Assembly: GCA_916048095.2 (NCBI GenBank)
Contig: OU696581.1
Coordinates: 3,073,445-3,137,444 of the forward strand
Source: Sacculina carcini
Taxonomy: Eukaryota; Arthropoda; Thecostraca; Sacculinidae
DNA length: 64,000 nucleotides
Direction: 5' to 3'
This document shows positions 1 through 64,000 of the stretch, piece by piece; position 1 is the stretch's first letter, and the number at the start of each line of letters is the position of its first letter. A program made the position numbers and the translations under genes. The notes under the pieces were generated by a model. That model ran no database searches, was not told the origin of the DNA, and worked only from the letters and a program-made list of their open reading frames with translations.

Positions 1-2190
1 GCTATTGATTCATCTGGTGTATCCACTGTGTGTGCGTATTTATTTTTAGCTTTGGTTATTGCCTCTTGTGGTCACCAATCTTGTTATCAATCCATAACTA
101 TATAGAAGAGATCTATTTGTGAAGTTTCGGTAAGAGAGACGATTTATAGAGGCGCCAACCCACGCTCATTATTAGGCCATAAAGAGGTTATGTAATTGAC
201 TGTCGCTTGTTTTCGTAATTGCCTGTCGCTTCAGTTTCAGTAACTGATTGTCGTTCAAGTTATTCCTAAGTAATTGTTGGTAATTGTAATTGTAAATTAA
301 AATTAATTGTTGGTTTTAAATGATGAATTTTGTGCAATATCGAGCTATGAATTGCGATACACTTACAGTTTACATATAACATTATCAACTCATATACATA
401 ATCAGATAGGTATTTTGTCAAATTTTTTCACCCGCACGTGACAGGGAGAAGTCTATTTTTCTCGGCTGTCTGATCATAATTGACAAAAATAAATCAACAC
501 CGAACTATATTGTGAGCAAATGTTTTTACGCTCTTGTGCAACGCAAATTTGAAGCATTTTTCGGTCACGCACAAAATTGACGCCGTTACCGAGCATGCTG
601 TGTTTGACGTGTTCTGCGTTCATTGGCTTGTGGGCTGCGATGAAATTCAACTACTGAAAACAATCAGAAGGCGTGCAGCTGCAACATTGCAAATAAAGTT
701 CCTCTATTCTCCTACCATATTACTCCTGCAAATAATTGTCCGTATTTCTTCACCTACTGGTCTTATTGGCATGACTGCCATTGACGTTTGATAAAAAACG
801 GCAGGACGAGGGAGTTTATGTGTGTGTGTTTGTGTTTGTGTGTTTGTGTGGCAAGCTTACATCTATCTGTTTTTGCTTATACACGACTATAATTTGAGTT
901 GAATTTCGCATAAAATGACTACAAGCTGGAGAGAAAATTGAAGCTGATGAAGAAAAATGTATACAGCTATAATTATCAAATAACTGGTTTCTCTTGATTC
1001 TTGTATCATACTTTTGCTTGTACGATCATTCTGTTCTCCTTCTGGCCTGGTTTTCTACAAGAGTATAACGTGTTTACGTTACATTTGTCATTGGCTGACT
1101 GCGTAATTAGGGAAGATCCTTGCGCTACCTTGCCACAATCATCTCAGTCATTTCGCTGACAACTCTTTCATGGTTCCCATTCAAGCAAGTGTAGGCAACC
1201 ACTCAACTAGTTGCTGTTGTGATATCGACCGGCCAATCAGTGGATGTTACAGCTAATTGCCACGTGGAGGCTCGCTACAAATTGGCAAGAGCCAGCCACA
1301 AGGCTTGTTAGCAACTCATCAAGCCAACCACCACTTACAACTCAATAACTCTATTATACCTGCCGTTCTTAGTTCCTTGCCAGAAGCGAGCTCACTGGAT
1401 ATTCTGGGAATACAAGTAATTGAACAATAGACAATGTTCCCCAAGCAACAAGAGCGCTACTCCAGCAGCCCTCTGTCAAGAGTCATATAAATATTTAATC
1501 AAGACAATTCTAGCCATCGAATCATTCCATCAGCCATGGAACATCGAGCGGGATGTGTTTTCCCAGGACAATGTGAAGCGTGGAAGACATCACAGTGCAC
1601 CTCATACTTATGCTGGCATAATGTTGAGCGAATACTATTTTATTGAGCGTGGCAATATACACGCCTTGAGTCAAGCCAGTATTTTTTCTTCAAAATGTGT
1701 ATTGACAATCATAAAGCACACGGAATATAAAAACAGACACTTTCGCCTTTGCATGCACACACACGCACACAAACACGGATCGATTCATTTAACGCCCGTT
1801 TGAACAGCTACTGTACATTTTGTATGAAACATTGAAACGCAAAACAACACAATCGAGGCACCAGCACAAACTACTCGCATCGACCGAGAACATTTCAGTG
1901 AATCACACAGTAGTGGGCGGCATCACGTTGGTCCGTATAGTGTCGAATGTTTGCGTTGTATCTATATAATGCACGGTCAACGACATTTCAACAAATTCTC
2001 CAGAAATTGTGTGATGATCCATTGACGGCAACGACTCTTCAACAGAATGCGCCAAATTATTTAACATCAACTACACATACACCGGTGTGCGAACGTTACA
2101 GGTCTCATCCAAGTGAACAGATCATCATATACGCGAGTCCGTCGCGTCAAAGCTTGTCACTCTGCCTCTCGTATTTCATGACTCGCCACT
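1..2190. other. No recognisable gene
   Basis: I see no exon, RNA gene or transposon terminus here. The stretch is AT-rich with short TG/CA runs near 820-850 and 1755-1775. Open frames of up to 127 codons exist, but their translations show no family signature or sustained codon bias, so I treat them as chance. The 3' untranslated part of the L1-like element to the right could extend into the right end of this interval, but I cannot place its terminus. Confidence 0.5.
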
Positions 2191-2191
2191 A

Positions 2192-3700
2192 TTACGACAT
2201 ATTGAAGTGACACGTTATCTCGTTCTGTTTCTGCTTCCATATCCTCCACATTTTATGATTGGCTCTATCAAGTAGTCGTTGGCGGCATGTCTGATCTATT
2301 TCGTATTCGTTCATAATTGACACTATTAGTGCTTTTATATGCGGCTTCACGACGATACATCGTGAAGTATAAATGTATCTTTTTGCGACAGTAATTATTA
2401 ATGTTTCTATGTTTCTTTCAACCGGGCAAAAACACTTTTCCTCGTTGTTCACTTGTAAACCTAGTGGCCCCAATACGTGTGTGTTCATTTCTTGTATGAC
2501 TGTTCTTGTAACGTGGCAGTTTCAGAAAAGGTGCAATATTGTTTCTGTGTGTGTTTTGCAGAACGTGCATGTGTGTGATTTTGTCATGCCGATCAAATAT
2601 GCGGTTTTGTTTGTGTGGATGATTCTTTGAGTGATTTTATAGTTGAAGTATTGCAAGTGAGTGGAATTTGTCACTGATTTAATGGTGTTTATACTTCCTG
2701 ATCTGTAGTGGCCAATATCTTCTATCCATTTTCTTTTCGTTCTCCCCAATTACACTTGTGAATTGTTCGTTTTATATGAAATCATGTTTTTATATGCAAA
2801 TCGATTGAATTTTGTCGTATTTCTTATCATACACACTCGGTAGGGAATGTTGGGTTGAATGTAATCACTTGAATACTTCAGTGCAGATTCTATGTTAACA
2901 ATTCCTTTTAGAAGGGCAGTGTAATTGAGAATATCAATTTTTATATTAAATTTATTCTGCATTTAATCAAGCGTAAATACTCTTGCTTCTTCTGTGTCTA
3001 TTATATCGCCTATAAAGCGAATTCCTGCCCTATCCCATTTGTGAATTTTACTGTTTTTATATTTCGTATAATCGGAGTACCATAAACTTTCACAGATGAT
3101 GGTGCTGTCTTCCTGTTTGGAGTTTTCGATAAAATATCGCCAGGCTATTATAACGTCCTTCCAAAACTGGTTAGTCGCTTTGTTTTCGATTTTTTCCAAT
3201 TTTTGTGTTCCGTAATTCACTAAATCGCGGACGTCTGGAATTCTTAGCCTAGCTAAGCTAGTCCAGAGTCCGTGTGTTTCGTTCGCCAGTTTACGTATCC
3301 ATCGAGCCTTTATGCTGCGCATAAAAGCTACGATGTCGATTATACATAATCCGTATTCGCTGTAGTTCTAAATAAGTTGTCTCCGCTTAATTTTATCTGT
3401 CTGATTGTTCCATACAAATTTGAACAGAATACTCGACAATTAAATCATTTGATTTTCGCTTAAACTTGGAGTCGAATTGAATAAATGAACAAATTTGGAT
3501 ATGATAAGTGCTTTTATTATCGTTATTCTTCCTATTGGCGTCAAATTTCTCTTGCACCACAACGCAAGCTCTAGCTCTGCACAGTTCATGACTCTCGCAT
3601 AGTTTTCTCTTATTCTCTTATTGTCAGCAGTGTAGTGTATTCCTAGTATTTTCAGCTCTTCTACCCAATTATTGATTCCGTTTGGGGTTACTGGAGCATA
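2192..3700 (-). mobile_element. L1-like LINE, C-terminal part of ORF2, decayed
   Basis: Read on the minus strand, about 3700 to 3340 gives the end of an L1-type reverse transcriptase: a KILGI-like motif, then a region rich in W/R/L before an IGRITIIKALIISKF-like stretch. From 3322 down to 2192 one frame continues the C-terminal domain (NQFWKDV near its start) and ends with a Cys-rich knuckle CTFCKTHTETILHLF, typical of the end of L1/Tx1-group ORF2 proteins. Three in-frame stops (2963-2965 TAA, 2750-2752 TAA, 2522-2524 TGA) and at least one frame change show it is dead. Endonuclease and the catalytic core of the RT are missing, so it is 5'-truncated. The exact L1 subclade is inference. Confidence 0.75.
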
Positions 3701-4440
3701 ACCACCTAGGGCTCAGGCCAGTATATACCAATGTGTACTAGCTTTCAAGTGTTATAGTCAGATCTATTTCAGATTTCTGAGTTTTTCGATTTTTTCACCG
3801 TTGACAAAATTGAAAGACTCTTCAAAAAATTCCTCCGGTTTTCTTTCGTATGTCAAGTTTTGAGCTTTGTCTACTTCTCGCTTTTATGATTTGCACTGTT
3901 CAAGGTTATTAATATATTATAATTATTATTGAATGTACCCGCTCTTTTCATCACACTACACACACGCAGATTTGCTCATGTTATGTAGATTTCCTGTTTG
4001 CAAAGGCATAATCATCGGGCATTTCTGAATCGGTTTTTGTTGTAAGGATACTCCATCATTGTTAAAGACAATGCTACAAATTCCTGGTGGATGGTACAGA
4101 CACAACAGTTTATAGGCAGTGATTGGTGTATAGGAAAAATGCATCGTATACTATAAGAATTTAGTGCTTAAAGTGCGTGTGTGTGTGTGTCTGTGTACGT
4201 GTACGTGTACGTGTACTATTTGTTATTATTTGTAGAAATACTATTTGTTATTTTACACCCATGTTGTATGGAGCGCTGCTTCGGACATATCCATTTTTAT
4301 TCATACATGCAGAAACCTACACACATATGCACACGTAAACGCATGCATATACATATGTGCATACACACACACACACACACATGTGCAAATATCTAAACGA
4401 TATTTAATGTAGGCTTCATTATGGCACGAATCAAATCAAC
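3701..4440. other. Non-genic, with short TG/CA microsatellites
   Basis: No gene recognised. Short simple repeats occur at 4175-4220 (TG with interspersed TACG units) and 4361-4382 (CA). The left part (3760-3900) may be a degraded continuation of the L1-like element, but no motif is convincing. Confidence 0.4.
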
Positions 4441-4815
4441 AAGGCTCACGACAACGACAACAACGACAACGTGTATTTGCTATAGCGCCGGTAAAACACA
4501 AGCGCGAAAAACGGAAAACATCAATTGAGATAAAACGACAATTGTTAAGAATATGGGAGAAATGAGCAAGTAAAAGAAAGAGAAGTCACAAAACAACCAA
4601 AATTGGTAAATAGCAAGCACAAAGGGCACAGTTCCAAAAAATCAAGTGGTATGTTCGAACAATAAAATCGACAGAGAATTATTACAGAGAACATTCACAA
4701 TAGAATAAATAAAGCAGCAAGGAAGGAAAGGAAGCAGTAACTGTGCTCAAGACAGGGAAAAATAAGACAACGAGAATTGAAACAATCATGAAACGGAGAA
4801 ATAGTTCAAACAATA

Positions 4816-5099
4816 TCACAGAGAGGCGAAAGGAGAGAGAGAGTGAGAGACGGGATCAAATGAAATGTCAAAAAGGTACAGGCGAAGCCGATGGCGGAAT
4901 GACCGAAATGAAGAGGCGCGGGTGATATGAGAGGGAAGAGAATTATACAAGCGAGGGGCGTAAAAGAAGAACGATTTAGAGGACCAGGAAGATTCATTAG
5001 ATGCACGAGGACAAGCGAGAGGAAGAGGGCGACGAGAGGAGTGTGAGTCAGTGGGAGACAAAAGATTAGCAAGATAAGAAGGTTGGTGAGGATCATTCA
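4816..5099 (-). pseudogene. C-terminal tail of the same L2 ORF2, out of frame
   Basis: The reading frame immediately downstream of the 737-codon ORF carries the conserved L2/CR1 C-terminus: NDPHQPSYL, then NESSWSSKSFFFYAPRLYNS and SFRSFRHRLRLYLF. It is joined to the upstream ORF by a frameshift at about 5097-5105. The same PRLYNS block is recognisable in the copies at 34.3 kb and 59.9 kb, which confirms it belongs to the element. Confidence 0.8.
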
Positions 5100-7310
5100 G
5101 AGCTTGTAAATGAGACAGCAAAGGCGAAAATGAATTCGTGGGATGATAGGAAGCCAGTGGAGTTGAAAAAGTAGGTGAGACGTGTGGCGAGAAAAGGTAG
5201 GATGAAAGACAAATCGACAAGATTGGTTGATCACACGCTGAAGGATTAAGAGATGAGAACGAGGAGCACTAAAGTAAAGCGAGTTGCAGTAGTCTAACCT
5301 GGGGAAAATGAGAGTATGAACAAGAGTGATGGCGGAATTTTTATCAAGATAGGGACGTATAGGGTAGAGAGAGCGCAGAATAAGACGACAAGTGCGGGCG
5401 ACAGAAACGATATTGTCAAAGCAGGAGAGCGAAGAGACAAAGATAGAGCCGAGATTGCGAACAGCAGTTGAGATAGGAAATGGGAGAAGAGGAGGTGAAA
5501 TACGAGGTGGATGGAGGACGATGAACTCAGACTTAGAAGTATTCAAGTACAACTGCCGAGAGGCGGCCCATGAGGAAATTTCAGAAAGTATATCAGAGAG
5601 AAAGGAGGGAGTATCAGGAGTTACAGGAATGAGGAATTGGATGTCATCGGCATAGATTTTGAAAGTAATGGAATGTTTTCGAAGAACAGGGCAAAGAGAA
5701 GACATATAAAGATTAAATAATAGTGGGCCAAGGACGGAACCTTGGGGAACACCAGATCGAAGAGGGAAGTGAGCAGAGGTAGAGGAATTGAAGTCAACTG
5801 AGTAAGTACGATCAGTGAGGTAAGATTTCAGAAGAGAAAGGGCGGAAGAAGATAGACCCAAACAGGAAAGATCACGAATAATAATAGGGTGACTAACAAG
5901 ATCAAAAGCCGAGGACAGATCAAGTAATACCAAGAGGACAGATTGACGGTAGGAGAAGTGTGAAAGGGTATCATTACACAAGGAAATAAGTACAGATTCA
6001 GTAGAGTGAGCAGAGCGGAAACCAGATTGACACGGGTCAAGGAATTTAGAGATGTAAGGAGAGAGTTGCAATGAAATAGCGGATTCAAGGAGTTTGGAGG
6101 GAAGACTGAGGAGAGATATAGGACGGTAATTGGTGAGAGCAGCGGGATCAAGAGTAGGTTTTTTTATAATGGGTCGAACAGTAGCATGTTTGTCTGGCAA
6201 GAAAACACCATGCAGAAAAGAAGAGTTGATAAGGTGGAGAAGGTAAGGCACAAGAGAAGGAAGAGACACAGAAATAGCTCGAAAATTAATTGAGTCCGAG
6301 GGAGAGTGGGACATCTTGATTGAAGACAAAAGGTGGAGAATGTCAGGAAGCGAGACAAAAGAAAATGAAGGAAAATTTTCGGAAGTGCGAGTATGACAGA
6401 GGGAGGATCGGAAAGGAGGGATATTCTTTAGAACAGAATCAATTTTTGCAGAGAAAAAAGACGCAAACTGAGAGGCTGTAAGATCACACGAGGTAGAAGG
6501 AGATCGGAGACCGCAGAGAGAATTGAGAGAGGACCAAAGAGATTTAGAAGAACGGGAAAGGGAAGCAAGTTTGGATTTGTAAAAATCTTGTTTGGCAATA
6601 TGTAATGCAGAAACATAAGACGACCGGGCAGAGCAAAGTAGTTCCCAATCCTGTGAAGATCGAGTTCTACTCCAGACAGTTTCGGCACGCCGCTGTGTAT
6701 GTTTAAGAGAATGAAGATGAGAGGAGAACCAAGGGGGAGAGGAAGTGAGAGGTTTAGACCGAGTGACCAAAGGAAACATAAAATCATTTATACCTGAGAG
6801 AACATCTGAAATGGCTGGAAAAATATCGCGGAGAGGGAGCCAGTAGAAGCGGTCGAGAGGAAGTAAGGAAGATAAAAGTGAAGTAAATTTAGTAGGATCA
6901 AACTGTTTGTAATTGCGATATGAGAATGGTGGAGGACAAGCAGCACGGGAGAAAGGAAGTGAAGAAATCAAGAGGCAATGGTCAGAAATATTTGGATCAG
7001 AAGGCAATGTGAAAACATCAGGAGGAGGACGGTCTGAGGAGATAGCGGGAGCGGGAGAGAGAAATAGGTCAAGAGAGTGACCAGATATGTGAGTAGGAGA
7101 AGAATTCAGAATTGATAGACCGAGTGCCTGAAGAAGAGAAATGAAGTTTTGACAGTAAGGATTATTGGATGGGGAGTCAACCCAGAAATTGAAATCCCCT
7201 ACGACGATGAAGTCGCTGGAGAAACGCGAGGAGACAGCATCGATGAGGTAAGAAAATTCGTTAAGGAAAAGAGGAGATGAGCCAGGGTGATTATGACGGT
7301 AGACTATCAA
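5097..7310 (-). CDS. L2-type LINE ORF2: endonuclease (partial) and reverse transcriptase
   Basis: Codes for the polyprotein that nicks target DNA and copies the element RNA. Residue 1 is only where the open frame starts (TTG, just after an in-frame TGA). The natural N-terminus is missing. Visible features: endonuclease motif GDFN at about 38-41; HISGHSLDLFLS at about 74-85; the SDH catalytic motif at about 109-111; reverse transcriptase with NYRPISLLS near 394, FRSAHSTES near 431, LDLSSAFD near 463, GVPQGSVLGPLLF near 520 and the catalytic YADD at 553-556. There are no stops over 737 codons, which argues for recent mobility. The frame ends at 5097 just after LCCLIYKL, where sister copies read on into DPHQPSYL. 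Here that continuation lies in another frame (4816-5099 entry), so there is a single frameshift. Confidence 0.88.
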   Translation of the reverse strand: MIVYRHNHPGSSPLFLNEFSYLIDAVSSRFSSDFIVVGDFNFWVDSPSNNPYCQNFISLLQALGLSILNSSPTHISGHSLDLFLSPAPAISSDRPPPDVFTLPSDPNISDHCLLISSLPFSRAACPPPFSYRNYKQFDPTKFTSLLSSLLPLDRFYWLPLRDIFPAISDVLSGINDFMFPLVTRSKPLTSSPPWFSSHLHSLKHTQRRAETVWSRTRSSQDWELLCSARSSYVSALHIAKQDFYKSKLASLSRSSKSLWSSLNSLCGLRSPSTSCDLTASQFASFFSAKIDSVLKNIPPFRSSLCHTRTSENFPSFSFVSLPDILHLLSSIKMSHSPSDSINFRAISVSLPSLVPYLLHLINSSFLHGVFLPDKHATVRPIIKKPTLDPAALTNYRPISLLSLPSKLLESAISLQLSPYISKFLDPCQSGFRSAHSTESVLISLCNDTLSHFSYRQSVLLVLLDLSSAFDLVSHPIIIRDLSCLGLSSSALSLLKSYLTDRTYSVDFNSSTSAHFPLRSGVPQGSVLGPLLFNLYMSSLCPVLRKHSITFKIYADDIQFLIPVTPDTPSFLSDILSEISSWAASRQLYLNTSKSEFIVLHPPRISPPLLPFPISTAVRNLGSIFVSSLSCFDNIVSVARTCRLILRSLYPIRPYLDKNSAITLVHTLIFPRLDYCNSLYFSAPRSHLLILQRVINQSCRFVFHPTFSRHTSHLLFQLHWLPIIPRIHFRLCCLIYKL

Positions 7311-7338
7311 GACTCACAAGTGTGTTCAGTTGAACATA

Positions 7339-7362
7339 CACACAGACACACACACACACACG

Positions 7363-7440
<78 letters not shown>
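7339..7440. repeat. (CA)n followed by (TA)37 microsatellite
   Basis: CA repeats at 7339-7361 run into an uninterrupted 74-bp TA tract at 7367-7440. It abuts the truncated 5' end of the L2 element. Confidence 0.97.
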
Positions 7441-7442
<2 letters not shown>

Positions 7443-7748
7443 CACATGCACACATTTACACAAAAAAACACACATAACTATGCGTGTGCCTCAGTATTCT
7501 TCATCACACATCATGAAACAGTCAGCTGTCTAAGAGCGTCAGATATGAATCTGGATATGCATATCATCCATTCAATATTTTTCAATTGCATAATTTCAAT
7601 GAATCTGTGTTTTCCTCCACCTGTTCTGTATTGATCGGATATATGTTCTTCTCTCAGCTTTGCTAGACTCCTCTTGCTGTGTATGTGTGTGTGTGTATGT
7701 GTGTGTGTGCATCTTTATATCTATGTCTGTGTCTATATCTGTCTCTAT

Positions 7749-8312
7749 GGGCGTGTTTCATTATCAATGCTGAAGCGCTAGGAAGCGCTTCACAGTGTTA
7801 CATTATCAATGCTGAAGGTGGAGTGAAGTACTTCACTGCGCTTCACTCGGAAGGCTTGACGCAGAAGGCATTAGGCAATCATTGCGCTTTAGCGACATTC
7901 CCTTCCCGTGTGCTGTTTGTTTTGGAATTGAATAGAGGAATAGAATATATTTGTTGAGGACTATATAATATAGAATATATTTTCAGAGAGCATTTTGTTC
8001 GCCATGGCGGACGGCTTAAAGTATTTGTGTGGTATTTGTGTAAATCCGACAATGCTGAGATTAGCGCAGCTCCATATGGAATTAATGAATCCATGGACTA
8101 AAATTAAGCAAATCAACAGAAAGCAAATGCAAATGATGAAAATTAAGCAAAATAAATTATTTGGACCAGAAAGTTTGTGGGTTTATTCGCACTCAGCTGT
8201 TCAAAATAGTCAAACAAGCGTCATTGATGTATCACTTCACAAAGTGTTTCATTATCCGTTCACTTCCATCAACTTCCTTCAGCACTTACGTTAGTGATAA
8301 TGAAACACGCCC
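7749..8312. mobile_element. Non-autonomous DNA transposon, GGGCGTGTTTC termini
   Basis: The left end GGGCGTGTTTCATTATCA (7749-7766) is repeated as an exact inverted copy at the right end (8295-8312). Both ends are followed inward by GTGCTGAAG-like sequence. TAT flanks each end directly (7746-7748 and 8313-8315), which may be a 3-bp target duplication. The GGGCG start resembles PIF/Harbinger-type ends, but TAT is not the usual TWA target, so the superfamily is uncertain. No transposase is visible in the 564 bp. Confidence 0.8.
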
Positions 8313-8633
8313 TATGTGTATGTGTGTGTGTGTGTATGCTATTGCGTCTGGATTGTCGATTCGATAAGTGATGTCGCGTCAACATGCAACGGTCATAGAG
8401 CATGATAGATGGTTTGCGGTGTCGATCGTCGTCGTCGTTTGAGCTTGCATTTCGGCCGGCTCGATGGCCTCTTGGACTCAGCGCAAGGTCGATAACAGTC
8501 CAACTATGTCGTTCAGCAAAACGCCCGCAGTGAAATAAATCCATACACCAGTTCCATACCTCATCCAACTAAATCCATACCTCTGTCTGTGTCGACACAC
8601 CATACGGCCACTGTTGTTGCACACACGTGACAA

Positions 8634-8735
<102 letters not shown>

Positions 8736-8739
8736 TCAT

Positions 8740-9600
8740 AAACAACATAAAAGCTACTTGAGTGACAGATTGCGTACATGAGGATTTTGCTAGTGAAATT
8801 GTGAATACTCTTAGCATTGCTTACTCGTTGTACATGTTTACGCATTTTTTAGGATTTTCTGCAATTTTCTGCAATGTTGTACTGGCGATATTGTGACGAA
8901 TTTGTGAGGAAAACAGAAGACAAGCACCGTTTTGCTCTTTTTTATGGTTGAAGGCTCTTTTTAATGAAAACACAGTAGGATATATATTTTCATTTCTATT
9001 CGAGAACGCTGTCGTCTGCGTCTGCTGTCATCTTGAGAAATCATTTAGTGACATTTGCATTTGCAGATACTTTGTTACAATGTTGCCGACAGTGCAACAT
9101 TCGTTGTGCTATGCAGATATATTTGCTGAATGTGCTAGTTGAGGCGTATTTGTCTTCTAGGTGTCCATTGTCAACTGTGGATTATTCTCGACTCTCAACA
9201 TCTGCAGACTAGTCACAAAATCAATGCTACATCGGCTGGACTGTGGGTCGATGCGTACATGTCACAGTCATTTGCATTAGAGGGTCTTCCAAAATGGTTG
9301 ACCCCATTTTAAATACGCAATGAAACTCAATACGCATTAAGTTGAAGTTAATACGTTTTATTTGTTTAAATTTACAAAGAAAAGTACAGAAAGCCGTCGG
9401 AAGTCAGTTAACAGAAAGTCAGAAGTCAGTTATCGTGCCCGGTGAATTCTTGATAGCTATATGAAAAAAATTAAAATACAAACGACATAATAGCAAAACT
9501 TATTCAAACTCATATAAATTAATTATTCACTCAGACAGCTTTAATTTACTGTGGGAAAAACGTTTTTTCAGGGAGAGCATAGAGCAGGGGTAAAGACATT
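8740..9600. other. Non-genic stretch
   Basis: No exon or transposon end is convincing. A short motif near 9464 (AAAATACAAACGACATAATA) recurs imperfectly near 18690 and, inverted, near 19730. The interval may therefore hold a degraded relative of the hAT-like repeats at 18.7-19.9 kb. Confidence 0.35.
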
Positions 9601-9601
9601 C

Positions 9602-10007
9602 CGTAAATGTTCTATTTATCCGACAGGGTCTAATAATCCGGCAGGATCTAATAATCCGGCACCCTCAGGTATGGATTTAAAAATAATCCGGCAGGCTCTA
9701 ATAATCCGGTACTTCCTGGAAAGGCTCATTGAAACTGCAACCACGATTCAGTAATAGTTCAGCAATAGTTTATTTAGCAATGGGCGATTACTACACAGAA
9801 CAATACACTGTGGAGATACGCGTCTTCTCTCGTCCCTGTTATCAGTGAACTATTTTTTGTGTTGCAGTTTTTGCGCAATCCTACCGTGCGGAGTGACCAA
9901 AAATAATCCGAGAGGCTCTACTAATCCGGCAGGCTATTATAATCCGGCACCATACGCAGGGGGTCGAAAAATAATCCGGCATGTCGGATAAAAAGAGCAT
10001 ATACGGT
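9602..10007. mobile_element. Pogo/Tc1-like MITE with multiplied ATAATCCGGCA motif
   Basis: Imperfect terminal inverted repeats: the left end reads CCGTAAATGTTCTATTTATC and the reverse of the right end reads CCGTATATGCTCTTTTTATC, both followed by CGACA. ATAATCCGG-type motifs recur many times between the ends, on the plus strand near both termini. Ends reading ...TTATCCGGCA next to a TA target are typical of pogo-type elements, and the better preserved relative at 34513-34945 has that form. No transposase ORF. Confidence 0.72.
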
Positions 10008-10600
10008 ATATTTTCTCTTATTTTCACAAGAATCCTCGCACTCCATAGGAACTAGGTTCGTACCTCCTGGTTCTCATTTTGTGTTCTTCCGCTAACGGAT
10101 TATGCTTTGCTCGCCGTTGTATTGGGGTATCGTATATTGTATTGTATTGTACTTGTGTTTATATCTATTTGTATGCTTGTGTTATTCATGTGTGTTCATA
10201 GCGCCTCTGAGGGAGTATAGACTCAAAAGTGGCCTAGTATGAATATAGTTTGTTGTTGTTGTTGCATCAAGCTCAGACGAACACGATTGGTGATATACAT
10301 TGGCTCCTGTTCGACAAATTGTCATTCTGCATCTGAGCACAGCAGTCTAGAGAGGAGGCAATCAGGTCTATAGACGAGAAACAATCGATGCGCCACAAAG
10401 AAAGCGGTTTCGTTTTTGCGACTTGCAGCTGGCACAGCGTCGACATAGCATAAAATACCGCGCCACATGAGATAGCAGACAATATGAAGATCGTGTATTA
10501 TCAAACGCCACACTGATTGCAATTTGCGCGGACACAAAACCAGCACTTCAAACAACATGACTTTTTGTCCCGCGGCTCCGCATAAACTTCAATCGAGGAC

Positions 10601-10948
10601 ATGGGCGTAAATCCTGGGGGGATGGGGGGGGGGAATATACCTCCCGACAAATTGGCTGGGGGGTATGAATATGCAATTATACCCCCGATAATTCTGCTGA
10701 GTTCAGTTCATTGGTATATTCTCATAAAAATCAGCATAGAAGGCAAATGACAATAGGCCAAAAATGCAAGAAATTATAAATATGCGAATAATTATATTAC
10801 GCAACACACTTTTAATTGGAGTATGTGTGTTGTAATTGAATAGGCTGAAAATAGTTGAGGGTATCATGCAATTGAACTATTGAGCCATCATTTAACACTA
10901 ATGCATGATGATCATCCCCCGGATCCTCGTCACAAATATACGCCGATG
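10601..10948. mobile_element. hAT-like MITE, CATSGGCGTA family, copy 1
   Basis: A 348-bp element with inverted ends CATGGGCGTAAAT (left) and CATCGGCGTATAT (reverse of right). It is flanked by an 8-bp direct repeat, ATCGAGGA (10593-10600) and ATCGAGGG (10949-10956), with one mismatch. Eight-bp target duplications are the signature of the hAT superfamily. The interior is homologous to the inverse-oriented copy at 46459-46812. Confidence 0.85.
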
Positions 10949-11339
10949 ATCGAGGGCATCACTTTCTAAGCTACCTGGTAACCAAAGGCGATTTATAAAC
11001 ACCTTTTCTTTTGTACAATCTTGTTCATCTGTGCTTCATACATGCATATTAAATAGTCATTCCCATGTTCTATATTTTATTATAATCTTGTAAACTTTTC
11101 CGTCAGGTTCTTGCGCTTGTGTTCTTGTTGTGTTGTTATTGTTGTTGGTGTTGTTATGTATGTGAGCGATTGAACCAGTTGCTGAGTGTAATAATACACA
11201 GCACTCATTTTCACCTCACAGTTGCATGCTGTCATCTGTATACCGCTCAGATCACATCAATTAAGCACCGCCGTAAATATGCCTATGTGTGCGTGTGTGT
11301 GTTTGTGTGTAAATGAGGAAGCCAAAATCAATGGCAACA

Positions 11340-11731
11340 TATCGGATCCACTTAGTGGCAAATGCAGGTTGTCATTGGTCTTGAGCACTAGAGCGGCCAA
11401 TCATTGCGCTCGTGCTACGTCGGTACCAGCCCAACGAGATCGGTGCGACGGCGCCCTCAATAAGGACCCTCTCTCTATCGTTACCGATGTGTCTTTGAGG
11501 CTCGGTGATCGATCTGATCTCAGGTGGCCGCTGCTGATTATGATGGCGTGTGGCGTGCGCCAGTGGCATTGGCTCGACATCGGCAGCCAGGCTAGCCAGG
11601 GAGATGATGATAAACAGCAGATGTTGGCCACAAGCAGCTGTTACAGACTGATTCAGCAGAGTGAAAATGATTCGGCATTTCATATCTTTACTTCACGGAG
11701 CCTCCTCAGACTCCAACCCGGTCAGATCTGA
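11340..11731. other. GC-rich open region, possible unassigned exon
   Basis: This stretch is richer in G+C and CpG than its surroundings and is open on both strands: plus 11222-11731, and minus 11372-11683 with a hydrophobic LLFIIISLASLAAD stretch near its start that resembles a signal peptide. I recognise no family on either strand and cannot choose a strand, so no function is given. Confidence 0.2.
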
Positions 11732-12640
11732 CCTCACGATCCACTCTCCGGATCCTCGATCCCACCAGATCACACGATCTATACAGATCCTTGGACCTCA
11801 AACAGGTCCACGATCTCACCAGATCCTTCGACCTCACACAGGTCCTCGATTAATTTTGTTTAATTCATTTAATTTTCTAGATTGGTGTTATTAGAAATTT
11901 TCATTGCTAATATCATTGCGTTAGCTGCATTGCATTGGTAAATGAATCTATTCTATCTGACCGATGTTTCCAATGCAGTGCGAGACAAATTTTCGTCAAA
12001 ATTGGAACATACACCTCTAATTATTTAATGAATGTTTTGTCTCTATATACAATTTTTTTTAATAATTTATTTCGCAAGGACTTTTCATGTTTTTTTCGTT
12101 TTTCAAATATGATTGGTCAAGTTGGAAATACGAGAACCAATACGATATTCAAGAACCTCGAAATACGAGAACCAATACGAGATACGAGAACCTCTAAATA
12201 CGAGGACCTCGTAGAACTAATCAACATTAGACGAGACGAGATTGAGTGTCAATCTGGACTCAACAAGCAATCTTTACAGTTAGTGCAGAAACACGCTCCA
12301 AACACCAAGTAATATGTTGAAAACATATTTTGTCGTTAGTGATTGAATAATTAATATCGTTTATCAATATATTAATTATTAGTATTTACTGCATATGTGC
12401 TAATGCCATTAAGTAAGAATTAATAGGCTAATAGAACTCGAGTGGAATAAGTTAAATTTCAATTACAAATTTACAGAATATGTTAAATTTATGCCTCGTT
12501 CCGGCGTGAATTCCTTTATGCTTATGTCAATATGTGCATATGTGTATGTGTGTGTGTGTTTGTGTGTATGTGTGTGTGTACATGTATGTTGTGTCTTTGT
12601 GTGAACGTAACCAGAGGGATTATGGATTCTGTTCTTTGCA
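11732..12640. repeat. Short local direct repeats, otherwise non-genic
   Basis: 11745-11850 holds imperfect repeats of GATCC/ACAGGTCC units. 12125-12210 holds imperfect repeats of AAATACGAGAACC. The remainder shows no gene. Confidence 0.5.
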
Positions 12641-12689
12641 ATTTACTAGACCCATGTTGGCGTATTCATCAATTTAGCCTATTTAGAGA

Positions 12690-12758
12690 ATAGGGTCCAG
12701 CATTTGCTATGCTACAACATTTGCCTCCCCCCTGTAAAAATTCCTGGCCACGCCTATG
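12690..12758. mobile_element. Right end of a hAT-like MITE (fragment)
   Basis: The reverse strand from 12758 reads CATAGGCGTGGCCAGGAATT followed by a G-rich stretch. This resembles the start of the other GGCG-ended MITEs in this window. A matching left end was not found, so it is probably a fragment. Confidence 0.4.
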
Positions 12759-12899
12759 CCCAGCACGCCATTTGCTATTGGCTCTGTGACATCGACATTT
12801 CGACGGTGTCAACAACGACCTGGTTTCTAATTGAAGTTGCAATTCTGCACGAGACGTTTGTTTGTTTTTCACGCTGGTGTTGATTCAAATTCGTAGACG

Positions 12900-13960
12900 C
12901 CACGCTGCCCTCAAAACGGCCTATTTTTGCTAATGATCGCGTTGCGTGACGTGTCAGGAGTTGGCCAGGAGCTCTTTTGTAATAATGTAGTGGCGTGTCG
13001 AAGGTGTATTACTTTTCAGAACAGACGTACGTGGGAGGAAGCAATAAGCAATTGGTCAATTGGCCATAATGAACAATGATCCATAGATGATCAGTTGTGG
13101 GCGTACATTTGTCTCAGACTAGAAGCCAATGATGCCGGAAATGATGATGCATCATGACGCATCGCCGTAAACTGCGACGCTCAATAACTTTGATTGAATT
13201 TTTTTTACACTGGACAAAAGCGTGGCGTGTTGTGTTGGATAATTTCATAGAAGAGTTTTGCTGTTTGTATAGTATAATTGGAAGCTCAGTAGACCATATG
13301 CGCAGACAAGATTCTTCGAAGCTTCTTCGAGAAAATCTGGCCACATTTCGCAAGAGGCAACAATTTCCTAGCGGATTACAAATTTAATTTAGCTTGTCTG
13401 AGCTGCCTCGTACAATATTCTTACGTATATTCTTGCAGTATTGGTCCATTGCTGTGTGACATGTTTGCACAATGTATTCTCTGACGTCAGGTACAAAACT
13501 CATCTGGACATTGAGATAACAAAGTCTGGATAGTTAAGAAGTATTTTTCTTAGACTTGAATTTATACTTTGTACTTTGGACAGGCATTTATATGAGCTCT
13601 ACATGTTTGCTATCTTGCGCTGTTTTGAGTGCTGCAATATTACAAGCCATTAATACAATTACAGAACCCCGCGCTTCGTTTCAACGAGGCGACAGTGCAT
13701 TGCACTCATGTGATACGTCCTGCAATGTTGCACAAAAATGTTGAGCGATGCATCGTTGAACGAGCGCTTGAAATCCAGTTATCATCTCTTGCAGCCTCTC
13801 TTGCAGCCTCTCAGCCATCTCTATCATCTCTTGTTGCATTTAATGAGCTTTGTTGCACTGTGCAAATCTCCAGAATCAACTCAATGGGCTCAAATGTATC
13901 TGTTGCCGGCACACTCGGGTTCTATTGTTCGTCCACTTCTGAGTTTGACCTTGAGTGTGT
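12900..13960. other. Non-genic stretch
   Basis: Several short open frames overlap here, but none carries a recognisable motif. A small direct repeat, CTCTTGCAGCCTCTCTTGCA, lies near 13785-13805. Confidence 0.35.
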
Positions 13961-13968
13961 GTTAATTG

Positions 13969-14260
13969 CAGTGGCGGCGCCAAGGGGAGGCTTGGGGGCC
14001 TGGAGCCCCCCAAAATATGCCAAGCCCCGTAAGCCCCCCCAAAAATCATAATCATGGACATCAAAATTTCTTACCACTGTAAATGAAACCCTGTAATTAT
14101 GGCTCAAGTTCGAGGACTGAATCAGTGTGCCCCAGTCCCTTATATCATGTAGTCAGCGTTCGAGTGTAACTCTTCATGCTTCGCCAAGCCCCCTCAACTT
14201 TCTCCTTAGCCCTCCCCCCTCAGCCCCCCCCCCATCGGAAAAATCCTGGCGCCGCCACTG
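13969..14260. mobile_element. hAT-like MITE, CAGTGGCGGCGCCA family, complete copy
   Basis: A 292-bp element with 14-bp inverted ends CAGTGGCGGCGCCA at both termini, followed inward by G-rich (left) and C-rich (right) tracts. It is flanked by the 8-bp near-duplicate GTTAATTG (13961-13968) and TTTAATTG (14261-14268). End motif and target size both fit hAT. A left-end fragment of the same family is at 35681 and a right-end fragment ends at 46431. Confidence 0.9.
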
Positions 14261-14389
14261 TTTAATTGCACATGCCTTACAGCGTAATCTATATTTGTAA
14301 GACGCTGCATGGCTGTCCTGGGAATCCAGCGGATAATTCTACTGTGCATCTTTGAGATTACAGTTCATACGTTATGTAGTACCTACTCA

Positions 14390-14652
14390 CACACACACAC
14401 ACACATGCACACATACACACTCGCATGTGCACATAAATACAAATGCATACACACACACACACACACACTTATATATGAACTTTACCGACGGTTCCAGCAC
14501 TGTGTCTTGTCGTTGGTTTGTGTGCGCGTGTGTGCGTGTGTGTGCACGTACCTGAGAGCTACTACGCGTCACATAAGATACAGTTCTCTTCTGGTTTGGG
14601 TGACAGCAACAGCTGCACAGCTGTCCAAGCTAGCAGCTTCACTCTTTTGTCT

Positions 14653-14690
<38 letters not shown>
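14390..14690. repeat. CA and TG microsatellites
   Basis: CA tracts at 14391-14404 and 14450-14468, and a (TG)n tract at about 14655-14688, close upstream of the candidate exon at 14853. Confidence 0.9.
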
Positions 14691-14691
<1 letters not shown>

Positions 14692-14697
14692 GCGCAG

Positions 14698-14790
14698 TCG
14701 TCCGGTCTGAAGTCCTCACTGGTCTGAAGTGGTCTGAAGTCTTTGCTAGTCTGAAGTGGTCTGAAGTCTTTGCTAGTCTGAAGTGGTCAC
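14698..14790 (+). repeat. Short tandem repeat of GTCTGAAGTGGTCTGAAGTC
   Basis: The unit GTCTGAAGTGGTCTGAAGTC plus TTTGCTA is repeated with a period of about 32 bp. It lies in the presumed 5' leader of the candidate exon that follows. Confidence 0.85.
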
Positions 14791-14852
14791 TGGATCTTTT
14801 GTGTTCGTCTCTTGTTGTTGCACTTGGTCGGTCTAGTGTGTGTATTGGTGTT

Positions 14853-15001
14853 ATGCACGCGCGCCACTCAGTGTCTGCCAGGTCGCGACTTTCACTTCGC
14901 AGCGACGCGATGTCTCGTCGACTGCGACGCTACAACACGCACGTCTGGCTGCCGGATCGCAACGAGGTGGACGTCAAACGCGTGCATAGTCTCGCGCACA
15001 T
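14853..15001 (+). CDS. Candidate alternative 5' coding exon of PDE4 (dunce)
   Basis: A GC- and CpG-rich open segment in an AT-rich neighbourhood. It starts at ATG (14853), has a second in-frame ATG at 14910, and ends at a textbook donor, AT|GTGAGT, at 15001/15002. It encodes about 49 basic residues, including YNTHVWLPDRNEVDVKRVH. The exon leaves two bases of an incomplete codon, and the PDE4 UCR1 exon at 58565 supplies exactly one, so the two are phase-compatible (junction codon ATT, Ile). Isoform-specific first exons spliced onto UCR1 across very long introns are known for PDE4 genes. I do not recognise the peptide itself, and the PDE4 assignment rests on phase, strand and composition only. 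It could instead be a first exon of something else. Confidence 0.4.
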
Positions 15002-15361
15002 GTGAGTCAAGTCAATTTGCATGTACACTGAGCTCTAGGCTGGCTCACACCTCGACTGCGAGTTATCAAGCAAAGCAAAAGCAAACAGCGTCCGGACCGT
15101 CACCTAGATTTGCATCAGGAAAACGATAGGAGACAAAGGAGTTAGGGATATTAAGCTTCGGGTACGTTTGGTACCCGGATCTCTTTCTCTTTCCTAACTA
15201 ACACAGCCTAACTGACCTAACCTAACCCAACCTTACCTAACCTAACAAGAAAAGCGAAAGAGAGCGGAACCAAACTTACCCGAGGCGTAAAATCCCAATT
15301 TCCGGAGGCAAATATGATAATGTAGTAATTATATACCCTTATATTATTATATGTCCTTCTT

Positions 15362-15695
15362 GCTGGACTCCGTGGTGTAGTGGTAGCATACCCGCCTAAC
15401 AAGCGACAGGTCTGTGTCTCGAAACACTCGGAGGAGAATTTCTTTGGGCGAATTCTATACTGCAACAGCCACCGTCCACTCAGCGGTAAATGATGGTACC
15501 AGATATCAGTCATGTGTTGTGCCAAGCATTCTGGGGAGGTGTCCTCTCTAATACGTCTTCCATCCTTGTGATGCTACAGCGTGGCAAGGGTCGGTTCTGC
15601 GGTGACAGCGAGCTGCACGGGGTACACCTGTGTGTTCATAAGCTTCGGCTTCTTCCCGTGTAGCAGCTGTCACTTAGGCCTTTAACCTTTAACAT
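15362..15695 (+). mobile_element. tRNA-Val-derived SINE, copy 1
   Basis: The head resembles a valine tRNA, with an A-box-like GTGGTGTAGTGGTAGC and an anticodon loop region CGCCTAACAAGCG (AAC anticodon). The B-box region is degraded (GTGTCTCGAAACAC). The body (GATGGTACCAGATATCAGTC and CATTCTGGGGAGGTG) and 3' part (TCATAAGCTTCGGCTTCTTC) are shared with the copy at 35045. It is a SINE rather than a tRNA gene because the head is mutated and followed by a conserved body. Confidence 0.88.
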
Positions 15696-16028
15696 TCTTT
15701 GCTCCGTTGTGTGAGAATCGAACGCATTTGCAGGAAGAATGTATAGGAGGTTAGAATGTGTGTCCACTGACTCGGAATCTGAATAAAAGCAGAAACATTT
15801 TCGCGGGTTTTCCAGGAATTTCGAGGAATTCAGTGACTTGAAGATCGGACAAAACGTGATGTCCGATGCTGATGTACCGCCTTGTCGGAAGCAATTGGTC
15901 CAAGGAGACTGCGTTTTTGTGATGCTTAAATAAGGAAAGGAAAAATATCAAAATATATCTTGGCGTAATCTTTAAAAATATCTTGGCGTTATCTTTTATT
16001 GTTCTCTTTCGTTATCCAGTAACATATC

Positions 16029-16600
16029 TGTGACCAGGACCTGTCGATTGATCCTACGCTCTCTGTATCAAATTCGTCCCTTTCTAGATCGTCCTTCTGC
16101 CATTAAGCTTATTGTCTCTCTTATTTTTTCTCGCATTAATTACTGCTGCTCTTTATATTTTCATGTTCCTCATTACTCTTTGCGTGTTCTTCAGCGTGTG
16201 ATGACTTCTTCATGTCGTTCTGTTTTTTCTCCAACTCCCTGTCGTCATACTTCCCAATTTCTGTTTGATTTTCGTTGGCTACCTATCATTCCTCGTATTC
16301 ATGTTCGTATCTGTTGTATTGTATATAAGTTTATTCGTGACCCCCTTCAACCTTCCTATTTTTCTGGTCTCCTCACTGTATCTTCTGCATATTCTCGCAA
16401 TTATCGCCCTCTTGTCTGCTCTCGTGCTCTCAACGAATCAACTTGGTCCGTTAATCGCTTTCTTTTTTGCTCCTCGTTTGTACAACTTCCTTCATGCTAC
16501 CATTGTGTATGCTCCTTCTTTTAGATCTTTCCGTTCTTCTCTTTTTCAACTTGTCTTTTGATCCTTCCTCACATACTCTCACTCCCTATGCTTGCCACGT
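16029..16600 (+). mobile_element. L2 LINE fragment: RT C-terminus and tail
   Basis: The translation starts abruptly at TRTCRLILRSLYQIRPFLD, equivalent to about residue 635 of the L2 ORF at 5097-7310. It continues through the C-terminal LPIIPRIH and NEST.S motifs, then shifts frame near the end. It is a 5'-truncated, decayed insertion on the plus strand. The sequence after 16600 is AT-rich, and the true 3' end cannot be placed. Confidence 0.85.
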
Positions 16601-17390
16601 CATGTGTTTACTGCTGTAGATATATTTCTTCAATTGTGTTGCCTTCTTTGATGTGTGATTTCGTCTGTATTTGATTTTTTCAAACATATGATAATATTGG
16701 ATCAAACATAATTTTGTTTGTAGACGTCACACGTCTAAGAATGTACATTCATTCAATGACGTTACTAAACGATACATATAAAAGTATTTTCGGCATAAAA
16801 ATTTAACGATAAAAACCGAACTAGCAGGCAAATATTTTAATTGGTAATTTTCAAATGCCTTCAAACTTAATTATAGCATCCAAGTCAAACTTCTCAAATA
16901 TGATTAATAATTAATTCGAGGCGCAGGCAGCAATAAAACAGTGGAGCTTAATTAAGTTGAAACATTTTCAATTCATAGTTTTGTTAGTTTTAGCTTGATT
17001 GTCCGAGCAATGTTATCTTTGTGAATTATTCCAGATGAAATGTTCGAAATTTGTCGAGGCGTGCGTTGTCTGTTCAGACAAAATCACTGAATAATTGTTC
17101 CGTGCGCTAAATGGTTAGTGAAATATTACGAAGAACAAAGCCAGTCATTCATGGATATTACTAGTGCGAGTCGACTAGACACGCCACAACGCTATTTTCA
17201 CGCTAATAACCAGAGGCCGGCAAAATGCGTGCTCAAATAATAAAATTCACCTAAACCCCTGTTCTTATGGTAAATAAAATATATGAAAGGTAATTTCTGG
17301 CAAATGTTCACCTAAAATGGGAGATTTATTATCTTACTAGCTAAATTATCTTATTAATCATAAAATTTCAATCTTTCTAATCAGATAATT
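16601..17390. other. AT-rich non-genic stretch
   Basis: No gene or terminal repeat recognised. The left part may contain L2 3'-UTR. Confidence 0.4.
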
Positions 17391-17394
17391 TTAT

Positions 17395-17759
17395 TCGATT
17401 CAGACGAAGCTGTGTCAATACTGAAAGCGCAAAATATCATTCAAGATCCACAGCTCCAAGTAGATCTGGCTGCTGGAAACTTCGCATTCATTCTTCTTCA
17501 TTTGACGACGTTAGACACGACAGGATTGTCTCTGGTGGAAGTGCTAATCCAATTTGATCTATTCAGAATTAATATTGGAAAACTTACTGGTGATAAAGGA
17601 GGTCGACTATGTCAAAAATTTCCAGTAATCCTGACACGAAAGCCTGATTTTGAGCTATTGTGCTCGGAGAAAAAATTGCAAGCAAAAATGTATGTTGATC
17701 ACGCTATTGAAATAGATTATATTTCCCATGAAATTTCAATACCAATTTTAATTGTGTAG
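17395..17759 (+). pseudogene. Unassigned ORF, possibly a hAT-type transposase remnant
   Basis: An open frame of about 118 codons ends at 17759 and is open leftward to about 17395, where TTCGATTCAG could be a splice acceptor. It contains IIQDPQLQVDLA, a T-rich LTTLDTTGLSLVEVLIQFD stretch and VILTRKPDFELL. The layout vaguely resembles the helical region before the dimerisation domain of insect hAT-like proteins, but no catalytic or BED-type motif is present. Family assignment is a guess. It could equally be a lone host exon. Confidence 0.25.
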
Positions 17760-18750
17760 TGACGCTATGATATTAAAAAAACACATATTTGAGCTTTTGT
17801 AACACATATTTGAGCTTTGCATCACATATTTTGTACAAATTACAGGTCACATGAGAATAGCCTAAGAATGGGAAAAATTTCATATTTTCCAAGGTCTACT
17901 AATAACTCCAGAAATACTGGACCAATTCCTACCGAATTTTCCCCGTTGTATAAATAATTTAATATAACTCTTTTGTATATTATCCATTGATGGTGAATGG
18001 AGGGCGAATTCAATCCGAACCTTTGTTTCAATCCGAATTCTATTGAATTTATCAGCGCTGTTGTGACATACATGCAGGGGTGGCTCATTGAAGCAAAATC
18101 AGGAATAAAAGAAAAATGGCTACACTTTTACTACGACGTTTTTGCGCGTCTTGCCGCCAATTAGCCTGGTGCTTTGTTTAGCACATTTTTTTGCACCAAA
18201 AGAACGTAAACAAATTGCTTCTGTGTAATGGGCCCAAAAAAATCGTAACAAGAATACTCTATTCATTACAAATTATCCAATATTTCGGATGGATGTATCC
18301 TAATGTGCGCGTGTGTGTGTGTGTGTGTTTGTTTGTGCGTTATTGCGCATATTGGCCGATCATATCTATATAATACCTATCTATAATATCCCTTGCCTAT
18401 ACACTTGGGGCTAGATAGAGAGAGAGAGAGTTTATGGTCAGCCGTCATCTGTGTGCTACAAGCATTAACGATATATCCACTTACACTGATCACTCCCCTA
18501 CAGCATACATTAACTATTCTACACACATATCACATACAGACACTCACACACACACACACATGCGTAATTCGTGTCAATATGGAAGCGCATACAGCATTGG
18601 TTCTCAACGTTTACAGTGTTAGCACTTGTTTACACTCAGCAGTCAGTTCTCGAACACGGACTGATTTCTTGACAGCTATGCAAAACAGTTGAAAATACAA
18701 CCGACGTAGTAACGAACCCTTTTTCTGTTCCATATTCATTCGTACATCTA
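17760..18750. other. Non-genic, with small microsatellites
   Basis: TG at 18308-18330, GA at 18415-18431 and CA at 18541-18560. No exon recognised. Confidence 0.4.
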
Positions 18751-18759
18751 GAACTAGAA

Positions 18760-19080
18760 CAGGGGTAGTTTAACCGGGGGTATTCATACCCCTTGGGGAT
18801 ATGGGAACCAAAATCCGGTGGTATGGGACTCGATTTCTGGGTACTGGCATATATTATTAATGGCTTATAAATAATGAAATAATCAATGGTAAAGTTTTAC
18901 TAGTAATCCGTATCTAAAGTACAATCAATTCAAGCAATTAAAACACTCGTGTATTTAGAAAACATACTGGAAAACAATAGGATTGGTGATAATTATTTGA
19001 ACAGTCAAATAAAGGGAGTATGGGACCATATTCGGCAATCCACTGGGGGTATGGGATCATCAAAAGGTTAAGAACCCGTG
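18760..19080. mobile_element. hAT-like MITE, CASGGGTWNTTTAACC ends
   Basis: The left end is CAGGGGTAGTTTAACC and the reverse of the right end is CACGGGTTCTTAACC. This is the end type seen in Charlie-like hAT elements (CAGTGGTTCTTAACC). The flanks share ACTAG (AACTAGAA / CACTAGGG), a weak 8-bp target duplication. Interior GGGGGTATGGGA motifs occur near both ends. No transposase. Confidence 0.7.
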
Positions 19081-19296
19081 CACTAGGGAATGAATGCTTT
19101 TTCAGGAAAAAATATGGAGCATAGATAAAATATATATATTTCCTTTAATTTTAAACAAGAATTTTCGCGCCACATAGAACCCTAGGCATACAACAACCAT
19201 ACCATTGTGTTTCCAGTTATCAGCTCTGGCTCATAGCTGACAAAGTTTTTAATGGTCTGTTTTGTTGGCTAAATTTAATTGGTCAAAGTTTTTGAT

Positions 19297-19329
19297 CGCG
19301 GTTGCACTCAAAGTTTGAGTGCAACCGCG
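19297..19329. repeat. Perfect inverted repeat, 16-bp arms, 1-bp spacer
   Basis: Arm CGCGGTTGCACTCAAA (19297-19312), spacer G, then its exact reverse complement (19314-19329). It could form a cruciform or hairpin. Confidence 0.95.
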
Positions 19330-19383
19330 CTTTGCTGCCTGACTTCTTTGCCGGTTTTGAAGACGAGCCAGACTTTGCTGCAC

Positions 19384-19445
19384 TGTTGCACACGAACCGG
19401 ATGTTGCACACGAGCCGGATATTGCACACGAGCCGGATGTTGTTG
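19384..19445 (+). repeat. Short tandem repeat TTGCACACGAGCCGGATG
   Basis: An 18-bp unit in about three copies with few differences, directly after the palindrome at 19297. Confidence 0.88.
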
Positions 19446-19536
19446 CATGCTAATGTAAACAGTTTATTTGTGGTATTCAGGCGAGCTTTATCAATGCAGA
19501 TATGCCTGTAGCAGGCACCTTCATAATGACGCAGTT

Positions 19537-19848
19537 CAAGGGTCCTTAACCAGGGTTACTTTGTCCCCTAGGGGTGCCAGTCTGCTTCCTAAGGCGTGTG
19601 AGGACTTCTGTGACAAATTTCAGGAAATATTTGTTTTGCCTATGCTTCATATATCTACCTGGGAAAATGACATTTTCTTAAAGGAGCTTCAAATTGTCTG
19701 CATGCATTTTGGATAGAAAAAAGTTTTGTTATTACGTCGTTTGTATGTTTAATCTTTTAATATGGCTACCAGGAAAGCAGGGACGGTGCGAGAAGGGAAC
19801 GCTGATTTGAAAAGGGGTGCGAACACTGGTAAAGGTTGAGAACCACTG
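19537..19848. mobile_element. hAT-like MITE, CAGTGGTTCTCAACC ends
   Basis: The right end, reversed, is CAGTGGTTCTCAACCTTT, a classical Charlie-type hAT terminus. The left end is CAAGGGTCCTTAACC. Flanking 8-mers do not match (ACGCAGTT / AACTAGAC), so the target duplication is lost or one end is displaced. It lies 450 bp from the related element at 18760. Confidence 0.65.
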
Positions 19849-19849
19849 A

Positions 19850-21170
19850 ACTAGACAATTGTGCATTACATTTCGCCAAAAAATATTTCACATTATAAAG
19901 GAACACTTTCTTTCTCATTTTCGCGTAGAGTCGAAAAAACACTTGAATTGGCACCCGCGCTGTCGTTGGTCGCGCCTGTGTCGATCTGCACTGCACCATG
20001 GTGCAATTGAGTTTCGCTGTTTCGCTGACTATAACGGCCCCAGGCAAAATCTAATCGTTTCGCTCAAGCGTTCAGCACTTCTGCAGTGTGTGTGTGTGTG
20101 TGCGTGTGTGTGTGTTTGCGAGTGGAAAATTGTTGTGCATTCGGAGGAGGCTCTTCCAAATTCACACTTTTCATTCTGTCCGACTTCAATATGCTGACAC
20201 AATGTTGCATTCTATGGCTGCCATCGCATTTGACAATTCGCTACGGTATATATCCGAGTTTCGACCATAAACAAGACGTTTTTGGAAATTGAATCTGTCT
20301 GTACTCTTGGGATACGTCATTATAAACGTGAAACATCTCCCTGAATCATGACTGATCAAATAATGACTCTTAATTAATTATGCTGCTGATCAAGGCGCAG
20401 GGAGATTGCAGTCATGCAATTTATGGCGTTGACGCTCGTCTCATCTCACCGTGCTTATTGATTTTAATAATATAAATTGCAATAATGATGATTATAGAGG
20501 ATACACTATTGTTCAGATATTTTCTCCTTCAACGGTTATTATATTTTCGAATTTCTATTTAGAAATTGATTGATGATCTTATATAAAAAACAACACATTT
20601 CTGGAGTTTGTGTATATAAATTTATGTTTGTCTGGACGATATTTTTGGATGGTCAAGTTAATTCGATTCACCTTTGGCTCACCTTTATCAAATCAATGAA
20701 AAATGTCTTCTCTGATGAAACTTGCGTTGACCGAGTTCGTTTTACACAGCACCATAGATCAATATGTATTTTCCCAAAGGCTATGCTTGGAGCTTCAATT
20801 GAATATGAATCAAGCGGCTGTATTTGTGTTTCGCAACTTGTCGAAATCTTGCTAGCAGCCGACATTGCTAGCAACAGCCATTTTTGTTCCAAACTTTGCC
20901 AGCGTGAGTATGTTTGAGTTAGTGTGTCTGTGTGTTTGTGTGTATGTGTGCGTGTGTGTGTATGTGTGTGTGTGTGGGGGTGTAAATGGTAAATAATAAG
21001 GGCATTGTGCGGGAAATCAGCTCGAATGGAAAAATGTCCATATTCTAAAAACATTTTTAAGCCATTTTCGCACATTTTTGCATATTTTCGCATATGTTTG
21101 CATATGTATGTTATTGCAGATATGTCTTGGGCACTGGGTATGGACAGAGTCGTGGCGAGGTCTTTTAACC
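19850..21170. other. Non-genic, with TG microsatellites
   Basis: TG tracts near 20085-20113 and 20915-20976. Overlapping short open frames show no family motif. Confidence 0.4.
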
Positions 21171-21173
21171 CTC

Positions 21174-21196
21174 CCCCCGGAAGAGAATTCCGGGGG
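21174..21196. repeat. Inverted repeat CCCCCGGAA / TTCCGGGGG
   Basis: Nine-bp perfect arms around a 5-nt GAGAA loop. Confidence 0.85.
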
Positions 21197-21347
21197 CACC
21201 ATTATAAGTATGACACCATTATATCAGAGGTACGACTTTGGCAAAATGCAGTTACGAGCAGCCCCTCGGTCTTTTGGGGACCCACTGGACTTTTATGCGC
21301 TACTTTATGATAAAATTTAATAGCATGCGTGAGGCAGCGGGCCCACG

Positions 21348-21405
21348 TGCGGATCCAGGGGGCTCAGGGGGCTGCACCCCCCCCCCCCCCCCCCCCAAAA
21401 AAAAA
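21348..21405. repeat. GGATCCAGGGGG MITE end and C20/A9 homopolymer
   Basis: GCGGATCCAGGGGGCTCAGG resembles the terminal sequence of the GGCGGATCCAG hAT-like family (60685, 62920). It runs into about 20 C followed by 9 A, a likely hotspot for sequencing or assembly error. Confidence 0.5.
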
Positions 21406-21707
21406 TATGTTTCCATCAACTCCTCATAGCCAAGAGATTCAGTAATATAGGCCATTAAAAATATTTTTTATATAATTTATTGACATAATAATTATCTCAG
21501 ACTTTGCATAATGATGCTGTTACGCGATGGCTCGTTCAGAGCGCGCACATAACAAAGAGCGGTGTAGCACATCAGATATCTATATATATAAAAGAGATCC
21601 TCTGTGTGTGTGTGTGTGTGTGTGTCTGTGTGTCTGTTCGATCCTCCTTGGTCCATTTTCTATCAGCTATTATTCGGCCACCACTCAGCCTACCTGCTAA
21701 CAATTTA

Positions 21708-23290
21708 TACCATCACGTTGGAAAGTTTCTTGTCTACACTTTAGATTAAATTTTAAATTTCAAAAATGAAATCAAAAAAAGTTATAGCGGTGAAAAGACA
21801 AAGTGAACCCTGAAAAATGCGAAAATTTTGGTCAATTTTCTGAAGACTACTCCTCCCAAACCAGCAATGGTACAACTATACAAATTATACCACTGTGTAG
21901 AAAAATGTTTGTTCTACTCAACAAATTATAATTTATACCCAAAAATTAAATATGAAACATGTAAAATGGAAAAAAATCAATCTACATTCATAATTTTATT
22001 TAAACTCCACGCGTCCGATTTTCTATACTTTTTTCGCTATTTTTCAAAAACTAATTATCACACATCTAAATAAATAATACCATCATGCTGGGAATTTTGT
22101 TTACTACAACACGGTACAATTTTTAATTTTCCAAAGTGTATTAAGAAAAGGTTACGGCGGTGTGAAGTGTAAATGACAAAGTCAAAAAAGCAAAATTAGC
22201 ACACAAAAACGTGAATATTTTGGTCAATATTCCGCTATCTATTCCTCATAAGCCAGCAATGGTACAGCTATAAAAAATTTACTAATGTGTAGATAATTTT
22301 GTGTTCTATAAGAAAAGTTATAATTTATACCCACAAATGATACAAAAAATGTATAAAATTGGCAAAATTCTCAAATACATCCAAAATTACACTTGAACAC
22401 CGGGTGACTAAAATTAATTCATTTTTCTACTATTTCTCGGTAAATATTAGTTATACATAAAAATAAATTATACCATCGTGCTAGAAATCTTGTTTTCTAC
22501 AATACGGTATAATTTGTAATTTTCCAAAGTATATCTGAAGGAAGTTACGGCGGTGTAAAGTCAAAAGGACATATTGCCAATTTGACAGCTATTATGCGCA
22601 CTTGCGATTACATAGGAATATACCACTGTGTAGATAATCTTGTGTTTACAAGATAAGCTATAATTTATATCCACAAATGAAACAAAAAACGTGTACAATT
22701 GGCAAAATTCTCAAATACATCCTAAATAACACTTGAACACCGGGCGACTAAAATTAATTCATTTTACTACTATTTCTCAGTAACTATTTGTTATATAAAA
22801 AAATAATTATACCATCGTGCTAGAAATCTTGTTTTCTACAATACGGTATAATTTGTAATTTTCCAAAGGAAGTTACGGCGGTGTAAAGTCAAAATGGCAT
22901 GTTGCCAATTTGACAGCTATTATGCGCACTTGCGATTACACATGAATATACACTGATTTAATTTCACTGAAGTCCAATCACAATTTACGCACTTGCGATT
23001 ACACAGGAATATACTACTGTGTAGAGAATTTTGTGTTCTACAATATAAGCTATAATTTATACCCACAAATGATACAAAAAACGTGTAAAATTGGCAAAAT
23101 TATCAAATACATCCAAAATTACACTTGAACACCGGGCGACTAAAATTAATTTATTTTTCTACTATTTCCCAGTAACTATTTGTTATACATGAAAATAAAT
23201 TATACCATCGTGCTAGAAATATTGTTTTCTACAATACGGTATAATTTGTAATTTTCCAAAGGGTATCTGAAGGAAGTTACGGCGGTGGCG
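21708..23290 (+). repeat. Tandem array, 340-390-bp unit, about 4.5 copies
   Basis: The block TACCATCGTGCTAGAAATCT starts at 21708 (diverged), 22078, 22471, 22810 and 23203. Each is followed by ACAATACGGTATAATTTGTA and a GTTACGGCGGTG motif. Copies become more similar from left to right. Confidence 0.9.
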
Positions 23291-23404
23291 GTACTTAAGC
23301 AAATGATATTGGGGAATGATGTTAAGTAATAAATATAGTTTGAAAACATTCTGATGAAAAGATTTCATCATCTTTCATTGTTTGTTTCGTGTTTGTGTTC
23401 TGAA

Positions 23405-24575
23405 TTATACCACACGACGGGCAGATTTATATATCAAGCGGGTCGAGGGATAATATTTGTCATAATAAAAACAAAAATATTCACATTTAGACTTTTCTAT
23501 TGGTTAAGATATTTATAGGTTACAGTTTTTGGTTTTCAATTTGTATTCATTATATTTTATGGATTTGATATGAATTTTATTGTATGAATTGTTCCGCACG
23601 ACGAGTGGGTTTAAAAAAGTGTTTTTAGATCATTTTTTCAAATGGTTCATTTAAAAAAGGTAATTTTTTTTTAAAATAAAAATGTTCCGCGGGCAGCAAC
23701 TATAGATAATAGAACGTCCAATTTTCCCTGTAGAATTAATCCATACACAAAACCAATGGATTTGACTTCAAATATGAATTTTATTGTATGAATTGTTCCG
23801 CACGACGGGCGGGTTTAAATAAGTGTTTCCATTTTTTAGTTCATTTTTTTCAAATGGTTCATTTAAAAAAAAGTATTTTTTTAAAAATAAAAATGCTCCG
23901 CGGGCAGCAACTATAGACAATAGAACGTTCAATTTACCCTGTAGAATTAATCCATACACAAAACCAATGGATTTGACTTCAAGATGCAGAACGGATCGTG
24001 TTCGAGTTCTGAATTATTCAGCACGACGGGCGGGTATAAAAATGACTCAGGCGGACTGAGGGGAAATATTTTGTCGAAATAAAAATAATTAAACTTATAA
24101 TTTTCTATTGATTAATATTTTTATGAGTGTACCCTATTTCATTTTTATTTTTCCATATTTTTTTATGAATTGAATATGAATTTCATGTTATGAATTGCTC
24201 CGCACAACGGGCGGGTTTTAATGCTATATATATATACATAAAGAAGAAATTATCTGTCTGTCTGTGTATGTATGCTTAAATAAAAATGTCCCGCGGGCAG
24301 CAATAAAACGTTCAATTTCACCGTATACAATGAATTAATATACAAAACTAATGGATTTGACTTCAAGAACCAGAACGGATGGTGCTCGAGTTCTGAATTA
24401 TTCCTCACGTCGGGCGGGTTTAAATATGAGGCGGGTTGAGTGAAAATATTTTGTCAAAATAAAATTAAAAATAATGAAATTTAGACTTTTTAATTTATTA
24501 AGGTCTTCATGAGTTTGCCTTATTTATTTTTAATTTGCAATATTTTTATGAATTGTTCCGCACAACGGGCGGGTT
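23405..24575 (+). repeat. Tandem array, about 180-205-bp unit, seven motif copies
   Basis: The motif CCGCACGACGGGCGGGTTTA, or a close variant, occurs near 23408, 23593, 23797, 24021, 24200, 24401 and 24559. Several units also contain GCGGGCAGCAACTATAGA and CAAAACCAATGGATTTGACT. Confidence 0.88.
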
Positions 24576-24599
24576 TTAATGCTAGTATATTATAAATAC

Positions 24600-25030
24600 A
24601 CGGTAACAACAGTACAAAGAATATCACAAGGCTGGAGGCCAGCAAAACCTCGGCACGAAGACCGCGACACAGAATTCCGTAACAGTGGTGTAGCGAGTCC
24701 TCCACTGAAACAGCTACTGCACCGTTACAAGTAATACAGGTCATAGCCTAGGCCAATGCGCGGCAATCGCAACGAGCACGTTGTCCAACACAATGTGTCG
24801 GAAGATGCTCGGGTCGAACTGACACAAGGCGAGCGAGACACAGAGAGTAGCCCTGTCAGTCAAGCTGTTACCAAAGCCCCAGTCCAACTGCCCGCGCACC
24901 GAGACGACGGGGCTTAAATAAACTTGGCCGTGCGTGTGCATCGACCCGACCGCGTATGAACATTGTAATACGATTGGCCAGGCAATAGAAACAAACAAAT
25001 GTAGCCACTGGATTGGTCGCTATGTGATTA
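24600..25030. other. GC-richer non-genic stretch
   Basis: A moderately GC-rich interval between two transposons, with a TATA-like TTAAATAAA near 24915. It could be a diverged solo LTR, but I cannot show paired ends. Confidence 0.25.
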
Positions 25031-25929
25031 TTAGGGCTGTCAAAAGTTAATAAAGTTACTTTTTCACCTAAAGGTCACTTTTTCATAAACTATCTAAAAC
25101 TGCATGAAAAATTTGTGTACGATAATTATTAAAAAAGGTATTAGGTTACCCAAAGTTAATTTTTCATCGTTAGGTTACTTTTTTGCTTTTAGGTTACCTT
25201 TTGTTGTTTTTCTTGTTATTGGGTAAGTTTACCACGAAGTTTGGTGACTTTTTGCAGATAAGAGGCACAAAAACGGTATATATGAGGATAAAATAGGGAA
25301 GGAGATTGAATATTAGGTCTGAAGATCAAGAAATGTAAAATGTTCTGCTTTTAGGATTTAGCAATTTATATTCAACTGTGCTACTCGATATTTATACGTT
25401 TTTGGGTACGCAGGATAGAGTCATACCATTTTAGGAAATTTCCACAAATCGGAGGATGTGCCCAACGCATATTATTAAAATTCTAGGCATGCAGCCTGGA
25501 TATATTTTGTGCTTTTTGTACTGGCCTTACAAGTCTAATATGACACATATCATATATCCCCTAGCATTTAGACCCACCCTGCATTCCATATTCTTGCATT
25601 ACACATATATTTACCGGTAAAATATATTAATGATTATGCTAGATTGAGCACAAACAGTTCATTTTGTATAAATTCGTATGAATCGGATGAACCGGATGTT
25701 TCGATATCCAAGCTCAAGTCACAAATGAAGCAGCTGCTGATTGATGAGATATAGCTTTCTTTCTTTCTTTTTTCTGTGTTTTTACGTGAACTTCACTTGT
25801 TATTTAATTGTGTGTACATATGTTCCGTACTATTTCGTTGTGTGTTTGACTTATATTATATTTTTTATAAATTGGTATTCTATACTTCACTTGTAGTGTT
25901 TAATTGTGTGTGATGCACGTAGTGTATTG

Positions 25930-26155
25930 TGTGTGAGTGAGCGCAGTTCGATGAGTCATCGCATTGCGGGGTCGATGAACCCGTTGAACCGAAGCTCGTG
26001 ACAAATGGGGTTTTGGTCTGCGTCTGAAGGACGTTGACGAGAGTATCTATTGGATTGTGTTCGAGTGTGTACGTGCGTGTTGTGTGGGTCCATTGGACCA
26101 GTGTCGTTGTCTTACCTGCGTTTGCTATTGAGTTCAGAATATATGACGTGTCTCG
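25930..26155 (+). repeat. 5' LTR of the Gypsy element
   Basis: Starts TGTGTGAGTGAGCGCAGTTC and ends ATATGACGTGTCTCG. It is 98% identical to 30233-30458. I could not identify a convincing primer-binding site after it; the element ATG is only 25 bp downstream. Confidence 0.92.
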
Positions 26156-26180
26156 GTTAACCATTGACTACAACTTGAAC

Positions 26181-29100
26181 ATGGCGCAGCCGACAGTTGA
26201 CACAGCAAGCTCGTCTCATCAGATGCAGCCGTCTCAAACGTCAGTATGGGCCGGGAGAGTCCCTATGCCCGAAAAACTGGACCTGAGTGTTGACCGGAGC
26301 GAGTCATTTTTCGTGTGGAAAGATCGTTGGGAAGATTATGTGCTATTGACCGGTCTTCAAAACCAACCCAGAAAAATGCAGGCCGCAGTACTTTGATCGT
26401 GCCTTAGCGATGAAACGCTGAGAACAGTGAGAAATTTCCAAATAGATGAAAACGACAAAGACAACGTCGACGTCATCGTTCGTATGCTGGCAGAGTATGC
26501 AAAAGGCCAGGTAAACGAAGTCATCGAACGGAAAAACTTCAACGGCCGCTCTCAGAAAATTGGTGAGTGCTTCGAAGATTTTTTGATCAGCCTCCGAGAG
26601 ATGAGCACCACTTGCAATTTCTGTGACCAATGTCGGGATTCCTTGATCCGCGATCGCATCGTCGTCGGTGTCAGAGACACAGCAAGAGTGGAAAAACTTT
26701 GCAGCGTGAAAAATCTAACGCTATCTACAGCCGTTGAGATATGCAGAGCTGAAGAGGCAGCCAACCGCGACACAGATTTGATCGAAAACAGTCGGGATAC
26801 TCACGTCAATAAAGTGCAACATAGGCTCCCCACTGTGACGCATGATAGGCGCACAGGAAGGGACACGAACGAGTGCACAAGATGCGGACGTCGCCACCAA
26901 GCGAGCGAAAAATGTCCAGCGCTCGGAAAACAATGCAAACGGTGCGGTAAATTTGGTCATTTCGAAATCAAGTGCCGTAGCGTGATTAGCACAAACAAAA
27001 AGACGCATCAGAAATGTACAGATAACGACCGTGTCTCTGCAGCAGTCGTTTCATACGTAACCACTGTAAAAGCACCAAAGGTGGACGTCGTGCATGGGGG
27101 TCAAATTCGTGTGTCGGCTCTTCCAGATACCGGAGCAGACATTACAGTCGCCGGCACTGACATCATGAAACATTTGAAGAATGTCAGATTGAAAGCCAGT
27201 ACTGAAAGCCCCATTGCAGCAGACGGAACCAAAATGCGTTCGATGGGTGTCTTTCAAACCACCATCGCCATTGGCAACGCATCGACTACGGTAGACATTA
27301 CTGTCGTAGAAGGCGTTCATGGACTCCTTCTCTCCTGGCATGTTTGTCGTGAGCTACGTTTGATTCCGGTAAATTACCCTGTACAAATGTCACCGTGTAT
27401 GCCATGTGAAACTGCACATCAGGTGAATCAAATGAAATCGCACTCGTATGACATATTCAGTGAATTTGCAGATGTGTTCAGCGATGAAATTATAGTTCTG
27501 ACTGGCGAGACATTCAAAATAAAATTGCGAGAGGACGCGATTCCGCATAGTGTCTCAGCACCACGCAGAGTACCACTTCCACTACAACCAGGACTGAAAG
27601 AGGAGATTCAGCAATTACAAGAACAAGGAATTATATCACCTGTAACTGAACCTACAGATTGGTGCTCACCAATTGTAGTCACGCCGAAAAAAATGGAGGT
27701 GTTCGTCTGTGTGTGGACCTCACCAAATTGAACAAATGTGTGAAACGTGAACTCTTTCAGTCCGGCACTCCCTCGGAATGCGTTGCATCAGAATGCGTTG
27801 CATTATTGCGTCAGAGGCAAAAATTTTCGCAGTATTTGATGCGAAAAAAGGTTATCATCAATGTCCGCTCGATGCTGACAGCCAAGCACTCACGACGTTT
27901 ATTACACCGAACGGCAGATACATGTTCAAGCGCGCTCCATATGGTATCTCTTCCATATCAGATCATTACAATCGGCGCATGGATGAATCACTGGAAGGAC
28001 TGCCGGGCATCCAGCGTCTTGTCGATGACGTCATAATATACGGCCGCACAAAGCAGGAGTTGCAGACGCGCGTGCGTAGTTTTTTGTTGAGATGTCGCGA
28101 GAAAAGTATCACACTGAATATTACTAAAGCGCAGTATATGCAAACACGGTGAAAGCTCGCCGGATTTGTGCTGAACGCAGAAGGGTACAGCATTGACCCA
28201 GACTTGTATGATGCCATTGCGCAATTTCCGGTTCCAACCGACATAACAGGTCTGAGATCGTTCTTCGGATTGTGCAATCAGATCGGATCATTTTCACCTG
28301 AGCTATCGAAACGGCTCACACCTCTGCGCGACTTATTGAGCGCAAAAAGAGTGTTTGTTTGGGAAAATCACCACACCGAGCGCTTCAAACGAGCTCGTGA
28401 AGCTCCATCATCACCGACAATACTCAAATATTTTCAGCAAGATGCTCCGACTTTCTTACGCACGGACGCCAGCCGACTGCACGGCTTGGGATTTGTCCTG
28501 CAGCAGAAACAAGATGACGGCAAATTATGCGTCATACAGTGTGGCTCCCGCTTCCTCACTGATGCGGAATCTAGATATGCTGCTATTGAGCTGGAGTTGT
28601 TGGCTATTGTTTGGGCGTTCAGAAAATGTCGCATGTTTCTCTCCGGTCTACAACATTTTGAAGTAATCACTGATCATCGTCCTTTGGTACCGATTTTAAA
28701 CTCAAAATCTATCGATGACCTAGCGAACCCTCGAATTCAGCGCTTGAGATTGGGGCTTGAAGAGCTTGCACCATTCTCGGCACAATGGACGCCAGGAAAA
28801 GATCACGCCGCAGCGGACGCGTTATCGCGTTTTCCTGTATCTTCCGTTGCTGCTCCCGGAGAAATGGGTGAAGAATTTTCTACCATAGCGACAATTTCGA
28901 CCGACGCAGCTATATCAGATGTTGAATGATTAAAATTGCAAGACATATCCGCTTCCGACACCGAGATGAAAATGCTGGGAAAAAACATAATGGAAGGATT
29001 TCCCACTCGCAAATGCGATGTGGACCCAATTATCAGTCGATATTGGCCGGTGCACGAGCATCTCTATATTGATGTTGACTTCATATTTTATGGAAGACGG

Positions 29101-30201
29101 CTCGTCATACCAGCGGGCATACGAAAAGAACTTCAACAACAACTTCACGCTGGTCATGCTGGTAAAGAAAAAACAAAACTACGTGCGCGGGATATTGCTT
29201 ATTGGCCCGGGATCGACGTAGATATTGACAACATCACAAAACATTGCAAAAAGTGTCAAGTGTACTTACCATCACAACCAAAAGAGACCATCCGCCATCA
29301 CGAGAAACCTACAAGACCGCTTGAACACGTCTCGGTCGATTTTGCCGAATACGGAAGCCATAAATTCGTGGTGCTGGTGGATCATCTATCTGGCTGGCAA
29401 TTTGGCAACGACCTTGGACAAGCATCCGTCACAAATAAACTTTTATCGACACTTCGCACAAATTTTTGCATGGTGGGAGTACCAGTGATATTGTATTCAG
29501 ACGGTGGACCTCAGTTCACATCTGGCGAGTTCCATCAATTCGTCAACAAGTGGAAAATCTCACATGTTTGCTCCTCACCACACTATCCGCAGTCTAATGG
29601 TAGGGCGGAGGCAGCAGTAAAATCAGCAAAAGCTCTTATAAAAAAGTGTTGGTGTGAAGACAAAAAACAATTGAACGAACATGATTGGTGCAGAGGGATA
29701 TTGCAGCAAAGAAACACACCTGGACCAGATGGAAGGTCACCTGCAGAAATACTCTATGGCCGTCCCGTTAGAGATTTCATCCCTGCACACCGACGCCAAT
29801 TTCAAGGCATGTGGCAGCAATCAAATGAGCAGATCGAAAAACGTGAACAGGACAGAATAATGAAGACAGACGAAAAGTACAACCAGAGTGCTCGAGATCT
29901 AAGTGACATCGCGACAGGAAGTCACGTAGCGATACAATGCCACATCACCAAGGAATGGAATCGGCATGGGATTGTGATCGAGCAGCTACCTCACCGACGC
30001 TACTTAATCAAGATGGCTAGCGGACGAGTCGTAGCTCGAAACCGGCGACATGTACGTCGCAGACACGGTCACGTCAATCAAGATTCAGCCGAAAATGGAC
30101 AACGTACTCACATTGCACCAACAAGTGATGAAGCGGAAAAGGAACAAGCAGAGGGTCAACTTCGGCGGTCGTCAAGAAACACCCGTCGTCCTCAGCGGTA
30201 A
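26181..30201 (+). pseudogene. Gypsy gag-pol polyprotein, inactivated
   Basis: From ATG 26181 the gag frame meets TGA at 26394-26396, then continues in frame. It has two Cys/His boxes, CTRCGRRHQASEKC and the canonical CCHC CKRCGKFGHFEIKC (near 26870-26975), then protease PDTGADIT near 27125. Reverse transcriptase starts near 27530. A frameshift falls in an A7 run at about 27685 and a second near 27800, then comes FDAKKGYHQ and the catalytic VDD at 28021-28029. In-frame TGA codons interrupt at 28150-28152 and 28927-28929. RNase H (RTDASRLHGLG, DHRPL) is followed by integrase with an H/C zinc domain (HAGHAGK, CKKCQ) and the DDE residues in HVSVDFAEYG, YSDGGPQF and SNGRAEA. The Mag-like assignment comes from RT style and is inference. 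Confidence 0.88.
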
Positions 30202-30220
30202 AATTTAAGTCATGTCCATG

Positions 30221-30232
30221 ACTAGGGGGGCG
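30221..30232 (+). promoter_or_regulatory. Polypurine tract of the Gypsy element
   Basis: ACTAGGGGGGCG immediately upstream of the 3' LTR, the usual primer site for plus-strand DNA synthesis. Confidence 0.7.
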
Positions 30233-30458
30233 TGTGTGAGTGAGCGCAGTTCGATGAGTCATCGCATTGCGGGGTCAATGAGCCCGTTGAACTGAAGCTC
30301 GTGACAAAGGGGGTTTTGGTCTGCGTCTGAAGGACGTTGACGAGAGTATCTATTGGATTGTGTTCGAGTGTGTACGCGCGTGTTGTGTGGGTCCATTGGA
30401 CCAGTGTCGTTGTCTTACCTGCGTTTGCTATTGAGTTCAGAATATATGACGTGTCTCG
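30233..30458 (+). repeat. 3' LTR of the Gypsy element
   Basis: Starts TGTGTGAGTGAGCGCAGTTC. Partner of the 5' LTR at 25930-26155. Confidence 0.92.
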
Positions 30459-31613
30459 TTTGTTCAAATGGCAAGCAAACAAGCCACTGCGGCTTATGCT
30501 GTATTTTCCAATTGATGTCGTCTTGTAAATGTTGGAGCCAAGTACATGAATGAATTTATACGAATTTCTGAATTTATACGATGTCGTGAGATGTTTGGAG
30601 CGTGGTATAGCGTGGTGGTACGATGTGTGAGCTCTCTATATCAGATACTGCACTGTAGCACTTGACAGTACGCATTTACTTGAACAGGAATTAGCACGTG
30701 ATTTTCAGGGCGTGAGATAGTGCCATTTTCCCACGTTTGATATCTATATGACTGTGAGCACAGGGTGCTACATTTGGGAGGACGCAGTGTTTACGCTCAC
30801 ACTATTATACAAGCTTTAGTACGTGCTATTTGATAAAAAAGTTTCATTGAAACAATATAAAGAACATTATTGCGACCTTTACTACAAATATTTACATTTG
30901 CAATTAGTGTATTTCACTTTTGTATTAGCTTTCCTCTTTAAATTATATTCTGATGGTCATGCTCCTTTTCGCGATGTTAGCCAAATAATATTAAGTCACT
31001 TTTGGTGGTTTGTTGTAAAAATGGTACCAGATCGGAGAGAGGGTGGAAAAATAGTACCAACTCGGAAAGAGGATAGAAAAGAAGGACCGCTGTATTTTCT
31101 TCCTTCAGAACTGCAAACGGAAATTGAGATTTTTTGAATGAGGTGATTTTTAGGCTACTTTTTATAGGTTATTAGGTTAGTTTTTATGTTCACAAACAAA
31201 CAACCCGTGTATTTCATATAGCGCACTAATCAGCAAAGGCGTGATAAACATGTGATAAAGCGATACAAAAGTGATAATAACATTAAAACTCAGGTTATTT
31301 TAGGTTACTTTTTAGGTTACTTTTTCTCGAAAATAAAGTTACTTTTTGTGATTTTTAGATTACTTTTTGACAGCCCTAGTGATCACGCCAGCACGTAGGC
31401 TACTGTGATTGGTCGAACTATTTTCGCAAGCTAACACGCACACACACAAACGGACATGGCCCCAATTGGAACAAAGTCTATTTGAGACAACATTTCCTTG
31501 TGCTCCCATACTCTCTCTTTGCCGTCCTAATCCAGCTGGCAGCATAGGCGCACACAAGTTAAACTAGTGCTGGAGCTAAAAGTGGACATGAAATATACGG
31601 CATCAGTGTTTCG

Positions 31614-31666
31614 CCTAACCTAACCTAACCTAACCTAACCTAACCTAACCTAACCTAACCTAACCT
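31614..31666. repeat. Interstitial telomere-like (CCTAA)n
   Basis: About ten and a half perfect CCTAA units, equal to (TTAGG)n on the other strand, the ancestral arthropod telomere repeat. A shorter run (CCTAACCTAACC) lies at 31733-31744, and degenerate CCTAAC units occur near 15206-15246. Confidence 0.95.
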
Positions 31667-31749
31667 ATAGTTGTTGTAGGAAGAGTTCGTTTTGCACAGA
31701 ACGTTAACTACCTATTACTGGGGCTGAAAACAACCTAACCTAACCAGAG

Positions 31750-32615
31750 AATTAATAGTAACTAGTAATTAGTAACTGCAAAAAACTCGCAATTTATATT
31801 TCGTACGTGTATCTATTTTTTCCCATATATATTGGTTCCTTGAAAAGAGAAAGTCGATACCAGCGTAGTTTTTCTATATTTAAACTTTGCATCTGCTAGC
31901 AAAATAATTGAAGCCGATGAAAGCAGTGATTTAGAATAAGACCTGTTTTTTCAACTTGTCAGCGTCATTTAAATGCCTATTTGTCTATTTGCTGCTGATT
32001 CAAATAACAAATAGACATACAAATTAACCAGTAAGCATATTCAGCATCCGTACAAATTACTATTTCCGTATACAAAGTATTGTATCCGTAAACATACAAA
32101 TTTGTAAGTAGACATATTCAGTATCCGTTTAGTCGGATGTAGTCGGTGAATTTTGACGGCGTATATCTAGACTCGACTGCTTCAAGTGCTCGTTAACAAC
32201 GGCAAGTTGCCTGAGCGGCTTATTATCACAGGCTCTGCCTAGCGAACTTCCCACACTCTCGCTTTTTGTCTCAAACGGCCAGTTTCAGCGCCCTCTAGCG
32301 GATTGTCTCCAACTGGCACTTCTAACTGCGGTATGGTCTTGGCGCGCCCATGGCACGGGTCGAATTATTTAGAGGTTGAGAGCAACCGTGAGGTTTGTCT
32401 CAAATAGACATTGTCTCAATTGGGGTAGTCTCCGGGATGCCACACAATCATACACACACATGCGGCACATACATATAGACGCATACGCGCACGCATACAC
32501 ACACAACGTGCGTGCTTGCTGGTTGTACTATTGCGCGCTGACAATTGTTATAGCAATATTAAAAACGATACAACATTTAAATATGCACACATTTATATAA
32601 CAAATATAATATGCA
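31750..32615. other. Non-genic stretch
   Basis: Nothing recognisable apart from a small CA microsatellite near 32450 and repeated GTATCCGT/CATACAAAT motifs at 32035-32130. Confidence 0.4.
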
Positions 32616-32623
32616 CGACACGC

Positions 32624-32701
32624 CACAATGCATGTACATGACTGATCGCCTCCAAGATTCAGCCCCCCGCCTAAAAAAATTGCACTCTGGATCCGCCACT
32701 G
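32624..32701 (-). mobile_element. Fragment of GGCGGATCCAG hAT-like MITE
   Basis: Reverse strand from 32701 reads CAGTGGCGGATCCAGAGTGC, then the same GGGGCTGAAT and TCAGTCATGTACATGCAT blocks as the copies at 60685 and 62920. The other end is missing. Confidence 0.78.
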
Positions 32702-32920
32702 TCGGGGGCCCTGGCCGGGGTTTTCAGGAGACGGCTCTGTGATATTTAACCTGCAATAAGATATTTGCCTTGCGTGCGACCAACATGAAAATACACAAAC
32801 AACGGAAATCAAAGGTTAAAACATCAGCTAGCGCCATCTATATTTGGAAATTTCCTATTGGTATATATACAACAACAATCTATAATGATAAAGCTCAACG
32901 TACGTGTGTGTGTGTGCAGA

Positions 32921-33695
32921 ACGGCAAATTGGTGTATATATATTGGTGTGTGTGTCTGTGTGTCGATATGCCATGACTCACGTGCATTGCAGCGAGCGTT
33001 TGCAGCGAGCGTTTGCAAATGCCCAGTGGCGTGCAGAGCGCGTAGTAAAACAGAGTGTTTAAATAAGTACATTGTCGTGCATGTGCGTGTTCCACAGGCG
33101 TTTTTCGAGTGGATATGTGTAGCTTACCAATATTGTAATTGTAATTAACATTTATTTTTCTACTGGTGTTTGTTTTTCACCATTATTCTACACACTGCGC
33201 CATTCAGTTGAGCGATTGCTAGAAACGCCCATGCGAGATTGCCACCTCAGGCACACACACACTCACATACACACTGACATACATGCACACACACACACAT
33301 ACACACTGACATAGATGCCCACACACACATACACATACAGGTACACGTACACACACACACACACACATACATACACAGTGTACAGAACGGCACACTGATG
33401 TATATATTGGTGTGTGTGTCTGTGTGTCGATATACCATGACTCACGTGCATTGCAGCGAGCGTTTGCAAATGCACAGTGGCGTGCAGAGTGCGTAGTAAA
33501 ACGGAGTGTTTAATTAAGTACATCGTCGTGCATGTGCGTGTTCCAGAAGCGTTTTTCAAGTGTATATGTGTAGCTTACCAATATTGTAATTGTAATTATC
33601 ATATATTTTTCTATTGGTGTTTGTTTTTTACCTTTATTCTACTCACTTTTGTCATTCAGTTGAGCGATTGCTAGAAACTTCCCTGCCAGATTGCC
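32921..33695 (+). repeat. Direct duplication, about 320 bp, two copies
   Basis: 32921-33240 and 33385-33695 share a colinear sequence: TATATATTGGTGTGTGTGTC, CATGACTCACGTGCATTGCA, GTGCATGTGCGTGTTCCA and TTGAGCGATTGCTAGAAAC. Divergence is roughly 10%. The first copy also has an internal repeat of GCAGCGAGCGTTT. A CA/TG-rich spacer separates them. Sequence from 33740 to 33900 looks like a more distant third copy. The block leads into the Helitron-type ends at 34003-34062. Confidence 0.85.
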
Positions 33696-34002
33696 ACCAC
33701 ATCTTTTCTGCGAACTGTTCTTGCATAATTTTGCAATTCTTCCCAGGAATTGCACACACGATACCGTTTTGCATTTTGTATTGGTATGTGTGTCCGTGTG
33801 CCGAAATTCTATGAACGAACACGTGTGCAGTCAGTGTTTGTATGCGTGTGCGTCTGTATGTGCGATGCGAACTTATATAATGTCGTGCACACGGATTGTG
33901 CAACATTTGCTTCAAGTGCATTATCATCATATTTGCATTGCTATCCCAGACAAAACTCAAGGCGACCGCATCACTTACAATACTACAAACGAAGCTACGA
34001 GA

Positions 34003-34062
34003 CGCACGTAGTGCGGATCTACTAGCGACCATAACCGCACGAAGTGCGGAACTTGTCGCTAG
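34003..34062 (+). mobile_element. Two consecutive Helitron-type 3' termini
   Basis: A 5-bp hairpin CGCAC-GTA-GTGCG (34003-34015) is followed by ATCTACTAG. Then comes a 6-bp hairpin CCGCAC-GAA-GTGCGG (34035-34049) followed by AACTTGTCGCTAG|T. A short GC hairpin about ten bases before CTAG is the standard Helitron/Helentron 3' end. The 5' boundary is uncertain. The duplicated block at 32921-33695 is probably part of the element. Confidence 0.7.
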
Positions 34063-34065
34063 TGT

Positions 34066-34389
34066 ATTTATATAGCGCTCACAAAGAAACAAGCGCGAAA
34101 GAGACAACAATGAGAAACAACAGTACACGATATCAAGATGTGAGAAAAGAAAGAAAAAATTCACAGAAAGGAAAAAAATGGAGATAAATAAAATGAAAAT
34201 ATATAAAAACATAAGTAATTGTAAATTAGAGTCATAGGGAAGCGTAAGGTGTAAGAGAGCGAGAAGTGGGATCAACAGATTTAGCAAAAAGATATTTACG
34301 AAGTGAGGAGGGAAATCTACTGAAGGATGAAGAGGAAGTGATTGAGGAATATAGCGTATTGAATTCGAATTTGTACTGAACCAGAGCAA
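34066..34389 (-). mobile_element. L2 LINE 3' fragment
   Basis: On the minus strand the segment near 34380-34220 encodes a degraded L2 C-terminus (NTLY, SSFSRFPSSLRKYLF, then a DPTSRSLTPYASL-like end), matching the tail of the copy at 4816-5099. The minus strand finishes AGCGCTATATAAATA at 34066, the tail shared by the family. It sits only 4 bp right of the Helitron-type CTAG end. Confidence 0.8.
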
Positions 34390-34512
34390 TATTGTACTTC
34401 AAAACCGCACAACTCCCCTCCGTCCAGTATTATGTATACTGTGTGTAAGCCCGCTGTGTATGTTGGGCTTTTGTGTCGAGAATGACAAGGTGGTTTTGCG
34501 GGAATGGTTATA

Positions 34513-34945
34513 CAATATAAGCTCTCTTATCCGGCATCCGAGTATCCGGAACCTTCAAGTATCCGGCACATTTTCCCCGAGTTGGTACTCTGAAATCATT
34601 CGCACCATTCAAACCACTAAGTTGAAAATTATGTTGAAAACCACTGGCTAATCAAAGCTCACTGTCTGATGAATACACTACTGGGTTGAAAAACGCTCAA
34701 ATTCAGGTGAACATATTGCCCACGCCTTTAGCCCCACTCACAGATATTTGTACGGCTTTGAATATAAGCAGAATCTGCGGCTTTGATTACAGCAGTATTG
34801 TATCAGCTGCTCTTTGTTATGGTAAGATGCGTGAGTGTAGGGTGGTGATTGTGGACATAGTTTTGCTTCTATTCAAGTATCCGGCACTTTCAAGTATCCG
34901 GCATGTCGGCGGTCCAGTTGATGCCGGATAAGAGGGCTGTTACTG
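34513..34945. mobile_element. Pogo-like MITE, TTATCCGGCA ends
   Basis: The left end is CAATATAAGCTCTCTTATCC and the reverse of the right end is CAGTAACAGCCCTCTTATCC, both followed by GGCATC. TA dinucleotides flank each end (34511-34512, 34946-34947). AAGTATCCGGCAC-type motifs recur three or more times inside near both ends. It is 433 bp long with no transposase. Related to 9602-10007. Confidence 0.85.
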
Positions 34946-35044
34946 TATAAGGGCTGGACGGACGGAAGTTGTGCGGCTTGCTAATACATTATTATTCTGG
35001 TTTGATACTGATTTTAATTCAATACGTTACAAAACGTTACCTTG

Positions 35045-35378
35045 TGAACTCCGCGGTAATGTGGTTAGCACACCCGCCTCACAAGCGGTCCGAGGTTCGG
35101 AACCCGGCGGAGCAGAATTTCATTGGGCGAATTCTATAATCCCACAGCCCCTGTCCACCCAGCAGAAAATGATGGTACCAGATATCAGTCATATGTTGTG
35201 CCATGCATTCTGGGGAGGTGGCCCTCTCTAATACGCCTTACGTTCTTGTGGCGCCATAGCGTGGAGAGAGTCGGTTCTGCGGTGGCAGCCAGCTGCACGG
35301 GGCACACCTGTGTGTTCATAAGCTTCGGCTTCTTCCCGTGTAGCAGCTGCCACTTAGGCCTTTAAACTTTCACCTTAA
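35045..35378 (+). mobile_element. tRNA-Val-derived SINE, copy 2
   Basis: The head reads CTCCGCGGTAATGTGGTTAG then CCGCCTCACAAGCGG (CAC anticodon, valine) and GAGGTTCGGAACCCGG, a near-intact B box. Body and tail match the copy at 15362, including GGTACCAGATATCAGTCAT and TCATAAGCTTCGGCTTCTTC. It is better preserved in the promoter boxes than copy 1. Confidence 0.9.
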
Positions 35379-35680
35379 TCTTACATATTGTATACACCGC
35401 CACCGTTGAGTATAGATATCCCAGGACACAGCAAATCAATGTTGTCAAGCTTCATCTTCGTATTTTTTCACTGTATCGTTTTGTTTTTGTCGTTCGCTTA
35501 TGTAGCTTCTACATAAAATGGGCAGAATACATTTTCAAGGACAATTTTGTTCTTTATTGAGTTGTGAGATGGAAATAAAAACAATTTTCCACCGATCTAA
35601 GCAATGTCGGCATACAAGCAAGCATGGGCCCTGACAATTTCGCTATGGGACAAAGTCACTTCTTTCTGGACAATATGTTG

Positions 35681-35815
35681 CAGTGGCGGCGCCAGGGGGG
35701 TTTAGGGCTGAAGCCTCCTCCCAAAATGTGTTATGTCTGCCTGAACCAACCATAATATATCTTTACCATGAGCATTTCGAGTGTAGTTCATGCTCATGTC
35801 TCGTGGGGTGACAAG
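35681..35815 (+). mobile_element. Left-end fragment of CAGTGGCGGCGCCA hAT-like MITE
   Basis: Starts CAGTGGCGGCGCCAGGGGGG and keeps similarity to the complete copy at 13969 through a TTCGAGTGTA block. The right terminus is absent. Confidence 0.75.
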
Positions 35816-36586
35816 TCCAAATCCTCTTTTTCCCGGACATGTGCTCGTTTTGGAGGCTCCCCGTCCTGTCCGGGTTCTTTTTTGTAAAATGCTTCAATTG
35901 TCCGGGGTATTTATATAGATGTGCAGTGTCTTGTATCATGTGAGTTATAAATTAGCGATGTGTTGCGATTGTAAAGATGGCGCGCCAATTCAATTATGTG
36001 TTGTGACGTGTATCGTACGATTGTGAAATGGACCAATCAGAGGAAGGCACGCATGTCAGCAACGTACAATCGGGGTCAGGCTTAGAGATGCGACCTTAAA
36101 AACCGACGTTTTTTAAAAAAAAAAAACTTTTTTTAAAAAAAAACGCGACCAAAAAACACGTTCTTTTTGGGTTTTTTAAGAGTCATGCAAAGAATTCAAA
36201 TTATGGAAATGATATATTTGGGATGTTAAATGAATTATTTTTTTCAAAACATGGGTTATTCATGCTATTAGTGACCCTATCAAATTGAATTATCATTAAA
36301 TATGCACAATATAATTGTTAGAATGTGTATGAAAGCCCTAATATCATTGCTTGCACAGTACTGTGCGGCACTTCTATGTACAGTATATTCTTGCATTCAA
36401 TTATTGGGTTAATCATTGTGTAAGAAAGCAGGGTTTGAGAACCGTTTTTATGCTAAAATCTGAAACTGTTTTAAAAATAACAACAGGTTGCATAATTTTT
36501 TATTATTTTTTACATATTACTTTTTTCCTACCAGAAATGAACCACGTTGATTATAATAAATTTCATCATTTCATTCAGCAGATCAA

Positions 36587-38393
36587 TTATTTGCAATTCA
36601 ATAATTGCGGACCAGGCGTCGACAGAGCAGTTTCGTCATTTGAGATAGTTACACCAGTCGGCGATTGTGTGTTCCTGCTTTGACGTGCTCTCGCAGAGGC
36701 GGTGGTATCGGGTGCAGTTGGTTCACTTGAATCATTCTGCACGCAAGACGGCCCGTCGGACAGCACATAGCGAGGCTTAGTATGCTGGTACTGTGATGGT
36801 TGCGGTAAGTAAGCCGGTTTCAGGCGTTCTATGGACACCGCGTCAATTTCTCCAGTAGGTAACTCGATCTGAAACACATGTGATGTTCGTTGTACCACCC
36901 GAAATGGGCCACGATATGGAGCCTCCAGTGGCTGTCGAACTCTATCTACGCGAACCCACACGTGTGTACAGGTAGACAAGTCGCGTGGCACATACGTCGC
37001 TTTGGTGCGATGTGCGCTGCCAGCTGACAGTGAGTAGAAATCCATTTGGCGCATATGCCGCACCAGCTGCTGCACAAAGTCGTGGCGCTCTGCTGATGGT
37101 GACGCCGGATCTATGCTGACCCGCGGACATAAAAGTTGTGCACCTGTGATAGCTGTGGAGGGAGAGAAACCCGTCTCAGCCGGCAACATCCGAATACCCA
37201 GCAGTACAGCAGGTAAAGCGTCCATCCACTCCTGTCGTCGGGCGACGATGGCGGTTTTCAACACTCGGTGTACTCTCTCGATTAATCCATTTGACTGCGG
37301 GTGATATGAGGTCGTTCTCAATCGGTGAAAGCCGACAGTCCGCGCCAATGATGTCATGAGTGCAGCTTCGAATTGGGGGCCACGGTCTGTTATTATGTGC
37401 AGAGGCACACCAAACCGAGACACCCATACGGAAAAAAATGCACGTGCGACAGACTCGGCAGTGATACTCGTTAAAGGCGCTGCTTCAACCCAACGAGACG
37501 CTCTATCGATGCACGTAAGCAAGTACCTGTACGGTGAAGCAAATGTGTGGCCAGGTGCGGTACATGGCGGCAGCGGGCCGACATTGTCAACATGAACCAC
37601 CTCAAATCTGGAACACGGCATCGAAAATGGCGAGAGTGGTGCTTTCGTGTGGCGGTGTACCTTGGATTTTTGACAATCCAGGCAAGATTTCACCCACAAT
37701 TTCACATCTTTGTCAAGGCCGGGCCAAAAATACCTAGACTTCACAAGTCGCACACTGCCTTGCATGCCTGGATGTGAGAACTCATGGAGCTGTTTAAACA
37801 CAGTCAGTCGGCATTCCTTGGGCAGATACGGTCTCGGCTGCATCGACGAAGTTTCACATAATAGGTTAAGATTGTCATTCAATTGAACAATTTTTAACCT
37901 CGATTTCAATGACTGCACTTCATCGTCTACGCTCTGAGCCTTAGCTATACTGGGTAGATCACAAACATCGACACTCACACTGTTGATGTTGCGTGATAAG
38001 CAATCGGCAACGACATTGTCAGCACCTCGTACATGGTGTACATTTGAGACGTACTCGGTGATGAAGCTCCAGTATCTTTGCTGTCGATCAGATTTGGCTG
38101 ATTTTGTGCTTCTGAAAGCACTTTCCATGGGTTTGTGATCCGTAAATAATTCTACATGCTGGCCCTCGAGCAAGTGACGAAAGTGTTGAACTGCAAGATA
38201 AGCAGCCAACAATTCACGATCGTACGTGGAATATTTTCTCTGTGGTTCTGAAAGTTTTTTGGAAAAAAATGATATTGGTTTCGGATGGCCTTGCACTAGT
38301 TGATAGAGCGCAGCACCTGCAGCATATCCAGAACAGTCAGTCACGAGCTGGAACTCTATACTTTTCATGCACGGATGGACAAGTGTGCACGCT
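36587..38393 (-). pseudogene. CsRn1-like pol, second half: RNase H and integrase
   Basis: Continues the pol frame from 42983 once the young inserted element and one copy of its 4-bp target are ignored. The phase is preserved exactly. RNase H motifs: VTDCSGYAAGAALYQ, STYDRELLAAYLAV and FTDHKPM. Integrase zinc domain: HEFSHPG (HX3H) and CLDCQKSK (CX2C). Core residues are in VVHVDNVGPLP, IITDRGPQF and SNGLIERVHR, so the DDE triad is present. The frame ends at 36587 after a Ser/Thr-rich tail, without stops, so this half was intact when interrupted. Confidence 0.9.
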
Positions 38394-38397
38394 GACT
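38394..38397. repeat. 4-bp target duplication GACT (left copy)
   Basis: GACT at 38394-38397 matches 42983-42986, flanking the young LTR element. Confidence 0.85.
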
Positions 38398-38574
38398 TGT
38401 GGCATGTGTATAAGTGCTGTACCGTATGGCGTCATGTCAGAGAGTGTAGAGTGTGACAGGCTTATTCGCAGAACTCTGTTGCAACCCGATCCTGTGCACC
38501 TGCAGCCATGTATGTCAGTATTGTATGTATCAATAGCAGTCATGTGTGTGCAATAAACCAGACAACACGTTACA
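38398..38574 (+). repeat. 5' LTR of the young Gypsy element
   Basis: 177 bp, TGTGGCATGTG...CACGTTACA, with no difference from 42806-42982. It contains AATAAA within GCAATAAACCAG near its 3' end, a likely polyadenylation signal. Confidence 0.97.
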
Positions 38575-38586
38575 TGGTGTCAGAAG
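38575..38586 (+). promoter_or_regulatory. Primer-binding site, tRNA-Leu type
   Basis: TGGTGTCAGAAG directly follows the 5' LTR. It is complementary to the 3' end of leucine tRNAs ending CTTCTGACACCA. Confidence 0.8.
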
Positions 38587-38643
38587 TTTCGGACCTGCGT
38601 CCCATTATTATCGTTATTGTGTTGGTGGTATCGTGGAGTAACT

Positions 38644-41600
38644 ATGTCGTGCAGACAGCCGGATGAGCTAGATCTCAGCTCTCCAACGTTGGCGAATACG
38701 TGGCGCACCTGGAAAAGAGATTGGACGTATTATGCGTCCGCTAGGGAGTTATCCAGCAAGCCAATGGCGATGCAAATTGGCACTTTTTTTAATTGTGCCG
38801 GAAAAGCTGCACAAGAAGTGGCTTCTCATTTTTTGTGGTCGGAGGAGGGCGGCACTCTCGACGAATTGATTGCCGAGTTCGAGAATTACTGTGCGCCACA
38901 CAAGAACGTGATTATGGAGAGGTTCAAATTCTACAACCGTGCTCAACAGCCAGGGGAAAGCGTCACGGCGTTCGTCGCTGCGTTGCGAAATCTCAGTGCT
39001 AGCTGTGAGTTCACTAACACTGATGAAATGATTCGCGACAGAATATGCATCGGTGTATACGACAAATCAACGCAACAAACGCTGTTGAAAATCTCATCCC
39101 TGACGTTGGCCTCAGCTATTTCAACGGCGCTGACGGAGGAGGCGTCGCGTCAAGATCAACTGGTCATGACCAACGTGGATCCTCCAGTTTCAGGCGTGTG
39201 TGCTGCTACTTCGTCATCATCATCATCATCTGCAGCCGGTGGTCGTCAAACTGGTGGAAGTGAGTGCCGTTTTTGTATGCGCAGGCACGAAATGAGACGG
39301 TCCGAGTGTCCTGCGTGGAACCGCCTCTGCCGAGTCTGCGGACGCCGTCACCATTTTGCAGGCAGTATCGAGTGTCGCGCTGCACGTGCTGGCGAGAGCG
39401 GTGAGCGTCGCAGTGCACCCACCAGGGAAAGAGCGGTCGCTCAGAGCGATAGCCCTGCAACACGAGACAGTCGAGCGATGAGTCATAGACGTGACGTGCA
39501 GACACTGCAGGACAATAAGCTGCAAGATTCGCTGTCAGTGGGTATGGAGAGTAGCAGTGTCGGTAGTAAAGTATTCAAAACATTGATCACGCAGAACGGT
39601 AAACTGATCAAATTTCTCGTTGACTCAGGGTCTCAACTAAATGTAGTTTCTGTTGAGTCCTATAAACAATTTTCTGGTGATGTTGAAATGGTCAGTTTAA
39701 AACCGTCAAAAATGCTGCTTCGAATGTATAACGGTGCTCTCACATCCACTGTGGGTAAAATATCGGTCCCAGTTAAGAAACATGTAAATGATAATCTGCA
39801 AAATATGTTGTGTTATGTAGTGGACGCTGATGTTTTTCCGGTCCTCAGTCTGCAGACTTCGGTTAGCATGGGTATTATATCAGTGCTCGATTGTGACCCA
39901 CTTGATTACGTGCCCGGGCCCAGCATGGTACACAACTCGCAGAATAATTCACCGTCTGCAACCACACTGTCAGGTTTGACACAATCGCCTATGACAGCCG
40001 GAAATAAGCAAGACGTAATGCATAAATTCGCTGATGTTTTCGATGACAATACAGTTGGGCTGATTTGCCAGGACTTTGAAATTCAAGTAGACCCCACGGT
40101 TGTTCCTGTGGTTGAACCTCCTAGGCGTGTGCGTATACATGTGAGAGAAAAACTTCGAGATAAGCTGAATAGCCTCGAAAATCAAGGAATAATTGCCAAA
40201 GTGGTCGAGCCAACAGAATGGGTATCCAACATAGTTATTGTGCCCAAGGCTTCAGGCGATATCAGGTTGTGTCTTGATCCCAGATCTTTGAATAAGGCGA
40301 TTCGACGGGCTCATTACCCCACACCAACGGTAGATGAGGTTGCGTATCGACTTTCAAAGGCGAAAGTTTTCTCTCTCATTGATGTACATTCAGCGTTTTT
40401 ACATGTAGGATTGTCAGAACAATCTTCCAGGTTATGCTGTTTTCACACACCGTTTGGTAGGTACAGGTGGTGTCGTCTGCCTTATGGAACATCTTGCGCA
40501 CCCGAAATTTGGCAACGATTAATGCACGAAATGATCACTGACTTGGCAGGAGTAGAAGTTATAGCCGATGACTTTCTAGTCTCGGGAAAAGGGGACACAT
40601 ATGAGGAAGCAGTAGCAGACCACGATAAAAACCTAGTTGAGTTTCTCCAGACAGCCCGTTCGCGAAATTTGAAACTGAATACAGCGAAATTCAGATACCA
40701 ACTGAAGGAAGTAGAGTGGATGGGACATGTGTTTAATGATAGTGGCATGAGTCCGAGTCCAAGAAAGGTTGAAGCCGTTGCTAAATATCCGCAGCCTACC
40801 TGTTTGGCAGAGTTGAAGCGATTTTTGGGAATGGTGGCATACCTCTCGAGATATATTCCTGACGTGTCGTCGGTAGTTGCTCCTCTTAGGCAGCTTACGA
40901 AAGCGAAATATGAGTGGTATTGGAGTACGGAGTGTGAGAAGTCATTTGACAAGATAAAACATATTTTGATCAGAGCCCCGGTGCTCACGTATTACCGACC
41001 CGAGCTTCCCGCTACTGTACAATGTGATGCTTCGAGCACAGGACTAGGGGGAGTACTACTACAGGAGGGACGCCCCGTAATTTATTGCAGCAGATCACTG
41101 ACGTCAGCTGAGCGTGCGTATTCACAAATAGAAAAAGAATTGCTGGCAGTCAGTTTTACAATGAACCGACTGGATCAATTTGTCTATGGCAGATCTGTTT
41201 TGGTGCAAACAGATCACAAACCGTTAGTTGCAATTTAACAAAAAGCGTTGTGTGACGCCCCACTCCGGCTCCAAAGAATGTTGTTATCGCTGCAACGCTA
41301 TAATTTCACATTGGTGTATTGTCCAGGTGCAAGTGTTCCAGTGGCTGATGCTTTGAGTCGCAGCACTAACGCGAGTAATACTGTTCAGAGCGTGGCAAGT
41401 GTTGAAGTTGAGAATATAAACTTGAGTTCAGGGCTAGCTGTTTCTCCAGAACGTAAACAGGTCTATCAGGAGGCAACGAACAATGATCATTCGCTCCGAC
41501 AAGTAATTGAGTACACCAAATCGGGGTGGCCGTCTCGTAGATCCATGTTACCTGCTGATGTCGCTCAGTACTGGCCATTTCGTTTAGAAATGACGTCCCA

Positions 41601-42714
41601 GGACGGATTAGCGTTTAAGTATGGTAAGCTAGTGGTTCCCAAGTCGCTACGGGCAGGTGTCCTCTCCAGGCTTCATCGCGCTCATATTGGCTTGGCGTCA
41701 ATCATGAGGTATGCCAGAGAGAACGTGTTTTGGCCGGGCATGGCGTCTGAGGTTAGAAACATGATATTGAACTGCACTGTTTGCATGTCCTATAGACAGG
41801 AGCAACCATCTGAGCCCATGATGCCACACACTATAGCGGAACGTCCGTGGCAAAAATTAGCGGCAGATCTCTTTGAATTGAGCGGAAAGTGTTATCTTGT
41901 AACCGTTGATTATTTTAGTAATTATGTAGAAGTCGATCTCCTTCATCGTGTGACAACTGCAGCAGTTGTCTCGTGTTTAACTACTCAGTTTGCTCGTCAC
42001 GGGGTGCCAGAAGTATTGGTCACGGACAATGGTCCACAGTTTTCGTCCCATGAGTTCAAACAATTCATGCATCAAACAGACGTAGTACATATCACGTCAA
42101 GTCCGAGGTACCCCCAATCAAACGGGAAGGCTGAAAATGCTGTAAAAACGGTAAAACAACTCTTCCGTAAAGCCAGCGCTTCTCATGAAAATCCACTTTG
42201 GGCATTGATGATCTGGCGTAACACACCCAGTGAGGGTACGAAATACTCGCCAAGTCAGATACTGTTCGGGCGTAGATGCAGAACGTTACTACCGACACAT
42301 CGCGATTCTCTTTCACCTGCAACGGCAGTCGGTGTGCGAGAGAAGTTAGAAGAGCAGAAAAGGCGCCAACAGCAGGCGTACGACACTAGAGTGGGTCATC
42401 ATCCGCTGGTACCACTGTCTATCGGCTCAGCAATACGAATGAAATTACCGGGTTCAACAACATGGTCTTCCGGTATTTGCCTACGTTATTTAGGACACCG
42501 TTCATATGAAGTCCTTGTGAATGGAGTAAGATACAGGCGGAATCGCAGGCAGCTGATGCTCGACAGTCAAACTCAGCCAGATTTGTACAGTGGCGTCAGC
42601 TCTCCTGCTCAAGATATCAGTGAGCCGAAGCTGAGTCCGGTTCTTCAACGACCTGTACGAAGATCGTCGCGTCAGACCAGGCGTCCAGCGTACCTTGATG
42701 ATTATGTTTGTTAA
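38644..42714 (+). pseudogene. Young Gypsy gag-pol, one in-frame stop
   Basis: ATG 38644 opens a single frame to 42714 broken only by TAA at 41236-41238, between the RNase H and its C-terminal tether. Gag has two Cys/His boxes (near 39264-39372: CRFCMRRHEMRRSEC and CRVCGRRHHFAGSIEC). The retroviral-type protease has VDSGS near 39618. The RT catalytic motif is IADD at about 40561-40572. RNase H has QCDASSTGLGGVLL and TDHKPLVA. Integrase has an HHCC zinc domain ending CTVC, and DDE residues in AADLFEL, VTDNGPQF and SNGKAENAV. Gag and pol share one frame, as in several Mag-type elements. Whether the TAA is a mutation or a sequencing error cannot be told here. Other copies may supply function. Confidence 0.92.
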
Positions 42715-42789
42715 ACCAATATGTGTGTGTGTGATTCATTATTTATATCAACTTGTCACTTGAAATGTTTTAAAACATATATGTTTTTT

Positions 42790-42805
42790 TGGGGGGAAGA
42801 GGAGA
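42790..42805 (+). promoter_or_regulatory. Polypurine tract of the young Gypsy element
   Basis: GGGGGGAAGAGGAGA-type tract ending directly at the 3' LTR. Confidence 0.88.
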
Positions 42806-42982
42806 TGTGGCATGTGTATAAGTGCTGTACCGTATGGCGTCATGTCAGAGAGTGTAGAGTGTGACAGGCTTATTCGCAGAACTCTGTTGCAACCCGATCC
42901 TGTGCACCTGCAGCCATGTATGTCAGTATTGTATGTATCAATAGCAGTCATGTGTGTGCAATAAACCAGACAACACGTTACA
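42806..42982 (+). repeat. 3' LTR of the young Gypsy element
   Basis: Identical to 38398-38574. Followed by the right GACT target copy (42983-42986). Confidence 0.97.
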
Positions 42983-44505
42983 GACTGCAACGCTTGTTTA
43001 GTCTCCGTGAACGCAGCCTCTGCCTCCGAGTTCCATTCGAGACATTTGGATTTCGGTTGAAGTCGCAAGATCTCTGTGAGAGGAAACGTAATATGCGCAA
43101 ATCGCGGCACCATTCTACGAAAAAATCCTACCATGCCAAGTATGCGTCTCAGCTCAGCTGCGTCTTTTGGAAGAGGCAGGTCCATGATGGCTGACACACG
43201 TTCTTTGGGTGGTGACACACCTTCAGCTGACACATGGTGACCTAAAAATTGGACGTGTTTTTGGTAAAATGTACATTTTTCGGGAGCCAGTTTTAGTTTG
43301 TACCTGTCAAGTACTGCAAAAACGGCCTCCAAATGCTTCTTGTGGTCTTCTTCATTTGGAGAATACACCAGAACATAGTCTAAATATATAAATACACAAT
43401 TCAATTCCCGAAAAGCTGAGTCCATGAATCTTTGAAAGGTGGCTCCTGAATTTCTCAGTCCCATAGGTAAATACAAATATTCGAACATTCCGAAAGGTGT
43501 TGTGACTGCCGTCTTAGGAATGTCTTTTTCTTGTACTGGAATGTTATAATATGCACGAAGGAGATCAATTTTGCTAAATATTTGCATATCGTGCAATTTG
43601 GATGAAAGATTTTGAATGTGTGGAAGCGGATAGCGATCTGGTATTGTTTTTGTGTTTAGCGCACGATAGTCGTCTGTAATTCTCCACTCACCTGGTGACT
43701 TTTTCGGGACGAGGTGCAGAAGTGATGCCCAAGGTGAGCAAGACGGGCGCACGGTGCCATTTTTCAGTAGAACGTCGAATGCTTGTTTTGCGGCTTTCTC
43801 TCGTTCCGGAGCTAGACGCCGCGGTGAAGCGTACACTGGTGTGGCGCTGCCTGTTTCAATGCTGTGAACAACCAGCTTCGCTGCAGGGGCGTTTACAGGC
43901 GGTCCACTCGGTGCAGACGATATGACGGACTGATACCGTTGGATTATAGGGCGAATTTCTTTTGGAAAAGCGGTCAAGTCGTTGATGATGATGCCACATG
44001 AAAACGTTGATGACCTTTTGCACGACACGGCCAGCTCAGTGTTTGAATCACGCAGCTCGCACCTCCCGCAGTCTACTATCAAGCTGTGGTGCGCCAGGAA
44101 GTCCGTCCCCAGAAGAGGAGTGAGAATGTCGGCTACGACAAACGTCCAATTGAATGTTCGCCGCAGACCATGAATTTCGATCTGTAGTTGCAGTTGACCA
44201 TATACAGGAATTGTTTGACCGTTAGCGGCGGTAATTCGAACTGGCGATGGGTCTAGATGTCTGTCTGCCACCAGGCGTCTCGGCATGAGTGACACACCAG
44301 CACCTGTGTCTACGATGAATGTCACTGGGCGAAGAAATATTCGCGTGGCGACTTGTACTAGTGGCAGATGAGTGGTCGCTTTCACGTTCATCTGCCTACT
44401 CAGTTTTCCGACAAAGATGCTTGGCGCGCCGGTGACACAGTGCGAGATGACGGCTCTAACTTGATCCCAGGTCTTTTTGTAGGCCATTTGCACCATACTT
44501 TGCAT
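42983..44505 (-). pseudogene. CsRn1-like pol, first half: protease and reverse transcriptase
   Basis: Protease signature FIVDTGAGVSLMP, then VADILTPLLGTDFL as in CsRn1-type elements. RT contains PSCSPWASLLHLVPKK, WRITDDYRALN, FSKIDLLRAYYNI and TPFGMFEYLYLPMGL. The catalytic box reads YLDY instead of YLDD: codon 43375-43377 is TAT, so the second catalytic aspartate is lost. Downstream LGHHVSAEGV and LRRILGMVGFFRRMVP are normal. The frame then runs into the inserted young element at 42982. No stop occurs before that point. Confidence 0.9.
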
Positions 44506-45223
44506 GTGCGAGCCTCATTTCCAAAGTAAATGTGTGCTCTACACACTTGTGGTCGTTGAGCATCGAAAAATGGACGCAGCTCCCTCGGTATCAAGTAATG
44601 GCTGGTACTGGTTTGATTTCGTTGTGAGGTGTACCCTCTGCTAGAGCGAGCTACTGTCGTCCCCATACTTTCCGATTGTGCCGCAAAACACGGTTCTGTC
44701 TGTATCAGCGGCACCAATTCGTCTGCTATTGGGCCCATGTGTTCGATTTTCAAGTCCTGTTGCGCCGCTAAGGCTGCAGCGACGGCCGTAGGCAAAGATT
44801 TCAAGAACTTATACTTCACTATGTCTTCACCTGCACCAGCTTTTTGCGCTATCCTCTGAAGATCGCCAGCGCCTCAGACGGTCGACCTGGTAGTGGCATT
44901 CTTGACATCAGTTCTTCGATCACTTCAGCTTTGGTTTTATCGAATTTGTTCTGCAAAGCCTGTTTGAGCTCCGAATACTTGTGACTAGCCAAAACTTGTG
45001 GACTGAGTCGGGCGGCCGCATCTGGAGGCAGTGCAGCCATCGCATGAAAAAAACGTTTTTCTTCCGATGTGATTCTGGCTAGATGAAATTGTGCCTCCAG
45101 GACAGCACTCCATCCAGCCACAGACTCTGGCATGAACGGAGGTGGTTTTACTCCCACATGGGCAGAAACAAACGGACTCGAAATCTGCTGCATTGAATCT
45201 GTGAGCTCACCTGAGTTCTGCAT
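44400..45223 (-). pseudogene. CsRn1-like gag, frameshifted
   Basis: ATG at 45223 gives MQNSGELTDSMQQ, then the capsid-like PPPFMPESVAGWSAVLEAQF and LKQALQNKF regions typical of CsRn1 gag. The frame is lost near 44870 and resumes in another frame from about 44870 to 44400, which contains the CHCC zinc box (about 44515-44565). Gag and pol are in different frames, overlapping near 44400-44505, consistent with an ancestral frameshift arrangement. Confidence 0.82.
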
Positions 45224-45286
45224 GCTGATAGAGTTGACGACTGAAATGAGTACAAGTTCAAATAGGTGTCGCAAAAGATGAAGCAA

Positions 45287-45301
45287 TCACTCGGGGCACC
45301 A
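45287..45301 (-). promoter_or_regulatory. Primer-binding site, tRNA-Trp-like
   Basis: The minus strand reads TGGTGCCCCGAGTGA, two bases after the LTR end. It resembles the complement of the tRNA-Trp 3' end (TGGTGACCCCGACGTGA) with two deletions. Confidence 0.6.
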
Positions 45302-45303
45302 AA

Positions 45304-45590
45304 TGTGGTGAACGGTCCACATACAGAAATCAACTGGTCTTTATATTGACAGCGCTTCAGCTCTCGGTAGAATCAGCCTCAAACGATAGGATAACACGAA
45401 CTTATATACCGATACACACCAGCACACATACTCATTCAGATATACACCGTCAACACACCCTCGACAACCTGAGGCACACACACACGCATACACACACACA
45501 GGGACGCGCATATACAGACACGAACATGACATACTGAACCATTGAGACACGCTCATTCACACACAGTTCACACAAACACACTCTAGCAAG

Positions 45591-45595
<5 letters not shown>
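45304..45595 (-). repeat. 5' LTR of the CsRn1-like element
   Basis: On the minus strand it begins TGTAACTTGCTAGAG at 45595 and ends TTCACCACA at 45304. The upstream boundary is set by the TGTAAC start and the adjoining CA tract. No second LTR was found, so the boundary is not confirmed by a pair. Confidence 0.6.

Positions 45596-45683
<88 letters not shown>
45594..45683. repeat. (CA)n microsatellite
   Basis: A CA tract of about 90 bp abutting the LTR of the CsRn1-like element. The element may have inserted at its edge. Confidence 0.96.
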
Positions 45684-45687
<4 letters not shown>

Positions 45688-46369
45688 AACATACGGCTCA
45701 CATTGTGTTCTACAGAACCACCACATCCACATAATTAAAACCATCTTTAAAAACATGGGTTTTCTCAATGAAAAAAACCTAAACCACCGGACCCGGATGC
45801 ACTTTCAAACAGTCTCCTGATGTATTTATTGATAAGTATTTTTGTTTCTTATACTATTATCAAATTATCCTTGAAATAAGACACGTAAAGATGTACAAAA
45901 CATCAATTGAACTCATTTCTATGTACTAAAATCTAACATCCGATGACAATTGGGGCTAATTCTAAAAAAAACAAAAAACAAAAATGTTTTTTTTGCAAAA
46001 AACGCAAAAAAACGTTTTTTGCATCACTAGTCAGGCTATAGAGTAAAATCAGTCTATGTGTAGGTCTCGTTCAGTCCACTTGTGTATGTGTGTTATATTA
46101 ATATACGTGTGGGTCAAGACACATCTCAGATTCGCTCGCCGTCGCTTCGACACTACAAGCTGGAGTAGTAAGATGCAATATGTTCCAACTGCGAGAGCAT
46201 AATGGTTTTATCCTTGGCTAAAAAACGACAATATAAATTCGTGACATTGGTCTATGAAATGGCGATTTTTCTAAATATAAGCTTAATTTTTCAATAAGAT
46301 TATAAATTTTTCGCGCGCACACAAAAGTGTCCACATTCTAGAGATTGGGAACATGGTCATTCTTTATTC

Positions 46370-46431
46370 CTCAGCTACCCCCCCATCCCACCCCCAGTCT
46401 CCCCACCGGAAAAATCTTTGCGACGCCATTG
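46370..46431. mobile_element. Right-end fragment of CAGTGGCGGCGCCA-type MITE
   Basis: Ends with CCGGAAAAATCTTTGCGACG then CCATTG. This corresponds to the C-rich tract and terminal sequence of the complete copy ending at 14260, with several substitutions. The left part was not found. Confidence 0.55.
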
Positions 46432-46458
46432 GTATGCAGGGCTATTAGTGTCTGTCAC

Positions 46459-46812
46459 CATGGGCGTATATTTGTGTCGAGGCTCGTGGGGATGACATCC
46501 ATCATGTATTAGTATTCAAAGTTGACTCAGTCGGCCAATTGCGTTGGTATCCTCAACTATTTTCAGCCTATTCAATCACAACGCACCCACCCCAATGAAG
46601 GGTGCATTGCGTAATATAATTCTTCACATATTTATAACTTCTTGCATTTTTGGTCTTTTGTCATTTGCCTTCTATGCTGATTTTGATGATGATATACCCA
46701 ATGAACTGAACTCAGCAGAATTATCGGGGGGTATAATTGCATATTCATACCCCCCAGCCCATTTGTCGGGGGATATATATACCCCCCATACCCCCCAGGA
46801 TTCACGTCCATC
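46459..46812. mobile_element. hAT-like MITE, CATSGGCGTA family, copy 2
   Basis: Inverse orientation relative to 10601-10948. It starts CATGGGCGTATATTTGTG, ends with GGATTCACGTCCATC, and keeps the GGGGGGTATAATTGCATATT block. A perfect 8-bp duplication TCTGTCAC flanks it (46451-46458 and 46813-46820), confirming hAT-type insertion. Confidence 0.92.
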
Positions 46813-46956
46813 TCTGTCACACTGATGAAACATTGACTGTATATTGATATTTACAGAAAATAGTATGAGCAATTTGTTTCCGTTCGATTTTTCCGTTAGG
46901 TATTGTCATTTATGCGTGCATATGATTTGTATTCGTCTCATTTTGACTGAGCATTA

Positions 46957-47340
46957 CAGGGTGCCGTTCTATATATCGACTGGCTAGTGAGAATTTTCAG
47001 ACGATACAGGAAATTGTATGGATGAAAAAACTATGCAACTTGTACACATATATTTGATAAAGTGCACAAATACAGGATGATTCCTGGTGAATATATGCAA
47101 ATCCAGTACCTGTATTTGAAAGCCACCTCTAATTAAACGTCACTTTGATGACTTCATATTTGACAATACCTATAGCTGACTGTTTATATATGTTAATTTC
47201 TGATTAATTACTAATAATCACTGTTTTTTGTCAAATATATACGCATACGCTCCCTGGCTCATTTTCCATACATCAACCTTACAGTATCTTCCCAAAATTT
47301 TGATCAGATAGTCAAATAGACAAATAGAACGCCACCCTCT
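46957..47340. mobile_element. Tc1/pogo-like MITE, CCGTTCTAT family, copy 1
   Basis: The left end is CAGGGTGCCGTTCTATATATC and the reverse of the right end is AGAGGGTGGCGTTCTATTTG. A preceding TA (46955-46956) fits a TA target. The interior (GATACAGGAAATTGTATGGA and CACAAATACAGGATGATT) is homologous to 53034-53409. Confidence 0.65.
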
Positions 47341-47344
47341 TGCT

Positions 47345-48130
47345 TTCAAATGTTTTCAAGTACAAGCAGGTCGCTTCTGTGTTGGCGGTATTATCGGTAA
47401 TGCAATATGTTGGGAGAATTCTCGCGTGCTGCATTGCTTCGTCTGTGTGTGATTGCAATGTTATTTGTCCGCAATCGGCGTGTATATACCGATAGCAAGA
47501 CATTGGCTTAACCTGTGGGGAATTCCCCACTGGTGGGGAAGGGAAGAGTTGCCAAGTGGTAAGCTAAAGGTCGGACAGAAGGACAAATATTTGTGTTTTT
47601 ATCAATTCAAATTCGTTTATTTTTGTTTACATTCACCTCTTGACACATTTACTTTGATGTAGCAACTGAACTTATTGATTGTATCAGCGCTGCTGTGGAA
47701 AATGAAGAGATGGCTCATTAAGAAGCTCTACCACTGTGTGTTCTAAACGAAAAATACCCAGATAAAGATGTGCAGGTTTTTTTTCGCGCCGGTGATATAT
47801 GGCAATAGAACGTTGTGCTGCGTAAACAAGAACTCTACATACGGCCGAGCAATCCACACACAAAAAACCCCGTCCAACCGTGATAGAAGCACGAATCGAA
47901 CACACACACACACACACACACTCACACATTGACACGTTCATACAGATCATCATAATAGCATCATTACTGGAGCGAGTGGTTTTTGTCGACCTAATGGCTG
48001 TCTAGTCATCTCCGAATCATGACCATATTGAACATCCCTCTCTCTCTGTCTGTGTGCGTGTGCGTGTGCGTGTGCGTGTGTGTCTGCGCGTGATTGTGCA
48101 TATGTATGACTCTTGTGCTTGTGTGTCTGA
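47345..48130. other. Non-genic stretch
   Basis: No exon recognised. A small palindrome TGGGGAATTCCCCA lies at 47516-47529 and a CA tract near 47900-47922. Confidence 0.4.
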
Positions 48131-48135
48131 GGTGT

Positions 48136-48136
<1 letters not shown>

Positions 48137-48183
<47 letters not shown>

Positions 48184-48200
48184 GTGTGTGTGTGTGTGTG
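48137..48200. repeat. (TG)n microsatellite
   Basis: TG tract with one CG interruption near 48180. Confidence 0.95.
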
Positions 48201-48895
48201 AACGTTTTTGAGACTTTCGGGTGAAAGGCGTGTGTGTCGTGTGTGTGTGTCATGCTTAAGAATAGAACTACAGCTTTGTGAATGACGTTGTGCGGGCATT
48301 TTTATACAAGCAAATCGTCGGGTGATTGAATGTTAGCCGCTTGCCGTCCATCTATTAGCTATTAGCTTTTAGCTATCGACAGTAGCTACTGCATATTACC
48401 AGGCCAGCCACTCTACGAGCCGGATTGATGAACTGCGTTGATGTCAACCCGTATGACCTCACCGTCATCCTTGTCGTTCACTAATACATGCATTATCCTG
48501 CATCATGTCACTGCAACATTGCTCTGCAACATTTTTCTGCTCTGCACGCTTTGAATTGGTCGCTATATATGAACTTTTGGAGACGTGCGTGTGTGTGCGT
48601 GTGTGCGACATCAGTTGATTAGATTGGAATTGATTTTGTCAGCGCACGCTCATTCTCCTGCAATACTTGTCATCTGCAATAGAGGCAGCAATGGGGCCGT
48701 TGCAAGAGTATGCCACGAGCGACTGCATATGAGCTTGCATGTCAAAAACCTCTAATCCTGGGCGATATTAGACAACATCGAGGCCTAATTGTAAATATGA
48801 CGTCCAAATTCAATATGCGGACAGATAATCGGAAATCCGTCAGTACAAAATTGAAAGCAGAAACGAAAGATCGTACAAATGCAAATTTAGTGGCG

Positions 48896-49175
48896 CATTA
48901 TTATTATTAGTAATTATATTATTTTTTATATTATTATTATTACAGGCAAGTCCAGTAGCATGGGAAGAGTGCAGTAGTACTATTACCACCCTGCTGTGAC
49001 ACCATATACCGGAAGCGCCCAAAAGATGTAGAGAAAAAGATAATTTGAAAAGTATATAATTCTTCTTTTCTGAAGTAAATAATTCTGATAAATAATGGAT
49101 TATATTCCATCCGATAACACTCCATAATGTCACTCCGACCACACTCCTCAATAAATAACAGCAATTAACAATAAA
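48896..49175 (-). mobile_element. Dispersed non-LTR-type repeat with (TAA)n tail, copy 1
   Basis: On the minus strand: GTGACATTATGGAGTGTTAT, then an A-rich region, GGGCGCTTCCGGTATATGG, GTGGTAATAGTA and CCCATGCTACTGGACTTGCC, then a tail of TAATAATAATA. The same arrangement occurs at 56970-57215. A 3' trinucleotide tail suggests retrotransposition (SINE or LINE 3' end). No family name assigned. Confidence 0.7.
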
Positions 49176-49760
49176 TATATGTGTGATTCAATAAATGACA
49201 ACCAATAATAAATATTAATAAATAAGTAAAAACATATCAATCAACAGGTAAATAAAATAAAACACATTGAAAGTAAAAATGAACTGTAGAATGACTGGGT
49301 GAATGATCTATAAGAAAAAGAGATTCAAATCTTATCATTTCCTTTTGCAGCGTTCACTTCGGTTCTTGTTGTCAATTTTGATCAATTCGAATTTTCGCTT
49401 ACTCATCTCTCGCGCCAGAATATATTATTTTTGTAGACTAATTTTCTTGCACAGACACATACAGAGAGAGTGTGTGTGTGCGTTTGTATGTCTCTGTGTG
49501 TGTGTGTATATGTTCTTGTGTGTGTGTGTGTGTGTGTGTATATGTTCTTGTGTATGCGTGTGTGTGTGTATTTATTAGAGTATAGTCATTCGGGGCAAAT
49601 GACGATCGTTTTCATTAACATCTAACCAGCGCTTATACTAATGACGATAGCAAAACATACTAAGTACCACATAGTGTGTTGGTACACTGTGCTTCTATCC
49701 CCGTATTGAAAGCTTTTGAAAATTTTGTTTTTTTAAATAGAGATCGAATTTAGTGGTGCG

Positions 49761-49793
49761 ATCGTCATTTACCCCAGTGGGGTAAATGACGAT
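49761..49793. repeat. Perfect inverted repeat, 16-bp arms
   Basis: ATCGTCATTTACCCCA, spacer G, then its exact reverse complement. It is made of two facing copies of the terminal motif of the surrounding transposon. Confidence 0.95.
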
Positions 49794-50502
49794 TTTCGTA
49801 GGGTAATTAACGATCGATCCGTAATTCGTTAATTTGAAGGTAATTTGACATTCTAGATGATAGATAAAGACAGAAATTATCAACTAAATATATTCAAACT
49901 AAAAACAAAGATGAACTAGCTCACATTACAATGCTAGCTTACTTAGCCTGGCCTTAAGGATGATACATGATACACTCTACGAAAAGAAGTGTTTTCTTCC
50001 GTTATAGCATGGCTTCAATGCCATCTCTCAGCAGGTCTTCCAGAGATAACTCACTGGATGTATTTGCTTCAGTTATTGCGACACTGTTGAGTCCGAGTCC
50101 TCATCATCCCCTTTCGACTTTCTCTTTTTCACTTTTGCCTTTTTCTTTGGTTATTCCTTGCTAGACTTCTCAGTTTGAGTAGGAGCTCCCTACTTGCGAA
50201 GTCTTGTCTTAGACTTGTTCATCTCTGCAATCTTTTGGTGGCAATTCTCATCAGTTATAACAGCTCATGGAAATGACTCTCCTCTTTTTTGTGAGGGGGT
50301 CGCACGACGTCCTCTGGAGTGTAGGACAGTCTCTATGCAAGCCAAGTGAAGTTGTTTGCATGACCGCCGCGGTATTCTAGTCGACTATGGCTCCTGGTGG
50401 GCTTCGCGAAGTACATTTCCTCGAAGTAATGCAAGACGTCGTCGCACGTGGTGCACCACGGGGCAATTGACGATCGCTATAGGGGTAAATAGAAATCGGG
50501 GA

Positions 50503-50587
50503 TGGGGCATATTACGATCGGTGTGGGGCAATTGACGATCGCTACACTGATCGTCAATTACCCCCACACCGATCGTAATATGCCCCA
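50503..50587. repeat. Long near-perfect palindrome, about 40-bp arms
   Basis: The left arm begins TGGGGCATATTACGATCGGT and continues GTGGGGCAATTGACGATC. The right arm is its reverse complement apart from one small difference in the G run. A loop of about 6-8 nt (CTACAC core) separates the arms. It is composed of head-to-head transposon end motifs. Confidence 0.95.
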
Positions 50588-51142
50588 CTTTCAGAATGAT
50601 GTGGTGTCCTTAATACTTGCATATAAATGCTATGGAAGAGATAGCTATAGCCAATTGCCCCAGTTTCTTGAAGCGATCGCGAATTACCCCCAAAATTTGT
50701 CCATGTGGTTAATTATGACAAATTTTCTGAAACATTGCAAATGTTTTGTGCAACATGTTTTGAAAGGTTTTGGGAGAAATTGTGTCACACATTCATTTTT
50801 TAACGTAGAAAGACGATTCATACACTGAAATGACCGCAAACGATTGCTCTAATAGTTTATCCACTCATTTCTCGTACATAGCGATTTCAACTCTCCTAAG
50901 GTCAAAATCATTTTTTACCCCCAAAATAACCAAATCGCCATTTGCCCCAAATGACTATATGCGTGTGTGTATGTACGTGTGTGTCTTAACGATTTTCCTG
51001 TGGCCACACACACACACACATACACACACATATACACACACGTATTCACATGTCTGATGCCATATACAGCAGTCGCCATCGTTTCTCCAAGTCAATTAAG
51101 GCATTTTCCAATAATTCCCTGACAAAAGCGCATACGCACAAG

Positions 51143-51153
51143 TACACACACAC

Positions 51154-51220
<67 letters not shown>
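51143..51220. repeat. (CA)n microsatellite
   Basis: CA tract of about 78 bp with one CG interruption. Further TG/CA tracts at 51489-51550 and 51636-51678. Confidence 0.95.
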
Positions 51221-51221
<1 letters not shown>

Positions 51222-51966
51222 TTAAATATAGATGTATAAATACATGGCAGACAGGAACAAGGCTGCTGGGAGTGGTTGGATTAAATGGGACGGAAGGGAT
51301 AGCAGAGGTCATAACAGGAAATTTGAAGAAACAAAAACAGGCACAGGAGTAATTTTAATAAAAATAGCTTTCGTTATAGACGTATAGATGAGTGGAATTG
51401 TTTAAGTAATAACACCGTAATAAGAATGGCCGTAAATACAAGCTCTTGTAGAAGAGAAGTCGACAAGAGAAGTGATGGAGACGGGACAACGTGTGTGTGT
51501 GTGTGTGTGTGTGTGTACTCACTCACACACAGACACACACACACACATACACACGTGAACACATTCATACACCGACCGCGCACCACCCAAGAATGTACAG
51601 CTCAACATATCTGTGCACTATGTCTGTGTGATAGCGTGTATGTGTGTGTGTATGCGCGCGCGTGTGTGGGTGTGTGTAGATGCTTGGGTGTCTGCGTCAC
51701 ACAGTGTCAGTAGCGTAGCGTTGGTCGCAGTAGTAGTTTGTGGCTACGCGTGCGTGTGTCCCTTGTTTGGGCTGCTTTTGTGAGCTTGTGTGTGTGTTAA
51801 TCGTTATTGTCGAATTCGCCTTGTGGCGGTGCTTTTTATACGGACGTCCACATTCGCTATGCTCTCAACGGCCTTGTGAATCACACCCTCCTACGACGCT
51901 ATGCAGTGCCGCTGTCCCACGCGCCACTACGCTGAGGTCATGTCATGAGCTTGACGGTTATGCGCC

Positions 51967-52343
51967 ATGCTGTCCATGTGCTTGTGCTTGTGGCGGGTGT
52001 GGACGGTGGGCTTTTGGCCGCTGCCGACTCCGCAGTCTCCGCAACTGGCGCAGCAGTCACTTGCTCGCCGTCCGTCGTCGGCCGCTAACGGGCCAACGTC
52101 GAGGGTTTGTCAGCGTCGCTCGGCCGAATCGCTACTTGCGCAGCAGCGACAGCAGATGAGACGCCACACGGCCGACAGCCACCAGCATCGACTGATCATA
52201 CGACGACTTCGCGTCTCGTCGTCCAGTGTCGATGTGATCGCTTGCTCTTCGTCGTCGAATTCGACGGGTGGAAAGCGACGCAGCGACGGTGCCGTCTATC
52301 CGCCCATGGTGGAATATCGACGCCATTGTCGTCACGAGTGCAG
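51967..52343 (+). CDS. Candidate second alternative 5' exon of PDE4 (dunce)
   Basis: A CpG-rich open segment (51967-52494 on the plus strand) with coding-like composition. It begins at ATG 51967 and encodes a Ser/Arg/Gln-rich peptide (AQQRQQMRRHTADSHQHR, VSSSSVDVIACSSSSNST, MVEYRRHCRHEC). A GT donor candidate at 52344 (TGCAG|GTGGTG) leaves a two-base remainder compatible with the UCR1 exon at 58565 (junction codon AGT, Ser). Long PDE4 isoforms have low-complexity N-termini of this kind. No homology is recognised, the donor is not strong, and the ATG choice is arbitrary, so this is a hypothesis. The GC-rich leader 51700-51960 could be the matching promoter and 5'UTR. Confidence 0.35.
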
Positions 52344-53033
52344 GTGGTGTGACAGCAGATATTGTCTCGCATTAGACCGGCCATTTGGGTCGTCGACCAT
52401 TTGTCATTGTTTCGTCTGCGGACGCACCAACACACACACACACAACACACACGTGCACGTATGCACACACGCAAACACGCCCTGGCACTCGTAGCGATTT
52501 GGTTACTGCTGTGTGATTGATGTGTGGAGCTGTGCAAATGTGCATGACAGAGATAGAGAGAGAGAGAGAGAGGTAGCGAGATAATGGAAAAATGCGGGAT
52601 TGGGAGTGGTCGGGCAGAGGTTGTGAGTGTGGCGGTCATAGAGTAGAAGAAGACATAATGATGTGAGTGGTCTTTGGTTTCTGGTTAATCCCAACGGCGG
52701 TGTCAACTTACCTAATGCACGTAATTGTGTGCGTGTGTGCATGTGTATGTGTGTACAAGGTTGCCTGGCGTTTGGTACAGAGCAATTTCATATTAATCAC
52801 ATTGGCGCCTCCACGATACGATCCAGCTCACTGGGATGACGCACCAGGGGAGAGTTGATTTGTAATCACCTCGTATCGTGTTTCCTTTTCGCTACCCGCA
52901 AGCCTGTTTAACCAACGATAGCGAATGATAGTAAATCAGTGGTTGTCCAGCTTTTGTTACATTGCGTCAATATCTATAGGACATGCGACAATTTCAATGT
53001 TGATTTACTTCCCATTGCCTTGAAGGGAATGTA

Positions 53034-53409
53034 CCGTAAAACCTTTATGTAAGCGGCATACCATCCTATTTTTTAAATCTTCCCCCGTAGTGCCGTTCAA
53101 TTAGAGGGTTCCGTTCTATTTTTCCACCAGCTGGCCAGAATTTGGAGCAGATGCAGTATATATTTTATAGATGAAAATAGAACCAGGTAACGCATGCGTA
53201 TTCATTTACCAAATGACACAAATACAAGGTTATTACCGATAATTAATCACAAATTCACTATTAAAAATCAATCAGTCATAGCTATAGACAAAAGCGAAGA
53301 TTTCATCAAAACTGGCGAGGTTAGAGATCTGATCTGAATCGATTAGATGTTCCGTTCTATTAGATGGTGCCGTTCAAACAGAGGCTCCGGTCAGGTAGAT
53401 GTTTTACGT
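53034..53409. mobile_element. Tc1/pogo-like MITE, CCGTTCTAT family, copy 2
   Basis: The left end is CCGTAAAACCTTTATGTAAG after TA, and the reverse of the right end is ACGTAAAACATCTACCTGAC after TA. Interior motifs GTTCCGTTCTATT and GTGCCGTTCAA repeat near both ends. The central part (GATGCAGTATATATTTTATA and CACAAATACAAGGTTATT) matches 46957-47340. No ORF. Confidence 0.72.
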
Positions 53410-53419
53410 TACATCCTCA

Positions 53420-54153
53420 ATCCAAGAACGTAATACGACTCCACAGGTGAGATTTTTATACCGGCCGGTTGAGCTTGTAGAAGCAGTTATCTGACCTTGC
53501 TAGGTGTAACATCCTTCAACATGTGGCTTATTGGCATGAGGCGTGAGCCAATTGAGACACGCGGGGGCACGCACGCGCTCGTTGGAATTGGCACCGATCG
53601 CTATCGGTGATGTTTGGCTTGGCTGACGCTTCAACAAACGCGTGTTCGTCTTTTTCTGCAGAAAACACTGAGCACATTCTCTTGTTGTTTTAGGACTGAA
53701 GCGGGCCGCTGCTGTGCACATTCAGTGGTCTTCAACCTGTGGCTGGTCGATCATTTGACCAGCTCATTTGTTACTGATATATGCTGAAACAACCACTAAC
53801 TCTCGATTCATCTAGATTCCTTGTTTAATAAATACGTTATTCGAATAGATTTCTACGACATCCGCTATTAAATTTCAGCAGGATTATTTGCCGAGACAGG
53901 GTATGTGAAAGTGCACCTCATTTCTGGAGTAATCGACCTGATAAGTTTATTTAGCTCGACCTGATTTGGAATGTGGACAAACTGTGACTTTGGCAATGTT
54001 TGTGTGTTTGAACACAGTGATTGATAAGCGGAATGAAATACAATGACAGGTTGGCATTATGGGCTAGCAAAGCCCGAATATCAATCCAGATATCGACCTA
54101 GCGGCCTAGGCCACCTAAACGGCCATCCAACTAGGCTATGGACTGTATAGAGC

Positions 54154-54155
<2 letters not shown>
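53420..54155. other. Non-genic stretch
   Basis: No gene or transposon terminus recognised. Confidence 0.4.

Positions 54156-54157
<2 letters not shown>

Positions 54158-54242
<85 letters not shown>
54158..54242. repeat. (TA)n(TG)n microsatellite
   Basis: 63 bp of TA (54158-54220) followed by 22 bp of GT. Confidence 0.97.
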
Positions 54243-55064
54243 ACTTGTTTGGTAGGCCTCATTAGCTAGACCTTTATGTGCATGTGTCCCAGAACCAATT
54301 TAGCTTCTATGGCGGCGCGAATGCTGGTGCTTATGCAGAATTGTTGTGCAAATTCTGCTCATTATTTGTAAGCGTAATCATATATCCGCATATATATTTA
54401 TGTGTGTGGGTGTGTATGTGTGTATATCTGTGTGTAAGGGCTCGTGGTAGACTTTTACCTGTGTTTACATTATTTGACTGACCCACTTACGACACAGCTT
54501 GATATGGTCGCCTTTTTTTCGGAAATTCAACTAGTATCAAGTTGCAGTAGATGCATTGTTTCATGCTGATTCTGAAAATGTATGTCTTATTGCAACTAAT
54601 TAGAAAACGTTTCCCTGAAATCAAGTTGAAATTTGCATAACTTTTCAGTTATATTGCGCCAGCGTGTAGTGTTTAATTAACTGCTTGGATTTTAAAATTG
54701 TTTTCGAATCATAATTGAAGATAGTTTGAAAAAGATGCAGTTTTGCCTGCAAATTTGCAAAATATATATTTAAATTTCAATAAAGCTATTACATTTGTGG
54801 AAAAAAATCAGCTGAAAACGCTTGATGAACTGTCTTGGTGGCTTTTTCCCCACAGTATTGATGGTATAAGGCTGCTGATACAAAATAATTTTTACTTCTG
54901 GCTCTAGTAGGTGACTGATAACATGAAGCAACCCATTAGCAAGAGCTGCACCAATGCTTGAGGAGCATCTGGATCTGATGATCTTCACAAAGAACCTCGG
55001 GATGTTCAGAAGTTCGTAATGTTTAGGATCATCAAAATTCTGCCATAATATATACACTTATGGA

Positions 55065-55480
55065 ATCTACGTCAATAATTGCACCTATCGTGCACCAAAA
55101 AATAATCTAATTCATATTTAGCACAATATAAGACCTGATGTAAAATATCCTGTTCGCGCATGCTGTATTTCGAGAAAAAGCGCATTTTCTACTGCATTTC
55201 CGGAAGACGTTATTGCAATAGCGGCAATATAATATATATTTTCGAAATATAAGTGAAGAACTGCACCTATCGTGTGCTAAAAATAATCAAATTAATTTTT
55301 GATTTGATATTAGACCTAGTGTAAAATACCCTCCGCGCACTCTGACTTACTAGAAAAGATGCAATATTCAAACGCCTTTCCGGAAAACGTTTTTGCTATA
55401 ATTGCAATATAATAAATATTTTCGAAATCTACGCAAAAAACTGCCTCTGCCGCAACTTGACACTAACATTAACTTAAAAA
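55065..55480 (+). repeat. 180-bp tandem repeat, about 2.3 copies
   Basis: CTGCACCTATCGTG-type blocks at about 55080, 55260 and 55440 (the last as CTGCCTCTGCCG) define a period of 180-181 bp. Each unit also has ATTAGACCT/ATAAGACCT, TTTCCGGAARACGT and ATTTTCGAAATCTACG. The 180-bp length is satellite- or nucleosome-like. Confidence 0.88.
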
Positions 55481-55708
55481 TCGACCCAATATAATGTGTG
55501 TGTGTGTGGGTGTGTCGGTGCCAAGACTGCTCGAGGGTTAGTTCAGTACATCCCCGGTATAGACACGACTTTCGGAAGATGTATTGCATAACGATGCCCC
55601 ATGTGGTCGTGTGCGCTGATTGATGACCTTCAGATCAACGCACTTGGCGTGCATAAGTCGTGTTTGATTGGGTAATATCCCAGATATGTGAGCATACATT
55701 ATAACATA

Positions 55709-56494
55709 CAGTCTGCCCTCCAAATGGCGCACTCGAAGGGACCGAGAAAAAATTCCGCTACTTGGACATTTCCGATATTTGGAGGTGTGCTCTGCAACAA
55801 TGATTATCAACCCTTTTTTACTGTGAATCGTTGATTTTCAATATTCCCTTGTTATTTACTACTTTACATTTTTCTCATATGATTCTATCAGAAATTTTAA
55901 TTATCCCAGAAAATTATTCAGCTGTGTGACGTTCTGCTCTGGACGCCATGATTCTGGTATGCTGCAGCTTGCATGAAATACCCGTTTCATCAATGTTGGA
56001 CACATAATAAGTCTCTGATGATTTAGTAATCGGAATTTCCAATGCTGTAGGAAGATCTAAATTCCTGCATGATTCGTTTGTGTGATTTTCACCAGTCTGG
56101 GGTTCTAGGCTGCTACCTTGTTTGCCTATGACTGATAGTAAGCCTGTGCATATGCCTATGTCTAGAGTCGGTCCTAATAAATCACTCGTTTATACTAATC
56201 AGCTTGCAACAGTCAACTATTGTCAGTCGACAAGCTGAAGTCAATATATTACATACATCTTCTATTTATGAATCACACAGACCTCCGTTTTCCGCTATTT
56301 GGAGTTGTGATATATGAGTGGGGACCAATGGATCATTCCGCTATTTGGAGGTTTCCGCTATTCGGAGGTGTAAATTCCGCTATTTAGAGGTGAAATGAAC
56401 ACGTATTCGATTGGCTTTTAATCGGGACCGAGGAAGAATTCCGCTATTTGGAGGATTTCGCTTTTTGGAGGTCCGCTATCTGGAGAGTGCTGTG
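55709..56494. mobile_element. Pogo-like MITE, CCGCTATTTGGAGG motif family
   Basis: The left end after TA is CAGTCTGCCCTCCAAATGGC and the reverse of the right end after TA is CACAGCACTCTCCAGATAGC. The motif TTCCGCTATTTGGAGG occurs at least seven times, in clusters near both ends. 786 bp, no convincing ORF. Confidence 0.82.
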
Positions 56495-56969
56495 TATATG
56501 GTTTGGTATATTTCAAACGTTTTCCTATAACCGTTTGTATTTTCTATTTCTCGTTGCTGTGAAAGACATTGCCGATTAGATTTAAAAGTCAGTTTGTTTT
56601 ATTGGTATTTTTCGAGGACTGATTTTGAACGGTGTTGGCAATTTCCGCTACTGTTGACTTCCGCCATTTTCATCCTTGAAGAAAATTGACTACACTTCAT
56701 GGCATGTCGACGGTTTAATTGTTTGTACCATAATGTTGAGTTATTCTCCGTCTGTTACATAGTGACTTGCTTGAAAATTTGCTAATTTTGCAGTTGTCTG
56801 ATTCAGTATGCGCAAAAAGTGTATGATTATGTAAAAGCTATTCCCGTTTTTGTCCAATCCGAAACCTGCGACGGATGACTTTTGTGAATAATGCCTATGT
56901 AGTTGGATTTTTTCTCTAAGGGAAAAATGCTCTTAATCAATCGGTATATTCTGGTATTTATCTTATTTG

Positions 56970-57215
56970 CCATATTATTATTATTATTAATTACAGGCCA
57001 ATCCAGTAGCATGGGAAGAGTGCAAGCACTATTACCACCCTAAGGTGTACCCCATGTACCGGAAGCGCCCAAAAGATTCAGAGAGAAAGAGAGTTCGAAA
57101 AGAAAAAAGTCTAGAAAGAGAGTTGGAAAGAAAATAATAAATAAATAACAATATATAATAAACCATCATCCGATAACACTCCATAATGTCACTCCGCCCA
57201 CGTTCCTCAATAAGT
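56970..57215 (-). mobile_element. Dispersed non-LTR-type repeat with (TAA)n tail, copy 2
   Basis: Colinear with 48896-49175. On the minus strand GTGACATTATGGAGTGTTAT, GGGCGCTTCCGGTACATGG and CCCATGCTACTGGATTGGCC lead to a TAATAATAATAA tail. The variable A-rich interior differs between copies. Confidence 0.72.
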
Positions 57216-57219
57216 AATA

Positions 57220-58530
57220 TATTTTTTGACGAAAAAAATCGTCTTCTTGTGTTATTATGAAGGCTTTTTGGTGTGCCCAGAGGCAACAAATTGGTTTCGT
57301 ACGTTGCTTGGTAAGCCTCCCAGATGGTACGGGAGATATTCAGTCGAGGACCTTTATAACATGACGTCATCACTAAATTGTTGACGAACTCAGGCTGTTG
57401 CGGTTGAACTGTTTGTCACGGCTCAAAGTCGCTAAATAGATTATTTCGCAACAATGAAGATACGCCTCGGGCTGTACGGAACTATAACGCAGGCGCTAAA
57501 TATATGCATGTACCGCGAACACTTTTCTGCGGTGATGTATTATAATGCGTCTTCGGTGCAGGCTGATTTCTTGTTTGTTTTCGAAATATTTTAAAATGTG
57601 CCGATCGGGTATTCTTGGCGATAAATTGCGTATTTAGCCCAGACAGTAGAAGACATGTTTTCGCAAGAGTGTCTCATAATTGATTGTGTGTTTGTGTGTG
57701 TGTTTATCACATGTTTCGGTACGGAGGAAACATTCTTAGGACGAAACATCTATTCATAGATGACAACAATATTTTCCGGAATATTTATGTGTTATCAGTC
57801 AAAATGAAGATGTTTGACTGACTATCCTGTGTATTTCCAACCAATGCTCTACTGTGCTCCAAAATGTGGCATAATGAGCGTTGTCCTTTAAAGTCTCCTC
57901 ATCGTTCAACTTCAACAAACTTTCAACTTTTTCTCTTAATGAGGTCTATATTTGGAGCAACTTTCGCTCTGATCATTATATGGGAAAGTGAAAATGAGTG
58001 CGCGAAAGGAAAAAGTTGTGCGTTGGCAAATATTGACCAGCCGACTGAAAAGGTCGACATTGATTGTGTAAGTCTGTAAGTGAAACCCTCTGCGTATACC
58101 GACACTAGCCAAGTATTTTCTATCCGCTGCTTCGTTACTGTATCTAATGCCGGCTCTTGGACCAATTAAAATAGACGTTTACCGACGACAGGGAGAGCGT
58201 GGACGAAAAGAAAATTGCGTTTTGGTGCCGTCTTTTTGAGCGTTTCCAATATGTAATTAAGTTGTTGTTGGTTCCGACATCTTATTTGCGTTGTCATTCG
58301 CCCACAATGGGATCGGCACAATATGCACGTTGGATATACGATCAGAAAAGCATACGATGCATTAAAGAAAATCAATAAAGAGGCAAGATAAATGAGATTG
58401 GGTAAGGATATCAAATGAAGTGAGACAGCTTTGGAGCGCTGAGAAAAAATCCATATTCGTCTCCAATATTCCACTAGTCATTCGTCTCTCTTGCTATTCT
58501 CATATTTGGATCTTATTAAGGACACTCTAT
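57220..58530. other. Non-genic, presumed intron
   Basis: No exon or transposon end recognised. Short open frames (up to 113 codons) lack family motifs. It ends at the TG tract before the PDE4 exon. Confidence 0.45.
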
Positions 58531-58532
58531 GA

Positions 58533-58564
58533 TGTGTGTGTGTGTGTGTGTGTGTGTGTGTCAG
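58533..58564 (+). promoter_or_regulatory. 3' splice site preceded by (TG)14
   Basis: (TG)14 at 58533-58560 is followed by TCAG (58561-58564), the acceptor of the PDE4 exon. There is no ordinary pyrimidine tract between the repeat and the AG. Confidence 0.85.
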
Positions 58565-58735
58565 TTTTGATGTGGAGAACGGAGGAGCGAGCCGACCTGA
58601 TGGAACCGTGCCGTCCGCGGCGCTGGTGCTGCACAATCAGCCGCAGCGACGCGAATCGTTCATCTACAAGTCGGACTCGGAGTTCGATGTGTCGCCCAAG
58701 ATCATGTCGCGAAATTCGAGCATCGTCAGCGACGG
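58565..58735 (+). CDS. dnc: PDE4 / dunce cAMP phosphodiesterase, UCR1 exon
   Basis: An internal coding exon of a cAMP-specific 3',5'-cyclic phosphodiesterase of the PDE4 (Drosophila dunce) family, a cytosolic enzyme that hydrolyses cAMP. The peptide reads [14 protein letters not shown], then [20 protein letters not shown] and [17 protein letters not shown], colinear with the first half of UCR1 in long PDE4 isoforms. RRES is the conserved PKA phosphorylation site that activates long isoforms. The acceptor TCAG ends at 58564 and the donor is GACGG|GTCAGT at 58735/58736. The exon starts with one base finishing a codon and ends with two bases of the next, after ...SD, where the vertebrate genes are also split. 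The rest of UCR1 (beginning around DDLIVTPFAQ in relatives), UCR2 and the catalytic domain are not in this window and must lie to the right. Confidence 0.92.
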
Positions 58736-59550
58736 GTCAGTGACCTCCGCTGACCTTTTGATTGTCGTCATCTTGTCGTGATCTTGAAGCTCATCAGTGT
58801 GCTCTTGAAGGACATACATACACACATACACATGCATACACACACATATATATACGCATACACACAAACACACATGTACGCATACACATATTCGCTGCAA
58901 ACACACTTCAATAGTTGACCAGTGTTGGTTGTAGCGTTTCGGAGCTGCCGGACTCCATCTTCCGACTTGGTCAATGATGTCTGGTCACCTACCAACCCTG
59001 GTCAACTACCGAAGTGTCTTTGCAGCGAAGATCAGAAGCTAGCGAGCAGTATCGAGTCGAAGAGGACGAGAATTGCAAGTTGCGAAACAGCAATACAATT
59101 CAATCTCGTGTGCATACGTGAGCAAATTCCACCGGGCTATACCAACATCATCATACACGTATGGATACCTCGTGTGTACATGTTTATAGATACGTACGCA
59201 TAAGAGATGAGGTGTGCACTTTTCTCGACTCTTCACAAGTTGGTATTTGCTTGTCAGTGCACGAATACATAATTTAGCACTTAATTGCCTGGCTTGGCTA
59301 ACTTGCAGCGCAAGTTTGCGCGCATGCATTAGCCTATTAGTGGAGCAGCCAATGTGTGCATGCTTTTATGCCAGAACTGGTGAAGTACGTACTTTGCGTA
59401 AGCACACTGCCGCAGCTTTGGCGCGCTTATCTATGCAGTAGTTTTAATGCATTTTTTCATATTTACGATATTTGTGTTTGAGGTTTCTTGCTGCCAAAAA
59501 TAAAATAAAAAGAGAAAAAGTAATTAATCGATTATCAAAAACAATATATA
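58736..59550 (+). other. PDE4 intron sequence
   Basis: Follows the donor at 58736. CA-rich tracts at 58815-58880. Direct copies of TGGTCAACTACC/TTGACCAGTG and GCTGCAAACACA/TTTGCAGCG near 58890-59030 suggest a small local inverted duplication. No further exon seen up to 64000. Confidence 0.5.
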
Positions 59551-59552
59551 TT

Positions 59553-60432
59553 TGTTATAGCGCACCGAAGGGCTCGGGGGCGAAACTATTATAAACAGAA
59601 TTGGCAAAACGGAATGCAAATATTAGACCAGATATAAAAAAGTCAACTACAAATATAAAATAATATACAATACATATAGAGACAAAATACGGACAAAACA
59701 CACAAAACAGACGGACATGACGGACAAGACAACACGACTGAAACATAATGACAACACAACTCGAGACAATATAATCATAGCGTAGATAATGTAAACATGC
59801 AAATGAGGGAAGGAATACAAGTAAGAACAGGTTAAAGTAACAGGTTATAGTGATGCAAAAGTTGTGAGAGTGTGAGAGACTGGGTCAAAAGAGAGGTTAA
59901 AAGATGTTTGGAGAGCTTAGAGCAGAAATAATTGTAGGAAAGAGAAGAAGTAATGTGAGCTGGGATGGAGTTGTAAAGGCGAGGGGCGGAAAAAGAACGA
60001 TTTGGAGGACCAGGGAGACTCATTTACAGCATAAGGGCAGACAAGGGGAAGAGGAATTCGGGAAGGAGTGAGGCAAGGAGTGAGGAGAATGCGGAGATAG
60101 GATGGCTGATGAGGATCGTGGAGAAGCTTATAGATAAGACAACACAAGCGAAAGTGAATACGTGGAACAATACGGACCCAGTGAAATTGAAAAAGAAATT
60201 GAGAAGTGTGATGACAAGGAACAGGATGAAGGACAAAACGACAGGATTGATTAAGAACACGTTCTAGGATTTTAGTAGAACGTAGGGGATCATTGATGTA
60301 CAAATATTCACAATAATCGAGTCTAGAGAATATACGAGAGTGAATAAGTTTGGTTGCGGAAGGTCTGTCGAGATATGAGCGTATAAGGTAAGATAGAGGG
60401 ATCTCAAGATATGACCAATTTAAATCAATCAA
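59553..60432 (-). mobile_element. L2 LINE 3' fragment
   Basis: Minus-strand translation from 60432 aligns with the end of the L2 ORF2: RSYLDRPSATKLIHSRIFSR, RIHFRLCCLIYKLLHDPHQP and NESPWSSKSFFF. It then shifts frame into SAPRLYNSIPAHIT (59832-60023). Here the LCCLIYKL-LHDPHQPSYL junction is intact, showing what was lost at 5097. The tail is TGCGCTATAACAAATATA at 59553. Confidence 0.88.
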
Positions 60433-60684
60433 TTATTGTTTGAGTGTACAACTTGTTGAACAGTGTCGATTTGCGTTTCTAGGCTGGTTTCATTATACAA
60501 TTGCATATTTGGCGTTTAGATAATTTGTTTTACGTTTGCAAAACGCTGAAAATAACTTGATTTTGCCAGAAAATTGACTACTTTGCTTGAGTATGAATAT
60601 GATTCTCGATTATGCGATCCAAACATCTAATTTCTCATGCGCGTTGGCACTCTCTTCATATATGTGCAGAACTTGTTTAGTTAG

Positions 60685-60915
60685 CAGTGGCGGATACAGA
60701 GTGCAATTTTTTGGGGATGGGGCTGAATTTTGGGGGCGATCATTCATGTACATGCATCACTATGCAACCTCTTCGCGATAATACTTGTATCAACATATTT
60801 TAGAGAAATATATTTTTCTTGGCCTGTTTTAGTGAACCTCTTCGTTATGAGGAGCTGATGGAAGCATTTTCAAGGGGGGTTTCAGCTCCCTGCGTTCCTC
60901 TCTGGATCCGCCAGT
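60685..60915. mobile_element. hAT-like MITE, CAGTGGCGGATCCAGAG family, copy 1
   Basis: The left end CAGTGGCGGATACAGAG and the reverse of the right end ACTGGCGGATCCAGAG enclose 231 bp. Flanks TTAGTTAG (60677-60684) and TTAGTGAG (60916-60923) form an 8-bp duplication with one mismatch. It shares GTACATGCATCA and CTTCGTTATGAGGAG with the copy at 62920. Confidence 0.88.
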
Positions 60916-61651
60916 TTAGTGAGCATAACAGACGATCATCGTGTTGCTGCTGATTCATATGAGAACAAATACACTGTCGTACACTTCAGCATCCGCACTT
61001 GTAATGACTGTTCGAAATTTGTTCAATGATCAAAAGTTAATTACCACGTTGGTAGTAGAAGCTAATTGCACTAGACAAGGCATTGTACCACTTGTACTTT
61101 TTGTCTATACCACTTACCACCTACCATCTGCACATACGTCTTTACCTCTCGCTTGCAGACAATTAATTCTATGACTGAACGGATTCTGTTGTGCTATATT
61201 TAATAATTATTCAACTTAGTTCTGGTCTTAGCTTTAGTTCTATGCTAGTCCTGGTGAAACTATGATTTATCAAATATTTAGTTTTGTCTACGTCGCCTCA
61301 GCGAGGAAGCATTTCCAAGAGAATATGTGACACTGACAGATTATGTGACACTGACAGTATTTCCTGCCTGTCTCCACTGACTATTTCTGCTTCTATTAAC
61401 TGACAATTGTTCGTTGACTTTTCCATTGTGGTGTGTGCGTGTGTTTGTGTGTGTATTTGTGTGCGCTTGTGTGTGTGGGTGTGGGTGTGTCTGTTTGTGG
61501 GTGTGTTTGATGTTGACTTGTTTTGTTTGCGCCGTGTCTTTTGTATTCTGCACCATAAAACAAATCTGTCACTCGACGTAAAACAACGCCGGATGCAGCC
61601 GCTTTGTGGGCTGCCATGACAACGGCCGATCTAGCTGAGATTACCAGACCA

Positions 61652-61656
<5 letters not shown>

Positions 61657-61732
<76 letters not shown>

Positions 61733-61790
61733 GCGCTTTGACAAGCAGTTTTGCTGAAAGGAAACATGTTTGCACCCACGCTTGTTTACG
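61657..61790 (-). mobile_element. L2-type LINE 3' tail with (TA)n extension
   Basis: On the minus strand CAAGCGCTATATAAATA-type sequence (read as CAAAGCGCTATATAAATA at 61742-61725) runs into a 69-bp TA tract (61657-61725). This repeats the tail of the L2 copies, so the microsatellite is probably an expanded LINE tail. Confidence 0.6.
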
Positions 61791-61799
61791 TCTGGTGCA

Positions 61800-62915
61800 G
61801 CACACAAGCAGTATTTTTCTACATGTTCCGTATTCATTCTATGTCATATTCGTAGCTCGTAATCCATATGCATTAGCTAGCACAGAAATGGATAGTTTTT
61901 CATCATGATTGATTGCTAATGCAGTATTATTCAAGTGATGTAGAGTAATTGATCGAACATATACTCCATTGATTTTCCTTACTATTTCTCTGCGGTTATA
62001 CTTCGATGTGATAAGCCAGGGATTGTTAACCGGGCGTGCAAAATTCGTTTCTAAGTTATAAGCAATGATATAGCAATGCTCCTAAGTGATAACAATTTTT
62101 TCAAGCAGAGTAAAAAACCAAGTATTTGCCGCTAAATTACATACACGGCTTGTTTTGCTCATATGTTCTGATTTGGCTTTTGTTAATAAAACAATATTCT
62201 GTCAACAAAAACCTGCTAGATTCGGTCGAGCGTGGAAATAATCTTCCTTTCCGGCGAATTTTTAAATTTGTATTACATTTTCAGCTTTTGGACGGCTTAC
62301 TTTCATGCTGACAATCACTGATGTATTATTATTTTCCAGTTTTTAAATTGCCGATTATACTTCAAATTGTTCAGTTTGATAGCTTTTCATTCCAGCTAAT
62401 GTACATTTGACCTTAGTTTTCGATACGACATCAAATTTCGCCGCGTCAAATGATTTGAGCTCAGTAAATATGCCCAATAAACACATTTGACGCTTGATAA
62501 CACAAATTCTGCGGATACTTTTTTATTTACAATGTGACACGAATCAAAAACCAAATACATTATTATTGTTAAACAATAGCTGAAGGTGAGTATAAGTTGG
62601 CTAGAAATTTTGCGAGCAAAGATATAAGAAAGATGGATTAGGACTTTGTTACATTGCCCTATTTTTTCACATTCTTAGTTGCACAATATTGTTTACATAT
62701 TCTTACGTATTCCGACGTGCTGAACCCAAATGTGTAATCGGTTCAGCTCTGCATGCTCCAGTTTTAATGCAATTTGAGTTTTTATTTCAGTGAAAAATCT
62801 CAATTATTTTCATTGTCGTCACATTGGCCAACCGGCAACTGTTTTGCTGCTGAAATGTTTTGAGACATGGCTAAGTTATCAACAGATATACAGACACCAG
62901 ATAGCAGATAACAGG
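61800..62915. other. Non-genic stretch
   Basis: AT-rich intron-like sequence. No exon or terminal repeats recognised. Confidence 0.45.
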
Positions 62916-62919
62916 CTGG

Positions 62920-63204
62920 CAGTGGCGGATCCAGAGTACAATTTTGCGAGGGGCTGATTCAATTTGGGGGTTGACTTTTGGCGTGATCAGTCATGTACAT
63001 GCATCATTGTGACATATGTAACATGCATCATTGTGACATTGTGATCATATGTGACATCTTTGTGATAATGCTTATACCAGCAAATTCTGCAGAATAGGTA
63101 CTTTTTCTTTATTATTTTTATTGAACCTCTTGGTTATGAGGAGTTGACGGAAACATTGGAGGGGGGCTCAGCCACCTGAACCCCCATCTCTGGATCCTCC
63201 AGTG
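62920..63204. mobile_element. hAT-like MITE, CAGTGGCGGATCCAGAG family, copy 2
   Basis: The left end CAGTGGCGGATCCAGAG and the reverse of the right end CACTGGAGGATCCAGAG enclose 285 bp. Flanks CAGGCTGG and CAGACTCG agree at six of eight positions. The interior carries a small duplication around ACATGCATCATTGTGACAT. Confidence 0.85.
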
Positions 63205-63621
63205 CAGACTCGACGCTTTTTGCTATATTCGTCAGAGGGCTTATTCACGCTTATTCTTCAGAGGCGTAATATAAAATCGTTTGTGAAGCGTGCTTATAAA
63301 GCATAACTTGGGCTTGTCCTTGGTGAACAATAGATGAGTCTCTCATATTGTGTGTCATGACTACGAGGAAATGCTGCGTGCCTGGGTCAAATGGAAGCGT
63401 GATACGTGCTTTTCTTTCGTAATTCCGATGACCTGGCGACAGTCGACGGACCAGATAACTGTTTTTCCGTCTGTGGCATTGACAAGAAAAACAGACACAA
63501 AATGACATGTCCTAGTATCGTTTCAGCAATGCTATCTACTATGCGTTGTGATGAGCTCCCAACTCGAGCTTTCAAATAATTCATTACCTCTCAAGATGTG
63601 GGCAGTGTCCAAGATGTAGAT
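63205..63621. other. Non-genic stretch
   Basis: No gene recognised. An open frame on the minus strand (63251-63508) lacks family motifs. Confidence 0.4.
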
Positions 63622-64000
63622 CAGTGCCCGGGAAACTTTTCATTCGGCGGGCCAAAATGTAGATTTCTTGAACGCTCGGGGCCAGAAATGAGAAAAAAAA
63701 CACAATTTATTGAAAATCCCTAAAACAACCACATGACAGGGCTAAAATCACTGTATTTCACGTATAACTGTACAATTCCTGTCAATGGAATGTCAATTTT
63801 TTGAGAACCTACTGGATTGAAACTTACTTCATAACAAATTACGATTAACTGGCTGTTAAGTAACTTTGTACTGCTTTACAGGTTGTACAGTACTGTTATT
63901 TTTTCCGGTAAATTTGTAAAAATTAACGAAAGTCGTGGTTTCATCACATTCTCCAAAACCTTTCGCGGGCCGGATTGAACCACTCCGCGGTCCGGAACCG
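63622..64000 (+). mobile_element. Charlie-like hAT element, cut by the window end
   Basis: Starts CAGTGCCCGGGAAACTTTTC then GGCGGGCC. The last 40 bases read GCGGGCCGGATTGAACCACT and CCGCGGTCCGG, the usual subterminal style of Charlie-type hAT MITEs (gggcCGGATTxxACC). The right terminus lies outside the window. Confidence 0.68.

What the first reader, a model, noticed from the sequence alone, without database searches (positions are those of the whole stretch)
36083..46029. Three-level transposon nest: hAT-like > CsRn1-like Gypsy > young Mag-like Gypsy
Each layer has its own boundary evidence: 8-bp GTCAGGCT around the outside, one LTR and tRNA-Trp-like primer site for the middle, and 4-bp GACT plus identical LTRs for the inside. 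Removing the inner element and one GACT restores the middle element's pol phase exactly, which gives the order of insertion.
Basis: seen in the sequence. Interest (0 to 1): 0.8.

Follow-up and report, generated by a model that had tools for sequence, protein, structure and literature searches.

The report
Five transposons nested in one site

Summary
Outside to inside: (1) an old hAT-like TIR element, 35681-46431; (2) a solo LTR, 35922-46157; (3) a non-autonomous hAT element, 36083-46029, TSD GTCAGGCT; (4) a CsRn1-type Gypsy element on the minus strand, 36598-45725; (5) a Mag-like Gypsy element, 38398-42982, with identical 177-bp LTRs. Uninterrupted counterparts of layers 1-4 exist in the same genome: joined hAT flanks run across in 39 of 40 scored places, joined solo-LTR flanks in 35 of 40, and the CsRn1-type pol is unbroken in 11 of 11 other fetched loci, with a 4-bp overlap. 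Missed: all 13 other hAT loci read carry 663-747 bp that this copy lacks, and the CsRn1-type element has lost its last 747-881 bp with the 3' LTR; one deletion of about 1.4-1.6 kb explains the single LTR. Oddity: the inner TSD is 4 bp, while 12 of 15 other two-LTR copies have exact 5-bp TSDs. The kind is well known; the depth is unusual: in D. melanogaster 6 of 294 nests reached path length three (PMC1794594); here it is four.

The parts
35673..35680 (.). left 8-bp TSD of layer 1 (ATATGTTG); right copy 46432-46439 (GTATGCAG), 5 of 8 alike
35681..46431 (.). layer 1: old hAT-like TIR element; own sequence 35681-35921 and 46158-46431 (515 bp)
   Evidence: joined flanks of the solo LTR match across in 35 of 40 scored places; ends CAGTGGCGGCGCC / CAATGGCGTCGC; pooled TSD agreement 27 of 40 positions in the 5 copies with both ends found
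35922..46157 (+). layer 2: solo LTR of a Gypsy-type family; own sequence 35922-36082 and 46038-46157 (281 bp); TSD AGATG (35917-35921) / AGCTG (46158-46162)
   Evidence: joined hAT flanks match across in 39 of 40 scored places; LTR ends and 5-bp TSDs of other copies
36083..46029 (+). layer 3: non-autonomous hAT element; retained parts 36083-36596 and 45726-46029; TSD GTCAGGCT at 36075-36082 and 46030-46037
36596..36598 (.). deletion junction: hAT up to 36596, 1-nt filler at 36597, CsRn1-type element from 36598; lost: 663-747 bp of hAT plus 747-881 bp of the element including its 3' LTR
36598..45725 (-). layer 4: CsRn1-type Gypsy element, 3'-truncated; own sequence 36598-38397 and 42983-45725
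45304..45725 (-). 5' LTR of layer 4, starting TGTGGTGG, containing a (CA)n stretch
45284..45301 (-). PBS-like stretch of layer 4, resembling the complement of a tRNA-Trp 3' end with two single-base gaps
   Evidence: comparison by eye
44403..44870 (-). part of layer 4 gag with the CHCC motif (CX2HX9CX3C)
   Evidence: motif read by eye; one search gave no Pfam family for this piece
38394..38397 (.). left GACT of layer 5; right copy 42983-42986
38398..42982 (+). layer 5: Mag-like Gypsy element, 4585 bp, LTRs 38398-38574 and 42806-42982 identical; gag-pol frame split by one in-frame stop at 41236-41238

Best explanation
A five-level transposon nest made by five independent insertions and one later deletion. 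An old hAT-like TIR element was entered by a Gypsy-type LTR element, of which only a solo LTR is left, most likely through recombination between its two LTRs. A non-autonomous hAT element moved into that LTR by cut and paste and duplicated 8 bp. A CsRn1-type Gypsy element integrated into the hAT, and a Mag-like Gypsy element integrated into its pol gene at the near edge of the RNase H domain. At some time after the fourth insertion, before or after the fifth, end joining without microhomology removed about 1.4-1.6 kb: the CsRn1-type 3' LTR with some internal sequence, and part of the hAT. Shown: the boundaries, the duplications, the uninterrupted counterparts and the missing segments. Inferred: the recombination that made the solo LTR, that the loss was one event, and that the hAT was moved by a transposase supplied by another element.
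For: Layer 3 in 2: joined flanks match across in 39 of 40 scored places, with flank overlap of exactly 8 bp in the six loci read (L053-L058). Layer 2 in 1: joined flanks match across in 35 of 40 scored places, one of them by only 7 bases; 5-bp TSDs in the LTR family. Layer 4 in 3: hAT arms of the window are contiguous family sequence in 13 of 13 distinct other loci, with 663-747 bp between them that the window lacks; 10 of 11 fetched CsRn1-type 3' ends continue 747-881 bp past the window's break through an LTR. Layer 5 in 4: 11 of 11 other loci uninterrupted with 4-bp overlap. Similarity rises inward in the same order: layer 1 arms about 64-77% to relatives, layer 2 81-93%, layer 3 42 of 815 positions off the family majority, layer 4 LTR 3-7 mismatches in 285-287 aligned bases against 11 copies, layer 5 LTRs identical.
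Against: The window's TSD of layer 1 agrees at only 5 of 8 positions and that of layer 2 at 4 of 5; both rest mainly on the family comparison. No empty site was found for layer 1 itself (0 of 38 other rows span). The CsRn1-type element's own TSD cannot be seen, because one side is deleted. The inner TSD is 4 bp in a family where 12 of 15 other copies show 5. Assembly error cannot be excluded without reads.
Confidence: 0.9

Rival explanations
1. The CsRn1-type element entered a hAT copy that already lacked its middle part, and lost its own 3' LTR in a separate event.
For: Not excluded by the sequence; the order of events inside layers 3 and 4 is read from one junction only.
Against: None of the 13 distinct other hAT loci read has such a gap, and the hAT gap and the element's truncation share one junction at 36596/36598, so one deletion suffices.
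Confidence: 0.06
2. The locus is partly an assembly artefact: copies of multi-copy repeats were joined wrongly.
For: All five layers are multi-copy families, and no reads were available.
Against: Boundaries coincide with the true ends of the elements and are flanked by matching duplications; wrong joins would not place TSDs there.
Confidence: 0.03
3. The 8-bp repeat around the hAT is chance and the outer ends are unrelated.
For: GTCAGGCT twice in 64 kb is not unusual: 30 of 100 shuffles reach two.
Against: 39 other places match the left end and 40 other places the right end; in the 13 distinct loci read, both ends lie in one element of about 1.5-1.6 kb with its own duplications; and the joined flanks exist without the insert.
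Confidence: 0.005

Closest known systems
TE nests of Drosophila melanogaster (PMC1794594; passages read)
   Same: Chains of TEs inserted into TEs; order follows from containment; LTR elements prominent as inner and outer parts.
   Different: There, 263 of 294 nests had path length one, 25 two and 6 three; this one has path length four and includes a deletion across two layers.
CsRn1 clade of Ty3/Gypsy (PMC2582038 and PMC3630058; passages read)
   Same: Layer 4: CHCC gag motif of the printed spacing, 4-bp TSDs in 4 of 4 copies with both ends checked, tRNA-Trp-like PBS.
   Different: PBS matches the recalled tRNA-Trp only with two single-base gaps; this copy is 3'-truncated and interrupted. No tree was made.
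Mag clade of Ty3/Gypsy (PMC2577118 and PMC8220671; passages read)
   Same: Layer 5: RT and integrase of Ty3/Gypsy type, two Cys/His motifs at the end of gag.
   Different: The spacing of the motifs, read by eye, is not the plain CX2CX4HX4C, and Pfam gave nothing for the gag piece. No tree was made.
hAT elements with the nTnnnnAn target preference, such as Hermes (PMC10368747; passages read)
   Same: Layer 3: 8-bp TSDs; T at position 2 in 7 of 13 and A at position 7 in 8 of 13; short imperfect TIRs.
   Different: No transposase: longest stop-to-stop frame 72-127 aa among the family copies. The autonomous partner was not found; that search did not complete.

Membership tests
hAT (non-autonomous), layer 3 | 8-bp target-site duplication | tested here: met
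   Exact in the window and in 10 of 13 distinct other loci; 7 of 8 in 2; not readable in 1.
hAT (non-autonomous), layer 3 | short terminal inverted repeats | tested here: met
   TAGAGATGC left, TAGTGATGC right, 8 of 9 alike.
hAT (non-autonomous), layer 3 | mobilised by a related hAT transposase | not tested
   The family search did not complete.
CsRn1 clade, layer 4 | CHCC gag motif CX2HX9CX3C | tested here: met
   Read by eye in the frame 44400-44873, minus strand; spacing as printed in PMC2582038.
CsRn1 clade, layer 4 | 4-bp TSD | tested here: met
   4 of 4 other copies with both ends checked (C30, C26, C15, C7); not visible in the window copy because of the deletion.
CsRn1 clade, layer 4 | PBS complementary to tRNA-Trp | tested here: inconclusive
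   TGGTGCCCCGAGTGATT fits the complement of the tRNA-Trp 3' end only with two single-base gaps (by eye). The genome has 21 places that match the 3' part of a recalled tRNA-Trp at 91-100%.
CsRn1 clade, layer 4 | placement in an RT/IN tree | not tested
   No named reference sequences at hand; only Pfam RVT_1, RNase H and rve were found.
Mag clade, layer 5 | two CCHC arrays in gag | tested here: inconclusive
   Two Cys/His motifs seen by eye with irregular spacing; no Pfam family for the piece 38662-39480.
Mag clade, layer 5 | placement in an RT/IN tree | not tested
   Only Pfam RVT_1 and rve were found.
Solo LTR, layer 2 | single LTR flanked directly by a TSD and by unrelated host sequence | tested here: met
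   AGATG/AGCTG, 4 of 5; flanks are layer 1 sequence on both sides.
hAT-like TIR element, layer 1 | 8-bp TSD | tested here: met
   27 of 40 positions agree over the 5 copies with both ends found (window, L087, L122, L124, L125), p about 2e-8 at 0.25 per position and 1e-6 at 0.3; L123 and L126 dropped because no right end was found. In the window alone 5 of 8.

The most novel reading that the evidence does not exclude
The inner Mag-like integrase made a true 4-bp staggered cut here although its family makes 5-bp duplications (12 of 15 other two-LTR copies exact at 5, one 4 of 5, two with none, none exact at 4), so that one integrase can vary its stagger. The alternative is a 5-bp cut with one base lost at the 3' junction.
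Probability: 0.3. Interest if true: 0.3.

Novelty: new member of a known kind. Interest (0 to 1): 0.25.

Why it matters
It is a fully ordered record of five transposition events at one site, with counterparts in the same genome for the outer steps, so five TE families can be ranked by age without a molecular clock. It is deeper than any nest counted in the D. melanogaster survey PMC1794594. It does not change what is known of how nests form.

Tried and rejected
Sixth layer: the joined flanks of the outermost element gave the window's own two halves and, in the other 38 of 40 rows, matches to the right-hand part alone, an abundant neighbouring repeat; 0 of 38 span the site. Only candidates scored by the tool were seen.

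A chance 8-bp repeat, an assembly artefact and a gap in the hAT older than the insertion were weighed; see the rivals.

LTR pairs of four other middle-element copies differ by 1 of 287, 1 of 287, 0 of 285 and 5 of 294.

Script faults: the C18 figures '135 versus window' are a strand artefact and are not used. In one search my pattern found the inner empty site in 10 of 11 loci; L061 was not matched by the pattern, though one search shows it continuous.

Autonomous hAT partner: not answered, so mobilisation in trans is inference.

Papers: passages were read in PMC2582038, PMC3630058, PMC2672092, PMC10368747, PMC2577118, PMC8220671 and PMC1794594; all others were seen only in listings.

Full report
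What was checked. GTCAGGCT occurs only at 36075 and 46030; by itself that is weak (30 of 100 shuffles have two or more). The strength lies in the family. Besides the window, 39 scored places match the left end and 40 the right end; both lists are capped. In 13 distinct loci read in full, 12 keep the left end and all keep the right end; 10 have an exact 8-bp duplication, 2 match 7 of 8, and 1 has lost its left end (a fourteenth row, L012, is the same place as L007).

The hAT layer. Family copies are 1.51-1.60 kb and carry no long frame (72-127 aa stop to stop): a non-autonomous element. TIRs are TAGAGATGC and TAGTGATGC. The 13 readable duplications, window included, have G at position 1 in 11, T at 2 in 7 and A at 7 in 8, which leans to the nTnnnnAn preference printed for Hermes (PMC10368747).

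In 13 of 13 distinct loci the two hAT arms of the window are separated by 663-747 bp that the window copy lacks. On the other side of the same junction the CsRn1-type element stops at 36598, while 10 of 11 other fetched copies run on for 747-881 bp through an LTR to their end; the eleventh, L034, shows no 3' LTR in the stretch fetched. Base 36597 fits neither side, and I saw no microhomology. One deletion of about 1.4-1.6 kb, healed by end joining, explains both losses. It is later than the fourth insertion; whether it came before or after the fifth is open.

The CsRn1-type layer. The LTR is 45304-45725, minus strand. Besides the window, 25 scored places match the 3' internal 400 bp at 95-99% over at least 397 bases. 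Four copies with both ends checked all have 4-bp duplications, and gag carries CX2HX9CX3C (by eye), as printed for CsRn1-like elements in PMC2582038. The PBS resembles the complement of tRNA-Trp with two single-base gaps (by eye). Gag lies in two frames that change near 44849-44873, which looks like a frameshift; other copies were not compared there. Pfam finds RVT_1, RT_RNaseH and rve in pieces; the inner element sits at the near edge of the RNase H domain.

The inner layer. It is 4585 bp long with LTRs identical over 177 bp. LTRs identical to them also occur on C24 and C18, and four other LTR pairs (C24, C18, C3, C7) show no difference within the pair, so the family moved recently. One in-frame stop at 41236-41238 splits an otherwise open gag-pol frame. 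The site is uninterrupted in 11 of 11 other fetched loci with a 4-bp overlap; some of these loci (L064/L066, L069/L070) look like duplicates of one another. The family's duplication is 5 bp: of 15 other two-LTR copies 12 are exact at 5, one is 4 of 5, two show none, and none is exact at 4. The window's 4 bp is thus either a 4-bp cut or a 5-bp cut with one base lost.

Two more layers outside. The hAT flanks, joined at one GTCAGGCT, match across the junction in 39 of 40 scored places; the remaining row is the window's own right flank. In the six loci first read, both flanks overlap by exactly 8 bp. That repeat is an LTR with ends TGTAGTGTC and GACACTACA and 5-bp duplications. Paired copies about 2.1 kb apart are short elements; one (L071) has a single long frame of 632 aa with gag-like zinc knuckles and a protease-like DTGA and no RT that I could see (by eye, no profile search). 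The window has one LTR with AGATG/AGCTG at its ends: a solo LTR. Its flanks, joined, match across in 35 of 40 scored places at 74-80% identity, one of them by only 7 bases; four rows stop before the junction, and one is the window's own left flank. This outermost repeat ends in CAGTGGCGGCGCC and CAATGGCGTCGC. In the 5 copies with both ends found the 8 flanking bases agree at 27 of 40 positions (7, 6, 5, 5 and 4 of 8; p about 2e-8 at 0.25 per position, 1e-6 at 0.3); two copies without a right end were dropped. No further layer was found.

Order and ages. Containment gives the order, and similarity to relatives agrees: arms of layer 1 about 64-77% (short cores up to 86%), layer 2 81-93%, layer 3 42 of 815 positions off the family majority, where 12 other copies range from 1.2 to 4.3% in the left and 0.7 to 4.7% in the right part, layer 4 LTR 3-7 mismatches in 285-287 aligned bases against 11 copies, layer 5 LTRs identical.

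Known or new. Nesting is long known and tools exist to unravel it (REANNOTATE, PMC2672092). In D. melanogaster 263 of 294 nests had path length one, 25 two and 6 three (PMC1794594); here it is four. I do not claim that deeper animal nests are unreported: searches were my only searches on this.

Noticed in passing
38394-38397 and 42983-42986: The inner element has a 4-bp TSD, whereas 12 of 15 other two-LTR copies of its family have exact 5-bp TSDs.
   Followed up: partly
L071 950-3314 (also L072, L073, L074): The solo LTR's family has short copies of about 2.1 kb; in L071 the inside is one 632-aa frame with gag-like and protease-like motifs and no RT seen: perhaps a gag-protease-only LTR element.
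   Followed up: partly
G000:C9:6880015-7176168 (L053-L058): Ten of the 40 scored places of the LTR lie in one orientation within 0.3 Mb of contig C9, at 89-90% identity to the window: probably a large repeated block.
   Followed up: no
G000:C2:9377482 and 9445489; C37:3137242 and 3794446: Pairs of middle-element copies lie at constant offsets (68,007 and 657,204 bases), which suggests segmental duplication.
   Followed up: no
26397-30201: Another Gypsy-type gag-pol in several frames on the plus strand.
   Followed up: no
5097-7313 minus; also 15976-16524 and 59917-60432: A long non-LTR-type reverse transcriptase frame and two shorter frames that look like pieces of related elements (by eye).
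   Followed up: no
46444-46817 and 35041-35376: Two dispersed repeats beside the nest, one on each side; they are neighbours, not a sixth layer.
   Followed up: partly
41236-41238: A single in-frame stop splits the inner element's gag-pol frame although its LTRs are identical.
   Followed up: no
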